Below, piece by piece: positions 1 to 64,000 of a DNA stretch of 64,000 nt. The first letter of the stretch is position 1. Each line of letters opens with the position of its first letter. Where the stretch lies: contig NZ_PKRT01000001.1 in NCBI RefSeq assembly GCF_002855555.1, positions 1,454,001 to 1,518,000 on the forward strand, written 5' to 3'. The position numbers and the translations under genes were made by a program. Below the pieces are notes generated by a model that did not search any database, was not told the origin of the DNA, and worked only from the letters and a program-made list of their open reading frames with translations. The stretch comes from Novosphingobium sp. TH158 (GTDB taxonomy: Bacteria; Pseudomonadota; Alphaproteobacteria; Sphingomonadales; Sphingomonadaceae).

Positions 1-771
1 CGCGGCGTATCGCGTCCGGCCTATGGCGCCATCAGGATCGGCAGCTCGATCAACGACACGGCATCGCCGGGCACGGTCGGCGGGGGCAACCCGGCTCTGG
101 CACCGGAGTATACCTGGGGCTTGGACTCCAGCCTTGAATGGTATCTTCCGGGCAACGGCATTCTTGCCGTTTCCGGGTTCCACCGCTGGGTGAACAATGT
201 CTTTTACCAGAACACCCAGGCTGTCGGATCCAATGTGTTCAACAGCGGAGGGGTGGATCGCTCGAGCTATCTGCTGACATCCACTTTCAATGGCACCAAC
301 GGTCGCCTTTACGGCGTGGAGATGAACTTCCAGCAGCGGTTCACCTTCCTGCCTTCGCCGCTTGACGGGTTCGGGTTCCAGGGCAACCTGACGCTGCTTG
401 GCGGCAAGTTCGATACGCAGCTGGTAAACGGCAGCCAGCGCAAGGGCATTCCCTTTCCCGGCCTTTCGGACACGATCGCGAACGCATCGCTCTATTTTGA
501 GAAGTACGGCCTCTCGGCACGCGTCAGCTATCAGTGGCGAGGCGACTGGTTCGATTCCCTCGGCGGCTTCGGCAGCGGGGAATCGCGCAGGGGCTATGAC
601 AACCTCGACGTTTCGCTCCGTTACAAGGTCACGGACAATTTCACAGTCTTTGCCGATGCTTCGAACCTGACCAATGCGATGTACGTCGCGTACGAGGACT
701 CGATGGATAAGCCCACCGAAGTCGAGCAAATCGGGGCTCGGTACATGTTCGGCGTCCGGTTCAACTTCTGA
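1..771 (+). CDS. TonB-dependent outer-membrane receptor, C-terminal part (5' end outside window)
   Basis: The frame is open from base 1 and gives 256 residues of a TonB-dependent receptor beta-barrel; the plug and signal peptide lie off the left edge. Support is the run of alternating aromatic/polar strands, the late segment DNLDVSLRYKVTDNFTVFADASNLTN typical in style of the last barrel strands (VSLRYK and NLTN are the readable landmarks), and the terminal GVRFNF ending in Phe, the usual BAM recognition signal. Such receptors import siderophores, vitamins, glycans or hydrophobic substrates. The secreted metallohydrolase that follows 88 bases later on the same strand may share its operon, so the substrate could be an ester or phospho-compound rather than iron. 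The substrate is unknown. Confidence 0.9.
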   Translation, partial: RGVSRPAYGAIRIGSSINDTASPGTVGGGNPALAPEYTWGLDSSLEWYLPGNGILAVSGFHRWVNNVFYQNTQAVGSNVFNSGGVDRSSYLLTSTFNGTNGRLYGVEMNFQQRFTFLPSPLDGFGFQGNLTLLGGKFDTQLVNGSQRKGIPFPGLSDTIANASLYFEKYGLSARVSYQWRGDWFDSLGGFGSGESRRGYDNLDVSLRYKVTDNFTVFADASNLTNAMYVAYEDSMDKPTEVEQIGARYMFGVRFNF

Positions 772-858
772 AGAACCGGAATGAGCTTTCACCATAGCCC
801 CTAGTCGCTTGTGCCGAAGAGGCCCCAGAAATCGATTTTCCCTGAAAGGATGCTTCCA

Positions 859-2397
859 GTGAACACCAACGCCAGAGCACGCAGCCTTGTTGCAATCTGC
901 GCCTTTGCCATTGCCATCGCCTCTGCGCCGGCTGCCTACGCGCATGGTCGCCATGTGCCGTCGCCTGCGGAGGGAAGCTCGGCACCTGCGACCGTCTCCA
1001 GCGATTTGCCGGTTCCGAAAGATGCGCGGTGGCTCGCCGGCGATCACCATGTGCACAGCCGCTTCAGCGTCGGCTACGATGCCAAGACGACACCGCCGAC
1101 GCCCATCATGGGAGCGGACGCAGCCTATCCCATTCCGATGAACGCAGTGATGGCGCGCCGCCATGGCCTGTCGTGGATGGTTTCTACCGATCACGGCGGA
1201 CCGCTTCACAGCAAGGTCAATCATGACCACGCCTACCCCGAACTGCTGAGCTCGCGCGCTGCCGTGCCGGACCTCGTGCAATTCTTCGGAATGGAATTCG
1301 ATAGTCCCGCCGCCGACCATTCCAGCATCGTTGTTCCTGCTGGTCCGGACGAGGCTGCTCGACTGCGTTCGATCGAGGAGGCCTTCAACGCCCGTGAAGC
1401 GTTTCCGTCCGACCCTGCGCGCGACACCGAACCGCGCATGGTCGAAGCACTGAAAGCGATGGATGCGCAAAGACCCAAGCCTGTCCTGTTCGCACACCAT
1501 CCATCGCGATCGGCGACCGCGCTGGGGCAGTACGGTGCAACAACACCGGCAGAGCTGCGCAACTGGAACGATGCTGCTCCCGAGGTCGCCATCGGCATGG
1601 AGGGGGCGCCAGGTCATCAGGCAGCCGCGCAGATGCGCCAGCGCTTCGGCGCATCGGCCCATGCCGCCTTCTTCAAAGGTCGCCCGCGCGGTGCCTATGG
1701 CAAGTTCCCAACCATGGGCGGCTATGACCAGATGACTGCCCGCGTTGGCGGTTTCTGGGACTCGATGCTGGGCGAAGGGCGCCGGTGGTGGATTACGGCC
1801 AATTCGGATTCGCACATTCACTGGACCGACGGCGGCGCGGATTTCTGGCCCGGTGAATATTCCAAGACCTATGTCCTTGCCGAAGCTACGCACGATTCAA
1901 TTCTTGCCAGCATGCGGTCCGGACGCATCTTCGTAACGACCGGCGACCTTGTCTCTCGCGTCGATTTTTCCGCGCATGCGGGCTCGTCGAGCGCGATTAC
2001 GGGTGGCTCGCTCGCCTTCGAGAAGGGTAAGGATATTGTCCTGAAGATCAGGCTTCGCGATCCTTCCGGTACCAACGCGAACGGCGACAATCCTGTGCTC
2101 TCGCGGGTGGACGTGATCCTTGGCCGGGTCAAACAGCCGCTGGCGGATCGCAGCGTGGACAGCAATCCGACGACTTCGGTTGTTGCCCGCTTCACTGCAG
2201 CGAACTGGACCCGTGACGGCGAGGACATCGTCATCGAACACAAAATCCCCGGCCTGTCCGGTGATGCCTACGTCAGGGTTCGCGGCACGAACACGAACGA
2301 GCTTGAGCCGCAACCGGACACCGAAGGTGAAAGCCCGTGGGCAGACCTGTGGTTCTATACCAACCCGATCTTCCTGAAGGTCGCCAAGAAGGGCTGA
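859..2397 (+). CDS. Secreted CehA/McbA-like PHP-domain metallohydrolase
   Basis: This is a probable exported metal-dependent hydrolase of 512 residues. Residues 1-28 form a signal peptide ending AYA before His29. PHP-type metal motifs are visible: HVH at 64-66, DH at 111-112, HHPS near 212 and NSDSH at 315-319, in the order expected of CehA/McbA relatives, some of which hydrolyse carbamate esters. I chose GTG 859 because GAAAGGA at 844-850 lies 8 bases upstream; ATG 850 and GTG 811 are in frame but poorly spaced. The gene follows the receptor at 1-771 on the same strand, which suggests coupled uptake and hydrolysis. The substrate is not evident and phosphoesterase activity is also possible. 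Family assignment rests on motifs only. Confidence 0.8.
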   Translation: MNTNARARSLVAICAFAIAIASAPAAYAHGRHVPSPAEGSSAPATVSSDLPVPKDARWLAGDHHVHSRFSVGYDAKTTPPTPIMGADAAYPIPMNAVMARRHGLSWMVSTDHGGPLHSKVNHDHAYPELLSSRAAVPDLVQFFGMEFDSPAADHSSIVVPAGPDEAARLRSIEEAFNAREAFPSDPARDTEPRMVEALKAMDAQRPKPVLFAHHPSRSATALGQYGATTPAELRNWNDAAPEVAIGMEGAPGHQAAAQMRQRFGASAHAAFFKGRPRGAYGKFPTMGGYDQMTARVGGFWDSMLGEGRRWWITANSDSHIHWTDGGADFWPGEYSKTYVLAEATHDSILASMRSGRIFVTTGDLVSRVDFSAHAGSSSAITGGSLAFEKGKDIVLKIRLRDPSGTNANGDNPVLSRVDVILGRVKQPLADRSVDSNPTTSVVARFTAANWTRDGEDIVIEHKIPGLSGDAYVRVRGTNTNELEPQPDTEGESPWADLWFYTNPIFLKVAKKG

Positions 2398-2410
2398 TCG
2401 CCTCGTGCGA

Positions 2411-2445
2411 AGGGGCGGACTGCACCTGCATGTCCGCCTCACCCC
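2411..2445. terminator. Possible terminator between convergent genes
   Basis: A 7-bp perfect inverted repeat (GGCGGAC at 2414-2420, GTCCGCC at 2432-2438) with partly pairing flanks lies between the converging metallohydrolase and ppx genes. There is no strong T-tract, so termination is only a guess from position. Confidence 0.35.
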
Positions 2446-2449
2446 TGCT

Positions 2450-3952
2450 TTAGTCAAGCGCCTTACGTGTCTGCAGCACCGCTTCGAGGCCAAGGTGATT
2501 GGCCAGAGCCGAAAGGTCGCGTTGCACGGCTTCAACCGCAAGGGCCGCGGCGTCCGGAGCCAGCTCCAGAACGAGCGAATGGGCCGTCCGTGTCAGGTCG
2601 CTCGCCCGGATCAGCGGAAGGGCGCAGCCCGTCAGGCGTCGGCACAAGCGGATGGCGAGGCCAAGTGTTACAGCCTCCTGTAACAGGCCGGCCGGCACCA
2701 GCCGTGTCACGACTTCCGGCAGGCTGCGATCACAATGCGCCAGGAGGCACGCCGCGAGGGCTGCCCGCTGCGCTGTGTCCAGGCTGATCCAGCGCTTGTG
2801 CAAGGCCCATTCGAGGATCGTATCCGCCCTGAGGTTCGGTTCGATCCGCATGGAAGCCAGCGCAAGGGAAATCGCCGCGGAAGCGATAGGGGGCGGCATC
2901 TGCCGCTCCGCATCGAATAAGGGATCGATCCATCGCGTGAATGCATCGGAAAGATCGCGGGAAATGCCGAGCTGGAGCGTGAAGGCCTCTACTCCGTCGA
3001 GCAGGGGATCGCGTTCCCTCATCTTCGGCGAAAGAGTGGCATGGACCAGCCCCTCGCGAAGCCCCCATGCGGAAAATATCAACCGGTGGGGCTGCAATGC
3101 CTGGATAAGCGCAGCCAGCAGAGCGGCGGCCTGCGGCACCATCGCCAGCCGGGAAGCGGAGACGCCGGGAACCGAAAGCTGCGACTTCGACCGCACCAGC
3201 CTTCGGCACGCGGACAGGGCCTCTTCAGGATCCATCCCGAACCCGTGCGGATCGTCCAGCGGCAAGCCCCCCCGATGCATGACATGGCGCGCAAAGGCGC
3301 GGAATGTTCCGCCAACAAGGTAGAGTGTCTCGCCGCTTCGACCACTCCAGCCCTGCCCCGAAAGCTGCTTCGTCAATCGCTTGCGGAACCCTTGCTGCCC
3401 CTGCGCAAGCAGGGCCGGCAATCGCAGCGTACCGAACGGCATGGTGATGCCCTGCTTGCAGCCCTTTCCGCCAAGGCGGACGAGTTCGAGGCTTCCGCCG
3501 CCAAGGTCTGCGACAATACCGCACGCGCGCGGGAATGCTGCTGCAACGCCGCTGGCGCTGGCAAAGGCTTCCTCCTCCCCGCTCAACTGGCAGGGCTGCA
3601 AACCGAGCGCGGCTACTGCCGCCAAAAAATCGGCGCCGTTGGCGGCGTCGCGGGTCGCGGCCGTGGCGACCGTCGTAATCCGCGTTACGCCGCGCGCGCG
3701 AAGGATGACAGCATAGCGCGCCAGCGCCGCGAGCGCGGCGTCCTTGCTCCGGCCGGAAATCCGGCCGTCTTCGGCCACACCCCGACCGAGGCGTGCAGTG
3801 ACCTTTTCGTTAAACAGGACGACAGGCGAGCGGGGCGGGCCTCCGAAGATCACCAGCCTGACGGTATTAGACCCGATATCGATTACGGCCTGTTCTTCAC
3901 CCATGCGAGGTCTGCTCCGGGTATGTAGGCTCGGCCGTGGCGCAGCATTCAT
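2450..3952 (-). CDS. ppx: Exopolyphosphatase, Ppx/GppA family
   Basis: The 500-residue product hydrolyses terminal phosphates of inorganic polyphosphate (or pppGpp) in the cytoplasm. The ASKHA fold is evident: [12 protein letters not shown] near residue 26 is the phosphate-1 loop and [12 protein letters not shown] near 146 the second phosphate loop. The C-terminal third is helical, as in the HD-like extension of longer Ppx proteins, and the length matches that class. The ATG at 3952 overlaps the stop of the upstream chimeric gene as ATGA, indicating translational coupling; an internal ATG at 3904 (MGEEQ) is an alternative start. Ppx is classically cotranscribed with polyphosphate kinase ppk, and the upstream gene keeps only the C-terminal part of that kinase, so this phosphatase may now lack its usual partner here. 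Confidence 0.93.
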
Positions 3953-4884
3953 GCAGGATCGCGCTTGAGTGCCAACTTGGGGACTTGCCGCCCATTTTCC
4001 AAGGCCGCTCCTCTGCCCGAAAGCGACGGGTTTGTCATGAAATAGCGGTGCAGGTTGAAGGGCTTTTCCACCTTCCCAACCCGGCGATAGCGGCCATCCG
4101 GTTCAAGCACCCAACTTTGCTCCGTATCCAGCAGGTTCGCCATCATCACCTGGTCGAGCACCTGATCGTGCACCGTGCGGTTGCGGATCGGCACGAGAAG
4201 TTCGACCCGGCGATCGAAGTTGCGGGTCATGCCGTCGGCCGAGGAAATGAAGATCTTTGCACGCGGGCTCGGAAGCCGATTGCCGCAGGCGAAGGCCCAA
4301 ATGCGGCTGTGTTCAAGGAAACGCCCGATGATCGATTTGACGTCGATGTTTTCGGACAGCCCGGGGACACCCGGGCGCAGACAACAGATGCCGCGGATGA
4401 CCAGATCTATTTCCACCCCGGCTGCACTCGCGGCGTAAAGTCGGTCAATCAGGCGCGAGTCCGTCAGCGAATTGAGCTTTGCCCAGATCGCAGCCGGCTT
4501 GCCCTTCCGGGCGTTCTCGATCTCCTTGTCGATACAATCATAGAGCTTTTCGCGCAGACCGATCGGCGAGATCGAGAGCAGTTCAGTACGCGGCGGTTCG
4601 ACATAGCCGGTGATGAAGTTGAACAAGCGTCCGGCATCGCGGGCAATGACCGGCACCTCAAGCATGCCAAGCAGCTTTGCCGCCGCAACCCGACCGTGGC
4701 CGGCAACGATATGTCCGGCATCGTCGACCAGAACCGGGTTGGTGAACCCGAAACGTTCGATACTGCTGGCAATCTGTTTCTGCTGCTTGCGCGAATGGGT
4801 TCGCGCGTTCCTCTTTGCGGGCTTTAGCTGATCGAGCCGGCGCATCTCGATCCGGCCATGGATCTGGGGTTGGGAGGCGGTCAT
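3949..4884 (-). CDS. Chimeric protein: ParB-like N-terminal domain fused in frame to C-terminal polyphosphate kinase fragment
   Basis: A 311-residue protein of two unrelated halves. Residues about 12-79 are a ParB/Srx-like domain ([18 protein letters not shown], then [18 protein letters not shown]), the type usually leading phage or plasmid ParB-methylase proteins. Residues about 81-305 match the C-terminal domains of Ppk1: [44 protein letters not shown] and the SSADGMTRN segment. Ppk1 is normally near 700 residues; here the N and H domains and the first catalytic domain, including the autophosphorylated His (H435 in E. coli), are missing, while His192 corresponds to the second conserved His. 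The junction is near base 4640. AGGAG lies 7 bases before the ATG, and the stop overlaps ppx. Kinase activity is unlikely. It may be a real deletion fusion or an assembly error. Confidence 0.85.
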
Positions 4885-4899
4885 CGGGATCTCCTGCTT

Positions 4900-5190
4900 C
4901 AGCGACCCCTTAAGATTAGAAAATCGATTACTTTGGCGTCAAGCGACTGAAAAAAGATGAAAACGACCTTCTCAGAACCTTCTCAGAACCCTCTTAGAGG
5001 CGCGTGACTTAACGATACTTTAGCTGTATTTTACGCTATACAATCTCGATCGAAAATACATATGGCCGAGGCGCGCATATCCGGCAGTTCAAAATCGCGC
5101 CTAAAAGTGAAAAATATTTTCAACATACCATCTATATCAACGGAAACATAAATCGGGCCAAATATAGGCGAAGTGACTGCAAGTAATGAT
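4900..5190. other. AT-rich non-coding segment
   Basis: Base composition drops sharply against the surrounding GC-rich genes; for example only 19 of the 60 bases at 5101-5160 are G or C. I see no credible coding frame. It contains the 11-bp tandem repeat and probably the promoter of the chimeric gene. The composition suggests foreign origin, perhaps the leader of the mobile element that donated the ParB-like domain. Confidence 0.6.
4968..4996. repeat. Tandem 11-bp repeat upstream of the ParB-PPK chimera
   Basis: CTTCTCAGAAC occurs twice without a gap (4968-4978, 4979-4989), followed by a partial third copy CCTCTTAGA. It lies about 85-105 bases upstream of the chimera ATG. Short phased repeats of this kind often bind a DNA-binding protein; autoregulation by the ParB-like domain is only inference. 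Confidence 0.6.
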
Positions 5191-5294
5191 GCGCAGAAAA
5201 TCCGTCATCGATGCCCGGTGCCGACACCGGAACATAATGTGATTCGCGGGCGGTCAGGAGCGGCCCCAGCCGTGCTCCAATAGTTGCTCACCAA

Positions 5295-5592
5295 TCCCAC
5301 CCTTGTCCCGGGTGGGGCAACGATCGTCCCGCCTTGCACGCCCTCTGTCCCAAGAGATTGGACATGCATCCCGGGTAGCGCGATTACCGTCCCGCTTCTG
5401 CGCTGCTGAATCCCGCACAGCAGCCTGCCAATCCCACATTTGCTGACCGGAATCCCGGCTTTATTGCCTGAATCCCGGGTAAAGGAGCTGGTTTGGCGCT
5501 GTCTGATGCACTGGCCTCCCTGCTCCGGTGGTTTCAATTCCCTGTTCGCGCAGCATGAACTCCCTGTTCCTGATGCAACGGAATCTCCTAAG
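5295..5592. repeat. Array of TCCC boxes spaced 21-22 bp
   Basis: TCCC, usually as rTCCCg, begins at 5306, 5327, 5348, 5369, 5390, 5411, 5432 and 5453, exactly 21 bp apart, then at 5473 (20 bp), 5517 (44 bp), 5539 and 5561 (22 bp each), with a weaker TCTCC at 5584 and an out-of-phase box at 5295. The bases between boxes are not conserved. No gene is credible here. Read on the minus strand it resembles the degenerate CAGGGAATT-type arrays that give NREF/QGI-rich pseudo-ORFs in alphaproteobacteria (recalled, not searched). Confidence 0.75.
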
Positions 5593-5657
5593 AACGACAG
5601 AAATCTGCGGCTTAAGGCGGGAATTCGGCCGCAACGTGTGCGGAAGAAATGCGAGAA

Positions 5658-5685
5658 TTCCCTGTAAATAGCGCGGAACAGGGAA
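5658..5685. repeat. 8-bp inverted repeat TTCCCTGT/ACAGGGAA
   Basis: TTCCCTGT at 5658-5665 is mirrored by ACAGGGAA at 5678-5685 with a 12-base spacer. The same TTCCCTGTT word occurs singly at 5538-5546 and, as CTCCCTGTT, at 5560-5568. It closes the periodic array and shows the element in both orientations. Confidence 0.65.
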
Positions 5686-5758
5686 AATCAGGCGTGAGAC
5701 CCGTTCGCTCGGGACTGCGTCGCGCACCAGTCATTCAGCAGAACCTGCAGCCGAAATG

Positions 5759-5790
5759 GTTTCCCCTTTGGGGGCCGATATCTGGGCGAC
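5759..5790. repeat. Dispersed module, copy 1 (TTTCCCCTTTGGG-GCCG)
   Basis: This stretch matches the one at 13548-13579: 14 identical bases (GTTTCCCCTTTGGG), then GCCG-TATC and a similar tail with single substitutions. Both lie in non-coding DNA rich in TCCC words. The rest of the gap from 5691 to 5999 holds nothing else I can identify. Confidence 0.5.
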
Positions 5791-5999
5791 GTTTCCGTCG
5801 GTTACGAGCCGGCTTTAAGCGCCTGCGGTCAAAGTGGTCTCAAGCGGTCAATTTCAAGATCAGATCCAGACTGGGTATCTCGGCTGGAAATTCGGCTGAC
5901 CGCAGTTGCTGACAAAGCTTCTGTTCGCGTGCTCGAGAGCACTTCACGAAACCGGTCGTTTGGCACTCAGGCCTCTCAGCGAATCTAGCTACCTCCTAA

Positions 6000-6024
6000 G
6001 CATCCGGACGAACGGATGCGTTTT
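6000..6024 (+). terminator. Hairpin followed by short T-run
   Basis: GCATCCG (6000-6006) pairs with CGGATGC (6013-6019) over a 6-base loop and is followed by GTTTT. It resembles a short intrinsic terminator insulating the receptor gene from upstream transcription, although no gene on this strand precedes it closely. Confidence 0.4.
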
Positions 6025-6037
6025 GATCTGCATCAAA
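6022..6037. promoter_or_regulatory. Perfect Fnr/FixK-type box
   Basis: TTTGATCTGCATCAAA contains TTGAT-N4-ATCAA, the consensus of Fnr/Anr/FixK sites, centred at about 6029.5. It lies 79 bases before the TTG start of the receptor gene. A start site near 6071 would put the box at -41.5, the usual activating position. This suggests induction of the receptor under oxygen limitation, or by another Crp/Fnr protein with this specificity. Confidence 0.65.
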
Positions 6038-6040
6038 TTT

Positions 6041-6059
6041 ATTGCGAATGACTTGCAAT
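6041..6059. promoter_or_regulatory. Fur-like iron box
   Basis: ATTGCGAATGACTTGCAAT is a 19-bp imperfect palindrome with ATTGC/GCAAT arms and a GAATGACTT core like alphaproteobacterial Fur sites. It stands directly in front of a receptor/PepSY pair of the type found in iron uptake, which fits iron-repressed expression. Confidence 0.6.
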
Positions 6060-6115
6060 AGCGAAATAGGGTTGCTAGCCGCCCCACACATTTTCGCTAA
6101 TCCGAGGACACTCTC

Positions 6116-8275
6116 TTGAGTCATTCGTTCAAGTTCGAACTGCTCGTTTCCGCCGCCGCCTTGATGCAGACACCTGCGATGGCGAAAGCCGCCGAAGAAC
6201 AGGCGCTGCCCGCTTGGGAAGCGGATGCAGATGAAGCGATCGTCGTCACTGCCGCACGCACCATCTTGCCGGCCAATGCATTGCCGCTGACCGTGGACGT
6301 GATCGGCAAGGATGATCTTGACCAGCAGGTTTCGATCTCGGGTTCGGTGACCGATGCGGTTGCCACGCTCACCCCGTCGTTCTCGCCGACCCGCCAGAAG
6401 CTTTCGGGTGCGGGTGAGACCCTGCGCGGGCGCTCGCCGCTCTATGCGATCAACGGCATTCCGCAATCGACCCCTCTGCGCGACGGCAGCCGCGACGGCT
6501 TCACCATCGACGCCTTCTTCGTCGAGCGGGTCGAACTGATCTTCGGTTCGAATGCGCTCCAGGGCATCGGCGGCACGGGCGGCATCGTCAACCAGGTCAC
6601 CGTCGGTGCCCCGCGCGAGGACGGCATCAGCGGTCGCGTTCTGCTCCAGGGCACCGCCGGCACTGGCTTCGCAGGCGATGGCATCAGCGGCAAAACCGCC
6701 GGGCTCGTCCAGTATAAGAGCGGGCGCTTCGATGCGACGGTCGGCGCTGCCTATGAAAAGCGCGGGGTCTTCTACGACGGCGAAGGCCGCCGCATCGGCA
6801 TCAACCTGACCCAGGGCGAAACGCAGGATTCGGCCTCACTCTCGCTGTTCGGTCGCTTCGGCTATGCGCTGAGCGACACGGCGCGGCTCGACCTCATCGC
6901 CAGCCGCTTCGAATTGAAGGGGGACGGCGATTTCGTCGCGGTCAACGGCAACCGCACAACCGGCCTGCCGACCAGCGCAGCCCTTGGAACGCCTCCCGGT
7001 GTCCCCGCCGCCAACTTGACCGAGAGCCTCGCGCTGTCGCTCACCGACAGCGCGCTGTGGGGCGGCAACCTTGTCAGCCAGGTGTTCTGGAATCGGAGCC
7101 GCGACACCTTCGGCGGCGAGATCGCGCCTATCGCAACCTTCCAGGACGCGCTGATCGCCCCTGTTGGTACGCTGTTCGACCAGTCGCAGAACCGCAGCCG
7201 CAAGTATGGCGGCAAGATCAGCTACGAGCGTGAGATGCCCGGCTTCGAGGCGCTGACCACCATCGTCGGCTTCGACGCGCTGTGGGACAGTACCGAGCAG
7301 CGCCTGATCGCCACCGACCGCGTCTGGGTGCCGCCGACGGACTTCCGCAGTCTAGCCCCCTTCGCCCAGGCCAACCTCGCCCTGTTCGACAAGGTCCTGC
7401 GCCTTGCTGCTGGCGTGCGGTACGAGGACGTGCGCATTACCATCGATGATTACACGACGCTTGCCACGTCGAACCGCGTGCTCGTTTCGGGAGGCAGCCC
7501 GCGCTTTTCCGACACGCTGTTCAATGGCGGCGTGATCGTCGAGCCCATTCCCGGCATCCGCGCCTATGCCAGCTATGCCGAGGGCTATACCGTGCCCGAC
7601 GTCGGCCGCATCACCCGCGCGGTGAACCAGACGGGCGTCGACATCGACACCTTCCTCGACATCAGCCCGATCGTATCCAACAACCGCGAAATGGGCATCG
7701 AGGTGAAGCAGGGACCCCTCGATGCCTCTGCGACCTACTTCTGGTCCTCGTCCGACAAAGGCCAGCTGCTCATCGCCCGGCCTGACGGCATCTTCGACGT
7801 CCAGCGCCAGCGCGTGAAGATCGAAGGGATCGAAATCAACCTTGCCGTACAGATGCCGATCGAGGGACTGAAGCTGAGCACCGGCTATGCCCATCTTTCT
7901 GGCCGTTATGACAGCAACGGTGACGACATCGTCGACACCGACCTTGACGGCGCGAACATCTCGCCCGACCGGCTCAACCTCGCGGCCAGTTATGTGAAGG
8001 GGCCGCTTTCGGCACGCGTGCAGACGCAGGTCTATTTCTCGCGCACGTTCAAAGGGCTGGTGCGCGATGCCCGCGCCGACTTTGGCGGCTACACGCTAAC
8101 GGACGCCAGCCTGCGCTACCAGACAGGCTTCGGCGCGCTGACCTTCAGCGTGCAGAACCTGTTTGACCGCCAATACATCACTTACGCCAGCGACACGCAG
8201 CGGCCGACCGACAACACCTTCTACTTCGCCGGGCAGGGCCGTACTTTCACGCTCGGCTGGGACTGGCGGTTCTAA
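6116..8275 (+). CDS. TonB-dependent receptor, probably siderophore/iron uptake
   Basis: This 719-residue outer-membrane receptor starts at TTG 6116, chosen for GAGGA at 6104-6108 with 7-base spacing. A short leader to about residue 24 precedes the TonB-box-like AIVVTAART, then the plug (about 50-160, with VELIFGSNALQGIGGTGGIVNQVT) and barrel, ending GWDWRF with a C-terminal Phe. The overlapping Fur-like and Fnr-type boxes upstream and the PepSY membrane protein directly downstream indicate ferric-siderophore or haem-type import. No haem-specific FRAP/NPNL motif was recognised, so a siderophore is more likely. The ligand is not deducible. Confidence 0.9.
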   Translation: MSHSFKFELLVSAAALMQTPAMAKAAEEQALPAWEADADEAIVVTAARTILPANALPLTVDVIGKDDLDQQVSISGSVTDAVATLTPSFSPTRQKLSGAGETLRGRSPLYAINGIPQSTPLRDGSRDGFTIDAFFVERVELIFGSNALQGIGGTGGIVNQVTVGAPREDGISGRVLLQGTAGTGFAGDGISGKTAGLVQYKSGRFDATVGAAYEKRGVFYDGEGRRIGINLTQGETQDSASLSLFGRFGYALSDTARLDLIASRFELKGDGDFVAVNGNRTTGLPTSAALGTPPGVPAANLTESLALSLTDSALWGGNLVSQVFWNRSRDTFGGEIAPIATFQDALIAPVGTLFDQSQNRSRKYGGKISYEREMPGFEALTTIVGFDALWDSTEQRLIATDRVWVPPTDFRSLAPFAQANLALFDKVLRLAAGVRYEDVRITIDDYTTLATSNRVLVSGGSPRFSDTLFNGGVIVEPIPGIRAYASYAEGYTVPDVGRITRAVNQTGVDIDTFLDISPIVSNNREMGIEVKQGPLDASATYFWSSSDKGQLLIARPDGIFDVQRQRVKIEGIEINLAVQMPIEGLKLSTGYAHLSGRYDSNGDDIVDTDLDGANISPDRLNLAASYVKGPLSARVQTQVYFSRTFKGLVRDARADFGGYTLTDASLRYQTGFGALTFSVQNLFDRQYITYASDTQRPTDNTFYFAGQGRTFTLGWDWRF

Positions 8276-8279
8276 GCAG

Positions 8280-9320
8280 GTGAAGCTGCTTGACCTTTTG
8301 CATCGCTGGGGCGGCGGCGTGCTAGGACTGATCCTGGCGGTGCTGGGCCTCAGCGGCGCCATCCTGGTTCACAAGGAAGAGTGGATCGGCTTGCCGCACG
8401 TTGGAGATGCCCGGGTGAGCGACCCGGCGCAGCTTGGCGAACTCGCCGACCGCCTGCTCGCCGGGGCGAACGGGGGCGAAAGCCTCGTCTTCGCCAGCGA
8501 CCGCTTCGGCCTGGTCCAGTTGCGCGAAGGTACCGGCGGGCTCTATGCCTCGCAAACGGGTGAAACCGTCGCCCGCTGGTCGAGTCAGTGGGAGCGGCCC
8601 GAACTGTGGCTGTTCGACCTGCACCACCACTTGCTCACCGGCGATGCAGGCGAAACGGTGATCGGTGTTGCCGGTCTTGCCGCGCTCGTCTTCATCGTCA
8701 CGGGTACGATCCTGTGGTGGCGTACGCGGCGCACTTACAGGTTCCGTCTCTGGCCGGCGCGGATGACGGGCCCCGCCATCCGCATCCATCACCGTGACCT
8801 TGGCATCATGGCCGCGCCCTTGCTATTCGTCGTCGCCCTGACCGGCACGATGATGATCTTCCGCCCGGTCGCCGGTGCGGTGCTGGCGCCGTTATCCTCC
8901 CCGGCGGCAATCGAGGCCGATCTCACGGCCCCGCGCTTCAAGGCCGGCCCTCTTGCTGCTGATCTGGACTGGCAGGCGATCATCATCGCCGCGCACCAAG
9001 CCTATCCCGATGCACAGCTTCGCATACTTGCCGTGCCTAAGAAATCCGGCGACCCGGTGACGATCCGCATGAAGCGCGCCGCCGAGTGGCTGCCGAACGG
9101 GCGCACCATGCTGTGGTTCGATCCGGCGAGCGGCGCCTTGCTCGACAGCCGGGATGCGCTGAAGATGCAACCAGGAACCCAGGCGTTCAACATGGCCTAC
9201 CCCATCCACGCCGGCAAGGTTGGCGGGCTGGCGTACCGCCTGTTGCTCACCGTGGTCGGGCTGGCCCTGGCGATCCTGGGGGCATTGTCGGTCTGGAGCT
9301 TCTGGTTTTGCAGACGTTAG
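8280..9320 (+). CDS. PepSY-associated TM protein (iron-uptake reductase-like)
   Basis: A 346-residue inner-membrane protein of the PepSY_TM family. Four hydrophobic segments can be seen: about residues 11-31 (GGVLGLILAVLGLSGAILVH), about 125-147, about 180-200 (MAAPLLFVVALTGTMMIF) and the C-terminal 320-343. Conserved histidines appear in LHHHLLTGDAGE and IHHRDLG. Relatives coupled to TonB receptors are proposed to reduce ferric siderophores at the inner membrane. I chose GTG 8280, four bases after the receptor stop, since the frame upstream lies inside the receptor; spacing implies translational coupling and shared Fur/Fnr control. Confidence 0.85.
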   Translation: MKLLDLLHRWGGGVLGLILAVLGLSGAILVHKEEWIGLPHVGDARVSDPAQLGELADRLLAGANGGESLVFASDRFGLVQLREGTGGLYASQTGETVARWSSQWERPELWLFDLHHHLLTGDAGETVIGVAGLAALVFIVTGTILWWRTRRTYRFRLWPARMTGPAIRIHHRDLGIMAAPLLFVVALTGTMMIFRPVAGAVLAPLSSPAAIEADLTAPRFKAGPLAADLDWQAIIIAAHQAYPDAQLRILAVPKKSGDPVTIRMKRAAEWLPNGRTMLWFDPASGALLDSRDALKMQPGTQAFNMAYPIHAGKVGGLAYRLLLTVVGLALAILGALSVWSFWFCRR

Positions 9321-9586
9321 AAGACTGCTCTCGCTGACATAGCGGTCGTGCAAGGCTCATTTCGGTGGCACCGAAACCGATCATACATTCACTTTGGCCC
9401 ATCCACTGATGAAAGACGGGGTTTGGGACAAAATTGCCATTCCTCGTCACTGTTCGAACGGCAATGTTGGCTAGAAGCCGACGTCAGATCGAAGCCCGTT
9501 ATGGCTATCCCGTGCGACGACCGGGAAAGTAACCTTGCAGGTTCGGAATAAGCAATTGCGTATCTGGTTTAATCCCGCGGGTCAGC

Positions 9587-10156
9587 TCAACGCCCAGATG
9601 TGTCGTCTTCCCCGTCCACGATCGCCTGGAGGCTCTGAGCCAGCCAGCGAAGCGAATGCTCAGGCATCGGTCCGGGATATAATCCCTGCATCTGAATGAC
9701 GAAGCCCGTGGTCAGCGCGAACAGATTCATCGCGCGTTCTTTCGCGAACGGGGGACCGAGCCAATCCGCCAACGGCAGGATCATTTGCTCACGTGACACG
9801 CGGCGAACAATGTCTCTGGCTTCAGGATCGGCAAGCGCGGTGACCAGCATTATGGTGATTTCGGTATTGCTTTGCTCGGAAATAAGCCGAGCCATTGCTT
9901 CGCCGAAATCCTCCTTCTTCCGGGTAAAGACGCTGTTCGTGCGCAGGACGTGGATCAAGGCCTCCTCAAACAGCGCGGCCTTGGTTCCGTAGTACCGGCT
10001 GACAAGCGACGGGGCGACAGCGGCCAGCTCACCGATTTCTCTGAGCCCTGCGTTTGCGTAGCCCGAGCGAGTGAAGACCTCTCCGGCGGCCGACAGGATC
10101 CGGGTTTTGGTCAACTCTAGATTGCGACGCTTTGGTGGGGGCTTCAGCTCCATCAC
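9587..10156 (-). CDS. TetR-family transcriptional regulator
   Basis: A 189-residue repressor-like protein. The N-terminal HTH (ILSAAGEVFTRSGYANAGLREIGELAAV, recognition helix around SLVSRYYGTKAALFEEAL) is typical of TetR; the C-terminal ligand domain is not assigned. It is divergent from the molybdopterin oxidoreductase gene, and the intergenic space holds a perfect 14-bp inverted repeat overlapping a TTGACA box, so it most likely represses that operon and itself, responding to the enzyme's substrate. The ligand is unknown. Confidence 0.9.
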   Translation of the reverse strand: MMELKPPPKRRNLELTKTRILSAAGEVFTRSGYANAGLREIGELAAVAPSLVSRYYGTKAALFEEALIHVLRTNSVFTRKKEDFGEAMARLISEQSNTEITIMLVTALADPEARDIVRRVSREQMILPLADWLGPPFAKERAMNLFALTTGFVIQMQGLYPGPMPEHSLRWLAQSLQAIVDGEDDTSGR

Positions 10157-10180
10157 CTTCGCCTATCAGAGCGTCTCGCA

Positions 10181-10223
10181 TTGACAAGCCCCGCTAAGTG
10201 GGCGATTGACCACTTAGCGGGGC
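10181..10223. promoter_or_regulatory. TetR operator overlapping promoter
   Basis: GCCCCGCTAAGTGG (10188-10201) and CCACTTAGCGGGGC (10210-10223) form a perfect 14-bp inverted repeat around 8 bases. A TTGACA hexamer sits at 10181-10186, so a bound dimer would cover the -10 region of the rightward promoter. It lies between divergent TetR and oxidoreductase genes and is the obvious operator. Confidence 0.75.
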
Positions 10224-10240
10224 GCGAGGAGAGAAGTGGC

Positions 10241-12271
10241 GTGTCACACACGGTCAGCAAAAAGACCTATTGCCGCATCTGCACCAATCAGTGCGGCATG
10301 GTCGTGGATATCGAGCAAGACCGCATCGTCAAAATAAGGGCAGACCGAGAGCACCCTCTTAGCAAGGGCTATTCCTGCCCCAAGGGACGCGCGATCGGCG
10401 GGATCCACCATCATCCCGACGCGATAACGCGCCCCATGATGCGCAAGAACGGGACGCTGGTCCCGGTCAGCTGGGACGAGGCGCTCGACGACATCGCCGC
10501 CAAGCTGCGCAAGCTGATCGGCGAGCACGGGCCCAACTCCATCGGCGTCTATTTCGGAAGCGGACTCGGCATGGACGCTTCGGGCTACCGGCTGGTCGAC
10601 ACGTTCTACAAGGCCTTGGGCGCCCCGCCGAAGTTCTCGCCGCTGACGATCGACGGAACCGCCAAGCTCCTCGTCGCTATGCTGGTTGGCGGCTTCCCGG
10701 GGCTCCATCCCAAGACCGACAACGCCGACTGCGACATGCTGGTCTACGTCGGCGTGAATCCCATGGTCAGCCATGGCCACAACACGGGCATGTTCAACCC
10801 GGCCGGTCCGATCCGCGCCATGGCGAAGCGCGGCGAGGTCTGGACGATCGACCCGATCGCCACCGAAACCGCAAAGTTCTCGACGCGCCATATCCAGCCC
10901 TATCCCGGCAAGGACTATGCGATCCTGGCCTGGCTCGCCCGCGAGATCATTGATGGCGGACCGATGACGCCGGCGCAGCCGATCCAGGGGCTGGACGAGC
11001 TGCGCGCCGCCCTCGACGGATTCGACCTGGCCACGGCCGCGCGGATCGCGGGCGTCCCGGAACAGGACCTGCTGGACTTGCTGGCCGCGGTGCGCAGGAA
11101 AGGCGGCGTCGTGGTCGAGACCGGCACCGGCGTGACCATGTCGAAGAGCGCCAACGTCACCCAGTGGCTGGCGTGGGTGCTGATGATCCTGACCGGCCGC
11201 ATGAACCGCAAGGGCGGAGCATGGTTCCACCCCGGCTTCATCACCCAGTACGACAGTTTCGAACTGCCGGTGCTCGACAACCCGTTCACGCCGGGAGCGC
11301 CGACGATGCCGGAGGTATCGGGGATCTTCGGCGACTGGCCCTGCGCGGCGCTGCCCGGAGAGATCGAGGCGGGCAACATCCGCGGCCTGATGAACTTCGG
11401 CGGCGCCATCCTTCGCTCGTTTCCCGACGCGAACGTGCTGGCCCCCAGGCTTGCCGAGCTCGAGCTTAACGTCACGCTGGAGATCATCGCCAACGAGACG
11501 ACCGCGCTTTCCACCCATGTCCTGCCGACCAAGGATCAGGTCGAACGGCCTGACATCGCGTTCTGGGATACGCTGAGTGGCAGCCTTTCGATGATGCACA
11601 CGCCGGCGTTGCTGGAACCACAAGGCGAGCGTCGCTCGGCCTGGTGGGTGATCGCCGAGATCATGCGGCGGCTCGATATGCCGCTGCCCGACTACGTGCC
11701 GCACAGCGATCTCGATGAAGGTGCCGACAATGCCATGCTCGCAGCATTGATGTCCGGCGCGCGCGCAGGATACGACGAGGTCGTGGCAAAGGGAGCCGTC
11801 ATCTTGCCCATGGATTTCCCGGGACAATGGGTGGACGATCATGTTGATCGTATGGGCGGCTGGAAGCTCGCCCCCCCGGCGCTGGTTGCCTTCTGGCAGG
11901 AGCTGAGGGCCGAGGACGAAGCTGCGCTCAGCCAACCACGCCCGCTATGCTTCATATCGAGGCGCCAGCGGCGGAAATTGAATGCCGCGCTCAGCTTCCT
12001 GGGCAGCCCGGCCGATATCATCCTGCATCCGTCCGATGCGCAGGCCAACGGCATTGTTCACGGTGAACCAGTGCGCGTCAGCACGACGCGAGGCGAGATC
12101 GTCCTGACCGCTAACGTCAGCGACACGATCCGACCGGGCGTCGCCTCGATCCCGCATGGCCACGAAACGGCCAACGTCAACCTGCTGACCAGCGTGGAGA
12201 ACGTCGACCGGATGACCGGGATGGTGCTTTACACCGGCATACCGATCAACGTGGCTCCGGCGAACGCCTGA
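10241..12271 (+). CDS. Molybdopterin-dependent oxidoreductase with N-terminal 4Fe-4S cluster
   Basis: A 676-residue cytoplasmic-looking enzyme (no Tat signal) of the Mo-bisMGD superfamily. Cys11, Cys14, Cys18 and Cys46 make the 4Fe-4S site; the Mo/cofactor domains follow (LVPVSWDEALDDIA near 90, VYFGSGLGMDASGY, GVNPMVSHGHNTGM near 190), and the C-terminal MGD-binding domain includes HPSDAQANGIVHGEPVRV. The Mo ligand position was not assigned. GTG 10241 was selected over an in-frame start at 10181 because AGGAG lies 9 bases upstream and the operator would otherwise be coding. It leads a two-gene operon with a DapB-like dehydrogenase and is probably repressed by the divergent TetR protein. Substrate unknown; a hydroxylase or dehydrogenase role is possible. 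Confidence 0.88.
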   Translation: MSHTVSKKTYCRICTNQCGMVVDIEQDRIVKIRADREHPLSKGYSCPKGRAIGGIHHHPDAITRPMMRKNGTLVPVSWDEALDDIAAKLRKLIGEHGPNSIGVYFGSGLGMDASGYRLVDTFYKALGAPPKFSPLTIDGTAKLLVAMLVGGFPGLHPKTDNADCDMLVYVGVNPMVSHGHNTGMFNPAGPIRAMAKRGEVWTIDPIATETAKFSTRHIQPYPGKDYAILAWLAREIIDGGPMTPAQPIQGLDELRAALDGFDLATAARIAGVPEQDLLDLLAAVRRKGGVVVETGTGVTMSKSANVTQWLAWVLMILTGRMNRKGGAWFHPGFITQYDSFELPVLDNPFTPGAPTMPEVSGIFGDWPCAALPGEIEAGNIRGLMNFGGAILRSFPDANVLAPRLAELELNVTLEIIANETTALSTHVLPTKDQVERPDIAFWDTLSGSLSMMHTPALLEPQGERRSAWWVIAEIMRRLDMPLPDYVPHSDLDEGADNAMLAALMSGARAGYDEVVAKGAVILPMDFPGQWVDDHVDRMGGWKLAPPALVAFWQELRAEDEAALSQPRPLCFISRRQRRKLNAALSFLGSPADIILHPSDAQANGIVHGEPVRVSTTRGEIVLTANVSDTIRPGVASIPHGHETANVNLLTSVENVDRMTGMVLYTGIPINVAPANA

Positions 12272-12309
12272 GCCTTTCCCATGAATTCCAGACCTTTTCG
12301 AGGCGAGAC

Positions 12310-13362
12310 ATGAAGCCTTATCGCGTGATTCAATGGGCCACCGGCGCCGTGGGCAAGGTGGCCATCCGTCACTTTGCCGAAAACCCGACTTTCGAACTGG
12401 TCGGCGTCTGGGTGTCGAGCGATGCAAAGGCCGGCAAGGACGCCGGCGAAATCGCTGGCATCGCGCCGCTGGGCGTCGCCGCCACGACCGACATCGACGC
12501 GCTGGTGGCAATGGATGCGGATTGCGTCCACTTCACGCCGGCTCTCCAGGATATCGACCTGATCTGCCGCCTTCTGCGATCAGGGAAAGACGTCGTATCG
12601 CCGATCGGACCGTACTATCGCACAGAGCGTTTCCGTGCAGACTGGGAAGCCATCGAGGCGGCTTGTCAGGATGGCGGAACCTCCTTTCACGGGTGCGGCA
12701 TACACCCCGGCTTTGCTGGCGACCTCCTGCCCCTGACACTCACCCGCATCATGGAAAGGATAGACCACATTCACGTGTACGAGGTGGTCGATCATCTCGA
12801 GAATCCGTCCAACTACATTCCCTTCATGGGCTTCGGACGCGAGTGCGAGGAACTGCTGGCCAATCCCAGCCGCTCCGCCGACGCGCCCCTGTTCTTCGCC
12901 CAGTCGATGGCGCTGGTGCTCGAGAGCCTGGGCTGCTCGATCGACGATCTCACCACCTCGCTCGAGGTGGCGGCAGCGACGCAGGACATCGAATATCCGG
13001 GCGGCGTGGTGAAGCAGGGCACCGTTGCCGGGCAGCACTATGAATGGACTGCAAACGTCCAAGGCGTTGCCAGAATGACCTACCACTGCTTTTGGGTGAT
13101 GGGGCACGAGCACCTCGAGCCGAAATGGGATTCCGGTCCGAGCGGGTATCGTGTGCGGTTCGAAGGCAATCCACCGATGGAAATTGCTCTGGGCCGACCG
13201 AGAAACGGGCAAGGCGCAAGGGGCTCCAACGGTATGCCCTGGACTGCGATGGCAGGCGTGAACGCCATCCCGGCGGTATGCGATCATGCTCCAGGATTCA
13301 CAACACACTTGGATCTCGGCGTGTTCGGTCCGCGTGGCCTCATACGGAGCCGGGCAGGTTAA
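12310..13362 (+). CDS. DapB-like NAD(P)-binding dehydrogenase
   Basis: A 350-residue protein with an N-terminal Rossmann motif (WATGAVGKVAIRHF, residues about 9-22), a loop DADCVHFTPALQDIDLICRLL and the segment HGCGIHPGFAGDLLPL near 135. The family is often labelled dihydrodipicolinate reductase-like or 2,4-diaminopentanoate dehydrogenase-like, but the length and divergence argue against lysine synthesis. It lies 38 bases after the molybdopterin oxidoreductase, so the two probably act in sequence, oxidising or reducing one intermediate. Function is not established. Confidence 0.75.
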   Translation: MKPYRVIQWATGAVGKVAIRHFAENPTFELVGVWVSSDAKAGKDAGEIAGIAPLGVAATTDIDALVAMDADCVHFTPALQDIDLICRLLRSGKDVVSPIGPYYRTERFRADWEAIEAACQDGGTSFHGCGIHPGFAGDLLPLTLTRIMERIDHIHVYEVVDHLENPSNYIPFMGFGRECEELLANPSRSADAPLFFAQSMALVLESLGCSIDDLTTSLEVAAATQDIEYPGGVVKQGTVAGQHYEWTANVQGVARMTYHCFWVMGHEHLEPKWDSGPSGYRVRFEGNPPMEIALGRPRNGQGARGSNGMPWTAMAGVNAIPAVCDHAPGFTTHLDLGVFGPRGLIRSRAG

Positions 13363-13547
13363 GAAAGGGCAAAAGCGCGGTTTGCCAGGTTCCGTTGTTC
13401 CGGCTGACCTTGGCGCACCCACCCGCTAACCGGAAGTCGCCCCGGATATCAGATCACCCACCGGCTCTGGGCGACACCCGCCGGTCTTGGCCCGTTTGCT
13501 TTGGGACTTCGATGCCGTTCCCAAGTCTCCCGTCGTAAGGCTGGGTT

Positions 13548-13579
13548 TCCCCTTTGGGAGCCGGTATCCGAGACGACAC
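13548..13579. repeat. Dispersed module, copy 2
   Basis: This matches the module at 5759-5790 with single-base substitutions. The surrounding gap, 13363-13682, has TCCC words at 13519, 13528 and 13548 but no gene I can support. Confidence 0.5.
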
Positions 13580-13682
13580 GGCCAATCGCCGCGACCCTTC
13601 GGAACGGCAGATCCTGAGAAATCCCGACATCATCGCAACCGTGCGGTGGCATGTGATCGTAGACCTGCTAGGCAGGGGTTGC

Positions 13683-14003
13683 ATGACCAACATCCACAAG
13701 CTTTCCGGTATCGTCGACGTCGACGGGGTTCAATATGAGTGGGAGCTGCGGAGCGAGCCGCGCTGGAGCGAGTTCGAAGGCTGGAAAGGCATGGCAGTCA
13801 GCTTGCTGCGCAAAAGCACCCAGCGCGGCGCCTTGCTGGAATTCCCCGCGCCAAAACGCCTGATGAAAGGCTTGCCGCGAAGCCGCCTCCAGATCAGCGA
13901 CGCCGTTGTGATCAGGGGCATTCAGGCAGCGCTGAACGCCGGCTGGGAACCGGCTTCAAGGGGCAAGCCGATGGTTTTCGTAGTCGATGCCGATGGCAAC
14001 TAG
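13683..14003 (+). CDS. Small conserved-looking protein of unknown function
   Basis: A 106-residue soluble protein beginning MTNIHKLSGIVDVDGVQYEW. No signal peptide, membrane helix or catalytic motif is evident. Two beta-rich stretches (IVDVDGVQYEWELRSEP and GMAVSLLRKSTQRGALLEF) are followed by basic residues and a helix (VVIRGIQAALNAGWEP), which could suit nucleic-acid or protein binding. ATG 13683 follows an AGGGG 5 bases upstream. It converges on rlmJ. I do not recognise the family; the codon use looks native and the start is plausible, so I think it is real. Confidence 0.65.
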   Translation: MTNIHKLSGIVDVDGVQYEWELRSEPRWSEFEGWKGMAVSLLRKSTQRGALLEFPAPKRLMKGLPRSRLQISDAVVIRGIQAALNAGWEPASRGKPMVFVVDADGN

Positions 14004-14038
14004 CCCTCGTCCAGATCGCCGCCACGGCAGGGGCTAAT

Positions 14039-14869
14039 TCATTCGCCTAACCACTGACTTGCGATCTCGCCCTCATGGCCTTCGGGGGCCAGCGCGGCGC
14101 GCAGGGCTTCCAGGAGCGGCGGCAAGGCCTGGGTGAAGGCGTAGGGCGGATTGACGATGAACAGGCCGGCGCCGTTGTATATTCCGGGCTGATCTTCGTC
14201 GTAGAGCCAGTGCTCGATGCTCAGAAATTTCGGGATGCCGAGAGCGCGAAGCTTGTGTTTCCACTGCGCGTGCGTGGGTCGCTCCTTCAGCGGAAACCAG
14301 ATTACCGTCACGCCATGCGCCCACTTGCGATAGGCCGCAGCGAGCGTGGCGGTGATGCGGGCGCGCTCGTCCTGCTGCTCATACGGCGGGTCGACCACCA
14401 CGACGCCGCGAGGCGTCCGGGGCGGGACCATCGCCAACCAGAGCTCATAGGCATCACGCTGATGCACCGCAGCGGACGTGTCGCGCATCGCGGCGCGCAG
14501 GGCGCGGGCGTCTTCAGGGTGCTTTTCGTTGAGGATCAGGACATCCTGCGGACGCAGAAGCTGGGCCAGGAATCGCGGCGAGCCGGGGTAGAACTTCGGC
14601 TCGGCGCCGGCATTCACCGCCTGCACGGCAGCGCGGTAATCGCTGAGCAAGGGGTTGGGCTCGGCAAGCGCCTGCAGCACGCCCTGCGCAGCCTCGCCGG
14701 TACGCTGGGCTTCAGCGCCACCAAGGTCGTACAGCCCGCAGCCAGCATGGGTGTCGATCAGGGTCAGGGGGCCTTGTTTGATCTGCAGCGCCTTCACAAG
14801 AGCGATCAACAGACTGTGCTTCACGACATCGGCGCTGTTGCCGGCATGAAAGGAATGTCGATAATTCAT
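14039..14869 (-). CDS. rlmJ: 23S rRNA (adenine(2030)-N6)-methyltransferase
   Basis: The 276-residue enzyme methylates A2030 of 23S rRNA using S-adenosylmethionine. The family's conserved N-terminus MNYRHSFHAGNSADVVKH fixes the start at 14869, even though the frame stays open far upstream and the Shine-Dalgarno is weak. DTHAGCGLYDL near 50 is the SAM site and VVVDPPYEQQDE near 170 is the N6-adenine methylase DPPY motif. Length agrees with E. coli RlmJ (280). It is a housekeeping gene, which suggests this part of the window is chromosome backbone. Confidence 0.95.
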   Translation of the reverse strand: MNYRHSFHAGNSADVVKHSLLIALVKALQIKQGPLTLIDTHAGCGLYDLGGAEAQRTGEAAQGVLQALAEPNPLLSDYRAAVQAVNAGAEPKFYPGSPRFLAQLLRPQDVLILNEKHPEDARALRAAMRDTSAAVHQRDAYELWLAMVPPRTPRGVVVVDPPYEQQDERARITATLAAAYRKWAHGVTVIWFPLKERPTHAQWKHKLRALGIPKFLSIEHWLYDEDQPGIYNGAGLFIVNPPYAFTQALPPLLEALRAALAPEGHEGEIASQWLGE

Positions 14870-15213
14870 TGCGATCCAAAATCCCGACGATCTGCCTTTG
14901 CCCGAACCTTCAGGCGCAAAAGCTGCGCGCGTGGCCGTCGAAGCACCCAATCCGGCGCCCGTATACCCTGGGGCGGAAACCTTCAAAGCACTTCTGTGCC
15001 AGGCGCGATGCTCGCGCTGCCGGCGAACTCCGAAAGCACCTCTGCTTAGGAGCGGACGAGCGCCGCGCCGGTCAACGATCGCCTTGCCGGCAGCGTCGGC
15101 TACCGCACCCTGCTCGCAACGACCGGGTCTTTTCACGATCGTATTGTGCCTGAAGCGCTTGGGCATCGCGCAGGAGCCACAGCCGGTCACGCAATGCTTG
15201 ACGCAGTTCGATC

Positions 15214-15247
15214 CCGCTGGCTCAGCTGCCCCGCTGGCTCAGCTGCC
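15214..15247. repeat. Perfect 17-bp tandem duplication
   Basis: CCGCTGGCTCAGCTGCC is repeated head to tail (15214-15230, 15231-15247), just beyond the 3' end of the MaoC-like gene. The rest of the 14870-15258 gap shows no gene or clear terminator; it probably holds the rlmJ promoter. The duplication is likely replication slippage. Confidence 0.75.
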
Positions 15248-15258
15248 GCACGCTCTTC

Positions 15259-16422
15259 TCATTTGCGTTTCGGCAGGTGGACCGTGGCAGTGCCGGTGCA
15301 CATGGCGGTCCCCTTCTGGTTCGTCATCCTGTGCTTCAGCTCCACCAGCGCACGACCATCGGCATCGATCGACTTGCCGGTCACCTCTGCGGTCTGGATG
15401 GTCACATCCCCGGTCAGGGCCGGCCCCCGGTAGTTTGCAACCGAATGGACAAGCCGTCCGTGTTCACCGGCCCAACCCGCAACATAGTCGATCACCCAGG
15501 CACCCATCGATGCGCCGTAACCATAGGCCCGCGGCATGCCGATGCGGCGGGCATATTTGGGGAAGAGATGCCCGCGCGAAGGACCGTAATAGGCGCCGTC
15601 CGTCAGCGTCGGATTGATCTTGAGCATGTCTGGATCGTGTTCGTATCCTGCCATGTCGCCAACGAAGCCGAGCCCGGCCATGTCCAGCTTGCGCACGTTC
15701 ATCGTGCCCCAGATGGATACGATGAAAGAGCGCCATTCCGTCGTGAAGCTGGCGACCGAATGCGGCCCGAAAACGCGCTCGGGAAGCACAGCGCCAACCT
15801 CCACGTCGTCCCACCAGCGCTCACCGTGGCCCAGGTCATGCAGTTCCTGCACCCAGGCAAACTTGCGCTCTTCAAGCGCAGCCAGCTCTTCATCCGACCA
15901 GTCCGGCTCTTCGAACTCGTCCGCATTGACACTTTGCGTACCGGCTTCAGCGAGATAACGGATCCCGGTAGAACGCTGCTTGGCGATCAGCTCGCCGTTC
16001 TGGTTGCGATAGAAGTTGTCGCCGCGCTGGAAGCAGGTCGGCCCCAGGCTGGTTTCCTTGACCGTGTAATCGAAGGGGATGCGTTCGTTGGCGATGAAAT
16101 CCCCCGACACCACCGGGACATTCTCGAACCACCATTCGTCCCCGCCGAACAGCAGGTGCGAATTGGGGATATGGCCCGCGCAGGCGGGGGTGGCGCCGTT
16201 GCTGTCGTCAGCGGCGACCGGGAAGCTCTGCGGCGCAACGATCCGGCCCCACTTGCTGGCTGCGGCATAGTCCGGATCGAAATGCAGCAGGTTGGCATAG
16301 TGCATGCCGTGCACCCAGCGGCGGATGTCATTGTTGGAAATCGGCTCGCGCAAGGATGACGAGGCGAGAACCTTGCCGATCTGGCGTTCCACATCGGAGC
16401 AGTCGAGAATACGATTTGTCAT
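15259..16422 (-). CDS. MaoC-like acyl dehydratase / thioester enzyme
   Basis: A 387-residue protein with two hot-dog-like halves: an N-terminal FAS1-type dehydratase region (about 1-180, with IRRWVHGMHYANLLHFDPDYAAASK) and a C-terminal MaoC-like region (about 230-385, ending in HLPKRK). Such proteins hydrate or dehydrate acyl-CoAs. ATG 16422 was chosen because the hot-dog fold begins there; upstream in-frame codons run into the CMD gene. It is the last gene of the leftward operon started by the TauD dioxygenase at 19925 and would act on a CoA-thioester intermediate. Substrate unknown. Confidence 0.8.
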   Translation of the reverse strand: MTNRILDCSDVERQIGKVLASSSLREPISNNDIRRWVHGMHYANLLHFDPDYAAASKWGRIVAPQSFPVAADDSNGATPACAGHIPNSHLLFGGDEWWFENVPVVSGDFIANERIPFDYTVKETSLGPTCFQRGDNFYRNQNGELIAKQRSTGIRYLAEAGTQSVNADEFEEPDWSDEELAALEERKFAWVQELHDLGHGERWWDDVEVGAVLPERVFGPHSVASFTTEWRSFIVSIWGTMNVRKLDMAGLGFVGDMAGYEHDPDMLKINPTLTDGAYYGPSRGHLFPKYARRIGMPRAYGYGASMGAWVIDYVAGWAGEHGRLVHSVANYRGPALTGDVTIQTAEVTGKSIDADGRALVELKHRMTNQKGTAMCTGTATVHLPKRK

Positions 16423-16453
16423 TTTCAGGAATCCGTGGTGCGGAGTGGCGAGG

Positions 16454-17059
16454 TTATTCGGCCGCGTCGTCGAATGACACGGGCCAGCCCTTGGCTTCAG
16501 CTCCGGCAAGGAAGGGCGGTTCAAGCTCGACACCGACCGAATTGAGCAGGGTTGCGACATTCAGGAAGCAGCCGATCAGCATGATCAGTTCGATGATCTG
16601 CTTGTCGCTGAAGTGTCGGCGCAGCACGTCCCAGGCGTGGTCCGACAATTTGCCGCCGGTGCATATGTCATCGGTCGCAAGGATTACGGCCCGGTCTTCC
16701 GGGGGGAAGATTTCGTCGATGCCGTTCCTGGCAAGCGCAGCGAAATGTTCGTTGGTAAGCCCCGCACCGGCACCGCCGTAAAGGTGGTGCACCCATTCGT
16801 ACTGGCAGCGGCGGTGCCATGACAGGCGCAGGATCGCGATTTCCCGCGCGCGGGCGGAGAGCACGAAACCCTTCACGGCGGCCAGGTTGAAGTGGAGGAA
16901 CGGCACCGAGATTTCCGGATGATGCGCCATCATCAGGAGCGAGTTGAAATCCGACCCCTTGAATGGCGATCCCGGCTGCTCGAGGATCGGAAAAATCGCC
17001 TCGACCGCCGGCGTCCACTCGGACTGCGGCAAGGCCGCGATCTTGGGCCCCTTCCCCAT
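16454..17059 (-). CDS. Carboxymuconolactone decarboxylase (CMD)-family protein
   Basis: A 201-residue AhpD/CMD-fold protein. The helical core contains the active-site region ILRLSWHRRCQYEWVHHLYGGAGAGL (the landmark is CQYEWVHH around residue 85) and the later helix IIELIMLIGCFLNVATLLNSVG. CMD proteins include true decarboxylases and peroxidase-like antioxidants; here the catabolic operon favours a ring-cleavage or lactone-related step, but the motif does not decide. GAGGT lies about 5 bases before ATG 17059. It sits between the amidohydrolase and MaoC-like genes of one operon. Confidence 0.82.
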   Translation of the reverse strand: MGKGPKIAALPQSEWTPAVEAIFPILEQPGSPFKGSDFNSLLMMAHHPEISVPFLHFNLAAVKGFVLSARAREIAILRLSWHRRCQYEWVHHLYGGAGAGLTNEHFAALARNGIDEIFPPEDRAVILATDDICTGGKLSDHAWDVLRRHFSDKQIIELIMLIGCFLNVATLLNSVGVELEPPFLAGAEAKGWPVSFDDAAE

Positions 17060-17146
17060 GGATTACCTCATTTATCTGCGGATTGAAGATGCGAGCCCCG
17101 GCCGGAGGGGAAGCCCACCCGGCCGGGAAGCAGTAAAAGTGCGGGA

Positions 17147-18889
17147 TTAGGCCGGAGCGTGCTGCTCGCCTCGGATCAGGCGGCCCGGCAGCGCGCCGGT
17201 CGGCTCGCCATTGCGATAGGTCACCTCGCCCTTGACGATCGTCGCGACATAGCCGGTGGCCTTCTGCAACAGGCGCGGTGCGCCGGTCGGCAGGTCATGC
17301 GCGACATAAGGGCGCTGCACCCAGAGGTTGTCGAAGTCGATCAGGTTGATGTCTGCCCGCATGCCGGGCGCAATCACGCCGCGATCGAAAAGACCGACCG
17401 CCTTGGCGGGTACGGACGTCTGAAGCCGCACGATCTCGGGAACGCCAATGTCGCTGCCCCAGGTCTTGAGCGAGGTGGTCTGGAACGTGGCATCCACCAC
17501 CTGGCCGACGTGAGCACCGCCATCGCCCAATGCGATGATCGCTCCGGGAAGCGTCAGCATCTCGCGGATCGCGCTGTAGTCGTGCGAATGGTAATTGAGG
17601 ATGGCGCTGAAGATCAGGTTCTTGCCATCGTCTTCAAGCAGCAGGTCATAGATGACCTCGTTCTCGTCGCGTCCTTCTCTCTTGGCGATGGCGGCAACCG
17701 AGGTTTCCGGATCGAGTCCGTAATCCGGCTTTTCACCAAGCGGGAAAGTCCGCGAGCCGGCGAGGACCATGCCGGGAGCAGCGCCGGACTGATCGGCACC
17801 TTCGCGGCGCAGTTCCTGCGGCCCCAGCGAGGCTTCCTCCAGCGCCCGCTTCCGAAACTCGGGGGTGCGCATGATCGCGACTTTTTCCTCAAGGGTCTTG
17901 CTCGCGATTTCACGGAAGCACTGCAGCCCCATGAACGGATGGGCCGAAGTGGAAAGGCCGAAGATCGCACCCACCGGACGGGGCGCAACCTGGGCGTGCA
18001 TGTTGAGGCCCTTTTCGCGGCCCTTGGCGATCATCGCCATGTGCTCGCGCCAGCTGTCCGGCTCGTGGTGGAACTGCACGACCGAGATCGACATCGGGCG
18101 GCCCGAAGCCTCGACGATGCGGTGGACCATCGCATACTCCTGCTCGCGCCCTTCTTCCTTGAAGTCGCTGATGAGCTGGAGAACGCCCTTGCCCGCGTCC
18201 TTGACGCCGAGTGCGATGCCGGTGAGTTCCTCTTCCTTCGAATGATAGGAAGGGGTCGGCACGCCTTTGACCGACTTGTGCGAGATCAGGCGCGAGGTGG
18301 AGAAACCGATGGCTCCGGCCTTCATCGCATCGCGGGTGATTTCGCGCATCTTCGCGATGTCTTCCGGTGTCGCATCCTCATGCCGGATGGCGCGATCGCC
18401 CATGACGTAAACGCGGAGCGGAGCATGAGGCAGTTGCACGGCCAGATCGACGTCCCATTTGCACACGTCGAGTGCGTCCATGTACTCCTCGAAGGTCTCC
18501 CAGTTCCATTTCAGTCCATCGTGAAGCACGGTGCCTGGAATGTCCTCGATGCCTTCCATCAGTTCGATCAGGCATTCATGATCCTTCTCGCGGACCGGCG
18601 CGAAACCGACGCCGCAGTTGCCGGAAACCACCGTGGTGATGCCGTGCCAGCTCGACGGTGTCAGCCGCTCTGCCCAGGTTGCCTGTCCATCGTAATGGGT
18701 GTGAATGTCGACGAAGCCCGGAGTTACCAGAAGGCCCTTGGCATCGAGCTCTTCCTTGCCGCGGCCCTTGACCTCGCCAACGGCAGCGATGCGACCGCCC
18801 GAGATGGCGACATCGGCGAGAAACGGTTCCGCGCCGGTTCCGTCCACGACCTTGCCATGGCGGATGACGATATCGTATTCGTGTTCCAT
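17147..18889 (-). CDS. Amidohydrolase of the N-acyl-D-amino-acid deacylase type
   Basis: A 580-residue metal-dependent hydrolase. After the N-terminal beta-sandwich (YDIVIRHGKVVDGTGAEPFLADVAI) comes the HxH metal motif DIHTHYDGQ near residue 65, then the TIM-barrel segment with MSISVVQFHHEPDS and a late IIALGDGGAHVG. C-terminal TYRNGEPTGALPGRLIRG is typical of D-aminoacylase relatives. ATG 18889 begins the conserved sandwich; a longer open frame upstream is not convincing. Within the operon it could cleave an amide, lactone or ester of the compound being degraded rather than an acyl-amino acid. Expression probably comes from the promoter at 20049-20084. Confidence 0.85.
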   Translation of the reverse strand: MEHEYDIVIRHGKVVDGTGAEPFLADVAISGGRIAAVGEVKGRGKEELDAKGLLVTPGFVDIHTHYDGQATWAERLTPSSWHGITTVVSGNCGVGFAPVREKDHECLIELMEGIEDIPGTVLHDGLKWNWETFEEYMDALDVCKWDVDLAVQLPHAPLRVYVMGDRAIRHEDATPEDIAKMREITRDAMKAGAIGFSTSRLISHKSVKGVPTPSYHSKEEELTGIALGVKDAGKGVLQLISDFKEEGREQEYAMVHRIVEASGRPMSISVVQFHHEPDSWREHMAMIAKGREKGLNMHAQVAPRPVGAIFGLSTSAHPFMGLQCFREIASKTLEEKVAIMRTPEFRKRALEEASLGPQELRREGADQSGAAPGMVLAGSRTFPLGEKPDYGLDPETSVAAIAKREGRDENEVIYDLLLEDDGKNLIFSAILNYHSHDYSAIREMLTLPGAIIALGDGGAHVGQVVDATFQTTSLKTWGSDIGVPEIVRLQTSVPAKAVGLFDRGVIAPGMRADINLIDFDNLWVQRPYVAHDLPTGAPRLLQKATGYVATIVKGEVTYRNGEPTGALPGRLIRGEQHAPA

Positions 18890-18977
18890 AAAGCCTCTTG
18901 GTTCTGAAGCCGCACCGTGCCCCTCCCGGGGCGATCGCCGGCATTGAATGGAAAGCGTCAGGCGCTGAAGCCTGCCC

Positions 18978-19925
18978 TCAAACGGTGATCCGCATTTCGT
19001 CGGAAACGTTCTGGTCGGTCGATTCCAGCTGGCCGAGACCGTAGTCCCCCATGATCTGGGTGCGGTCCATCGTGCGCGATGCATCGACAGGGACGCCGCC
19101 GGCAGCGTGGAGCATCCGCCAGTTGTCCCACAGGACCATGTCGTTTTCCTGCCAATCGTGGAAATACTGGTTTTCGGGCTGCAGGCAGAGGCTGCCCACT
19201 TCGGTCAGGATTTCATCGCTTTCCTCGGCCGACAGGCCCGGGATGTACTGGGCGAAATAGGGCGACATGTTCAGCACCGGCCGCCCGGTCTCGCGCTGGC
19301 GATAGACCAGCGGGTGCCGCACCAGCGGATACTGCGCGGCTTGGCTCACCAGCTTGGCATAGAGCTTGGAGAGCTTGAGCACCTTGAGCGATTCAGGCCG
19401 CCCGAAGCGCATCTTCGTGACGTCCATATCGAAGTGATAGACCACCGACAGGCCTTCGATCCGCTGCTGCATCGCAGGGCTGAGTTTTTCATAGAGCTTG
19501 ATCTTGTCGACAAAACCGGTCTTGCCCCCCGCATAGGGCAGCACGACCGGACGCAGGATCGAGCCGCGGCTCACCTTGTCGAGGTAGATCAGGTCCTGGT
19601 GCCAGGGCAGCCACCCCCCCAGTACTTGCCCATCCACTTCGTAGATGTCCGCATTGTCGGGATCATAGGAGATCTGGACAATCTCGGAGATCGGATTGTC
19701 GGGATTTTCGGCAGCATAGGGGTGCGGTTGCACCTCGCCGAAGCACTTGCTCAGCGCTACCTGGAACTCTCCGCCCTCGACGTTGCGGAAAACGATTACG
19801 CCATGCTCGATCCATGTATCCATCAGCATGGCCCGGACTGCCGGATCGGAAATGTCAGCGGGAGTGAGGCCGTGTACCTCGCAACCAATTCCATTGCCGC
19901 CGGCGATTGGTTTTACCTCGATCAT
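18978..19925 (-). CDS. TauD/TfdA-family 2-oxoglutarate/Fe(II) dioxygenase
   Basis: A 315-residue non-haem iron dioxygenase. WHQD around residue 113 supplies the HxD iron ligands; the distal His is in WDNWRMLHAAGG near 275, and an Arg follows in the VDASRTMDR segment for 2-oxoglutarate binding. The family hydroxylates substrates next to a sulfonate, ether or carboxylate and can thereby release side chains. GGAGTGAA lies just before ATG 19925. It is the first gene of a leftward operon (amidohydrolase, CMD, MaoC-like). A second TauD-type gene at 22280-23092 is only distantly similar, so the two probably act on different intermediates. Confidence 0.88.
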   Translation of the reverse strand: MIEVKPIAGGNGIGCEVHGLTPADISDPAVRAMLMDTWIEHGVIVFRNVEGGEFQVALSKCFGEVQPHPYAAENPDNPISEIVQISYDPDNADIYEVDGQVLGGWLPWHQDLIYLDKVSRGSILRPVVLPYAGGKTGFVDKIKLYEKLSPAMQQRIEGLSVVYHFDMDVTKMRFGRPESLKVLKLSKLYAKLVSQAAQYPLVRHPLVYRQRETGRPVLNMSPYFAQYIPGLSAEESDEILTEVGSLCLQPENQYFHDWQENDMVLWDNWRMLHAAGGVPVDASRTMDRTQIMGDYGLGQLESTDQNVSDEMRITV

Positions 19926-20048
19926 CTTTCACTCCACGTCTGGCTTCGCGAAGCGCTTCGGATGGAGAGGACAGCCCGGCACGCACTTGATGGCGTCGCG
20001 GGAACAAAAATCCTCTCCCTTGCCGATTCACTCACTGAGCAAGTTCTA

Positions 20049-20084
20049 TTTCGTCATGGTGGTAGCTAGTGCGATTCGTGTCAA
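20049..20084 (-). promoter_or_regulatory. Shared regulon promoter A (TauD operon)
   Basis: On the plus strand TTTCGTCATGGTGGTAGCT occupies 20049-20067. Read leftward, the -10-like TACCAC (20064-20059) lies inside it and TTGACA at 20084-20079 is a -35 with a short 14-base gap. The same element recurs at 22174, 24991 and 27045. It should drive the operon starting at 19925. Confidence 0.65.
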
Positions 20085-20252
20085 TACAGACTGCACTCGG
20101 CCCCAGGAAAACGCCGTGGCGGGCTTGGTTTGCCTATGGTTTCCGGTGCGGATGGCGGATCAGCGGCTTGCTGGAAGGCATCGGTATGGCCAAGGACCTT
20201 GCCGGGACTGGCGGCGGGCGGCATAGTTTGGTGGCGAGACCACCCCACAGGT

Positions 20253-20285
20253 CCGAAACGCATAAAGGTCGGCCGTCCGTTTCGG
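20253..20285. promoter_or_regulatory. 8-bp inverted repeat upstream of TetR gene
   Basis: CCGAAACG (20253-20260) and CGTTTCGG (20278-20285) are perfect mirror halves with a 17-base spacer, ending 22 bases before the TetR start codon. Autoregulatory operator is a guess; it does not resemble the shared TTTCGTC element. The rest of 19926-20307 holds no gene. Confidence 0.4.
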
Positions 20286-20307
20286 CACCGGGTGAAAGGG
20301 TTCGAAG

Positions 20308-20913
20308 ATGCCAGGCACGGCGGCAAAGCCATTGCGCCCCATGGGGCAACGCGGTTCCGCCAACTGGCTGTCCATGCTTGAGGCCGCGGAAGAGATCCTT
20401 CGCGAAGAAGGCTCAAGGGCGCTGACCACCCGGCGGGTCGCCGAAAAGCTCGGGGTCAAGCAGCGGCTGGTCTACTATTACTTCAAGACCATGGACGATC
20501 TCGTCGTGGAGGCCTTCCGCAAGGTAGCCCATCGCGAGATCGAGCGTCTCGAACTGGCCGTCCGTTCGGATCACCGGCTGCAAGAGCTTTGGAAGGTTTG
20601 CGTCTATACTCTCGATCCGCGTCTGATCGCCGAATTCATGGCCTTGGCCAACCGCATCGAGGCGCTGCGCGAGGAAGTGGTCGACTTCATCCGGACGTCG
20701 CGCAAGTTGCAGGTGGAAGCGCTGACCAGCGCACTGGCGAGGAAGCCGGAACTGACCCGCATTCCCCCCAAGGCGCTTGCCATCCTGGGCTCAAGCGCTG
20801 CGCTGAGCATTCTGCGCGAACGCGACCTTGGCATCGACCTGGGTCACGAGGGCACGCTGGCAATGATCGAAGGCTTCCTCGCATCGGCGGACACCGGCTC
20901 GAACTCGATGTGA
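20308..20913 (+). CDS. TetR-family regulator, paralogue of the one at 26346-26972
   Basis: A 201-residue TetR protein. The HTH covers about residues 22-62 (TTRRVAEKLGVKQRLVYYYFKTMDDLVVEAFRK is the readable landmark, with VKQRLVYYYF as recognition helix). The protein at 26346-26972 shares the same YYYF-xT-DDL core, the LITEFMALA-type helix and the LSxLRER-LG segment, so the two are close paralogues. Its 3' end overlaps the convergent P450 gene by 70 bases. It is a candidate repressor for the four related promoters in this island. Confidence 0.88.
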   Translation: MPGTAAKPLRPMGQRGSANWLSMLEAAEEILREEGSRALTTRRVAEKLGVKQRLVYYYFKTMDDLVVEAFRKVAHREIERLELAVRSDHRLQELWKVCVYTLDPRLIAEFMALANRIEALREEVVDFIRTSRKLQVEALTSALARKPELTRIPPKALAILGSSAALSILRERDLGIDLGHEGTLAMIEGFLASADTGSNSM

Positions 20914-22157
20914 AGGTCCGACATGCTGCGGAAGCTGTAGGTCGGCTCGTACCGATACCGGCGTGCTCCTGCGGGACCGTGATGTTCTTCGGAAATCCGG
21001 ATCGACGATGTGCGCGACAGGATCCGTTCGATCGCCACCCGCGCCTCGATCCTGGCCAGAGGGGCACCAAGGCAGGCATGGGCCCCGCGGCTGAAGGCGA
21101 AATGGTCGCGCAGGTGTTCGCGGTCGATATCGAAGTTTCGCGGATCGGCGAACCGGGCCGGATCATTGCTTGCCGCCGAAAGGGTCGCCCCCACGAGTGA
21201 ACCTGCCGGGATTGCAGTGCCGCCAATATGCGTATCGTGCGTCGCCAGCCGGTAGACGACCTTCACCGGCCCGTCCCAGCGCAGCGCTTCCTCCAGCAGG
21301 TCGGGAATGCGCGAGGGTTCGGCGCGAATCCGGGCCTGCAGTTCCTGGTCATCGCCGAGTGCGCGCAGCGCCATCGTCACCAGCCGCGAGGTCGTGTCCT
21401 GACCAGCCCCGAACATGAAGCGGGCAAGGTTCGAGATAGTCTCGAAATCGGGCTGCCGGCCATCCTTGTAGCGCGAGGCGACGAGCTCTGACATCAGGTC
21501 GGCGCAGGGGTTTTCCTGCCGCTCCCGCAGATAGCCGTCAAACCGCTCTTTCAGGAAGATCAGGGGATCGGAGCCGACGCGGTGCACCGCCTCGCCCTCG
21601 ATCTGGCTCGGCGGAACGCCCAGCAGCTCGACGAGCTCCCAGCGGTCCGCCTCGGGAATGCCCATCAGGTCGGAGATCGCGAAGGTGGCGACGGCATGGG
21701 CATATTGGCTGGCGGCGTTGCACTTTCCGCCTTCGATGAAACCATCGAGCACCCGGTCAGCCAGGCCGACGAGGTACTCCTCGTTGGCCTTCAGCCGCTT
21801 GTAGGTCAGCAAAGGGGAAAGCAGCGACCTGTGCTCTGCATGCTTGCGGCCATCGAACGTGGTGATGTGCGCAGACCACGGCATGTCCCCCCGGTGCTGT
21901 TCGATCTCGGCGGAAATGTCGCCGCCGTTCACCGCGAACGGCAATGGCGGGATCGGACCCAGCACGGACATCGCGGACGAGAATGTGCCGTCATTGCGCG
22001 TCAGGACCTCGGTCACTTCCGCTGCGCCGGTTACCATGAACACGCCATAATGCGGCTCGCGCCATACCGGCGAGAGCGCGCGGATCGCATCGAAATAGGG
22101 GTGCGGATCGCTGACTATCGACAGATCACTGAAGTAATCCTTTTGGGTAACGTCCAT
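20844..22157 (-). CDS. Cytochrome P450
   Basis: A 437-residue soluble bacterial P450 monooxygenase. The haem-binding loop FAFSRGAHACLGAPL places the thiolate at Cys362; GAGQDTTSR near 250 is the I-helix oxygen-activation segment and EALRWDGPV lies in the K-helix ExxR region. GGAGAGG precedes ATG 22157. It requires a ferredoxin and reductase, neither of which is encoded here. It is transcribed alone from the shared-element promoter at 22174-22212 and its end overlaps the convergent TetR gene. The likely role is the first hydroxylation or dealkylation of a hydrophobic substrate; substrate unknown. Confidence 0.93.
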   Translation of the reverse strand: MDVTQKDYFSDLSIVSDPHPYFDAIRALSPVWREPHYGVFMVTGAAEVTEVLTRNDGTFSSAMSVLGPIPPLPFAVNGGDISAEIEQHRGDMPWSAHITTFDGRKHAEHRSLLSPLLTYKRLKANEEYLVGLADRVLDGFIEGGKCNAASQYAHAVATFAISDLMGIPEADRWELVELLGVPPSQIEGEAVHRVGSDPLIFLKERFDGYLRERQENPCADLMSELVASRYKDGRQPDFETISNLARFMFGAGQDTTSRLVTMALRALGDDQELQARIRAEPSRIPDLLEEALRWDGPVKVVYRLATHDTHIGGTAIPAGSLVGATLSAASNDPARFADPRNFDIDREHLRDHFAFSRGAHACLGAPLARIEARVAIERILSRTSSIRISEEHHGPAGARRYRYEPTYSFRSMSDLHIEFEPVSADARKPSIIASVPS

Positions 22158-22173
22158 GCACCTCTCCAGTATA

Positions 22174-22212
22174 TTTCGTCACACTGGTAGCGATTGGGCG
22201 CACAGGCGTCAA
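22174..22212 (-). promoter_or_regulatory. Shared regulon promoter B (P450)
   Basis: TTTCGTCACACTGGTAGCG at 22174-22192 on the plus strand. Leftward, TTGACG (22212-22207), 17 bases, TACCAG (22189-22184) form a sigma70-type promoter whose -10 lies inside the conserved element, 16 bases from the P450 ATG. Confidence 0.75.
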
Positions 22213-22279
22213 GGCACGCCCGCCCCGAGGGGCGGATCGCACCGGTGCCCGTTTCGACTGCTCCGGACAGCCCAGGGAT

Positions 22280-23092
22280 TCAGGCGATCGGCTCTTCTCC
22301 AACCAGGGTCGTGCGGCTCAGCAGACGACCGCTGTCGGCCGGGTAGGCTTCAACGCGGTGCATGACGCCGGTGTTGTCCCAGATCAGCATGTCGCCCACC
22401 GTCCATTCGTGGCGATAGACGAACTGCGGCTGGGTGGCCCAGGCCTGGAATTCGTCGATGATCCTGCGCCCTTCCGCTTCATCCATGCCGTCGATGCGCC
22501 CGGCGGTGAGGCCCAGCAACAGCGACTTGCGGCCCGAACGGTGTGTCCACACCATGGGATGAACCTGTTCCGGATGCTCCCTCCAGCGCGCCAGCTGCTC
22601 TTCGCTCGGGTCGGGATGCATGGCCCGCTGGATATATTCCTGCGAATGGACGACCCTCAGCCGGTCAGCGAGAGCCTTGCGATCAGGCGGCAGCGCATCA
22701 TAGGCGGCATAGGTGTTGGCAAATTCGGTCTGCCCGCCCACCTTTGACAGGACGCGCGCCGTCAATATCGAGGCGCGCGTCGGGACCATGTCCTGCGCGC
22801 CATCGACATGCCAGTGTACCGTGGCATGGAGGTAGTCCGCAGTGTCGTTGAGACTGCGATCCAGCGTGATCTTGTAGATGCCGCGGATGCCCTGATCGAT
22901 GACCTCGCCGATCGTCTTGGCGAACTCGAACTGCTCCTCGTCCGTGAAGTTGAGCTGGCGCACCAGAAGGACGCCGCGCTGCTCAAGAAGTTCCCGGATC
23001 TCCTGGCGAAGGTTTCCGGCCAGCAGCTGCTCCTTGGTGGCCAGCATTTCCGTGCCGACGAGCGGAGAAAGGTCACGCGTTTCAAATTCCAT
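22280..23092 (-). CDS. TauD/TfdA-family dioxygenase (second)
   Basis: A 270-residue Fe(II)/2-oxoglutarate dioxygenase. HWHVDGAQDM near residue 99 carries the HxD facial-triad part, WDNTGVMHRVEAY near 240 the distal His, and an Arg follows in SGRLLSRTTL. It is 45 residues shorter than the dioxygenase at 18978-19925 and diverged. It lies 33 bases after the OYE-type reductase and is the last gene of the MarR-OYE-TauD unit, probably expressed from promoter C. Confidence 0.87.
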   Translation of the reverse strand: MEFETRDLSPLVGTEMLATKEQLLAGNLRQEIRELLEQRGVLLVRQLNFTDEEQFEFAKTIGEVIDQGIRGIYKITLDRSLNDTADYLHATVHWHVDGAQDMVPTRASILTARVLSKVGGQTEFANTYAAYDALPPDRKALADRLRVVHSQEYIQRAMHPDPSEEQLARWREHPEQVHPMVWTHRSGRKSLLLGLTAGRIDGMDEAEGRRIIDEFQAWATQPQFVYRHEWTVGDMLIWDNTGVMHRVEAYPADSGRLLSRTTLVGEEPIA

Positions 23093-23125
23093 GGTCGTCT
23101 CTCACATCCTGATACGGGGTTTTCA

Positions 23126-24241
<1,116 letters not shown>

Positions 24242-24323
24242 GTGCAGGATCCCGAGAAAAAGTCTGGCCGGCTGATCCTGCACAACGGCGCCCGGGCCAA
24301 GTCGATATTGTTTAACCCCTTAA

Positions 24324-24854
24324 TCAGTCTGCCCTGGGAGCCGGATCGAAATCCCTTGCCATGAAGGTATGAAGCTCTGCCCCGATCCGGCTCAGGTCAT
24401 CGCGATCAGCCTGCGGCAGGCGATGAAAATGCCGGATAAAACGGGCGCTCCGCTCAAGGTCGACGCCGACTTGCTTCACCTTTGCGCGGCCAGCCGCAGT
24501 GATCTCAAGCAGCCTGGTCCGCCGGTCGTCCGTGGATGCCGTGGCATGCAGCAGCCCCATCTGCGAGAGCTTGCGGACACGCGGCGACAATGCGGCATTG
24601 GTGACGTTGAGGGCATGGGCAAGGTCGGTTGCGCGCATGGCTGCGGGGCCGGGCATCATCAGCGCGGCCAGAAGGTGGAAATCGGCGATGCTTATGCCGC
24701 TGCGCTCGCTGATGGCGTTCAGGTCCGTGGCCATCAGCTGCCCGATCTTGAAGATATGCCAGATCGCCCCGAAATGCCGGACGTCGAGGCCGAGATTGGA
24801 AAAGAACGCTTCGCCGGCCAAAAGCTGTTCGACTGGCTGAACGGGCTTCTTCAT
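24324..24854 (-). CDS. MarR-family transcriptional regulator
   Basis: A 176-residue winged-helix regulator. The HTH is in the middle (SIADFHLLAALMMPGPAAMRATDLAHALNVTNAALSPRVRKLSQMG; recognition helix about NAALSPRVRKL), followed by the wing ASTDDRRTRLLEITAAG. ATG 24854 has GGAG 7 bases upstream and starts MKKPVQPVEQLL; the open frame continues upstream without good signals. It is the first gene after promoter C, so it is itself in the TetR-type regulon and may add substrate-responsive control of the OYE/TauD genes or of the divergent CoA-transferase. Confidence 0.87.
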   Translation of the reverse strand: MKKPVQPVEQLLAGEAFFSNLGLDVRHFGAIWHIFKIGQLMATDLNAISERSGISIADFHLLAALMMPGPAAMRATDLAHALNVTNAALSPRVRKLSQMGLLHATASTDDRRTRLLEITAAGRAKVKQVGVDLERSARFIRHFHRLPQADRDDLSRIGAELHTFMARDFDPAPRAD

Positions 24855-24990
24855 GGGCAGTCTCCACAGCGGGCGCGCCGGATTGCAGCACCCGCAAGGG
24901 CACAGCAGGTGCCGCAGATCCCTGTAGCTTGCCCATTCCGGCTGGCAAAGCTCCTGTCCGCCGCCCTCCCCGTGGATTGACAGTCCGGTG

Positions 24991-25028
24991 GTTCGTCTTA
25001 GTGGTAGCGACCTGCAACGGGCGATCAA
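24991..25028 (-). promoter_or_regulatory. Shared regulon promoter C (MarR-OYE-TauD)
   Basis: GTTCGTCTTAGTGGTAGCG at 24991-25009 on the plus strand. Leftward, TTGATC (25028-25023), 16 bases, TACCAC (25006-25001) form the promoter. It also lies 70-107 bases upstream of the divergent CoA-transferase gene, so it could affect both. Confidence 0.65.
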
Positions 25029-25097
25029 CCTCACCGCCCTCGCCCGACCGTTGGCGGAAATAGCGCCAAGGTACAGTCAAGAACCGGGAGACGAAGC

Positions 25098-26324
25098 TTG
25101 GTCCAGATCATGAAGGGCATCCGCATCCTCGAGGTTGCCCAGTTCACCTTTGTTCCTGCGGCCGGCGGCATCCTGGCGGACTGGGGCGCTGACGTGATCA
25201 AGATCGAACACCCGCTGAGGGGCGACACGCAACGCGGTTTCATCAACATGGGCGGGGTTCCGGTCGATGCCGACCGCAATCCGCTGATCGAACATCCCAA
25301 CCGCGGAAAGCGAAGCGTCGGGATCGACCTGTCAACGTCCGAGGGGCAGGAACTTCTCTATCGCATCGCGCAGGCATCGGACGTTTTCCTGACGAATTAC
25401 CTGCCTGCAGTGCGCCAGAAGAACCGCATCGACCTGGAACACATTCGTGCCGCCAACCCGCATATCATTTATGCACGCGGCAGCGCCTATGGCGACAAGG
25501 GCCCCGAGCGCGAACTTGGCGGCTATGACCAGACGGCTTTCTGGTCTCGCAGCGGGATCGCCTATGCCATCACGCCACCCGAACTCGAGGGCGTGCTGGG
25601 CCAAGGCATGCCCGCTTTCGGCGATTCAATTGGCGGAATGAATATCGCCGGCGGCATCGCGGCAGCACTGCTCCATCGCGAGCGGACCGGCGAGGCGCTC
25701 GAGGTGGACGTGTCGCTGCTCAGCAGCGCCTGGTGGGCCTGCGGGGCCAACATCACGCAGGGCATGGAAACGGGTGTGGTGATGCGCAACACGATGCCCG
25801 GCCAGGGCGGCGCGGCCAAAAACCCGCTTTCCGGCAACTTCTTCACATCCGACCGCCGGGTGATTGCGCTGTGCATGCCCAGCCCCGGCCCGTTCATCGA
25901 GGATACGTTCCGCCACCTGGGGCTGACGGACCTGCTGGGCGACCCACGCTTTGCCAACCTGCACGCGCTGATCGAAAATGCCGCCGAAGCGAGCCGGCGC
26001 ATCGCTCAGGCCTTTGCCGCGCAACCTTTCGCCTACTGGCGCGAACACCTCAAGACGATGCGAGGCCAGTGGGCCCCGGTGCAGAGCCTGCTCGAACTGA
26101 CTGAGGATGACCAGGCCCTGGCGAACGACATGGTGGTCGATCTCGAACCTGCCGACGGCGGCCAGCCATTCCGCGTGGTGCGCGGCCCGGTCCAGTTCAA
26201 CCGGGAACCGCAGACAGCAGTCCGCGCGCCCCAGGCAAACGAGCATACCGAAACATTCCTGCTCGACCTGGGCCTTGAATGGGATGAGCTTGAGGGGCTG
26301 AAGGAAAAGGGCGTTATCGCCTGA
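25098..26324 (+). CDS. CaiB/BaiF-family (class III) CoA-transferase
   Basis: A 408-residue CoA-transferase that moves CoA between carboxylic acids. GIRILEVAQFTFVPAAGGILADWGADVIKIEHP is the characteristic N-terminal interlocking domain (landmarks ILADWGADVIKIE), RGSAYGDKGP follows, and the Asp of GGYDQTAFW near 156 is the expected catalytic acid. TTG 25098 was chosen because GGGAG sits 7 bases upstream; ATG 25110 is an alternative. It probably activates the acid made by the oxygenases for the MaoC-like enzyme. It is divergent from the MarR gene. Confidence 0.88.
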   Translation: MVQIMKGIRILEVAQFTFVPAAGGILADWGADVIKIEHPLRGDTQRGFINMGGVPVDADRNPLIEHPNRGKRSVGIDLSTSEGQELLYRIAQASDVFLTNYLPAVRQKNRIDLEHIRAANPHIIYARGSAYGDKGPERELGGYDQTAFWSRSGIAYAITPPELEGVLGQGMPAFGDSIGGMNIAGGIAAALLHRERTGEALEVDVSLLSSAWWACGANITQGMETGVVMRNTMPGQGGAAKNPLSGNFFTSDRRVIALCMPSPGPFIEDTFRHLGLTDLLGDPRFANLHALIENAAEASRRIAQAFAAQPFAYWREHLKTMRGQWAPVQSLLELTEDDQALANDMVVDLEPADGGQPFRVVRGPVQFNREPQTAVRAPQANEHTETFLLDLGLEWDELEGLKEKGVIA

Positions 26325-26345
26325 TTGCCCGCGGCCGCCCGCAGA

Positions 26346-26972
26346 TCAGGTACGGACCACCTGGCCCTGTTCCGCCAGCTGCGGTTCCGCAGCGGCAAGG
26401 AAGTTCTCGATCAGCAGGAGGACTTCATCATGTCCCTCCGTCACACCCAGCTCGCGTTCGCGCAGCAGGCTGAGGGCCGTGCTGGTTGCCAGGACAGCGA
26501 GCACTTCGGGATCGGCACCGGTCAGCCCGGGAACCCTGGCGATCGCCGCGGACAGGGTCTGAATTTGCAGGCGGCGCGATTCCTCGATGAAATGGGTAAC
26601 TTCCTTGCGCAGGCCATCGATGTGGTGCGCCAGGGCCATGAACTCGGTAATCAGGCGGGGGTGCATCGTGTGGATGCAGGCGTCCCAGATTTCGCGCAGC
26701 GGCTTGTCCGAAGCGGCGGCATCGGCGATGCGCGCCAGCTCGCGAACCGAAATACGGCGAAAGGTCTCGACGATGAGATCATCCAGCGTCTGGAAATAGT
26801 AATACACGAGCCTGCGCTTGATCCCCAGTCGCTCCGAAACCCGGGCGGCTGTCAGCGCGGCGACGCCTTTCTCGAGCAGGGCCTCTTCCGCAGCGTCGAG
26901 CATCGCATGCCAGTTCTCCGACCCGACCGGCCCCAGCCGCCGTGTTGTGGCGTTCTTCTCCGCGCGTCTCAT
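26346..26972 (-). CDS. TetR-family regulator, paralogue of the one at 20308-20913
   Basis: A 208-residue TetR protein with HTH in residues about 35-75 (RVSERLGIKRRLVYYYFQTLDDL as landmark). The recognition helix is nearly the same as in the paralogue at 20308, implying similar operators. It is divergent from the SMP-30 operon and only about 75 bases from the shared element at 27045-27063, making it the best candidate for the repressor of this regulon. Its 3' end converges on the CoA-transferase gene with a 21-base gap. Confidence 0.88.
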   Translation of the reverse strand: MRRAEKNATTRRLGPVGSENWHAMLDAAEEALLEKGVAALTAARVSERLGIKRRLVYYYFQTLDDLIVETFRRISVRELARIADAAASDKPLREIWDACIHTMHPRLITEFMALAHHIDGLRKEVTHFIEESRRLQIQTLSAAIARVPGLTGADPEVLAVLATSTALSLLRERELGVTEGHDEVLLLIENFLAAAEPQLAEQGQVVRT

Positions 26973-27025
26973 AGCGGTTCCCTACCCTGCGTTCCGGGGC
27001 GCGTAAAGCGAGGCAGAGGATGGCC

Positions 27026-27063
27026 TTGACAGCCAACCGTGCCGCGCTACCATTGTGACGAAA
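27026..27063 (+). promoter_or_regulatory. Shared regulon promoter D (SMP-30/SDR operon)
   Basis: TTGACA (27026-27031), 16 bases, TACCAT (27048-27053) make a good sigma70 promoter. The conserved element, read on the minus strand as TTTCGTCACAATGGTAGCG, covers 27045-27063 and thus the -10 box, 26 bases before the ATG at 27090. Confidence 0.8.
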
Positions 27064-27089
27064 TAACCGAAGTCCAAGGGTGAGGATGC

Positions 27090-27992
27090 ATGAACGCTGC
27101 AGGCGCAGACGTCAGAGACACGAAAGTCATCGCTTCGGGCCTTTATCTTGAGGGCCTGGCAGTCGACTATGGGCGTGACCTCGTCTGGTACAGCGACTGT
27201 ATCGCCGGCGGCGTGCACGGCGTCCGGCCGGATGGCACGCCGGTGTTCTCTCTCAATCCCGAACGGATGTGGACCGGCGGCATCATGATGAACGCCGATG
27301 GCGCGGTCCTGTCATCGGGTCCGGGAGGCATCATGTGGAATCGGCCCGAGGACGGCACCCGGGGCTGGCTGATCCGTGAAGTGGACGGAAAGCCGCTGAT
27401 CGGAGTGAACGAGATGACCCCCGACGGGTCGGGCGGCATCTATTTCGGCACGGTTGATGTCGAGCAGATCGAAAAGGGCGAGCAGACAAGGCCTGCCTTG
27501 CTCTACCACCTCTCGGCCAGCGGCGAAGTTCGCCTCGCCACGGGGCCGGTCGGCTTTGCCAACGGCCTGATGCGCAGCCTGGACGGCACCCGCCTGTTCT
27601 TCAACGACACGTTCGATGCGACTTACGTTTTCGACATCCTCGACGACGGACTGCTGGGCGAGCGCAGATGCCTGCTGAAGAAGGAAGACTGCGACGGCAT
27701 GGCCATGGATGGTGACGGCAACGTGCTGGTCACCGGCTACAAGTCCGGCAGCATCGTCCGCATGGCTCCGGACGGCTCGATCCTCGGCATGCTGGATACG
27801 CCTGCCGACGCGGTGACCCAGCTGCGCTTTGGCGGGGCGGATCTCTGCGATGTCTATTTCAACTGCGTGCCGCTCGATGCCGGCGATGGCCTCAAGGAAG
27901 GCGAAGCCCCCACCGAGCAACGGTCCTTCCTGATGCGAGGGCGCGTAAACCGGCCTGGCCTAGCGATCGCGCCGGCGCAATTCACACTTTGA
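27090..27992 (+). CDS. SMP-30/gluconolactonase-family lactonase
   Basis: A 300-residue six-bladed propeller hydrolase. The first metal ligand Glu lies in YLEGLAVDYGRD near residue 19; GFANGLMRSLDGTRLFFNDTF near 155 gives the Asn/Asp ligands and CDGMAMDGDGNVLVTG near 203 the catalytic Asp. The family opens lactones or esters with a divalent metal. No signal peptide is seen, so it is cytoplasmic. It is the first gene of an operon with two SDRs (17-base gap to the next) and may open a lactone formed during substrate oxidation. Confidence 0.87.
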   Translation: MNAAGADVRDTKVIASGLYLEGLAVDYGRDLVWYSDCIAGGVHGVRPDGTPVFSLNPERMWTGGIMMNADGAVLSSGPGGIMWNRPEDGTRGWLIREVDGKPLIGVNEMTPDGSGGIYFGTVDVEQIEKGEQTRPALLYHLSASGEVRLATGPVGFANGLMRSLDGTRLFFNDTFDATYVFDILDDGLLGERRCLLKKEDCDGMAMDGDGNVLVTGYKSGSIVRMAPDGSILGMLDTPADAVTQLRFGGADLCDVYFNCVPLDAGDGLKEGEAPTEQRSFLMRGRVNRPGLAIAPAQFTL

Positions 27993-28009
27993 ATACGAAA
28001 AGAGAGAAC

Positions 28010-28777
28010 ATGACGAATCCGGGGAACAGGCTGGCGGGCAAGGTGGCAATCGTCACGGGTGGCGGCCAGGGGATCGGCGAAGCGATTGCCCTTGCCTATG
28101 CGCGCGAAGGCGCCAACGTCATCATCACCGGCCGGACGAAGAGCAAGCTTGACGAAGTGGCCGGCAAGGCAACCAGCAGCGGCTCGACGGTCCTTGGCAT
28201 GGAAGCCCTCTCCGGCAACCGCGAACACGCCGAACAAGTCGTGTCGGAGGCCTTGTCGCGCTGGGGCCGGGTAGACGTGCTGGTCAACAACGCGCACACC
28301 TTCACCGATTACCTGCCCCTCGATGACCCGAAGATGGAAGAAAACTGCCTGATCGACATGCAGTCCGCCTTCATCGGTTCGTTGCAGTTGATGCAGCTCT
28401 GCTATCCTTCGATGCGGGACAACGGCGGCGGCTCGGTAATCAACATGGGCTCCAGCTACGGTGTCCGCTGCGAGCCCGGCTTCCTCGCCTATGCCGCGAG
28501 CAAGGAGGCCATTCGCGCCCTGACGCGCACGGCGGCCCGCGAATGGGGCAAGGACAAGATCCGGGTCAACACGATCCTGCCTGCCGCTCTCTCGCCCAAG
28601 GCCATCTGGTACATGAAGGAGAGCAATTCCTACGACCATGAACTGTCGAAGGTGTCGCTTGGCAAGTTCGGTACTTCGGAGGACATCGCGCCAACGGCCA
28701 TCTTCCTGGCGAGCGATGAATCGAACTACGTCACCGGCCAGACCATCGGCGTCGATGGCGGATCGACCATGTTCTGA
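28010..28777 (+). CDS. Short-chain dehydrogenase/reductase
   Basis: A 255-residue classical SDR. TGGGQGIG at about 17-24 binds NAD(P), VNNAHTF near 90 is the NNAG-type motif with His in place of Gly, and catalytic Ser, Tyr and Lys lie in MGSSYGVRC and YAASK near 165. ATG 28010 is used because an in-frame TTG at 27989 overlaps the preceding gene. It would interconvert an alcohol and a ketone in the island's pathway. Confidence 0.88.
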   Translation: MTNPGNRLAGKVAIVTGGGQGIGEAIALAYAREGANVIITGRTKSKLDEVAGKATSSGSTVLGMEALSGNREHAEQVVSEALSRWGRVDVLVNNAHTFTDYLPLDDPKMEENCLIDMQSAFIGSLQLMQLCYPSMRDNGGGSVINMGSSYGVRCEPGFLAYAASKEAIRALTRTAAREWGKDKIRVNTILPAALSPKAIWYMKESNSYDHELSKVSLGKFGTSEDIAPTAIFLASDESNYVTGQTIGVDGGSTMF

Positions 28778-28829
28778 CCGGCAGCCGCAAGCCCCGGCCC
28801 CATCCACCCCTGAATTCGGAAAGTATCGC

Positions 28830-29642
28830 ATGGCAGTCGCCGACGTAACGGGAAAATCGATAGCACAGCTGGTGTCGCTGGCAGGCAAGACCGCCGTGGT
28901 CACGGGCGGCGCGCAGGGGCTTGGCAGGGCTATTGCGAGCCGGCTGGCCGAGGCCGGCGCGACAGTCGTGATCGGAGACCTCAACCTCGATGTCGCCACT
29001 GCAGCCGCCGCAGAGATTGCGACCGCAACCGGCAGCAAGGTTAGCGCCGCCCTGCTTGACGTGACAGACGCGGACTCGGTTGCCGCGACGGCGCAGATGG
29101 CTGCCGGCCTGGACGGGGGCATCGACATCTGGGTCAACAATGCAGGCATCTACCCCAACGTCCTGCTGGAAGACATGACCAGCGAGCTCTGGACAAAGGT
29201 GATGGACATCAACCTCAAGGGCACGTTCCTGGGCTCGCAGGAGGCGGCTCGCCGGATGACCGCTGCCAGCAAGGGTGGCGTGATCGTCAACCTGGTCTCG
29301 ACTGCCGGTTTTGGCGGGATGGCCCCCGGCGTTTCAGCCTATGTCGCATCCAAGCACGGCGTCCTGGGCCTTATCAAGCAACTGGCGGTGGAACTGGCAC
29401 CGAAGGACATCCGGGTGCTGGGCGTCGCGCCGACCTTCTGCACTACGGAAGGCAATTCGAAGGCCCTGGCGGAACTGCCGGACCGGGTTCGTGAAGAAAT
29501 CTCGGCAACTTTGACATCCCGGCTGGGACGAGTGGGCGTTCCTGACGACATCGCCCGGGTGGTGCTTTTCTGCGCCTCCGATTTGTCTATGTTCATGACC
29601 GGCAGTACTCTGCTAGTGGACGCCGGGGAGGTCTCGGCCTGA
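28830..29642 (+). CDS. Short-chain dehydrogenase/reductase
   Basis: A 270-residue classical SDR. TGGAQGLG near 27 is the cofactor loop, with Asp in GDLNLD favouring NAD(H). VNNAGIYPN follows, and the catalytic residues lie in LVSTAGFGG and YVASKHG near 170. ATG 28830 has GGAAAG upstream. It follows the previous SDR by 52 bases in the same operon; the two are different enough to act on different alcohols. Confidence 0.88.
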   Translation: MAVADVTGKSIAQLVSLAGKTAVVTGGAQGLGRAIASRLAEAGATVVIGDLNLDVATAAAAEIATATGSKVSAALLDVTDADSVAATAQMAAGLDGGIDIWVNNAGIYPNVLLEDMTSELWTKVMDINLKGTFLGSQEAARRMTAASKGGVIVNLVSTAGFGGMAPGVSAYVASKHGVLGLIKQLAVELAPKDIRVLGVAPTFCTTEGNSKALAELPDRVREEISATLTSRLGRVGVPDDIARVVLFCASDLSMFMTGSTLLVDAGEVSA

Positions 29643-29724
29643 GAAACGCAAAATGCGTCGGGCTCTGATTTGCCTCGAAAAGTTTTCGGGCCGGAAAAAA
29701 TTCGGCCTTTGGGAGGAGAGGAAA

Positions 29725-32490
29725 ATGATTTCATATCGTAGCCTTGCGATTGCAAGCCTGTCGCTTGCCGCCGTGGTGAGCGCGCCCGCGTTCGCTCAGG
29801 AAGCCCAGTCCAATGACGGCGCTGACGAGGGCGACGACAGCATTGTCGTTGTCGGCACCCTGATCCGCGGCAGCGAGACGATCGGCGCACAGACCCTTAC
29901 CGTTACGCCCGAAGCGCTGACCGCCAAGGCCGCCAACTCGACCAACGAGCTGCTCGCGCTGGTTCCGCAGATTTCCAACACCTTCAACGGCCGTTTCGAA
30001 GGCGATCCGCGCGGCGTGAGCGCCGGCATCTCGATCACCAAGCCGAACCTGCGCGGCCTGCCCGGCGCGAATGCCAGCTCGGGCGGCACCACGCTGGTCA
30101 TCCTGGATGGCTTCCGTTTCACCCCGGTGGGCGTCAACCAGTCGTCGATCGACGTTGACATCATCCCTGCCGCCGTCCTGTCCGGCATGGACGTGATTAC
30201 CGATGGCGGCACCTCGCTCTATGGCGCGGACGCAGTTGCCGGCGTGATCAACTTCCGCACCATGCGCAAGTTCGAAGGCATCAAGGTCGATGCAAACTAC
30301 GGCATGGGCACGACGATCAAGAACTTCGACCAGTGGGACGCCCAGCTGACCGTCGGCAAGAGCTGGTCGACCGGCAATGCCTATATCTCGGGTGGCTACG
30401 CCAGCCGCGATTCCGTCCTCAACAACGAAACCAGCTGGGCTGGCGGCCAGATCTTCAGCCCCTCCATGGTGCCGAGCTTCACCGGGACCCAGTGCAACAC
30501 CCCGGTCGGAACCGAAACCCGTTGGAAGTACGTTGCCAGCGCCGGCGGCGTCTGGACCAATGACGCGCGCGCTTCGGGTGCGGGCACCTTTGCGGTCGGC
30601 ACGGCTTGCGACAGCGTCGGACCGAGCGCCTATCTTGCCGGCCAGAAGCGCTACAACGTCTTCGGTCAGGTGACCAACGACTTCAGCGATACCGTTTCGC
30701 TGCGCATGACGGCCTATTACACCAAGCGCGATCAGAGCCTTCCGGTCTTCCCGCGCGGCGTAACCTCGGCCGGCAGCGGAATCACCAGCGGCTCGCAGGT
30801 GCTTGCCCTTTATGGCCGCCCGGCGTTCAACACGATCCAGGCGATCACCGAAGGCATCGGCTTCTCGCTGGCGCCCAACGCGGCCTATGTGAACACGCCG
30901 AGCAAGGTCGGCTTCGAAACCTGGGGTGTCACCCCCGAGCTGACCGTGAAACTGGGCAGCGACTGGCAGGTCCGCACGACCGCGCACTTCGGCCGTTCGT
31001 TCAACTACCAGAAGTTCCCGGGCATCAACACGGTTCTGGCCCAGTGCTACATCACGGGCTGCACGGCCGCCGCTTCGCCCACCGGCGCAGCGATCGCTGC
31101 CGGCCAGCTGAACCCGCTGAACGCTGCGGCGGCCAGCGCTGCCGTGATCACCGACCTGATCGACTACGAGAACGCCCAGGAAACCGAGCAGCAGCTGTTT
31201 GTTGCCCGCACGGTTGCCGACGGCCCGCTCTTCGCGCTGCCGGGCGGTGACGCCAAGGTCGCCGTGGGTGCCGAGTACCAGGACAACCAGGCCAAGAGCC
31301 ACCTTCTGGCCGGTCGCGTCGATGCGGTGAAGGCCCTGCCCTGGCAGAGCTACGGCCGCCATGCCTACTCGCTGTTCGGTGAACTTTCGCTTCCGGTCCT
31401 GACGTTCCTCGACCTTTCGGCCTCGGTCCGTCATGACAAGTACAGCGACTTCGGCTCGACGACGAACCCCAACTTCGGTGCCACGCTGAAGCCGACCAAC
31501 TGGCTGAAGATCTTCGGCCACTGGAACAAGTCGTTCAACGCTCCGACGGCCGTTGACGGTCTGGGCCTTGGCGTTGGCCGCTTTGCCGCCGCTTACGGTT
31601 CTAGCCGTCCGTACGATCCTTATACGCCGAAGAAGGATAACGGCCTTGGCACCTTCGCCATGATCGCCGAAGGCGTGAAGGCGGGCATCAAGCCGCAGAC
31701 TGCGGAAAGCTGGGCAATCGGTCTCGAACTGACCCCGCTCGAAGGGCTGCGCGTCGGCGGCGAGTTCTACTCGATCGACTTCCGGGACGTGCTGGGTGCG
31801 GTCAACCCGCAGAACCTCAACACCTACATAACCAACCCTGATCTCTACATTTACAACGCCCAGCTCACCGGTCCTGCAACCACCAGCGGCTTTGCGAACC
31901 TCTACGAGGAAATCCTCGCCAGCCTGACGAACGGTGCCGCCCTCAAGACGCAGCAGAGTGCCGGAAGCATTGGCCTGTTCGTTGACCGCCGCACCTCGAA
32001 CATCGGTTCGGCCAAGCTGCAGGGCGTGGACTTCCACGTGTACTACGATGCCATCGTGGGCAACGGAAACCTGTCGCTCGGCCTGGCTGGAACCAAGACC
32101 ACCAAGTCGACCGCCAACTTCGGCGTTCCGACGGACGAACTTGGCAACGGCGGCCCCGAATTCACCTTCATCAGCTTCGTGGGCTACAAGACCGGCGGGT
32201 TCTCGAGCAGGCTGACCTGGAACTATTCGGGCTCGTACAAGGACTCGGCACCGAACGTTTCGGGGCTCATCGGCCAGGCCATTAACCCGTTCCAGACCTT
32301 CAACCTGGCCCTCGGTTACGAGTTTGGGGAATCGGCTGGCGCGCTTTCGGGCACCACGCTGCGCCTGAATGTCGACAACATGTTCGATGCCAAGCCGCAA
32401 ATCACGCCGCGCGGCCAGGCCAACCTGGTGACCTACGCCGGCTGGACCCTTGGCCGCATGCTCAAGATGGGCATCAGCAAGAAGTTCTAG
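29725..32490 (+). CDS. TonB-dependent receptor (substrate uptake)
   Basis: A 921-residue outer-membrane receptor. GGAGGAGAGG precedes ATG 29725, and residues 1-25 form a signal peptide (SAPAFA before QEAQ). DSIVVVGTLIRG is TonB-box-like, followed by the plug with VITDGGTSLYGADAVAGVINFRT and a long barrel ending MGISKKF. It is 82 bases downstream of the second SDR and may belong to the operon from promoter D, so the imported ligand is probably the island's substrate, not iron. A strong terminator follows. Confidence 0.93.
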   Translation: MISYRSLAIASLSLAAVVSAPAFAQEAQSNDGADEGDDSIVVVGTLIRGSETIGAQTLTVTPEALTAKAANSTNELLALVPQISNTFNGRFEGDPRGVSAGISITKPNLRGLPGANASSGGTTLVILDGFRFTPVGVNQSSIDVDIIPAAVLSGMDVITDGGTSLYGADAVAGVINFRTMRKFEGIKVDANYGMGTTIKNFDQWDAQLTVGKSWSTGNAYISGGYASRDSVLNNETSWAGGQIFSPSMVPSFTGTQCNTPVGTETRWKYVASAGGVWTNDARASGAGTFAVGTACDSVGPSAYLAGQKRYNVFGQVTNDFSDTVSLRMTAYYTKRDQSLPVFPRGVTSAGSGITSGSQVLALYGRPAFNTIQAITEGIGFSLAPNAAYVNTPSKVGFETWGVTPELTVKLGSDWQVRTTAHFGRSFNYQKFPGINTVLAQCYITGCTAAASPTGAAIAAGQLNPLNAAAASAAVITDLIDYENAQETEQQLFVARTVADGPLFALPGGDAKVAVGAEYQDNQAKSHLLAGRVDAVKALPWQSYGRHAYSLFGELSLPVLTFLDLSASVRHDKYSDFGSTTNPNFGATLKPTNWLKIFGHWNKSFNAPTAVDGLGLGVGRFAAAYGSSRPYDPYTPKKDNGLGTFAMIAEGVKAGIKPQTAESWAIGLELTPLEGLRVGGEFYSIDFRDVLGAVNPQNLNTYITNPDLYIYNAQLTGPATTSGFANLYEEILASLTNGAALKTQQSAGSIGLFVDRRTSNIGSAKLQGVDFHVYYDAIVGNGNLSLGLAGTKTTKSTANFGVPTDELGNGGPEFTFISFVGYKTGGFSSRLTWNYSGSYKDSAPNVSGLIGQAINPFQTFNLALGYEFGESAGALSGTTLRLNVDNMFDAKPQITPRGQANLVTYAGWTLGRMLKMGISKKF

Positions 32491-32515
32491 TCCGCTCGCA
32501 ATAGCGAACTGGCAA

Positions 32516-32552
32516 GCGGCCCGGCTCCTCCCAGCCGGGCCGCATTTTTTTT
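32516..32552 (+). terminator. Intrinsic terminator of the receptor operon
   Basis: GCGGCCCGGCT (32516-32526) pairs perfectly with AGCCGGGCCGC (32533-32543) over a 6-base loop and is followed by eight Ts. It ends the SMP-30/SDR/receptor transcription unit. Confidence 0.92.
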
Positions 32553-32754
32553 GGCAAGCCGGAGCGCTGACCGGCGCCATTGCCCTCGAGAGGACGAGGG
32601 CAGCACGATCGCGCCCCGGACCAACGCACCGACCAATGTTTCCGGGCGGAAATACTATCCGCAACACCCGATGCTAGCCTCGCGAGCGGAGGCGGATACC
32701 TGAACCTGAGGATCGGGGCCTGCCATCCGTCAACGATAAAATTGGGAGGCTGCC

Positions 32755-35232
32755 ATGAAAGTCCTGCTCACTTCGACCGTGCTCGCTGCGGGAATGCTTT
32801 TGCCCGCGGGTCCGGTACTGGCCCAGACTGCCGAGGACGGCGTCGAAGCACCGGCGAACAGCAACGAGATCGTCGTATCTGCCCGCCGCCGCGACGAAGC
32901 GCTGCAAGAGGTGCCGCAGACCGTCAACGTGGTGACCTCCGAGCAGATCGAGAAGCTCAACCTGCGCAATTTCACCGACATCCAGGCGCTCGTCCCTGGC
33001 CTGACGCTGTCGGGCGGCGGCAGTTTCTCGACCTCCGCCACAGTCCGCGGCGTGGCCTTCAATCCCGAAGCGAGCGGCAACAACGCCACGGTCGAATTCT
33101 ACCTGAACGAGGCGCCGATCTCGTCGAACTTCCTGTTCCAGTCCTCGTTCGACGTGGGCCAGTTCGAACTGCAGCGCGGCCCGCAGGGGACCTTGCGCGG
33201 CCGTGCATCGCCCTCGGGTTCGATTACCGTGACGACGCGCAAGCCCAACCTCCGGGAGGCAGGGGTCTCGTTCAGCGCCACGGCAACCGATACCGATGCC
33301 TACAAGGGCGATTTCGCGCTGAACGTTCCTGTGATCTCCGACGTGCTGGGCATTCGTCTTGCCGGCGTGATCGACGAGAACAAGGGCAACCTGATCCGTT
33401 CGATCAAGGAAGATGGCACCTACACCCCGGCGCCGTTCCGCAAGACCAAGGCCCTGCGCGCCAGTGCCCGGTTCGAGCCGGCGGACTTCGCCTCGTTCAA
33501 CTTCATGTACCAGACCCTGCGCAGCCGGCAGGTCCAGTACGGTTCTGTGGAATCGGCCACCTTCGTCACCGGCCTGCCTTCGGTGGCGACACCGGTGATC
33601 AAGCCTTACGACCGGCTCAGCCTTGAGGATTCAGGATCGCGGCAGGGACAGGACCAGCAGATCTACGTTTGGAACGGGGAGCTCCGTTTCGCCGGGCAGA
33701 AGTTCAGCTACACCGGGTCTTATAACAAGCAGGACTTTCTCTCGCTGGCCGCTTCGGATGGTGCCGACTTTTTCGGCCCGCCGCGTTTCTCGCTTGTGGA
33801 ACGAGCCTTCCGCGATCCCACGGGATATGAAGCGGTGTGCAGCGAACAGGGCCGGCGCGCCAACCTGACGCCAACCAACCAGGCCTATTTCCAGTGCACC
33901 CACGGCACTGCCACTCGCAAGTCACACGAACTGCGACTGGCCTCGGACGAACGCGTATTGGGCATCTTCGATTATGTCGCCGGGTTCCTGTATGACCGCA
34001 ACAACTCCCCGAGCCGGTTGACGCAGGAAACGCCCTTGCTCAACAGCACCGGCACGGCGGTATCGTCGATCAACCTCACCTCGATTATCCGCGACGCCAA
34101 TTCCACGGAAAAATCCTGGTTCGGCAACGTCATCGCCCATATCGGCGAGCGTGCGGAAGTATCCGGCGGGCTTCGCCATATCAATTACCGCAACTTCTCC
34201 AGCTTCCTGCAGAACGGCAACCGCACGATTCCCGACCGGAACAATACGGTTGAGGCAACCGTCTGGTCGGCATCGGCGAAGTACCGCTTCAGTGACGACT
34301 TCATGGTCTATGGCACGGTCGGAACCTCGTGGCGGCCCGGAGCATTCGCCGTCGGCGATTTCAACCTGCAGCCCACGGTTCGTGAACGGTCGTTCTTCGA
34401 CCTGCCGCCGGAAAAATCAACCTCCTACGAAATCGGCATGAAAACGTCCTTCCTCGACAAGCGCGGCCGCTTCAATGTCAGCCTCTACAAGCAGGACTAC
34501 GACAACTACGTTTACCGCGGGGCCGGGGTCTACTTCATCAACTATGCCCTGCAGGGCGGCGTGGTGCGGTCCTCGGTCAGCAACTTCAATTTCGTCGCTG
34601 CGGTCCCGGCGACCGTGAAGGGTGTCGAAGTCGAAGGAGCCTTCCAGATCACGCCGCGCTGGTCGGTGAGCAGCAATTTCAGCTACGCCGATGGCAAGAT
34701 CAAGAACGGTACCATCGCCTGTAACGACCTCAATGCCGACGGGAAGCCCGATACCAATGCCGCGCTGCCGACGGTTGCGGCTTTGCAGGCGGCAGTCGGC
34801 CCGGGCGAAAACGTTGCCCAGTGCGTCTATTCCGGTCGGACGCTGACCACGCCCAAATGGTCGGCCAACCTGCAGTCCGAATACAGCTTCCCGGTGTTCG
34901 ATGCGGCAGGCGGGTTCGTGCGCGCGCTGGTCAACTATACGCCGCGTAACGAGGGCGATCCGAACAACACGAATGACGACGTGTCTGCCTATGCACTGGC
35001 CAATGTCTATGCCGGGCTCAGGGCATCAGACGGATCGTGGGAACTGCAGGCCTTCGCCAAGAACGTCTTCAACACACGCCGCATCCTGAGCCAGGGCGGG
35101 GCCCCGCTTTCGAGTGCAATCCGCACATCGACCGGCGGCACGATCAACTATGTGTCGGACTACTACAGCGTTTCGGTCAATTCACCGCGCGAGGTGGGGA
35201 TCAGCCTGCGGCTGGCGATCGGTTCGCGCTGA
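32755..35232 (+). CDS. TonB-dependent receptor
   Basis: An 825-residue outer-membrane receptor with signal peptide (1-23, ending VLA before QTAED), TonB-box-like NEIVVSARRRDEAL, plug (RNFTDIQALVPGLTL, then FELQRGPQGTLRGRASPSGSI) and barrel. The plug style is that of FyuA/hydrophobic-substrate receptors common in sphingomonads. It is separated from the preceding receptor by a terminator and a short hairpin (32581-32588/32595-32602) and has its own GGGAGG ribosome site. The ligand is unknown, but position again suggests the catabolic island. Confidence 0.92.
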   Translation: MKVLLTSTVLAAGMLLPAGPVLAQTAEDGVEAPANSNEIVVSARRRDEALQEVPQTVNVVTSEQIEKLNLRNFTDIQALVPGLTLSGGGSFSTSATVRGVAFNPEASGNNATVEFYLNEAPISSNFLFQSSFDVGQFELQRGPQGTLRGRASPSGSITVTTRKPNLREAGVSFSATATDTDAYKGDFALNVPVISDVLGIRLAGVIDENKGNLIRSIKEDGTYTPAPFRKTKALRASARFEPADFASFNFMYQTLRSRQVQYGSVESATFVTGLPSVATPVIKPYDRLSLEDSGSRQGQDQQIYVWNGELRFAGQKFSYTGSYNKQDFLSLAASDGADFFGPPRFSLVERAFRDPTGYEAVCSEQGRRANLTPTNQAYFQCTHGTATRKSHELRLASDERVLGIFDYVAGFLYDRNNSPSRLTQETPLLNSTGTAVSSINLTSIIRDANSTEKSWFGNVIAHIGERAEVSGGLRHINYRNFSSFLQNGNRTIPDRNNTVEATVWSASAKYRFSDDFMVYGTVGTSWRPGAFAVGDFNLQPTVRERSFFDLPPEKSTSYEIGMKTSFLDKRGRFNVSLYKQDYDNYVYRGAGVYFINYALQGGVVRSSVSNFNFVAAVPATVKGVEVEGAFQITPRWSVSSNFSYADGKIKNGTIACNDLNADGKPDTNAALPTVAALQAAVGPGENVAQCVYSGRTLTTPKWSANLQSEYSFPVFDAAGGFVRALVNYTPRNEGDPNNTNDDVSAYALANVYAGLRASDGSWELQAFAKNVFNTRRILSQGGAPLSSAIRTSTGGTINYVSDYYSVSVNSPREVGISLRLAIGSR

Positions 35233-35293
35233 TTTAGGGTCGGGCCTGGCTGGCGGAGAACCTCCAGTCTCCTGCGACCAGGCCTGGCACCTG

Positions 35294-35323
35294 CGGCCCG
35301 CTGCGAGGCGGGCCGTTTTTTTT
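35294..35323 (+). terminator. Intrinsic terminator after the second receptor
   Basis: CGGCCCGC (35294-35301) and GCGGGCCG (35308-35315) form a perfect stem with a 6-base loop, followed by eight Ts that overlap the stop codon of the convergent histidine kinase gene. Confidence 0.9.
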
Positions 35324-36662
35324 AAGCGCGGCCCCGGGGCAGAATTACCCGCGCCAGCAGGCCACCGTCAGGCGCGTTCTCGATCGTCAGCGATCCGCCA
35401 TGCGCCTCGGCAATCGAAAGAGCGATTGGCAGGCCGAGACCGATACCGCCCGTGTCGCGATTGCGCGATCGTTCGGCGCGGAAGAACGGCTCGAACGCCC
35501 GCGCCAGATCATCGGGTAACATGCCCGGGCCGTTATCGCGGATTTCCACGGTGGCCGTTTCTTCATCGCAAGCCAATCGCACTGCGACCTTTCCGGCGTA
35601 CTTGAACGCGTTTTCGATAAGGTTGGTGAACAGGCGCCTTAGCATCACCACATCGCCTTCGATCCGGGCCTCCACAGCATCGATGCTGATGTCGCGCCCG
35701 AGATCGCCGTTGTCGTGCACCAGGCTTTGCAGCAGCGAGGTGAGGTCAATGGTCTCGATCGCAAGCGCCTTGCCGTCCGTCTCGGCATAGTCGAGGATCG
35801 AGCTGATCAGCCGGTCGAGTTGCGAGATGTCCGATTCCGCTCCCGCCCGTATGGCCTCGGGGGCGTTGGCAATTCGGAACCGCAGGTTGTTGAGCGGCGT
35901 ACGCAGATCGTGCGCTATTGCCCCGACAAGCGTCGTGCGCTCGCGAATGAAGGCGCCGATACGGGCCTGCATCTCGTTCAGCGCGACGGCGGCGATGCGC
36001 GTTTCATTGGGCCCGATCACAGGGACCGGATATTGCTGGTGCCCGTCTCGCACACGGCTGGCCGCCTGCGCAAAGGCGCGGACGGGGCGGGCAATGCGGG
36101 TGGAAAACCACATGCTGAACGGCAGTATGATCAGGCCGCCGATCCACGGGCTGGCACGCAGCAGAAACCAGATGTCGACAAAGCCGTTTCCGCTCTCTCG
36201 CTTGAAGGTCCGCCATGTGCCGTCGCCTTCGCGCACGTGGGCAATGATCGTTCCGCTGATGACCGGACTTGCCCTGCCGTCACGATCATAAGCATCAAGC
36301 TGGCGTTCGACGTAATCGAAATATCGGGCTGAACGATTGCCCAGATAGACGCTTACGCCGTCGACGGAGCGTCCGGTCTCCTCTGCGAGAAGCCTGGAAA
36401 TGCGCTGCTCGACACTGGTCGTCGGCATTGCCGGAGCGATCGAGCCGGATTGTGAAAACTCTTCGACAATTGACGGGCGCACCGTGTCCTTGCCAAGGAT
36501 CACGCGTCCCACGTCATAGACCGATATGGCCGAAAGGCGCGGCGGCCCGGCGACTTCCACCGCGACCATGCTGACGGCGGTCAGCAGTGCGATGACGCAA
36601 AAGGCGAAGCCTATCATGTAGGCCTGCATGGAATTGAGCCAGAAGCGGGCCCGGCCCATCAT
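35322..36662 (-). CDS. Two-component sensor histidine kinase
   Basis: A 446-residue EnvZ/OmpR-type sensor. One membrane helix lies at about 14-36 and another near 175-195, flanking a periplasmic domain of about 140 residues with no recognisable ligand fold. HAMP follows (RIARPVRAFAQAASRV). The phosphoacceptor is His251 in AHDLRTPL; NLIENAFKYAG, RDNGPGM and GIGLGLPIA are the N, G1 and G2 boxes of the ATPase domain. Its start overlaps the response regulator stop by 4 bases. The signal is unknown; it lies between the catabolic island and the sugar region. Confidence 0.92.
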   Translation of the reverse strand: MMGRARFWLNSMQAYMIGFAFCVIALLTAVSMVAVEVAGPPRLSAISVYDVGRVILGKDTVRPSIVEEFSQSGSIAPAMPTTSVEQRISRLLAEETGRSVDGVSVYLGNRSARYFDYVERQLDAYDRDGRASPVISGTIIAHVREGDGTWRTFKRESGNGFVDIWFLLRASPWIGGLIILPFSMWFSTRIARPVRAFAQAASRVRDGHQQYPVPVIGPNETRIAAVALNEMQARIGAFIRERTTLVGAIAHDLRTPLNNLRFRIANAPEAIRAGAESDISQLDRLISSILDYAETDGKALAIETIDLTSLLQSLVHDNGDLGRDISIDAVEARIEGDVVMLRRLFTNLIENAFKYAGKVAVRLACDEETATVEIRDNGPGMLPDDLARAFEPFFRAERSRNRDTGGIGLGLPIALSIAEAHGGSLTIENAPDGGLLARVILPRGRA

Positions 36663-37390
36663 GAGCGACCTACCACGGGGGCAAAGAGATAGCCTTCACC
36701 CCGCACCGTGCGGATGGCTTCTCCGTTCAGGCATTGGCCCAGCTTGCGGCGCAGGCGGCTGACCTGCACGTCGACTGCGCGGTCGAATGCTTCCGATTCC
36801 TCACCGCGCGCCAGTTCGAGCAACTGGTCCCGGCTGAGGACCTGTCCCGGGTTCTCGACAAAGGCAAGGAGCAGTTCGAACTCGCCTTCGGACAGGCTCA
36901 CCACCAGCCCGGCACGATCGCGAAGCACCCGGCGCACCGGGTCGAAGGTCCAGCCTTCGAACGAGAAGCCGGTGCCCTGAACCCGGCCGGCGCGATCGCC
37001 CTGGTATCGGCGCTGCACAGCCCTGATCCGGGCGAGCAGTTCGCGCGGGGCGGCGGGCTTGGGCAGGTAATCGTCCGCACCCATTTCGAGACCGCTGACC
37101 CTGTCGGCCTCGCTACCACGGGCGGAAAGCATGATGATCCCGATGTCGCCAATGTCGCGCAATTCCCGCGCCAGCGCGAGACCATCGTCCCCGGGAAGCA
37201 TGACGTCGAGAAGGACGACCGCAATCTCGTGCCTGTCGAGCACGCGGCGCATTCCCGGCCCGTCGGCTGCAACGTGAACGCGATAGCCATTGGCCGTGAG
37301 AAAATCGGAAACCGCTGCCTGCACGGAGGGGTCATCATCAACGATAAGGATGGACGGTCCGGCGGGTTTGTCTGGCATGGTGTTTTCCAC
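36659..37390 (-). CDS. OmpR-family response regulator
   Basis: A 243-residue regulator. The receiver domain (about 12-128) has phosphoacceptor Asp62 in VVLLDVMLPGDDG and acidic residues in IVDDDPS; the C-terminal winged helix (about 145-240) includes LSRDQLLELARGEESEAFDRAVDVQVSRLRRKLG (landmark VSRLRRKLG). It is first in the operon with the sensor kinase. The 250 bases upstream, to 37640, show no clear operator. Targets are unknown. Confidence 0.93.
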   Translation of the reverse strand: MENTMPDKPAGPSILIVDDDPSVQAAVSDFLTANGYRVHVAADGPGMRRVLDRHEIAVVLLDVMLPGDDGLALARELRDIGDIGIIMLSARGSEADRVSGLEMGADDYLPKPAAPRELLARIRAVQRRYQGDRAGRVQGTGFSFEGWTFDPVRRVLRDRAGLVVSLSEGEFELLLAFVENPGQVLSRDQLLELARGEESEAFDRAVDVQVSRLRRKLGQCLNGEAIRTVRGEGYLFAPVVGRS

Positions 37391-37648
37391 GATGTCGCAT
37401 TGCTACATCCATTGGCAATGGAAAGTATTGCTCGCCGGAAATGAACCGCTCCGGCGCGGCGGTTTGTTGCTGGAGTGAAATACGGACGGCGCACGGACGA
37501 GATAAAAGCCCAGCCACCAGAGCCGAGCGCCCTCAAGGCCCGGAATGGCAAGGGCTTTGGGATTGAGAAGCAGGTATGATGTCGCCCGGGGCATGATGTG
37601 CCATAATCGGGCCGCCCGTCAGACAATTGCGCAAGGAGTATGATCCTG

Positions 37649-38122
37649 ATGAAATCCGCCACGATCTGTGCGGCACTGCTGGGAACAGTCACCCTGCCGC
37701 TCGCCGCCGTCAGCGCACAAACGCCCGCCCCTGCAACGGCACCGCAGATCGCCGGGCCGGTGCTGATGGTAACCGATCTCGAACGCTCGCTGAAGTTCTA
37801 CACCGACGGCCTTGGCCTGCAGGTGGCCTCGCGCATTCCCGGAAAACCCGGGCCGGGTGCGGTGCTGACGGCACCGGGAACGACGGGCTCGCCCTTCATC
37901 CTCCTGCGCCAGCGCAGCGCCGAGACCAGCGTTACACCGCCAGTCGTCCTGGGTGACGGCCTCAGCCGCATCATGATCAGGGTGCCCGATGCCGCGCAGG
38001 CTGCTGCGCGCCTGACCGCGGCCGGCTTTGCGGTTCCGGACCTCGCCGGAAAGCGCATCTTCTTTGTGACCGACCCCGACGGCTACCGGTACGAAATCAT
38101 GCAGGTGCCCGCAGGCAAGTGA
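37649..38122 (+). CDS. Exported VOC-superfamily (glyoxalase/bleomycin-resistance fold) protein
   Basis: A 157-residue protein with a signal peptide (about 1-23, ending VSA before QTPAP) and one VOC module: VLMVTDLERSLKFYTDGLGLQ near 40 and VTDPDGYRYEIMQ near the end, where Glu and His-type metal ligands usually lie. Periplasmic VOC proteins are uncommon and their reactions are mostly unknown. ATG 37649 was chosen because AAGGAG at 37633-37638 is 10 bases away; ATG 37640 is only 1 base from it. It precedes the glycoside-hydrolase pair on the same strand and may be cotranscribed. Confidence 0.78.
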   Translation: MKSATICAALLGTVTLPLAAVSAQTPAPATAPQIAGPVLMVTDLERSLKFYTDGLGLQVASRIPGKPGPGAVLTAPGTTGSPFILLRQRSAETSVTPPVVLGDGLSRIMIRVPDAAQAAARLTAAGFAVPDLAGKRIFFVTDPDGYRYEIMQVPAGK

Positions 38123-38169
38123 TCTGCCGCCCTGCCAACCCGCTACCCACTTCATCCTGGAACCCGCAA

Positions 38170-39693
38170 ATGCTTCATAACACCTTCCGCTTTTCCGCGA
38201 CCTTTGCCTTGCTGGCCGCAGGTATTGCCGCCCCTCTCGGTGCCGAGCCGGGCACCGCGGTTCCTGCCACTTCCCAGCCCGCGACAGTCAAGGTCGATTT
38301 CAGCAAGTCGCGCGGTGCTTTCCTGCACCCGGAACGCTACAACAACCTCAGCCGTGCGCGGACCTTTCCCGAACAGCGCGATGCCGACGTCCAGTTCTTC
38401 AATGAGCAGGGGCTGCATGGCCACACCTACAAGGTCTGGGTGGATGCCCACCTGATCTTCGATGAGGCAAAGGGCACCTACACCTACGACGCCATTGCCG
38501 ATTACCTGTCCGACGTCAGCCGGCTTTCAGACAACCTGCTGATGGTCATGGATACGCGGGTCATGATCCGCGACGGCAAGGCGACGCCCGACAAGGTCAA
38601 GCCCGTCATCCTGAACATCATGCGCGAACTGAAGCGCCGATATCCGCAGATCAAGTACATCGAAGCTTTCAACGAACCCGATCACAACCTTGCCAAGGTG
38701 CTGACACCGTCCGGCCTCTATGACTTCTACAAGGTCTATTACGAGGCCGTGAACCAGGTGAATCGCGAGTTGAAGCCCAAGGTTCCGCTCCAGCTTGGCG
38801 GGCCCGGCTTCATGCAATACTCCAACGAGTGGCTGAACCCGTTCCTTGACCGCTACAAGGCGGATCCGTCCCCGGAAAAGCGGCTCGATTTCATTTCCTG
38901 GCATGGGTACGGTCGGTTCCCCGAGGGAACGGGCGCAACCAACGGTCCGCGCGCCTATCACTTCTACAAGACCGATCCGAGCGAGGTCGCATCGGAGCGT
39001 GGCATGCTGGAGGCGGCACTGAAGGCACGCGGGCTGGATACCCGCATCCCCGGCTTCATCACCGAAACCGGGATCTACCCCGGCCCATCGTTCGACAATG
39101 CAAGCGATGCCCGTCCCGATTACCTGATCGGCGCTGCGGGCGTGCCGGCGCTCCATTACTGGTACATGGAAAGCCCGCGCATCGTGCCGTTCAACTGGGT
39201 CCTGCGCCACTTCAGCGAAGAGCGAAAGGACCAGCTGATCACGCGCGGCGGTGCTGACCGCAAGACCCCGCTGACCAACACCTTCACCCCTTATGGCAAT
39301 GCCATGGCGATGATGGCCAAGCTCAAGGACGTGCGGGTGCCGGCGCAATCGAGCGCGCTGGTGAAGGGCAAGGGAGTTTACGCCCTGGCCACCAAGGACA
39401 AGAGCGGCGTGGCGGTGATGGTCTGGAACTACCAGCATGTCGGCACGCAATCGTATCAGGTCAGAATCGACATGGCCGCGCTTCCCGCCAGGCTGGCAGG
39501 CAAGCCGCTGCGCCAGCGGATGTACCGGATCGATGACAAGATCAGCAATTACTGGGCCAACCCCGCCACGGCGAACCTGCAACAGGTCGGCGAAAGCGTG
39601 GTCAAGCCGGGCCGCCGGCATGATATGACGGTGACGCTGACGCCCAATGCCCTGCAGCTCATCGTTCTCGAACCGGCGGCGGGCCGCAAGTAA
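38170..39693 (+). CDS. Exported glycoside hydrolase, GH39-like (clan GH-A)
   Basis: A 507-residue secreted protein: signal peptide to about residue 25 (ending LGA), then a TIM barrel. Glu169 in FNEPD is the expected acid/base and Glu299 in ITETG the nucleophile of a retaining GH-A enzyme; a beta-sandwich follows from about 400. The catalytic spacing resembles GH39 xylosidase/iduronidase relatives, though GH assignment is by motif only. Its stop overlaps the next ATG by one base (TAATG), so the two hydrolase-like proteins are made together. It probably trims an oligosaccharide in the periplasm. Confidence 0.72.
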   Translation: MLHNTFRFSATFALLAAGIAAPLGAEPGTAVPATSQPATVKVDFSKSRGAFLHPERYNNLSRARTFPEQRDADVQFFNEQGLHGHTYKVWVDAHLIFDEAKGTYTYDAIADYLSDVSRLSDNLLMVMDTRVMIRDGKATPDKVKPVILNIMRELKRRYPQIKYIEAFNEPDHNLAKVLTPSGLYDFYKVYYEAVNQVNRELKPKVPLQLGGPGFMQYSNEWLNPFLDRYKADPSPEKRLDFISWHGYGRFPEGTGATNGPRAYHFYKTDPSEVASERGMLEAALKARGLDTRIPGFITETGIYPGPSFDNASDARPDYLIGAAGVPALHYWYMESPRIVPFNWVLRHFSEERKDQLITRGGADRKTPLTNTFTPYGNAMAMMAKLKDVRVPAQSSALVKGKGVYALATKDKSGVAVMVWNYQHVGTQSYQVRIDMAALPARLAGKPLRQRMYRIDDKISNYWANPATANLQQVGESVVKPGRRHDMTVTLTPNALQLIVLEPAAGRK

Positions 39694-41873
39694 TGGCTTC
39701 GCGTTTTCTGCCCGGATGGGCGCTCGCCTGCCTGCTTTCGCTCGTGCTGGGGCCCTTTGGCGCGCCCGCACGGGCGGAAGAGGTTTCGGTCAGCCATGAT
39801 GCTGCCAATGTCCAGGCGAGCTATGCCGCCGCGCAGCTGCGTGCCGCACTCGATCGCCGGAAGGTCGCGGTGGTTGAGGCCGGTCAGGTCGGAAGCTTCC
39901 CGATCGTCCTGTCGATCAAGACGGGCGGGCTCGCCCCGCAAGCCTATGCCATCGATGCCCGGCCCGGTTCGCTGACGATCACGGGCGGTGATGGCCGCGG
40001 GCTCATCTATGGCGCGCTGGCGGTCGTCGAACAGCTCGACAAGGGCGTGCCGGTCCGCAGGATGCAAAGCGCAAGCGAGAAGCCGACCGTCGCCTTCCGC
40101 GCGATCAAGTTCGACCTCCCGTGGGATTCCTACCGCGCCAGCGCCGCAATCGGCCAGCACAGCGATACCGTCCGCGATCCCCGCTACTGGGAAGCGTTCT
40201 TCGACATGCTGGTTCGCAACCGCTTCAATGCGATTACGCTGAGCAACCTGCATCCCTGGCCCTACATGGTGCGGACCAAGGGCTATCCGGCGGCCAACCC
40301 TTTCGACGATCGCCAGCTCGAAGAATGGAAACAGCTCCACAAGACGATCTTCCGCCTAGCCAAGGAACGCGGAATCGACACCTACCTGCTGCCCTTCAAC
40401 ATCTTCGTCAGCAAGGAATTCGCCGAGGCCTATGGCGTCGGCAAGCTGAACACCTATCCGCGCTACAACACCAAGGGCGAGAAATCGCCGATTGTTCGTG
40501 ACTATGTCCGCGCGAGCATCGGGCAGGTGCTGGAAGAATATCCGGACCTGACGGGCCTGGGCATCAACCTTGGCGAAGGCATGGGCGAGATGACGGCGGC
40601 CGAGCGGATCGGCTATGTCAACGACACCTATCTTGCCGCCATCCGCGATGCCCGAAGGCCGGTGAAGCTGATCTGGAGCATCAACTCCGTCGAGACCAAG
40701 GAATGGCAGCAGACCGGCCATGATCCCAGGATCGACGAGCAGATGCTGCGCGACACGATCGAGAAGATCGATTTCGTCGACGGCCCGATCCAGATCAACT
40801 TCAAGTTCAACTGGTCGCACGCGCTGTCGACCACCCGGCTTGCCCAGATTCATGGCGGCAGAATGGGCGATACCTATTTCAAGCCGTTGCCGAAAAACTA
40901 CCGCATCAACTGGATTGCTCGCAACGAGGACGTATTCGCCTTGCGCTGGGGCGTCCCCTCCTTCGTCCGTGAGCACGTGAAGGCGAACGGTACGCCCGCC
41001 TACGTCGGTGGCTATACGGTGGGCAGCGAAACCTACATCCCGGCACGCGACTATTTCACCGCGGCCGACAGCCACGCCCAGTGGACCTATGCCTTCGAGC
41101 GGCAATGGCTGTTCTACATGCTCTGGGGCCGGCTGCTCTACAATCCGGATACGCCGGACAAGGTGTTCTCGGACGAGTTCACCCGGCGTTACGGCGAAAA
41201 GGGGAAGAGCTTGCTAGGGGCCTTCGAGCACGCCTCGGCGACGCCGCTGCGCCTGGCCTCGCTGTTCTATTCACAGTGGGACCACACGCTCTATAGCGAG
41301 GGCATGATGTGGCTGGACGGCCGCACGATGCAATACATCAGCGTCGACGATCTCATCAGGCAGCCGGTGCTTGATCCGACCTATGTCAACATCGCAGACT
41401 ATGTCGCCACGACGGCGAAGGGGCAGTCTTTCCCCGCCGGACGGATGACACCGCCCATGATCGCCGATCGCCTTGAAGCTGACAGCCGCAGGGCCCTGCA
41501 ACTCGTGAAGGACATTGACCCCGGCAAGGACCTGGCGCTGCCCTACGAGGTGGCCGATGTGCGGACCTGGGCCCACCTCGGCCTGCACCTCGCCGCCAAG
41601 ATTCGCGGCGGCGTGGCCTTGCAGACCTTCCGCACGGGCGGCGATGCTGGTGCGAAGCAGCAAGCGGTCAGCCAGCTCGAGACGGCCCTGGCCGAATGGG
41701 ACGAAGTGGTGAAGATCACCACTCCGCTCTACAGGCCGATGCTGCTCACCCATTTCACTGGCCAGAGTTCAGCCCTGAACCCGGATGCAGAGTTCCACTG
41801 GAAAGGCCTGCGCCAAAGCGTGGCAGCGGACGTGGAAGCCGCGCGAAACGCATCTCCTGCGAGCGCCAAATAG
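39693..41873 (+). CDS. Exported GH67-N/GH20-like carbohydrate-active protein
   Basis: A 726-residue exported protein. After the signal peptide (about 1-28, ending ARA before EEVSVS) an alpha/beta zincin-like domain (VSHDAANVQASYAAAQLRAALDR) precedes a barrel with NRFNAITLSNLHPWPYMV and NLGEGMGEMTAAERIGYV, then a long helical C-terminus. This arrangement resembles alpha-glucuronidases (GH67) and related uncharacterised proteins; Glu residues in LGEGMGE are the visible catalytic candidates. It is coupled to the GH39-like gene and faces the GH79-like gene across a hairpin region. Uronate-containing glycans are a plausible target, but this is inference. Confidence 0.65.
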   Translation: MASRFLPGWALACLLSLVLGPFGAPARAEEVSVSHDAANVQASYAAAQLRAALDRRKVAVVEAGQVGSFPIVLSIKTGGLAPQAYAIDARPGSLTITGGDGRGLIYGALAVVEQLDKGVPVRRMQSASEKPTVAFRAIKFDLPWDSYRASAAIGQHSDTVRDPRYWEAFFDMLVRNRFNAITLSNLHPWPYMVRTKGYPAANPFDDRQLEEWKQLHKTIFRLAKERGIDTYLLPFNIFVSKEFAEAYGVGKLNTYPRYNTKGEKSPIVRDYVRASIGQVLEEYPDLTGLGINLGEGMGEMTAAERIGYVNDTYLAAIRDARRPVKLIWSINSVETKEWQQTGHDPRIDEQMLRDTIEKIDFVDGPIQINFKFNWSHALSTTRLAQIHGGRMGDTYFKPLPKNYRINWIARNEDVFALRWGVPSFVREHVKANGTPAYVGGYTVGSETYIPARDYFTAADSHAQWTYAFERQWLFYMLWGRLLYNPDTPDKVFSDEFTRRYGEKGKSLLGAFEHASATPLRLASLFYSQWDHTLYSEGMMWLDGRTMQYISVDDLIRQPVLDPTYVNIADYVATTAKGQSFPAGRMTPPMIADRLEADSRRALQLVKDIDPGKDLALPYEVADVRTWAHLGLHLAAKIRGGVALQTFRTGGDAGAKQQAVSQLETALAEWDEVVKITTPLYRPMLLTHFTGQSSALNPDAEFHWKGLRQSVAADVEAARNASPASAK

Positions 41874-41882
41874 TCTCGTCAA

Positions 41883-41957
41883 AATGTGGAATCCCAGTCC
41901 ACATTGAGGGGCAAGAGATCGGCTAAGGCAGCGCCGGCCGGTAATGGCCGGCGCTGC
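41883..41957. terminator. Two hairpins between convergent genes
   Basis: AATGTGGA/TCCACATT (41883-41890, 41898-41905) and a 12-bp perfect stem GCAGCGCCGGCC/GGCCGGCGCTGC (41928-41939, 41946-41957, 6-base loop) lie between converging hydrolase genes. No T-tract follows, so they may terminate weakly in both directions or protect the mRNA ends. Confidence 0.5.
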
Positions 41958-42007
41958 TACCGGGCTGATCGCGGTATCGGACGGGAATGCGTTTCCCCGT
42001 TCGACTC

Positions 42008-43570
42008 TTATCGCCGGCAGGCCGGGTTGTTCGCTTGCGGCAGGGCGATGAAGTTGACGCTGAAGGGAGCGAGGTCGATCTTCCCTGATGTGGCCTTGGG
42101 TTTCATTGCCGGCAGGCGATCATCCTTGCCGACCGCCAGTTCCTTGCCGTTCAGCAGAACTGTCTTGCCCTGCAACTCCGGCCCGGTGAGCGCATAGACC
42201 TGCGCCTGGCCCTTTACTGCAACCGCATAGGCGCGGTCCTTCATGTTCAGGGCCAGCAGGGCGACACCGCCGCGGCTGCCCCTCAGGCAATGGGCATAAG
42301 TATGGAGCCCCTCCTCGGTCGGGCCTGCATCAAGGATGCGCGTGCCCATCAGTCGCCGCCAAAGCACCGCACCCCAGTAGCTGGCGTTGGGATCGAACGT
42401 CTTTTCGTCGATCACGCCATTGTTGCCGCTGATCAGCGCATGGGTGAAGATCGCATCGAGCCCGTTCTTGGCAAGGCGCGCTCCCGTGTCGAGATAGCGG
42501 AACATGTCGAGGAAGGTCGGCTGCCACTGCAGGCCGCCACAGGCCGCGCCTCCGGTTTCCGTCAGCCAGATCGGGGCGCCGGGTGCATACTTGTCACGCA
42601 GGGTCCTGATCTTGAGCAGCTGCCGCTCGGGCCGGGCAAGGAATTCGGGATCGAAGGCCTTGTCCGCGGTGATGCTCTGCGGTGAATTGGCAGGCGCACA
42701 GCGCTGTGAAAGCACCGGGTAGAAATGGTAGGAGAAGATCCCGAACTTCGGCCGGGGCTGTGCCTGGGCATAGTCCTCCGGAGTGGGCTTCATGATCGAT
42801 TCGACGCCGGGGATACCGAGCATCGCATTGCCCGGACCGGCAAGCCGCGTGGTCGGCGCGGCCTTGCCCATGAATGTGCTGAACGCGGCAAAATCCCGGC
42901 CGAACTGATCAACGCTGTAGCCCTTGGGCAGCTCGGGATATTCCGGCGCGTTGGGTTCGTTATAGAGTTCCGCGGCGTAGAGTGAGCGACCGATGGAGCG
43001 GGTATAAGCCATCCACGGTGCCGCCATGGCGGGCGTCCAGTCGTGGTTGGCATCGCGGACCCCGGTGGAGATGGTGAAGGAGGTCACGACCTTCGCATTG
43101 ACCGCTGCCGCGAAATCGAGCGCTTCCTTCCAACGCTTGCGCGTAAGCACCACCTTGAAGCCCTTGGGCGCCTGCTCAAGCTTCGGCAGGTCATTGTCCT
43201 GGAAATAGACGTTGTTGGCCGTCGTACCGCTGTAGCGCAGATAGAACGGCGCCAGTGCGGAAGTCAGGTTGCGCAGGCGGCGATTGGTCAGGTCCGTTGC
43301 GGCCCTTGCCTCTCGCGCGTCGGAAACCGACTTGGCCGGCTGCCCGCCCAATTTGTCGAAAGACTTCCAGGTTTCCCCGCCCGTCAGGTGCGAGAAACCG
43401 ATCTGGTAGGACTGGAAGCGCTCGTCGGTCTGGCGGACGAAAGGCAGGCTCTTCGCATCGACAATCCGCGCCGGTTGGCCGCCATTGGCGATGGCCGGAT
43501 TGTGTGCGGCAATCGCCCAGGCCAGTGCCCCGGTCGCCGAAATCATTGTCAGGCAGGTTGCAGTTCGCAC
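42008..43570 (-). CDS. Exported glycoside hydrolase, GH79/heparanase-like
   Basis: A 520-residue protein with a signal-like N-terminus (LTMISATGALAWAIAAHNPAIANG as landmark, about 8-31), a TIM barrel with Glu205 in YNEPN as acid/base and Glu338 in LTETGG as nucleophile, and a C-terminal beta-domain. The pattern fits GH79 beta-glucuronidases and heparanase relatives. GTG 43570 has GGGAG 9 bases upstream; a longer frame runs on toward 44827 but is the antisense of the kinase gene. It is divergent from the glycerate-kinase operon, with the GntR-type palindrome between them. Confidence 0.75.
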   Translation of the reverse strand: MRTATCLTMISATGALAWAIAAHNPAIANGGQPARIVDAKSLPFVRQTDERFQSYQIGFSHLTGGETWKSFDKLGGQPAKSVSDAREARAATDLTNRRLRNLTSALAPFYLRYSGTTANNVYFQDNDLPKLEQAPKGFKVVLTRKRWKEALDFAAAVNAKVVTSFTISTGVRDANHDWTPAMAAPWMAYTRSIGRSLYAAELYNEPNAPEYPELPKGYSVDQFGRDFAAFSTFMGKAAPTTRLAGPGNAMLGIPGVESIMKPTPEDYAQAQPRPKFGIFSYHFYPVLSQRCAPANSPQSITADKAFDPEFLARPERQLLKIRTLRDKYAPGAPIWLTETGGAACGGLQWQPTFLDMFRYLDTGARLAKNGLDAIFTHALISGNNGVIDEKTFDPNASYWGAVLWRRLMGTRILDAGPTEEGLHTYAHCLRGSRGGVALLALNMKDRAYAVAVKGQAQVYALTGPELQGKTVLLNGKELAVGKDDRLPAMKPKATSGKIDLAPFSVNFIALPQANNPACRR

Positions 43571-43630
43571 GTTCGGATTCTCCCGGGAAATGATTCTTTC
43601 GGAGCCACAGCTATCACTGTTGCGCATTCT

Positions 43631-43647
43631 GGTAAAAACTTTTATCC
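43631..43647. promoter_or_regulatory. GntR-type operator 1
   Basis: GGTAAAAACTTTTATCC is a 17-bp palindrome (GG--AAAA-TTTT--CC) between the divergent GH79-like and glycerate-kinase genes. Related 17-mers stand at 49908 and 52889. The FCD-GntR gene lies in the rightward operon, which suggests autoregulation. Confidence 0.65.
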
Positions 43648-43721
43648 AAAATTCCGGATGGGGCAATAGCGCCCGGCCGGACTGCCTGCGGGCATGGGCA
43701 GGCGAAGTTGATTGGGAATGC

Positions 43722-45044
43722 GTGACGACAGTCGAAACCGATGTAGCCGGACACTTGGCGGCCAGTCCTGCCGGGCTTGACGGCCGGGCGAGGAAGCTGC
43801 TGCTGCAGCTGTTCGATGCGGCGGTGGCGGCTGCCGATCCGGCCAAGGTGCTTCCCCAACACTTGCCGCCAAAGCCCGCCGGTCGTTGCGTCGTCGTCGG
43901 TGCGGGCAAGGCTGCGGCTTCGATGGCGGAAGCCGTTGAAGCGGCCTGGGCTGATGTCGCCATTTCCGGCTGCGTGGTTGCGCCATACGGATATGGCAAG
44001 GCCTGTACCCGCGTCCGCGTGCTGGAAGGCGGGCATCCGGTGCCGGACGAGAATTCGGTCAAGGCGGCGCGGGAAATCCTCTCCGCAGTCAAGGGCCTGG
44101 GCAAGGACGATCTTGTCCTCGCGCTGATCTCCGGCGGCGGCTCGGCCGCCATGTGCCTGCCGGCCGAGGGCTTGACCCTTGCCGACAAGCAGGCCGCCAA
44201 TCGCCTGCTGCTGGCATCGGGTCTTGATATCCGCACGATGAATGCCGCGCGCCGCCGCCTGTCCGCAATCAAGGGCGGCCGCCTTGCCGCTGCCGCCGCA
44301 CCGGCGCGGGTGGTGACCCTGGCAATCAGCGATATTCCGGGTGACAACCCATCGGCCATCGCTTCCGGGCCGACGGCGCCGAACGAAGATGGCGCGCTTG
44401 ACCTGAGCCATGTCGTGCAACGGCTGGGCTCGGCGTTACCCGCCCCGGTCGCGCGGCTCCTGCTCGATCCGGGACCGCCGGTTGTCCTGTCCAATGCCGA
44501 TCCCGTCAGGCTGGTGGCAACTGCGGCGTCATCGCTGGAGGCGGCGGCAGTGCTGGCGCGCGGGCATGGTGTGGAGCCGATCCTGCTCGGCGACGACCTG
44601 GAAGGCGAAGCTGCCGAACTGGGCCGGGCCATGGCGCGGCAAGTGGCGGCAACCACCGGACCTGTCGTGCTGATTTCGGGCGGCGAGACGACCGTCACCG
44701 TCGGCAACGGACCTGCTGGACAGGGCGGGCGCAATACCGAATTCCTGCTCGCCCTTGCCGGCGAGCTTGCCGGCAACGCCCATGTCTGGGCGCTTGCCGC
44801 CGACACCGACGGCGAAGACGGCGCCAACCTTGGTGCTGCCGGAGCAATCTACACGCCCGATACGCTTGCCCGCGCAAGGGCCGCCGGGCTGGACGCGCGC
44901 GATGCGCTTCAGCGGCATGACAGCGGGGCATTTTTCGATGCCCTGGGGGACCTTGTCCGCACCGGGCCGACTTTCACCAATGTCAACGATTTCCGGGCGA
45001 TTCTCGTCCTGCCGACCCCGCTCGGCCAAGCAATCCAGGAGTAA
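43722..45044 (+). CDS. Glycerate 2-kinase, DUF4147/MOFRL family
   Basis: A 440-residue kinase that phosphorylates D-glycerate, usually to 2-phosphoglycerate. The N-terminal domain has VVVGAGKAAASMAEAVE near 55, ALISGGGSAAMCLP near 135 and SDIPGDNPSAIASGPT; the C-terminal MOFRL part is SGGETTVTVGNGPAGQGGRNTEF near 325 and LAADTDGEDG. GTG 43722 was selected (GGGA 6 bases upstream); the family begins at this point. The next gene starts five bases after the stop. Together they convert tartronate semialdehyde through glycerate into phosphoglycerate. Confidence 0.9.
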   Translation: MTTVETDVAGHLAASPAGLDGRARKLLLQLFDAAVAAADPAKVLPQHLPPKPAGRCVVVGAGKAAASMAEAVEAAWADVAISGCVVAPYGYGKACTRVRVLEGGHPVPDENSVKAAREILSAVKGLGKDDLVLALISGGGSAAMCLPAEGLTLADKQAANRLLLASGLDIRTMNAARRRLSAIKGGRLAAAAAPARVVTLAISDIPGDNPSAIASGPTAPNEDGALDLSHVVQRLGSALPAPVARLLLDPGPPVVLSNADPVRLVATAASSLEAAAVLARGHGVEPILLGDDLEGEAAELGRAMARQVAATTGPVVLISGGETTVTVGNGPAGQGGRNTEFLLALAGELAGNAHVWALAADTDGEDGANLGAAGAIYTPDTLARARAAGLDARDALQRHDSGAFFDALGDLVRTGPTFTNVNDFRAILVLPTPLGQAIQE

Positions 45045-45049
45045 TGGGA

Positions 45050-45934
45050 ATGAATATCGGCTTTATCGGCCTTGGCATCATGGGCCGACCGATGGCGGGC
45101 CACCTGCTCGCCGCAGGACACCGCCTCGCAGTGGTCAAGCACCGTTCGGACCTGCCCGCCGAACTGGTCGAAGGCGGCGCGCTGGTCTGCGCCAATCCGC
45201 GCGAAGTGGCCGAAGCATCCGACGTCATCATCACCATGGTTCCCGATACGCCCGACGTCGAACGGGTGCTGTTCGGGGCCGATGGCGTGGTCCATGGCCT
45301 GGCGGTGGGAAAGCTGGTGATCGACATGAGCTCGATCGATCCGATCGCGACGCGTGAATTCGCCTCGCTCATCGCCGAACTGGGGGCGGACTATGTCGAT
45401 GCACCGGTGTCGGGCGGCGAAGTCGGTGCCCGCAATGCCGCGCTGACCATCATGTGCGGCGGCACACCCGAAGCCTTTGCCCGGGCGCTTCCGCTGTTCG
45501 AGGCGATGGGCAAGAACATCACCCATGTCGGCGGGGTCGGCGATGGCCAGGTGGCCAAGGTCGCCAACCAGATCATCGTGGCGCTCAACATCGAGGCGGT
45601 GAGCGAAGCGCTCGTCTTCGCCGCCAAGGCCGGAGCCGATCCGGCGCGGGTGCGCGAGGCGCTGCTCGGCGGCTTTGCCTCGTCGCGCGTGCTCGAGGTT
45701 CATGCAGAGCGCATGATCAAGCGCACCTTCGATCCGGGTTTCCGCATCGAACTGCACCAGAAGGACCTGAACCTGGCACTTGGCAGCGCACGCGCGCTTG
45801 GCCTGTCGCTGCCCAACACGGCATCGACCCAGCAGCTGTTCAGCGCCTGCGTGGCGCAGGGCGGCGCGGGCTGGGATCATTCCGGACTGGTCAAGGCCAT
45901 CGAAACGCTGGGGCAGTTCAGCCTTGGCGAATGA
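45050..45934 (+). CDS. glxR: Tartronate semialdehyde (2-hydroxy-3-oxopropionate) reductase-like
   Basis: A 294-residue beta-hydroxyacid dehydrogenase. GFIGLGIMGRPMAGHL at 4-19 binds NAD(P)H, MSSIDPIA near 90 and DAPVSGGEVGARN near 115 shape the substrate site, and the family Lys/Asn stand near AKVANQIIVALNIEAVSEAL. ATG 45050 has AGGAG 8 bases upstream; ATG 45044 is too close. Neighbourhood with glycerate kinase favours tartronate semialdehyde over 3-hydroxyisobutyrate or threonate as substrate, but no glyoxylate carboligase is in the window, so the name is tentative. Confidence 0.8.
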   Translation: MNIGFIGLGIMGRPMAGHLLAAGHRLAVVKHRSDLPAELVEGGALVCANPREVAEASDVIITMVPDTPDVERVLFGADGVVHGLAVGKLVIDMSSIDPIATREFASLIAELGADYVDAPVSGGEVGARNAALTIMCGGTPEAFARALPLFEAMGKNITHVGGVGDGQVAKVANQIIVALNIEAVSEALVFAAKAGADPARVREALLGGFASSRVLEVHAERMIKRTFDPGFRIELHQKDLNLALGSARALGLSLPNTASTQQLFSACVAQGGAGWDHSGLVKAIETLGQFSLGE

Positions 45935-45974
45935 CCGGCTTGGTTCGCCGGCGCTGACGCGCTACGAACCGGTC

Positions 45975-46760
45975 ATGGCAGTCACCTCGATCCGGCCCGA
46001 AAAGCTTGCCGACGCCGTCGCGCGGCACATCCAGGAGCTCATTCTGGAGGGCGCCCTGCCGCCCGGCGAACGCCTGCTGCCGGAACGCGAACTTGCCGCC
46101 AAGCTCGATGTCTCGCGCCCTTCGCTGCGCGATGCGCTGGAGCAACTGGTCGAGCGCGGCATGCTGATGACCGATGCCAACGGGGCCTGCTATGTCAGCG
46201 ACAAGATCGGCAAGTCGATCCGCGACCCGCTGATGCACCTGTTCGACGATGCCCGCGGTCGGTTCGATTGCATGGAATTTCGCGCTGTCGTCGAAGCTGC
46301 GGCTGCCGGCCTTGCCGCCGAGCGCGCCTCCGAGGCGGACCGGGAGGAAATCACCCGCTGCTTCGGCAAGATGGAAGCCGCCCACGAAAACGGGGACATG
46401 GATGCAATTGCCGCCACCGACGGCGATTTCCACTTCGCCATCTATGGCGCAGCGCACAACGTGATGCTGCTGCAGGTGATGCGCAGCCTGGAATCGATCC
46501 TGCGCTCCAACGTCTACATGAACCGGCGCAACCTCTACGAACATCGTCGCGACCGCGAGGAGCAGCTGGCCGAACACCGCGCGATCTATGAGGCGATCAT
46601 GGCCCGCGACGCCGCCGGAGCCGAAGCGGCTTCGCGCCAGCACATGGTTTCCACCATGCAGACCCAGCGCGAAATCCACGAAGAGGAACAGCGGCTCGAA
46701 GCGGCAATCCGCCGGTTGGCGCGCAATGAACTTCTCGCCACGCCCAAGGGCAAGCGCTGA
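45975..46760 (+). CDS. GntR-family regulator with FCD ligand domain
   Basis: A 261-residue regulator. The winged HTH (about 10-70) has RLLPERELAAKLDVSRPSLRDALEQLVERG (landmark SRPSLRDAL); the FCD domain (about 95-225) has acidic/His metal-ligand positions in TDGDFHFAIYGAAHN and EHRAIYEAI. FCD regulators sense organic acids such as glycolate, lactate or uronate. It is third in the kinase-reductase operon, and three 17-bp GGTmAAA..-type palindromes near it are its likely operators. It converges on the dehydrogenase gene with a 6-base gap. Confidence 0.9.
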   Translation: MAVTSIRPEKLADAVARHIQELILEGALPPGERLLPERELAAKLDVSRPSLRDALEQLVERGMLMTDANGACYVSDKIGKSIRDPLMHLFDDARGRFDCMEFRAVVEAAAAGLAAERASEADREEITRCFGKMEAAHENGDMDAIAATDGDFHFAIYGAAHNVMLLQVMRSLESILRSNVYMNRRNLYEHRRDREEQLAEHRAIYEAIMARDAAGAEAASRQHMVSTMQTQREIHEEEQRLEAAIRRLARNELLATPKGKR

Positions 46761-46766
46761 AGCGGC

Positions 46767-47750
46767 TTACCCCCGGGTGTAAAGGTCCTCGGGGGTCAGG
46801 GGGTTGAGCATCGGTTCGCCCGCTTCGAAGCGCCGGATATTCTCGACGATGATTTCCAGCGAACGCGCCGTGCGGTCTGGCACGGCAGGTGTGACGTGCG
46901 GGGTGATCAGGGCGTTCGGCGCGTCCCAGACCGGGCTGTCCTGCGGCAGTGGCTCGACCTTGAAGGTATCGAGCCCCGCCCCGGCAATCGTGCCGGCATG
47001 GAGCGCGCGCACCAGCGCCGCCTCATCGACGACAGGCCCGCGCGCCATATTGACGAGATAGCCACGGGGCCCGATCAGCTGCAGTTCACGCTCACCGATC
47101 AGGCGGTGGGTCTTGTCCGACAAGCCGAGCGCCAGCACTACGAAATCGCTTTCGGCCAGCAGCGTGTCGAGGCTTTCGCCGGCATCTGCGCTGAATACCT
47201 TGTCCACGCCGGCCGGCGCCTCAGCATCGCGCCGCCGGTAACCCAGCACCCGCATGCCGAAGGCCTTGGCCCGCAGCGCCAGTTCCTTGCCGGTATTGCC
47301 CAGGCCGACGATGCCCATGGTGCGGCCATAAAGCCCGCGCAGGTCTTCCTGCCCCGGCACGCCCCACCGGTGCGCGCGCTGGGCATCGAGGAAATCGGGA
47401 TAACGATAGGCAAGCGCCAGGCAGAAGAACAGCGCATGTTCCGCCAGCACCGGCGCCGATCGGCCCGAGGACCCGGTCACGACCAGTCCCTCGCGGAAAG
47501 CCTCGGGCTTCGCTGCCCGGTTGAGGCCGGCATGATCGACATGGATCCAGCGCAAATTGGGCGCGGACAGGATGTCGATACCCGGGTCCTTGGCCAGGAT
47601 GGCAATCGTCGCGCGGTCCAGCGCCTCGGCGAAGCCGGGACTTTCCGGACTGTCGAAGCGCAGCACCTCCGCCTCGCCAAGGGCATCGCGCAGCCCCTGC
47701 CAATGTGCGCCCTGGTAGCGCAGTGTTGTAACGACCGTGTGCCCTTGCAT
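46767..47750 (-). CDS. D-2-hydroxyacid dehydrogenase (glyoxylate/hydroxypyruvate reductase-like)
   Basis: A 327-residue NAD(P)-dependent enzyme. VGLGNTGKELA near 140 is the Rossmann loop; MARGPVVDEAALVRAL carries the catalytic Arg, and the Glu and His follow in DTFKVEPLPQDSPVWDAPNALITPHVT (landmarks KVEPLP and TPHVT). ATG 47750 has GAGGG 5 bases upstream and lies 8 bases after the preceding hydrolase stop, so the genes are one operon. It could reduce glyoxylate to glycolate or hydroxypyruvate to glycerate. Confidence 0.87.
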   Translation of the reverse strand: MQGHTVVTTLRYQGAHWQGLRDALGEAEVLRFDSPESPGFAEALDRATIAILAKDPGIDILSAPNLRWIHVDHAGLNRAAKPEAFREGLVVTGSSGRSAPVLAEHALFFCLALAYRYPDFLDAQRAHRWGVPGQEDLRGLYGRTMGIVGLGNTGKELALRAKAFGMRVLGYRRRDAEAPAGVDKVFSADAGESLDTLLAESDFVVLALGLSDKTHRLIGERELQLIGPRGYLVNMARGPVVDEAALVRALHAGTIAGAGLDTFKVEPLPQDSPVWDAPNALITPHVTPAVPDRTARSLEIIVENIRRFEAGEPMLNPLTPEDLYTRG

Positions 47751-47758
47751 GGCGTCCC

Positions 47759-49861
47759 TCACGCTTTCGCCCGCGGCAGGACGAGCACTTCGAAGTACTT
47801 CACCGGCGGCACATCGATCCAGCAATAACCTTCGGCATCGACAGACCCGGACGCGATCTCCGCTCCGCTGACCAGCGCCTTGCCGGTGCCCGAGACATCG
47901 CGCACGCCAAGTCGCAGGCCCGCAATCGCCGGCGGCTCCTCATAGGCACTGCCGCGCTGGCCGGCGTAGTTGACGAGGTGGACCATCCGGCAATCACCCT
48001 TGTCACGCACGGTAACCTCGATCGCGCCCGCACCCTCAAGCTTAATCGGTGCGCGAGTTGCCCGCTTGATGAGCTGCGCCAGCAGATCACGATGCTCGGC
48101 CAGGCCATCGCGGAAATAGAGCCATTCGGGAAGCCAGGGCAGCCAGACAACGCGCCCCTCGCCATGCGCCCGCGTGAGCACGCCCGGACCGGCGGAAGCC
48201 AGATCCTGCGGGAAGCAGAGCTCGGGCGGGCCATATTGCTGGACCGGCATCAGCGAGAGCATCGCTTCTGCACCGGGTTTGGCCGCGGCGGGGAAATACC
48301 ATCCGTCGAGATGGGCAAGGCGGGTTTCGGGAAAGTCCAGTTCAGCCTCGCCGATGGCGAAATAGGTCTCAAGACCGGCAATAGCTTCGCGAGGCGCCCC
48401 GGCAGGGAAAGAGGCAAGCGCGAATTCGCCGCGCCGGTTGCCGCGATCGTCGTAAAGCCCGGTTTCGCCCGTGGCGATTACCGTGCCGCCTGCCGCGACA
48501 TAGGCATCGAACGCTGCGGCTTCGGCATCGCTCATGCAGGCGGTGTTGGGCAGGACGATCACGTCATAGCGGGCGAGTTGCTCGGCAATGTCGGCATCTT
48601 CCATCTGCTCGTCGCTGACGAAGTCGAACGGGATGCGCGCTTCCAGCAGCAGGCGGTATGCCCCCCGGAAGCACTGGTTGCGCGTCTTGCCGCTGGCGGT
48701 TGCCCCGGCGTGAAGGTCCGCCGTGCGCGAATGGTACAGCGCGACGCGGGCGGCGGATCGCGTGCCGGTCAGGTGCTCGCCATTGGCCTTGTGCCATTCC
48801 ATGAAGCGGTGGACCGGCTCAAGCGGTTCGCGGTTCGGCTGGTCGAAAAGGCCAAGCAGGTAATAGTCGATCTGCGCGCCATTCGCGATCTGCTGGCCGA
48901 AGCGCAGCATGTGGTTGTGCGACGTTTCCGAGGCATAGCGCCACTGGTAATCGAGGAAATTGGTGGAGGCGCAGGAATAGGCACGGCCCCGCCCGATCGC
49001 CGCGCCCCAGCGGGCAAGTTCGCCCGGCTGATGCGGCCATTCGGGTGCCGGGCGACTGACGGCGCGCTGGATTTCCAGCCGCATGAAATCGCAGGCACCC
49101 TTGCCGTTGCCCATGATCCCGGTGGAGGGGCGCAGCTGCTTTACCGTGTCGTAGATGTTCTGCGCCGCCGCCTGGCTCGTGCGGCGCTTGAACAGGATGT
49201 AATCGGCATAGGCGGGATCGCTGAAGTCCTCGCGCTCCGGCAGCTCCCGACCGAACATCCCGGCAAAGGCGGATTGGCAATTGGCGCAATGGCACATGCC
49301 GCGGTTCCGGCCGCTGTAATCGACCGGCTGGTATCCGGTCATGTTGAAGAAGGCGCCGTCGAGGTCGTAACGCGAAATACCTTCGCGCAGGATCTGCAGG
49401 GCGTAGTCCTTTGCCCAGCCACCGTTGACGCAGGCCTGATAGGTCCCGTTGTACTCCTGCGGTTCGCCTGCCCTGTTGTGCACGAACCATTCGGGGTGCG
49501 CGTCGTAGGCCAGCTTCGTTCCCTTGGAGAGATCGAAGCGACCGACCATGCGCAGGCCTTCACGGCGCGCGGCGGCGAGCATTTCGCCGGTCAGGTCGCC
49601 GGTGATGTAGGGGTTGCGGGCGTGGAGCGGCAGCTCGGTGGGATAGAAGGCATAGATCCCGCCCACGTTGAAGGTAATAGCACTTGCGCCAAAGTCCCGC
49701 GCCTGCCGGGCCAGCGATGCCGGATCGAGGCTGGCATCGATCAGGCGCAGGTTAGTCTGCACGATGCGGTAGGGCTGTTCCCACCACATTTGCTTGTCAG
49801 TCGCCAAAGTCCGAATCCCTTCATCAAGCCGCGGCAGGATCGTTCCACCTGATTTCATCAT
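47759..49861 (-). CDS. Putative glycoside hydrolase with GHL6-like barrel and beta-galactosidase trimerisation-like domain
   Basis: A 700-residue cytoplasmic-looking protein. The N-terminal barrel has VGGIYAFYPTELPLHARNPY near 68 and the cysteine cluster GMCHCANCQ near 190, as in hypothetical glycosyl hydrolase GHL6; YDVIVLPNTACMSDAEAAAFDAYVAAGGTVIATGETG (landmark AAGGTVIATGETG near 470) is the flavodoxin-like trimerisation domain of GH42-type enzymes; a beta-domain closes it. The activity is uncharacterised. ATG 49861 or 49858 start; the perfect GntR-type palindrome lies 47 bases upstream. It is cotranscribed with the hydroxyacid dehydrogenase. Confidence 0.7.
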   Translation of the reverse strand: MMKSGGTILPRLDEGIRTLATDKQMWWEQPYRIVQTNLRLIDASLDPASLARQARDFGASAITFNVGGIYAFYPTELPLHARNPYITGDLTGEMLAAARREGLRMVGRFDLSKGTKLAYDAHPEWFVHNRAGEPQEYNGTYQACVNGGWAKDYALQILREGISRYDLDGAFFNMTGYQPVDYSGRNRGMCHCANCQSAFAGMFGRELPEREDFSDPAYADYILFKRRTSQAAAQNIYDTVKQLRPSTGIMGNGKGACDFMRLEIQRAVSRPAPEWPHQPGELARWGAAIGRGRAYSCASTNFLDYQWRYASETSHNHMLRFGQQIANGAQIDYYLLGLFDQPNREPLEPVHRFMEWHKANGEHLTGTRSAARVALYHSRTADLHAGATASGKTRNQCFRGAYRLLLEARIPFDFVSDEQMEDADIAEQLARYDVIVLPNTACMSDAEAAAFDAYVAAGGTVIATGETGLYDDRGNRRGEFALASFPAGAPREAIAGLETYFAIGEAELDFPETRLAHLDGWYFPAAAKPGAEAMLSLMPVQQYGPPELCFPQDLASAGPGVLTRAHGEGRVVWLPWLPEWLYFRDGLAEHRDLLAQLIKRATRAPIKLEGAGAIEVTVRDKGDCRMVHLVNYAGQRGSAYEEPPAIAGLRLGVRDVSGTGKALVSGAEIASGSVDAEGYCWIDVPPVKYFEVLVLPRAKA

Positions 49862-49907
49862 GCGAACGCGCCTGGCAAGCCGGCGGGGTAGACGACCGCG
49901 AAATCAT

Positions 49908-49924
49908 GGTCAAATTATTTGACC
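49908..49924. promoter_or_regulatory. GntR-type operator 2
   Basis: GGTCAAATTATTTGACC is a perfect 17-bp palindrome with one central base, upstream of the leftward hydrolase/dehydrogenase operon. It is the best of the three related sites. Confidence 0.8.
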
Positions 49925-50040
49925 GAAACTGCGGAATCGGACTGGCAAGGCGCAGCAGCGATGCTAACCAGAACAGGAGCTGGCGTCGGCACGTATCCTG
50001 GGGAGGAACTGCCGGCGCCAGTTCATTTCCGGCGCTCACG

Positions 50041-50075
50041 AAAAAGCGGCCCTCCCCGCCGGGGGAAGGCCGCTA
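50041..50075 (-). terminator. Intrinsic terminator of the receptor gene
   Basis: Read leftward, GCGGCCTTCCCC pairs with GGGGAGGGCCGC (one G-T pair) around CGGC, followed by five Ts. It lies 17 bases after the stop of the receptor at 50093-52780. Confidence 0.88.
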
Positions 50076-50092
50076 TTATCGAAGATTGCCGG

Positions 50093-52780
50093 TCAGAACT
50101 TCTTTTCGAGACTGACGCTGAAGAACCGGCCGATGAAAGAGCCCTGGCCAACGCCGCCAATCTGCCCCGTGCCCGTGGCGCGGTTGATGAATGACGGCTT
50201 TTCATCGAGCAGGTTGTCGATGTTGACCGAGATCGTCGTTCCTTCGAGGATTCCCTGCCTGGGCAGCTCGTAGCTGGCGTAGAGGTTCACCGTCTGGAAG
50301 GATTCCACATAGGTCTGGTTGGTCACGCCCAGCACCGGATAACCGCCAAGGTAATCCCACGCGACGCGCGCTTTGACCGGACCGCTGGAATAGTTGAGCG
50401 ACGCGGTGAAGGCATCGCGCGGATTACCGTTCAGGAACTGGTTGACGAAGGGCGCGCCCGACGGGTTGGACAGGTCCAGCTTGATACCGTGAGTGCCGGC
50501 AATCGCCGGCGTGAAGGTGCCGATGCCGGTGTCGATACGGTACTGCAGCGAGTAATCGATCCCGGAAATGCGCGATTCCCCAAGGTTCGCAGTGCGCGAA
50601 TCCACGACGATCTGCGGAATGCCGAGGCGGTCGACCGAGCCGCCGCCTTCGATCGGCAGGCCGGACAGGCCGTGGAAGGCGTTGATCTGCGCCAGCTTCT
50701 GCGCATCCGTGCCGGTGGGGATCACGTAGTAACCGGCATAGGCCGGGGTTGTCAGGAACTGGCTGGTATTGGGGCCTGCAACCACATTCTTCATGCTGAT
50801 CCAGTAATAGGTCACACTGGCTTTCAGCCCCGGCGCAAAGGCAGGCGTAAAATCGATGCCCACGTCGAAGGTGCGGGCGGTTTCAGCCTTGAGGCCTGGA
50901 TTGCCGCCCTGGATTGTCGCCATCGGCAGGTTCGAATTGCCGCCCGGCGGGATCAGCGCCGTCGACGTGGTGGACGACAGCACGACCGAAGGCGGCTTGG
51001 CCATCGAGTTCAGGCTCGGCGCGACGAACGCGGTGCCGTAGCTGGCGCGAAGTGCGATGCCGTCCACCGGCGTCCAGGTGCCGGCGATCTTCGGATTGAA
51101 GGTGCCGCCAAAGTCGGAATAGTCATCGTAGCGGCCCGAGATGTTCAGGATCAGGCTCTGGAAACCGGACACCGCATTCTCTGCGCTGAACAGCGGCAGC
51201 ACCACTTCGGCGAAGGCCGAATAGACCGTGCGATCGCGATAGGCGATGCCGCCGGCCAGGGCCGGATCCTCCTTGCCGAGCGGCCCGACCGCTTCGATGC
51301 TGTACTGGTCTTCCCAATACCGCTCGCCGCCCACCGCCAGCTTCACGTCGCCGCCGGGCGCCGCGAACAGCGGGCCATCGAACACGATCTTGGAATGGAC
51401 CGTCTCGTGATCACGGTGGGTGTACTTGTTCCAGTTGCGGATCTGTTCAAGCAGGGCCGGATTGGTCTGCGAAAGGTTGAACGGATTGAGCGCGGTTGCA
51501 GTCGTCAGCGGCGCGCCGGTCGCTCCGGGATCCAGGGCCAGCTTGTAAGCCGGGTTGATGTCACCCTGATTCACGGTGCCATCGCCGTAGCCATAGTTGA
51601 AGGTGGCAACCCCGCGCCAGCCGCCGCCGATGGTCCACTTCAGGCTGGGCATCACCTGCCAGGTCTTGAAGTCCTGGTCAGAGATCACCGAATTGCCGAA
51701 GACGCTGCCGAAGGTGAAGTTGACCGTCTGCGAGGTGGTTCCCGGAACCGGGGTCTGGAAATAGGGATTGGCCCGCGTTCCCGTGGATCGGATCGTGCCC
51801 GTCGCCGCCGTCTGCTGGAAGAAGAACTGGTCGTTCCGCTTCGAGAAATAGGCATCCACGCCGAATTCGAGGTTGTCGGTGATCTGCTGGTTGAACGAAC
51901 CCAGCACGCTCCACCGCCGTTCGTGCGGATAGATGTCCTGGTAGTCATTCGGATCGCAGCGGTTCGCCGTCGTCGACCAGTTCGGATAGGCGTAGGTCGT
52001 CGTACCCACCACCACGTTGGGCACCGCGCAGCTGGTGAGGCGGAAGTCGCTGCCGCCGCGCGAACGCAGGTCATTCGAGACGAAGCTGCGGTCCGAACCG
52101 AGAATGTTCGAGTGCCCCGAATAATCGACCGCAACGAGGACATTGCCGGTGTCCCAGACCTTGCCCCAGGCGCCGCTCATGTTGAACTGGCTGTATTCGT
52201 CCGCCATGCCATAGGTGCCGCGCACCTCTGCGCCGTCGAGCGTCTTGCGGATCACGAAGTTGATCGTCCCGGCCACGGCGTCGGACCCGTAAATGGCCGA
52301 ACCGCCGCCAAGCACCACTTCGACACGGTCGATCGCCGAAGTGGGGATGACCGCGGGATCGGGCCGGGTGCTGAAGCCGCCGCCGACCATGCGGTTGCCG
52401 TTCCACAGGAACAGCGTGCCATCGCCGGGCTGCGTGTTAGGCAGGTTGCGCAGCGCGGGGATTGCGAAGGACTGCGTGGCCGATGCCTGGCCGGCCGGCG
52501 CGCCACCGAAGTTGCGGATCTGCGGGATGTTGGCCAGCAGGTCCACCGTGCTGGTGACGCCGGTTGCCTTCACTTCCTCGCGATCGACGGCGACGGTGGA
52601 GGCGCCCACGGGCTTAACCAGTCCGCGGATCGACGTGCCGGTGACGACGATTTCCTCTTTGGCCGAAGCATCGCCGGCTTCATCCGCGGCAGCCTCTGCC
52701 TCCTGCGCCTGGGCAGGAGCCGCGGCAAGGATCAATGCCAGGGCAGTCCCGGCTGCGAGCGTCTGCAGGTGCTTCTTCAT
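50093..52780 (-). CDS. TonB-dependent receptor, probably oligosaccharide/hydroxyacid-linked
   Basis: An 895-residue receptor with signal peptide (1-25, ending AQA), TonB-box-like EEIVVTGTSIRG, plug (VDLLANIPQIRNFGG, then VEVVLGGGSAIYGSDAVAGTINFVIRK) and barrel ending FFSVSLEKKF. Its promoter side contains operator 3, shared with the divergent MFS-glcDEFG operon, so it is probably induced by the same organic acid and imports the corresponding glycoside. Codon use is like its neighbours. Confidence 0.93.
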   Translation of the reverse strand: MKKHLQTLAAGTALALILAAAPAQAQEAEAAADEAGDASAKEEIVVTGTSIRGLVKPVGASTVAVDREEVKATGVTSTVDLLANIPQIRNFGGAPAGQASATQSFAIPALRNLPNTQPGDGTLFLWNGNRMVGGGFSTRPDPAVIPTSAIDRVEVVLGGGSAIYGSDAVAGTINFVIRKTLDGAEVRGTYGMADEYSQFNMSGAWGKVWDTGNVLVAVDYSGHSNILGSDRSFVSNDLRSRGGSDFRLTSCAVPNVVVGTTTYAYPNWSTTANRCDPNDYQDIYPHERRWSVLGSFNQQITDNLEFGVDAYFSKRNDQFFFQQTAATGTIRSTGTRANPYFQTPVPGTTSQTVNFTFGSVFGNSVISDQDFKTWQVMPSLKWTIGGGWRGVATFNYGYGDGTVNQGDINPAYKLALDPGATGAPLTTATALNPFNLSQTNPALLEQIRNWNKYTHRDHETVHSKIVFDGPLFAAPGGDVKLAVGGERYWEDQYSIEAVGPLGKEDPALAGGIAYRDRTVYSAFAEVVLPLFSAENAVSGFQSLILNISGRYDDYSDFGGTFNPKIAGTWTPVDGIALRASYGTAFVAPSLNSMAKPPSVVLSSTTSTALIPPGGNSNLPMATIQGGNPGLKAETARTFDVGIDFTPAFAPGLKASVTYYWISMKNVVAGPNTSQFLTTPAYAGYYVIPTGTDAQKLAQINAFHGLSGLPIEGGGSVDRLGIPQIVVDSRTANLGESRISGIDYSLQYRIDTGIGTFTPAIAGTHGIKLDLSNPSGAPFVNQFLNGNPRDAFTASLNYSSGPVKARVAWDYLGGYPVLGVTNQTYVESFQTVNLYASYELPRQGILEGTTISVNIDNLLDEKPSFINRATGTGQIGGVGQGSFIGRFFSVSLEKKF

Positions 52781-52888
52781 TTGCCCCTCCCTTGTTCAAG
52801 TGGCGATCGGGGCACCTGTGCCGGTTGCAGGCGGCTAGTTGCCTGCGCGATGCCTCCGGATGCAATTGGTATGACCGCATTTCCTAAT

Positions 52889-52905
52889 GGTCAATCTTTT
52901 TTACC
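52889..52905. promoter_or_regulatory. GntR-type operator 3
   Basis: GGTCAATCTTTTTTACC, 17 bp, keeps the GGTcAA and TTnACC arms of the sites at 43631 and 49908. It lies between the divergent receptor and MFS genes, 109 and 116 bases from their starts. Confidence 0.65.
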
Positions 52906-53020
52906 ACTAGAAAGTGATGGTACTGGCGCCTGACCCAAAAGGAGGCTAATGACGGGCGGCCAGCGGGAGCCGAACAGGCTGCGCAAGTGGCGCGCAAGCC
53001 ACGTTCGCAGGAGGATTGCC

Positions 53021-54262
53021 TTGAGTTTCATGAAGGAGTTCCGGCTCAACTGGACGGTCGTCCTGGCGACCTTCATCGGCATCGCCACCGGCAATGCGCT
53101 CAGCCATTATACGATGAGCCTCTTCGCCCCCGAACTCATCAAGGAGTTTGGCTGGTCCAAGGCGCAGTTCGCGCTTGTCAGTGCATTGCCGCTGATCACG
53201 GCCGTAATCACCCCGCTTGCCGGGCGGTTTACGGACAAGTTTGGCGCGCGTGTGGCAGCGAGCATTGGGCTTGCCGCAATGTCCTTGGGATTTTTCGCTC
53301 TCAGCACGCTCAATGGCAACATATACGAATTTTTCGCAATCTGGCTGTTGCAGCACATCTTCGGCGTGATGAGCACTTCGCTTGTCTTCGCACGAATCAT
53401 TGTCGATCGGTTCGACAGGGCGCGCGGCACTGCTCTGTCGCTCCTGATGATGGGCCCGCCTTTGTCGGGCGCTGTGGTCGCCCCCATTCTCGGGTGGATA
53501 ATCGCCGCCGATGGCTGGCGAGCGGGGTTCGTCTCTCTCGCCGCTGCGTCGGCTGTTGGCGGGACGATCTGCATTTTCTTCCTCGGGCGCATCGCGAAGC
53601 GCCAGGCAGACACAGGAGAGGTTCGCAATCCGCGTTTGTCGCTGGCAGAACTCGGCGCCATCGCGCGTCAACCGGCATTCCTGCTGATTGTTGGCGGCAT
53701 GTTCATGATCAACATTGCCCAACCCTTTGCCGCTTCTCAGTTGAAGCTGGTGGTGCTGTCCAAGGGAATCAGCGATTCAGCGGGAACGTGGATGGTCTCG
53801 CTCTATGCGACCGGGGTCATTATTGGCCGGGCGATTTTCGGCATCGCACTCGATCGCATATCGGCAAACAAGGTGGCCCTTTTTGGACTTAGCCTGCCTG
53901 CCGTTGGCTTCGCCATTCTCGGTATGCCCGGCATGACCGTTTCGCTATGCGCCGCTGGGATCATGCTCATCGGCATCGCGCAGGGTGCTGAAGGAGACAT
54001 CGGTGGCTACCTTGTCTCGCGTCACTTCAATCTGCGTAATTTCAGCCTGGTGTTCGCCTTCGTGAAGTCCGGGCTTGATGCTGGTGGAGCTATCGGAGCC
54101 CTGATCCTGAGCTTCACGCTGGCTATGAGCGGCGGCAGCTACGACGCGTTCATATGGATATGCGCGGGGACCACGCTGGTCGGCGCCTTCCTGTTCTTCC
54201 TTACCGGAGCTGATCGAACAACGCGGGACCCCGGAACAGTGCTTGAGACTGAGGCAAATTAG
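53021..54262 (+). CDS. Major facilitator superfamily transporter
   Basis: A 413-residue inner-membrane transporter with about 12 hydrophobic segments; GRFTDKFGARVAAS near 65 is the loop 2-3 MFS signature and a related loop IFGIALDRISANKVALF appears in the second half. TTG 53021 is chosen because AGGAGG at 53009-53014 is 6 bases away; ATG 53030 is 15 away. It leads the glcDEFG operon (9 bases to glcD), which suggests a monocarboxylate or related acid as cargo, as in oxalate/glycolate-type MFS carriers. Confidence 0.87.
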   Translation: MSFMKEFRLNWTVVLATFIGIATGNALSHYTMSLFAPELIKEFGWSKAQFALVSALPLITAVITPLAGRFTDKFGARVAASIGLAAMSLGFFALSTLNGNIYEFFAIWLLQHIFGVMSTSLVFARIIVDRFDRARGTALSLLMMGPPLSGAVVAPILGWIIAADGWRAGFVSLAAASAVGGTICIFFLGRIAKRQADTGEVRNPRLSLAELGAIARQPAFLLIVGGMFMINIAQPFAASQLKLVVLSKGISDSAGTWMVSLYATGVIIGRAIFGIALDRISANKVALFGLSLPAVGFAILGMPGMTVSLCAAGIMLIGIAQGAEGDIGGYLVSRHFNLRNFSLVFAFVKSGLDAGGAIGALILSFTLAMSGGSYDAFIWICAGTTLVGAFLFFLTGADRTTRDPGTVLETEAN

Positions 54263-54271
54263 GGCCGACCG

Positions 54272-55762
54272 ATGTCATTGAAAATGCCCGATGTATGCCG
54301 CGCGACCATTGCCCGCCGCCTGGAGATCGCGGCGGAATTGCGCCGCATCGTGCCCGACGGGGTCATCTGCACCGAGACAGAGCTCAAGGCTTACGAGTCC
54401 GACGGGTTGACCGCCTATCGCCAGCCGCCGCTGGTTGTCGTCCTGCCGCAGAACACCGAACAGGTCTCGCAAGTCATGGCCTGGTGCCATGCCGAGGGCA
54501 TCAATGTGGTGCCGCGCGGAGCAGGAACTTCGCTTTCCGGCGGAGCCCTGCCGCTGGCAGACGGGGTGCTGCTGGGCCTGTCACGGATGAACCGGATCGT
54601 CGAGATCGACTACCTGGACCGGGTGGCCGTGGTCCAGCCGGGCGTGACCAACCTTGCCGTCACGCGGGCCGTGGAAGCTGACGGGTTCTACTATGCCCCG
54701 GATCCGTCCAGCCAGATTGCCTGCACGATCGGCGGCAACATCGCCGAGAATTCCGGCGGGGTGCATTGCCTGAAATACGGGCTGACGACCAACAACGTGC
54801 TGGGCGTGGAAATGGTGCTGGCCGATGGCGAAGTCATCCGGCTTGGCGGTCGGGGTCTGGAACCGGAGGGCCTGGACCTGCTTGGCGTGGTTGTCGGCTC
54901 CGAAGGCCTGCTTGGCGTGGTGACCGAGATCACCGTCCGCATCCTGCCGGCCCCGGAGATGGCCCGAGCCATCCTGCTGGGCTTTCCCGACACGCGATCG
55001 GCCGGCGATTGCGTTGCCGCGATCATTGCCGAAGGCATCATTCCGGCGGGCATGGAAATGATGGACCGCCCCGCGACCCAGGCTGCCGAAGCCTTCGTCC
55101 AGGCGGGCTATCCGCTCGATGTCGAAGCCTTGCTCATCGTCGAGGTCGATGGCCCGCCGATCGAGTGCGATATCCTGCTGGCCCGCATTGCCGAAATCGC
55201 CGCCAGCCACGGCGCCTCGACCTCGCGCATATCGCAGGACGAGGAAGAGCGCCTGCGCTTCTGGGCAGGCCGCAAGGCTGCCTTCCCGGCGGTGGGCCGG
55301 CTTGCTCCCGATTACTATTGCATGGACGGGACGATCCCCCGCAAGCGGCTCAGCGAGGTGCTTGAGCGCATGGCGCAGCTTTCCGACCATTACGGGCTGG
55401 GCGTCGCCAACGTGTTCCATGCCGGCGATGGCAACCTGCACCCGCTGGTCCTCTACGATGCCAACCAGCCCGGCCAGCTCGACAAGGCAGAGGCATTCGG
55501 TGCCGACATCCTGCGGATGTGCGTGGAAGTGGGCGGGGTGCTGACCGGGGAGCACGGCGTTGGCGTGGAAAAGCGCGACCTGATGCCCGCGATGTTCGAC
55601 GAGACCGACCTTGCCCACCAGCAGCGCATCAAGTGCGCCTTCGATCCGGAGCTGAAGCTCAATCCGGGCAAGGTCTTCCCCCAGCTGCACCGCTGCGCCG
55701 AACTGGGCCGGATGCACGTGCATCACGGGGCTCTGCCCCATCCCGAACTACCGCGGTTCTGA
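54272..55762 (+). CDS. glcD: Glycolate oxidase FAD-binding subunit GlcD
   Basis: A 496-residue flavoprotein of the FAD-binding type 4 family. VVLPQNTEQVSQVMAWCHAEGINVVPRGAGTSLSGGALPL (landmark PRGAGTSLSGG near 88) and YYAPDPSSQIACTIGGNIAENSGGVHC near 145 bind FAD; the C-terminal oxidase domain has NVFHAGDGNLHPLV and LTGEHGVGVEKR. With GlcE and GlcF it oxidises glycolate (or D-lactate) to the 2-oxoacid and passes electrons to quinone. It follows the transporter by 9 bases. Confidence 0.93.
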   Translation: MSLKMPDVCRATIARRLEIAAELRRIVPDGVICTETELKAYESDGLTAYRQPPLVVVLPQNTEQVSQVMAWCHAEGINVVPRGAGTSLSGGALPLADGVLLGLSRMNRIVEIDYLDRVAVVQPGVTNLAVTRAVEADGFYYAPDPSSQIACTIGGNIAENSGGVHCLKYGLTTNNVLGVEMVLADGEVIRLGGRGLEPEGLDLLGVVVGSEGLLGVVTEITVRILPAPEMARAILLGFPDTRSAGDCVAAIIAEGIIPAGMEMMDRPATQAAEAFVQAGYPLDVEALLIVEVDGPPIECDILLARIAEIAASHGASTSRISQDEEERLRFWAGRKAAFPAVGRLAPDYYCMDGTIPRKRLSEVLERMAQLSDHYGLGVANVFHAGDGNLHPLVLYDANQPGQLDKAEAFGADILRMCVEVGGVLTGEHGVGVEKRDLMPAMFDETDLAHQQRIKCAFDPELKLNPGKVFPQLHRCAELGRMHVHHGALPHPELPRF

Positions 55763-55763
55763 C

Positions 55764-56927
55764 ATGACGCCATCCCCAGCCCTTCGCCCTGCCACAGCGG
55801 CAGAACTGGTTGACCTTGTGATGCAGGCCGCGGCGCAGGGCACGCCGCTGGAATGCCATGCCGGTGGCAGCAAGCGCAATGTCGGCAATCCCGCCCGGCG
55901 CGCACAGCCGGTTGACCTGGGCGCCTTTGCCGGCATCGTCGATTACGAACCGAGCGAACTAGTGCTCACCGTCCGGCCAGCCACGCCGCTGGCAGAGGTT
56001 GAGGCCCTGCTCGCTGCAAATGGCCAGATGTTGGCCTTCGAGCCGTGGGATGCCGGTGCACTGTTCTCGGGCACGACCGGCAAGGCAACGATTGGCGGCA
56101 CAGTTGGGGCCGGAATAGCGGGACCACGCCGGTTGACCGCTGGCGGAGCGCGCGATCACCTGCTGGGCTTCCATGCGGTTTCCGGCCGGGGCGAGGCGTT
56201 CAAGGCCGGGGGCAAGGTGGTGAAAAATGTCACCGGATATGACCTTGCCAAGCTGATGGCGGGATCCTGGGGCCAGCTTGCGATCATGACCGAGCTGTCG
56301 CTCAAGGTTTTGCCCGCCCCGCGGTCGACCGCGACGGTGGTGATCGAGGGACTGAGCCCGGAACAGGCCGTGCGGACCATGTCTGCAGCCGTGGGATCGC
56401 AGGTCTCGCCGGTCGCAGCGGCCTATTTGCCGGCACAAGGCGGGCGGCCATCGCAGACTTGCCTGCGGCTGGAAGGCTTTGCCGAATCCGTTGCGCTGCG
56501 CCGCGATCAACTGGCGGCAATGGTTGCCACCGAGGGCCTCGCCACCGCCTGTCACGACGATGCGCCCGCCACGCTCTGGCAGGACATTCGCGAAGCAGCA
56601 CCCTTGCGCGAAAGCGAGACGCTGTGGCGGGCCCATCTTTCCCCGTCCCGTGGCGCGGCCCTGGCAGAGGCGCTCGACCGCGCCGGAGCTGACTGGCTGC
56701 TTGACTGGGCGGGCGGCCTTGCATGGATCGGTGCTCCTGCCGGAGCGGACATCCGCGCTCTCGTTGCAGCCGAAGGCGGCCATGCCATGCTGATGCGCGG
56801 GCCTGATCATGTCCGCAGCAGCACGCCGATCCGCCACCCCGAGGCCCCGGCCCTTGCCGGCCTTTCCCAGCGGGTGCGCCGCGCCTTCGATCCCGCCGGG
56901 ATACTCGATCCGGAGCGCTGGGGCTGA
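55764..56927 (+). CDS. glcE: Glycolate oxidase subunit GlcE
   Basis: A 387-residue second FAD-binding subunit. PATAAELVDLVMQAAAQGTPLECHAGGSKRNVG near 8-40, FSGTTGKATIGGTVGAGIAGPRRLTAG near 95 and GGKVVKNVTGYDLAKLMAGSWG near 150 (landmarks KNVTGYDLAKLM) are typical of GlcE. It starts one base after the glcD stop and ends three before glcF, as in the usual operon. Confidence 0.92.
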   Translation: MTPSPALRPATAAELVDLVMQAAAQGTPLECHAGGSKRNVGNPARRAQPVDLGAFAGIVDYEPSELVLTVRPATPLAEVEALLAANGQMLAFEPWDAGALFSGTTGKATIGGTVGAGIAGPRRLTAGGARDHLLGFHAVSGRGEAFKAGGKVVKNVTGYDLAKLMAGSWGQLAIMTELSLKVLPAPRSTATVVIEGLSPEQAVRTMSAAVGSQVSPVAAAYLPAQGGRPSQTCLRLEGFAESVALRRDQLAAMVATEGLATACHDDAPATLWQDIREAAPLRESETLWRAHLSPSRGAALAEALDRAGADWLLDWAGGLAWIGAPAGADIRALVAAEGGHAMLMRGPDHVRSSTPIRHPEAPALAGLSQRVRRAFDPAGILDPERWG

Positions 56928-56930
56928 ACC

Positions 56931-58253
56931 ATGCAGACGCGATTTTCCCCCGATCAGCTGCTCGATCCCGAAACCGGCGCTGCCGAAGCGGTGATACGCA
57001 AATGCGTGCACTGCGGTTTCTGCACGGCAACCTGCCCGACCTATGTGCTGCTCGGCGACGAGCTCGATTCACCGCGCGGCCGCATCTACCTGATCAAGGA
57101 GATGCTGGAGAACGAACGCGAGCCCGGCGCCGAAGTTGTCCGGCATATCGACCGCTGCCTTTCGTGCCTGTCGTGCATGACCACCTGCCCGTCAGGTGTG
57201 AACTACATGCACCTCGTCGACCATGCGCGGGCTTATATCGAGGAGCGTTATTCGCGCCCGCTGCACGAACGCGCAATTCGCGCGCTGCTCGCCTGGACGC
57301 TGCCCTATCCCGGTCGGATGCGCCTTGCCCTGCGTGCCGCGCGGCTGGCCCGGTGGCTGGAGCCGCTGCTTGGCCGGATAGGCCCGGCAAAGCCGCTTGC
57401 CGCCATGTTGAGGCTGGCACCCCGCAGCATTCCCCAGCCGCGTAGCCCTGTTGGCGCCAGCGCCGATGCACGGAGGGGACGGGTGGTGCTGCTGCAAGGC
57501 TGCGCCGAGAACGTACTGCGGCCCGAGATCCGCGATGCGACCGTGCGCCTGCTCGCCCGTGCAGGCTTCGACGTCTCTTTCGCAAAGGGCGAAGGGTGCT
57601 GCGGAGCGCTGACCTGGCATCTTGGCCGCAAGGATGATGGCCTGGAATCGGCCCGGCGCAATATCGATGCCTGGCGCGCCGAATTGGCCAATGGCCTCGA
57701 CGCGATCCTCATCACTGCATCGGGCTGCGGCACGACGATCAAGGACTATGGCCACATGCTGCGGCATGATCCCGACTATGCCGAGGATGCCGCGCGTCTT
57801 TCGGGCATGGCCAAGGACGTTACCGAGTTCCTTGCCGAGCGGGGGCTTCCCGTAAAAATCAACGCACAGCAGCTCAAGGTGGCATACCTCGCGCCCTGTT
57901 CGATGCAGCACGGGCAGAAGATCCTGCGCCAGCCGATCGACCTGATGCGAGCCGCCGGTTTTGATGTCAGCCAGCCGGCAGAAGCCCACCTGTGCTGCGG
58001 TTCGGCCGGCACTTACAACATCCTCCAGCCTGACATTGCCGGGCAATTGGGGGATCGCAAGGCTGCCAATCTCGAGCGCCTGGAGCCGCAAGTCATCGCC
58101 ACCGGCAACATCGGCTGTGCAACGCAGATCGCCGGGCGCACCGGTGTTCCGGTGGTCCACACGGTCGAACTTCTCGATTGGGCAACCGGAGGCCCCACGC
58201 CGCCCGCCCTCGCATCCATCCCTGCTTCTACAGAAGGACTTCCCCATGGCTAA
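56931..58253 (+). CDS. glcF: Glycolate oxidase iron-sulfur subunit GlcF
   Basis: A 440-residue protein. Cys25, 28, 31 and 35 and a second CLSCLSCMTTCP near 76-87 bind two 4Fe-4S clusters. Two CCG modules (EGCCGALTWH near 222 and HLCCGSAGTYN near 350) form the heterodisulfide-reductase-like domain that transfers electrons to quinone at the membrane. The order and length are those of GlcF. Its 3' end overlaps the start of the next gene by 8 bases. Confidence 0.94.
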   Translation: MQTRFSPDQLLDPETGAAEAVIRKCVHCGFCTATCPTYVLLGDELDSPRGRIYLIKEMLENEREPGAEVVRHIDRCLSCLSCMTTCPSGVNYMHLVDHARAYIEERYSRPLHERAIRALLAWTLPYPGRMRLALRAARLARWLEPLLGRIGPAKPLAAMLRLAPRSIPQPRSPVGASADARRGRVVLLQGCAENVLRPEIRDATVRLLARAGFDVSFAKGEGCCGALTWHLGRKDDGLESARRNIDAWRAELANGLDAILITASGCGTTIKDYGHMLRHDPDYAEDAARLSGMAKDVTEFLAERGLPVKINAQQLKVAYLAPCSMQHGQKILRQPIDLMRAAGFDVSQPAEAHLCCGSAGTYNILQPDIAGQLGDRKAANLERLEPQVIATGNIGCATQIAGRTGVPVVHTVELLDWATGGPTPPALASIPASTEGLPHG

Positions 58254-58665
58254 GCTGACCCTCGATCAGGCCAACCGCATGGCTGGCGCCGCCCTCGCCA
58301 AGGGCCGCGAACTGTCGCTCAAGCCGCTGTGCGTGGCCGTGCTTGACGCGGGCGGCCACCTCATCGCCCTGCAGCGCGAGGACGGGGCATCGAACCTGCG
58401 TCCTCAGATCGCCATGGGCAAGGCTTCAAGCGCGCTCGGCCTTGGCGTTTCCTCGCGCGTGATCGGGGAAATGGCGGCCGAACGCCCCACCTTCATCGCC
58501 AGCCTTGCCGGGCTGGCCGATGCTGCGATTGTGCCGGCCGCCGGGGGAGTAATCATACGCCAGGGGGATGCCGTGCTTGGGGCCGTAGGCGTGACTGGCG
58601 ACACCTCGGACAACGATGAAGTCTGCGCCATGGCGGGCATCAGCACGGCAGGTTTCGCAATCTAG
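58246..58665 (+). CDS. glcG: GlcG/HbpS-like haem-degrading-family protein
   Basis: A 139-residue small protein of the GlcG/HbpS fold. The segments LCVAVLDAGGHLIALQREDGA near 28 and MGKASSALGLGVSSRVI near 62 are characteristic; the last third AAGGVIIRQGDAVLGAVGVTGDTSDNDE is the glycine-rich core. The role of GlcG in glycolate operons is unknown, although it consistently follows glcF. It lacks a signal peptide. It converges on the SDR gene across 36 bases. Confidence 0.88.
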   Translation: MAKLTLDQANRMAGAALAKGRELSLKPLCVAVLDAGGHLIALQREDGASNLRPQIAMGKASSALGLGVSSRVIGEMAAERPTFIASLAGLADAAIVPAAGGVIIRQGDAVLGAVGVTGDTSDNDEVCAMAGISTAGFAI

Positions 58666-58701
58666 CCTGGTAAGCCGGGGCAGCGACCGTCAGCCCCGCC
58701 C

Positions 58702-59568
58702 TCAACCGCCCTGTTCCAGTGCTGCCTTTGCGGCAAAGAATTCGGGCGTGCCGGGCAGCGGCCGCGATGGATCGAAGAAGCTGGAAACGGGCACGCCATC
58801 GAAGCCGGCCATCACCCGCGCATGGCGTTCGGCAACCGGCTTGGCATATTCGCCATGGGTGAAGATGTAGAGCCGGTTGGCGCGGATCGCTTCGAGCACC
58901 ATGGCCGCGACCGTATCGGCCTCAATGCCGTAATGGATCAGCGCGCGGGGTTCCTGCCCTGCGACCATGCGCGAGGATACCGACAGGCGGGTGGCGACAA
59001 CGCCCGGACAGAGGACCGAAACGCCGACGCCATTGCCGGCCAGCTCGTCGCGCAGGCATTCCGAAAGCGCAACCACGCCGAACTTTCCGGCGCAATAGGA
59101 CGCAACGCCGCGCGCACTGATGACGCCCTGCGTGGACGAGGTGTTGACGATATGGCCTTCGCCCCGGTCGCGCATAGCCGGGCCGAACGTGTGAATCCCG
59201 TTATAGACGCCGGTCAGGTTGATGCCGATCATCATGTCCCAGCTTTCGGGCGACTGATCCACCAGGCCGCGCTTTTCGATCGCATCGCCGCTGTCATTGA
59301 TGATCCCGGCGTTGTTCATCAGCACGCTGACCGGACCGAACCGACCTTCCACCCGCTCACGCGCGGCCTGCCACATCGCGCGGTCCCGCACGTCGAGCAC
59401 CACCGGCTCGACCTCTCCGGGAAATTCTCCCGCAACCTGATCGAGCCGGGCGCCGTCGATATCGGCAATCGCCACCCGCAACCCCGCACCGGCAAGGGCA
59501 TGGGCCACGGCAAGGCCGATGCCGCTGGCGCCGCCGGTAATAAATGCGGTTTTTCCCTTCAGCTCCAT
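58702..59568 (-). CDS. Short-chain dehydrogenase/reductase
   Basis: A 288-residue SDR, longer than average. TGGASGIG at about 11-18 binds the cofactor with Asp in ADIDGARL favouring NAD; MNNAGIIND follows, and catalytic Ser/Tyr/Lys lie in TSSTQGVISARGVASYCAGK near 155. The extra C-terminal residues (SSFFDPSRPLPGTPEFF) suggest a larger substrate. ATG 59568 is used; the frame continues upstream into the next SDR without need. It is last in the leftward four-gene operon. Confidence 0.87.
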   Translation of the reverse strand: MELKGKTAFITGGASGIGLAVAHALAGAGLRVAIADIDGARLDQVAGEFPGEVEPVVLDVRDRAMWQAARERVEGRFGPVSVLMNNAGIINDSGDAIEKRGLVDQSPESWDMMIGINLTGVYNGIHTFGPAMRDRGEGHIVNTSSTQGVISARGVASYCAGKFGVVALSECLRDELAGNGVGVSVLCPGVVATRLSVSSRMVAGQEPRALIHYGIEADTVAAMVLEAIRANRLYIFTHGEYAKPVAERHARVMAGFDGVPVSSFFDPSRPLPGTPEFFAAKAALEQGG

Positions 59569-59584
59569 CCCACCTGCACTCCGG

Positions 59585-60394
59585 TCAGAGAAGGGCGCCG
59601 CCATCCACCTGGATGACCTGGCCCGTAACGAAGCTGGCCTGCTCGGATGCCAGGTAGACCACCATGCTCGCCACTTCCTCGGGCTTCGCAACCACCTTGC
59701 CGAGCACCGTCTGCTTGCCGCGCTTTGCCCGGTCCTCGGGCTTGGTGTCGGCAAAGGCCTTGGCGAAGAAACCGTCCTTCTGGAACCGGCTGCCCGTGCT
59801 GAAAGCGCCCGGGTCGTCGGACACTGTGCCATAGGGTGCCACGCAGTTCACCCGCACCCCATGCTGGCCCACTTCCTTGGCAAGCACGATGGAAAAGCTG
59901 TGCACCGCACCCTTCATCGCGGAATAGACGGGCAGCATGTAATCGCCGACAATGCCGGCGGTCGATCCGATGTTGACGATCGAACCGCAGCCGCGCTCAA
60001 CCATTCCGGGCAGGACCGCGCGCGTCAGGCGGAGCATGGTGCCAAGGTTGAGGTCATAGTCCCCCGCCCAGCTTTCCGGATCGGAATCGACGAAAAAGCC
60101 GGCACCGACATTGCCGCCGACGTTGTTCACCAGCACGTCGACCGGACCGATGGCTTCGGCTGCGGCCAGCAGCATGCCGGGCGTGACCGGGTCAAGCATG
60201 TCTGCCTTGACGAAGACCGCGCGCGCCGCCCCGGCAGCCAGCGCCAGTTCGGCAACCCTGGCGCCCGCTTCTCCGTCACGGCCGGTGATCACCAGGTTGC
60301 AGCCCTCGCGCGCAAGGCCCAGAGCAATGGCCCGGCCAATGTTCGCCGTTGCCCCGGTCACGATGGCGACCTTGCCGCTCAGTCCCATATCCAT
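59585..60394 (-). CDS. Short-chain dehydrogenase/reductase
   Basis: A 269-residue SDR. TGATANIG near 13 is the cofactor loop, VNNVGGNVG near 95 the NNAG variant, and IGSTAGIVG with YSAMKGAVH near 165 the catalytic part. GRDGEAGAR after the second strand suggests NADP preference. The gap to the following SDR is 16 bases. Confidence 0.87.
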   Translation of the reverse strand: MDMGLSGKVAIVTGATANIGRAIALGLAREGCNLVITGRDGEAGARVAELALAAGAARAVFVKADMLDPVTPGMLLAAAEAIGPVDVLVNNVGGNVGAGFFVDSDPESWAGDYDLNLGTMLRLTRAVLPGMVERGCGSIVNIGSTAGIVGDYMLPVYSAMKGAVHSFSIVLAKEVGQHGVRVNCVAPYGTVSDDPGAFSTGSRFQKDGFFAKAFADTKPEDRAKRGKQTVLGKVVAKPEEVASMVVYLASEQASFVTGQVIQVDGGALL

Positions 60395-60432
60395 TCCGCA
60401 CTATCCTCTCTACGCTTTCCACGCAGGGCCGA

Positions 60433-61230
60433 TCACAGCCCCATTCCCAGCAACTCGCCACCATCCACGAGCACGTCCGTCGCGGTTACGAAGCTTGCTG
60501 CCGGCGAAGCAAGGAAAACCATCACCGCCGCCAGCTCTTCCGGCCGGGCAAGACGCTTGATCGCCGCGGTTTGGACGATGCGCATGGCGCCGCCGCCTTC
60601 GTTGACCTCGTTGCGGACCATGTTGGTATCGGTTGCCCCCGGCGAGACCGAAACGATGCGCGATCCGCGTTCGCCGAAAGCCATGGCATATTGCCGGACC
60701 AGCGCGATCACTCCGCGCTTGGACAGCGGATAGGCCGACAGCGGACTGGCGACGAGGTGCATCAGCGCCGCCGTGCCTTCGGGCGGCAGCGGCTGGCTGA
60801 AGGCGGCATCGGCTTCGGGCCCCATCGGCATATGGCCGGAGTTGGAGGCGACAAGCACGGCCGCCGATCCCTCTGCCATGTGCGGCAGCAGGGCGGGGAC
60901 AAGCCGGGCCGCGGCATCAAGGTTTATCTGCATGATCCGCTCCGCCGATCCGGCGCGCGGAGATATGCCCGCCGCGTGGATCAGGGTGCCCACCTGCCGC
61001 CCGGCCAGTGCCGCGATCACGCGGGCCGGAAAATCGGCAGCGGAAACGTCGCCCGCTACGATAGCCACCGTGGCTCCATCCGCGCGCAGGGCATCGGCAG
61101 CCTCATTCAGCGCAGCTTCGTCCAGGTCGCAAAGGATGAACTGGCCATGCCCGCCCTCGGCCAGCAGGCGGACCACTGCCGAGCCCATCCCGCCGGCCGC
61201 GCCGGTAACGATCGCTACGTGCTGGCTCAT
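60433..61230 (-). CDS. Short-chain dehydrogenase/reductase
   Basis: A 265-residue SDR. TGAAGGMG near 9 binds the nucleotide, Asp in LCDLDEAAL favours NAD, and the catalytic Tyr and Lys are in YPLSKRG near 155, with Ser in VLVASNSGHMP. The usual NNAG motif is replaced by IHAAGISPRAG. It is 19 bases after the flavin oxidoreductase gene. The three SDRs are clearly different proteins, not a recent tandem duplication. Confidence 0.86.
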   Translation of the reverse strand: MSQHVAIVTGAAGGMGSAVVRLLAEGGHGQFILCDLDEAALNEAADALRADGATVAIVAGDVSAADFPARVIAALAGRQVGTLIHAAGISPRAGSAERIMQINLDAAARLVPALLPHMAEGSAAVLVASNSGHMPMGPEADAAFSQPLPPEGTAALMHLVASPLSAYPLSKRGVIALVRQYAMAFGERGSRIVSVSPGATDTNMVRNEVNEGGGAMRIVQTAAIKRLARPEELAAVMVFLASPAASFVTATDVLVDGGELLGMGL

Positions 61231-61249
61231 TCAGCCTCTCTCCCGTTCG

Positions 61250-63388
61250 TCAGATGATTGCCGCGACATCCGCTGCCGAGCGCACCGCGCCAATGATGTA
61301 TCCCACGCCCCGGCAGTCTCCCACCATATGCGTGGCAAAGCCTGCTTTGGCGAGTTCGTCATGCAGTGCGGTATCGGGCTCTGCACCTTTGGCGATGATC
61401 ACCGTATCGGCAGGCAGCGTCTGCGCCGTGCCGCCATTGTCGGTTAAGGCCACGGTCTTGCCTTCGATCCGGATATTGCTCGCACCGGCGTGGAAAGCGA
61501 TGCCGTGCAGTGGCATCTCGTCCAGAAGCACCGCGCGGCGAGCGGGCGAAAGGCCTCGACCAAGCTGCTCAAGGTCATCGACGACGGTCACCGCACGGCC
61601 GCGATCGTGGAGGAATTCCGCCAGTTCGATGCCGACCAGTTCGCCACCGATGATAACCACCTGCTTGCCGATCGGCATCCACAGGCGACTGGCCTTGCGG
61701 ACAGCATCCGGGCTGCTGGTAATGCCAAGCGTGCGCGCCGCGCCCAGGGCCAGCCGCGAAGCGAGGCCCGCCTTGCCGGCAGCGCCCGCGGCCTCCTCGC
61801 CCAGCAGCATCGCCCGCAGCGATTGCCCGTCATGGACGTGCGGCAGTTCCTTCCCCGCAATATCGGGCGCGCGGCGGATGGCGCCGGTCGCCACGACGAC
61901 GGCATCGGGGGAGAGACGGCGGATTGTTTCGACATCGGCGCGGTTGTTGAGCCGCACGTCCACACCCTGCCGGCGCAGTTCCCGCTTCAACCATGCGACA
62001 AATTCGCCGTTCGGTTCATAGGCAATCGCGGCAATCCGCGCGGTTCCGCCCAGCTCGCTGCCCGCTTCGAGTAGCACCACCTTGTGCCCGCGCAAGGTGA
62101 GCCGCCGCGCCGCTTCCATGCCGCCGGGGCCGCCGCCGACCACGACAACCCGCTTCGGCTCGGTTGCAGGGGCGAGCAGGTTCGCGCGCTCATAACCAAG
62201 GTCGGCATTGACCGCGCAGCGCAGCGGCGAGGCCATCATCGCCTTGCTGAAGCAGGTGTAGCAGACGATGCAGGGGCGGACCGCCGCCTTCCCGCCCGCC
62301 GCCAGATTCTTCGCAAAGTCGGGATCGGCAAGCTGCTTGCGGCCCATGGCCATGAAATCGAACTTGCCCTCCCCGATCGCTTGGTCCGCCCTTTCCGGGT
62401 CGATGCGGCCAACGGCGATCACCGGGATTTTCACGGCGGCCTTGATCGCCGCAGCATAGGGGATCAGCTTGGCCGGCTCGTGCGGCAGGTAGGAACTGGT
62501 GAGCCCGCGGGCGACGCTGATGTCGTGGTTGGCCGAAGCCGTGATGGCATCGGCACCGGCGGCTTCGGCCACCTGCGCGAAATAGCAGGCTTCTTCGCTG
62601 GTAAGGCCGTTGTCCGTGAAGAACTCCACCGAATCGAGCTTGCACCACACGGGATAGTCCGGCCCGACGCGGGCTCGCACTGCCTCGGTCACCTCGCGCA
62701 GCAGGCGGGCGCGGTTCTCCAGCGAGCCGCCGTAGTCATCGGTCCGCCGGTTGCTCCCGCGCGAGAGGAAGCCGGCAATGATATAGCCGTGGCCGCCGTG
62801 TATCTCGACCGCGTCGAAACCCGCCTGCTTTGCGCGCAGGGCACCGGCGGCGAACCATTCGACCAGCTGGGCAATTTCTTCCGGTCCGATTTCCCTGAAC
62901 CTGGGTGGCGAGGTGATCCTAGCCGCCTGGGTCAGCGCACGCTCGTCAGGATAGAGTGCGCCCTGAAAGCCCCTGCCCTTGGGCGGCAGCGGCATGGAGG
63001 GAACCCAGACATCGCGCCCGTCGATCATGTCGCGCGCAGCGTTAATTCCAGCGAAGTGCAGTTGCAGCGCGATCCGCGCCCCATGCTGCTTTACCGCTCC
63101 GGCCAGCCTTGCCAGGCCCGGAATATACTTGTCGTCCGAAATGCCGATCTGGTTGAAAAGCGCGGCGCCCTGCGGCCAGCCCACGGCCACAGCCTCGGTA
63201 ATGATCAGGCCGACGCCGCCGCGGGCGCGCGCTTCGTAATAGGCGACCAGTTCATCACCGAAGAAGCCGCCCGGTTCGGCCAGGTTGGTGCCCATCGCAC
63301 TCTGCATCAGCCGGTTGCGGATCTCCAGGCTGCCGATCCGCCCGGGCGAGAGAAGGTGCCTTAATGCTGTCACTGCTTTCTCCCCCAT
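61250..63388 (-). CDS. 2,4-dienoyl-CoA-reductase-type NADH:flavin oxidoreductase (FMN/4Fe-4S/FAD)
   Basis: A 712-residue multidomain enzyme. An OYE-like FMN barrel (1 to about 365; RNRLMQSAMGTNL, VEIHGGHGYIIAGFLS) is followed by the Cys-rich PCIVCYTCF with a later Cys in LRCAVN (4Fe-4S site) and two nucleotide-binding motifs, VVVVGGGPGGMEAAR and VVIIGGELVGIELAEF, for FAD and NAD(P)H. Relatives reduce dienoyl-CoAs, trimethylamine or unsaturated aldehydes. It is the first gene of the SDR operon. Substrate is unknown; the adjoining aldose-epimerase-like gene is divergent. Confidence 0.9.
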   Translation of the reverse strand: MGEKAVTALRHLLSPGRIGSLEIRNRLMQSAMGTNLAEPGGFFGDELVAYYEARARGGVGLIITEAVAVGWPQGAALFNQIGISDDKYIPGLARLAGAVKQHGARIALQLHFAGINAARDMIDGRDVWVPSMPLPPKGRGFQGALYPDERALTQAARITSPPRFREIGPEEIAQLVEWFAAGALRAKQAGFDAVEIHGGHGYIIAGFLSRGSNRRTDDYGGSLENRARLLREVTEAVRARVGPDYPVWCKLDSVEFFTDNGLTSEEACYFAQVAEAAGADAITASANHDISVARGLTSSYLPHEPAKLIPYAAAIKAAVKIPVIAVGRIDPERADQAIGEGKFDFMAMGRKQLADPDFAKNLAAGGKAAVRPCIVCYTCFSKAMMASPLRCAVNADLGYERANLLAPATEPKRVVVVGGGPGGMEAARRLTLRGHKVVLLEAGSELGGTARIAAIAYEPNGEFVAWLKRELRRQGVDVRLNNRADVETIRRLSPDAVVVATGAIRRAPDIAGKELPHVHDGQSLRAMLLGEEAAGAAGKAGLASRLALGAARTLGITSSPDAVRKASRLWMPIGKQVVIIGGELVGIELAEFLHDRGRAVTVVDDLEQLGRGLSPARRAVLLDEMPLHGIAFHAGASNIRIEGKTVALTDNGGTAQTLPADTVIIAKGAEPDTALHDELAKAGFATHMVGDCRGVGYIIGAVRSAADVAAII

Positions 63389-63534
63389 TCCATCCTGGTC
63401 CGGCTGTTCCGCAATCCGGCGTCTCTTCGTTGCGGCTCTGAACGCACCATATCACCGCGGCATGGGTCAAGCGCCGATTTGTACTGGGGCCAGTGAGGCA
63501 CTTGTAGTAGACTTCGGTGATGCCCGACGCGCAA

Positions 63535-64000
63535 TGCAGACCCTAGTGACCGGCCTGATCGAGCTTGGCAACGCGGCCTGCAGGCTGGTCCTCGATCCCG
63601 ATCGGGGAGGCTCGATTGTCGCGTTCGAATGGAACGGCAATGCCGTCATGCGGCAGGCCTGCGGGCCGGGCGTGCTGGATGCGGCCTGCTTTCCGCTGGT
63701 GCCGTTCTCCAACCGCATCGCACAAGGGCGCTTCACCTTCGAAGGCAAGGAAATCACGATCGCGCCGAATTTTCCCGGCACGGGAAACCAGCCCCACCCG
63801 ATGCACGGGTTCGGCTGGCTGGCGAACTGGACCGTCGCCCAATCGGCGCCAGACCGCGCGGTACTGGCGCATGAATATGACGGCGGGGAGTGGCCCGGGC
63901 CATACCATGCCGAGCAGGTCTTCACCCTGCTGCCGCAGGGCCTTGAGGTTGAACTGGCCGTCACCGCACTGGGCAACGATCCCATGCCGGCAGGCCTGGG
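63535..64000 (+). CDS. Aldose 1-epimerase-like protein, 5' part (3' end outside window)
   Basis: The frame is open from ATG 63535 to the right edge, giving about 155 residues. LVLDPDRGGSIVAFEWNGNAVMR, FPLVPFSNRIAQGRFTFEGKEITI and PHPMHGFGWLANWTV are the galactose-mutarotase features; the His of PMHGFGW is the expected catalytic or binding residue. It interconverts anomers of a sugar or uronate. The Shine-Dalgarno is weak and the start therefore tentative. It links this end to the carbohydrate region. Confidence 0.82.

Follow-up and report, generated by a model that had tools for sequence, protein, structure and literature searches.

The stretch of DNA analysed here, which we call the window, comprises 64,000 nucleotides of the genome of Novosphingobium sp. 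TH158 (G000, with the window on its contig C1). Positions 3949-4884 of its minus strand form a single open frame of 311 codons that has an ATG start and contains no stop or frameshift (Table 1). Residues 1-81 of the encoded protein correspond to a ParB/Srx-fold domain and residues 82-311 to the C-terminal (C2) part of polyphosphate kinase 1 (PPK1). Pfam places ParB_N at residues 14-84 (PF02195, E 1.4e-5; the 25.5 bits fall slightly below the cut-off of 26.3 bits, as do the scores of two of the three intact methyltransferases scanned) and PP_kinase_C at residues 103-271 (PF13090, E 2.7e-61). The PHROGs matches are to a ParB-like family (phrog_620, residues 7-82, E 5e-28) and to a phage family of DNA methyltransferases (phrog_498, residues 4-82, E 1e-24), both ending at residue 82. 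A sequence-only reading of this DNA had described the frame as an in-frame chimera of a ParB-like domain and the tail of Ppk1, joined at about residue 79. The domain searches bear out both halves, the estimate of the junction is correct to within about three residues, and a frameshift was looked for at the junction and not found.

Table 1. Features at and around the fusion frame (window coordinates).
Feature	Position	Strand	Basis or remark
ppx (Ppx/GppA), intact frame	2450..3952	-	PF02541, E 4.2e-38; probable start near 3904
C2 (C-terminal) portion of ppk1, read in the same frame as the ParB piece	3949..4641	-	PF13090; identity with G225; invariant columns
Junction	4636..4650	-	comparison with the G312 methyltransferase and with ppk1 relatives
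5' end of the island ParB-N/DNA-methyltransferase gene	4642..4884	-	PF02195; phrog_620/phrog_498; identity with G312; fold
AGGAG, candidate ribosome-binding-like site	4891..4895	-	sequence read directly; precedes the ATG by 6 nt on the methyltransferase side
Upstream flank, end of the methyltransferase module	4885..5736	.	AATCCC-like repeats; TTCCCTGT/ACAGGGAA motifs; co-linearity with G312
Direct repeat of 196 bp	5723..5918	+	188/196 identical; starts with the tRNA-Leu 3' end CGCACCA

In relatives, homology to PPK1 sets in at about fusion residue 78-80, and among solved structures PPK1 chains are matched by residues 80-254. The histidine of RYLEHDR in the E. coli PPK1 chain 1xdo is aligned with residue 192, in agreement with the earlier reading of His192 as the retained second conserved histidine, which we take to be the residue named His592. 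The match to 1xdo begins only at chain position 479 and runs onward from there, which confirms that the region of the autophosphorylated histidine, listed as His435 in a table of PMC4400040, has been lost. From residue 78, the tail is about 83% identical to the PPK1 of one relative (G225). It breaks none of 65 columns that are invariant across 113 or 105 relatives (two alignments), 0 of 98 or 1 of 99 near-invariant columns, and 3 of 127 or 3 of 125 columns of at least 90% conservation, a figure near the median of the rows. Only one of the 16 positions at which it differs from the residue common to G225, G283, and G318 is near-invariant (P 0.0015 if change is assumed to be uniform). Among pairs of genomes with a tail identity of 0.78-0.84, the mean ppx identity is 0.50 for the 11 pairs that include this genome versus 0.60 for the 727 other pairs; ppx appears here to have changed more than usual relative to the tail, which is the opposite of a relaxed tail. 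The C2 domain has lost its partner domains, yet PPK1-type constraint on it is full, so a recent cut is the best explanation; had a new role come under selection, the pattern of constraint would presumably differ. The event, which carries no date, looks recent from this absence of decay.

The parent of the other half can be named with similar precision. Residues 1-81 are 65% identical to an intact methyltransferase of 446 aa in G312, and the full-length relatives of this part are proteins of about 450 aa; the three that were scanned all combine ParB_N with N6_N4_Mtase. The gene that follows the methyltransferase encodes a DUF5681 protein in both relative loci where the next gene was scanned. 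Window positions 4636-5736 are co-linear with the G312 methyltransferase start and its upstream region (64%, 759 of 1,182 columns), the aligned segment comprising the start of the gene and 850 bp of upstream flank. No conserved column of the ParB core is broken (23 invariant and 8 nearly invariant, 21 rows). A structure model has block-mean pLDDT values of 77-96 over residues 11-80, with a predicted ParB core that ends at the junction, and Foldseek with this model returned ParB, Noc, KorB, PadC, and sulfiredoxin folds (E down to 1.7e-6). The model superposes on Noc (7nfu) and a plant sulfiredoxin (6ky4) with an rmsd of 2.0-2.7 A over 75-84 columns; the TM-score by query length is only about 0.24 and many top rows have an rmsd near 15 A because of the low-confidence remainder of the model. 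Of the two structure models, one gives the ParB core only and the second has no confident prediction of the whole C2 domain, the alignments being shallow. The domain lacks the end that is present in the G312 protein (residues 82-98), and the parts that we take to serve DNA binding and dimerisation in ParB are absent from the fusion.

Both parents encode Arg-Asp near the join (VPVICLRD in the G312 methyltransferase, xGRDAG or xARDAG in many PPK1 proteins), and because they do so within a few codons of it, the break can be resolved to only about 10 nt; homology of a few bases at most would seem to have been involved. A 25-nt near-repeat spanning the junction (4629-4653 and 4713-4737, 76%) was considered as a recombination site and rejected, since the break is not within the shared part. 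On the methyltransferase side, TTCCCTGT/ACAGGGAA motifs lie at window positions 5538, 5658, and 5678. The same motifs occur 0.2-1.4 kb upstream of the methyltransferase in all six loci examined, one of which (L105) carries a further copy elsewhere, and are absent from all four other stretches scanned (L100, L108, L241, and L242). The flank ends in GGGACTGCGTCGCGCACCA (window 5711-5729). Its end region (window 5517-5736; also in L102-L107 and L246), with the AATCCC-like and TTCCCTGT/ACAGGGAA repeats, is a conserved non-coding region that precedes ParB-N methyltransferase modules. In 66 of 397 family genomes, this one included, there are matches (E up to 0.001) to parts of the 1.2-kb segment 4885-6115, most often to window 5655-5730.

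The sequence CGCACCA in the flank is also the 3' end of a tRNA-Leu(GAG) gene (G000:C1:1431199-1431285), which comes after a zinc-ribbon protein gene. The partner of the direct repeat in Table 1 starts at the end of this tRNA gene (G000:C1:1431279), 28.4 kb from the window copy. Together, the copied tRNA-Leu 3' end and the repeat partner at the tRNA gene place the junction at the distal end of a tRNA-Leu island, and the window repeat can be taken as that putative distal end. Chromosomal co-linearity with G312 stops at C1:1431292, 7 bases beyond the tRNA. The island contains genes for a CAP12/TIR protein, a NACHT-like protein (scored below the cut-off), a large serine recombinase (L241:16074-17753, PF00239 and PF07508), a TonB receptor, and NTP_transf_5, PqqD, radical SAM, sulfotransferase, and 2OG-oxygenase proteins; within the window it also contains a gene at 811-2397 with no Pfam match, ppx, and the fusion. 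The 182 bp beyond the tRNA end are also repeated, and plain integration would not give such a repeat.

Islands at this tRNA-Leu(GAG) gene were seen in G000, G318, and G312, making it an island hotspot (G000:C1:1431199-1459918; L241 from 11199 onward, L099, and window 1-5918), and two further genomes (G353 and G222) have methyltransferase genes or pieces of them directly after the same tRNA gene. In G318, a recombinase adjoins tRNA-Leu, the methyltransferase and a DUF5681-like gene (named from its sequence start) are found at the opposite end, and a second copy of the tRNA end, flanking letters included, lies 37.8 kb away. The ppk-ppx pair of G318 lies about 14 kb outside its island, and that of the present genome lies between the repeats; in G350, ppk-ppx is roughly 10 kb from a tRNA-Leu gene, with no island end within the 20 kb examined. 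As to cargo, the CAP12/TIR and NACHT-like genes of G000 adjoin the large serine recombinase and are possible defence genes. The set from L241 19219 onward and L099 2579-10989, namely an asparagine-synthase-like start (recognised by eye), NTP_transf_5, PqqD, a SPASM radical SAM protein, a sulfotransferase, and a 2OG-oxygenase, resembles a peptide natural-product cluster.

The ppx gene downstream of the fusion breaks none of 81 near-invariant columns. It departs from the consensus at 10 of 130 columns of at least 90% conservation, the fifth most among 106 rows, and sits on the fourth longest of 106 terminal branches. An ATG overlaps the fusion stop by 4 nt, and the conserved part of ppx starts nearer 3904. 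This ATGA coupling had been read earlier as a kept feature of the normal ppk-ppx context. The argument fails, as an overlap of 4 or 1 nt between ppk stop and ppx start occurs in just 4 of the 75 relatives examined, and three near relatives have a gap of 9-11 nt between the two frames. In the trees of the tail and of ppx, this genome groups with G318, G225, and G283 (97/92 and 91/81), and the rpoB tree places it in a 10-row subclade with G318 and without G225 and G283. A horizontal origin of ppk-ppx was considered by comparing these placements, which were not decisive. In G225, G318, and G350 (L100, L108, and L307), ppk1-ppx comes after TonB-receptor-like, phytase-like, and PhoX-like genes (named by eye), perhaps a phosphorus-scavenging cluster; such genes were not seen beside ppx in the window.

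Neither missing half was found elsewhere in the 2.98-Mb genome, which is assembled in three contigs and 99.96% complete. A search for a second, complete ppk1, proposed with the sequence-only reading, gave none in the assembly: there is no second tail, PF02503 and PF13089 have 0 matches, and no PPK2 was found. For the 3' part of the methyltransferase, the sole match in the genome is 26% identical and lies in a 407-codon frame elsewhere. PF13089 is absent from 10 of 37 Novosphingobium genomes searched (this one included) versus 0 of 24 outside the genus; two of those ten are less than 90% complete and a third (G174) has a tail at a contig end. Two genomes without ppk1 (G172 and G333) have a ppx, 50% and 49% identical to the present one. 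No PPK1 remnant was found in ten stretches of 10-20 kb around the ppx of tail-less relatives. Seen against the rest of the genus, a partial loss of ppk1 is nothing unusual, the fusion being the trace that it has left. G152 and G318 are very close in rpoB, with branches of just 0.007 and 0 between them (from a partial row for G152), yet ppk1-ppx is present in G318, and neither PPK1 nor this ppx was seen in G152, suggesting either a very recent loss or an incomplete assembly.

The fusion itself was found in no other genome among the matches listed for 149 family genomes and 195 genus genomes, so that the search for the same junction in relatives, also suggested earlier, came back empty. In the matches listed, those genomes have the PPK1 tail, in most cases within frames of some 700-1,100 codons, or the ParB part, and some have neither. 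Of the short-frame tails examined, one (G258) is a full gene split by a frameshift and two (G355 and G174) are contig ends, so none of the three is a truncated ppk1 tail; other short frames include those of G117, G293, and G297, near contig starts, and of G025 and G063. The best 80 named loci, which may omit the window's own species and in which the nearest relatives by fusion protein are mostly Novosphingobium, matched the tail only (one from residue 58), with no fusion among the matches listed. An exact 32-nt pattern across the junction had 0 matches in viral_contigs, and the literature, at the level of titles and abstract starts (the fusion, ppk1 loss, such islands, and the catalytic histidines), held no account of the fusion among the matches listed.

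We consider it likely that the fusion is the scar of a recent deletion that removed ppk1 and by chance left the two remnants in frame, and the cell has probably lost the PPK1 enzyme. A genomic island would have integrated at the tRNA-Leu(GAG) gene, carrying at its distal end a ParB-N/DNA-methyltransferase gene that is followed in relatives by a DUF5681 gene. Illegitimate recombination with little homology may then have deleted the 3' part of the methyltransferase gene, the first two thirds of ppk1, and the intervening DNA, joining the ends in frame, for which the chance is one in three. The outcome would be a cell in which neither a PPK1-family nor a PPK2-family polyP kinase is found and in which ppx is left downstream. 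Because both inner halves are lost, the event would be a deletion and not an inversion. The earlier suggestion of a deletion joining a mobile element to ppk1 holds up in this form, the element being specified as a tRNA-Leu island with a cut ParB-N/DNA-methyltransferase gene. Since the ppk-ppx pair of G318 lies outside the island and the present one between the repeats, one simple deletion from a G318-like order is insufficient, and an extra rearrangement, or an island-borne ppk-ppx, is needed to reach the present order.

A related but unlikely course is that the scar arose through a tandem-duplication or excision-circle joint in the tRNA-Leu array, after which the other copy was lost. G318 has its methyltransferase end on the other side of ppx-ppk, and the present order would result if methyltransferase and ppk had been joined by a duplication; the presence of the 196-bp repeat at either end suggests repeated integration or exchange. 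However, only one tail and one copy of this ppx are left, and the route takes more steps than a deletion. It overlaps with the deletion explanation, so the odds that we attach to the readings do not sum to one.

More doubtful still is an artefact of assembly or population, in which the cell has a complete ppk1 and the junction results from a misjoin. Direct repeats at island ends can mislead assemblers, but the junction lies inside a 2.64-Mb contig, the only repeat found near it is the 25-nt near-repeat described above, and the fused frame is open. A misjoin would also normally leave the cut piece elsewhere, and the N-terminal part of ppk1 was found nowhere in the assembly.

We give slightly less credence to a working new protein, the alternative originally offered alongside the scar, in which the ParB/Srx core would bind DNA or a nucleotide and C2 would bind polyP or ATP, for example to tether or regulate ppx. 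The frame is open behind a ribosome-binding-like site, and translation could plausibly proceed from the methyltransferase start; this open frame, the intact ParB residues with their modelled ParB/Srx core, and the undecayed C2 are also expected of a functional chimera. Against this, the same fusion was not found in a second species among the matches listed, the ParB domain stops short of the end seen in G312, the C2 half has no confident model, and promoter-like sites are near chance (2 found vs 1.3 expected). The constraint on the tail is that within PPK1 and can be explained by recency, so that an intact DNA-binding and polyP-binding protein gained no positive support. Least probable of all is a newborn gene whose expressed fusion would bind DNA and polyP or ATP and act on nucleoid or polyP physiology in a cell without PPK1-made polyP.

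As a deletion scar, the locus offers a clean and recent-looking case in which island dynamics at a tRNA gene would have removed a conserved stress enzyme, leaving an open fused frame that could be annotated as a new protein. The strain has ppx, and searches for PPK1 and PPK2 found neither, so it offers a natural test of how a cell lives without polyP kinase, in a genus several members of which lack ppk1.

The fusion resembles four known systems, each in part. To PPK1 (PDB 1xdo and 1xdp; PF13089, PF02503, and PF13090), the likeness covers residues 82-311, with the C2 domain matched by PF13090, H192 aligned as the second conserved histidine, and the invariant columns intact. It differs in that the N and H domains (PF13089 and PF02503) are found neither in the fusion nor in the genome and most of C1, including the autophosphorylated histidine, is missing; such a C2 remnant should not have kinase activity, as far as its domain content tells. 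With the ParB-N DNA methyltransferases of islands and phages (phrog_498, with a DUF5681 neighbour), the fusion shares the gene start, the ParB core, and the 850-bp flank. Here, however, the N6_N4_Mtase domain is absent, ParB_N is cut before its end, and the next gene is ppx instead of one for DUF5681. With ParB, Noc, KorB, PadC, and sulfiredoxin, residues 1-81 share a predicted fold. The setting corresponds to tRNA-integrated islands with a large serine recombinase, having the same repeated tRNA-Leu 3' ends on both sides and a recombinase of its own inside, in a layout like that of G318 and similar to that of G312; it differs from them in that the distal methyltransferase module is broken and ppx and the ppk1 tail lie between the repeats.
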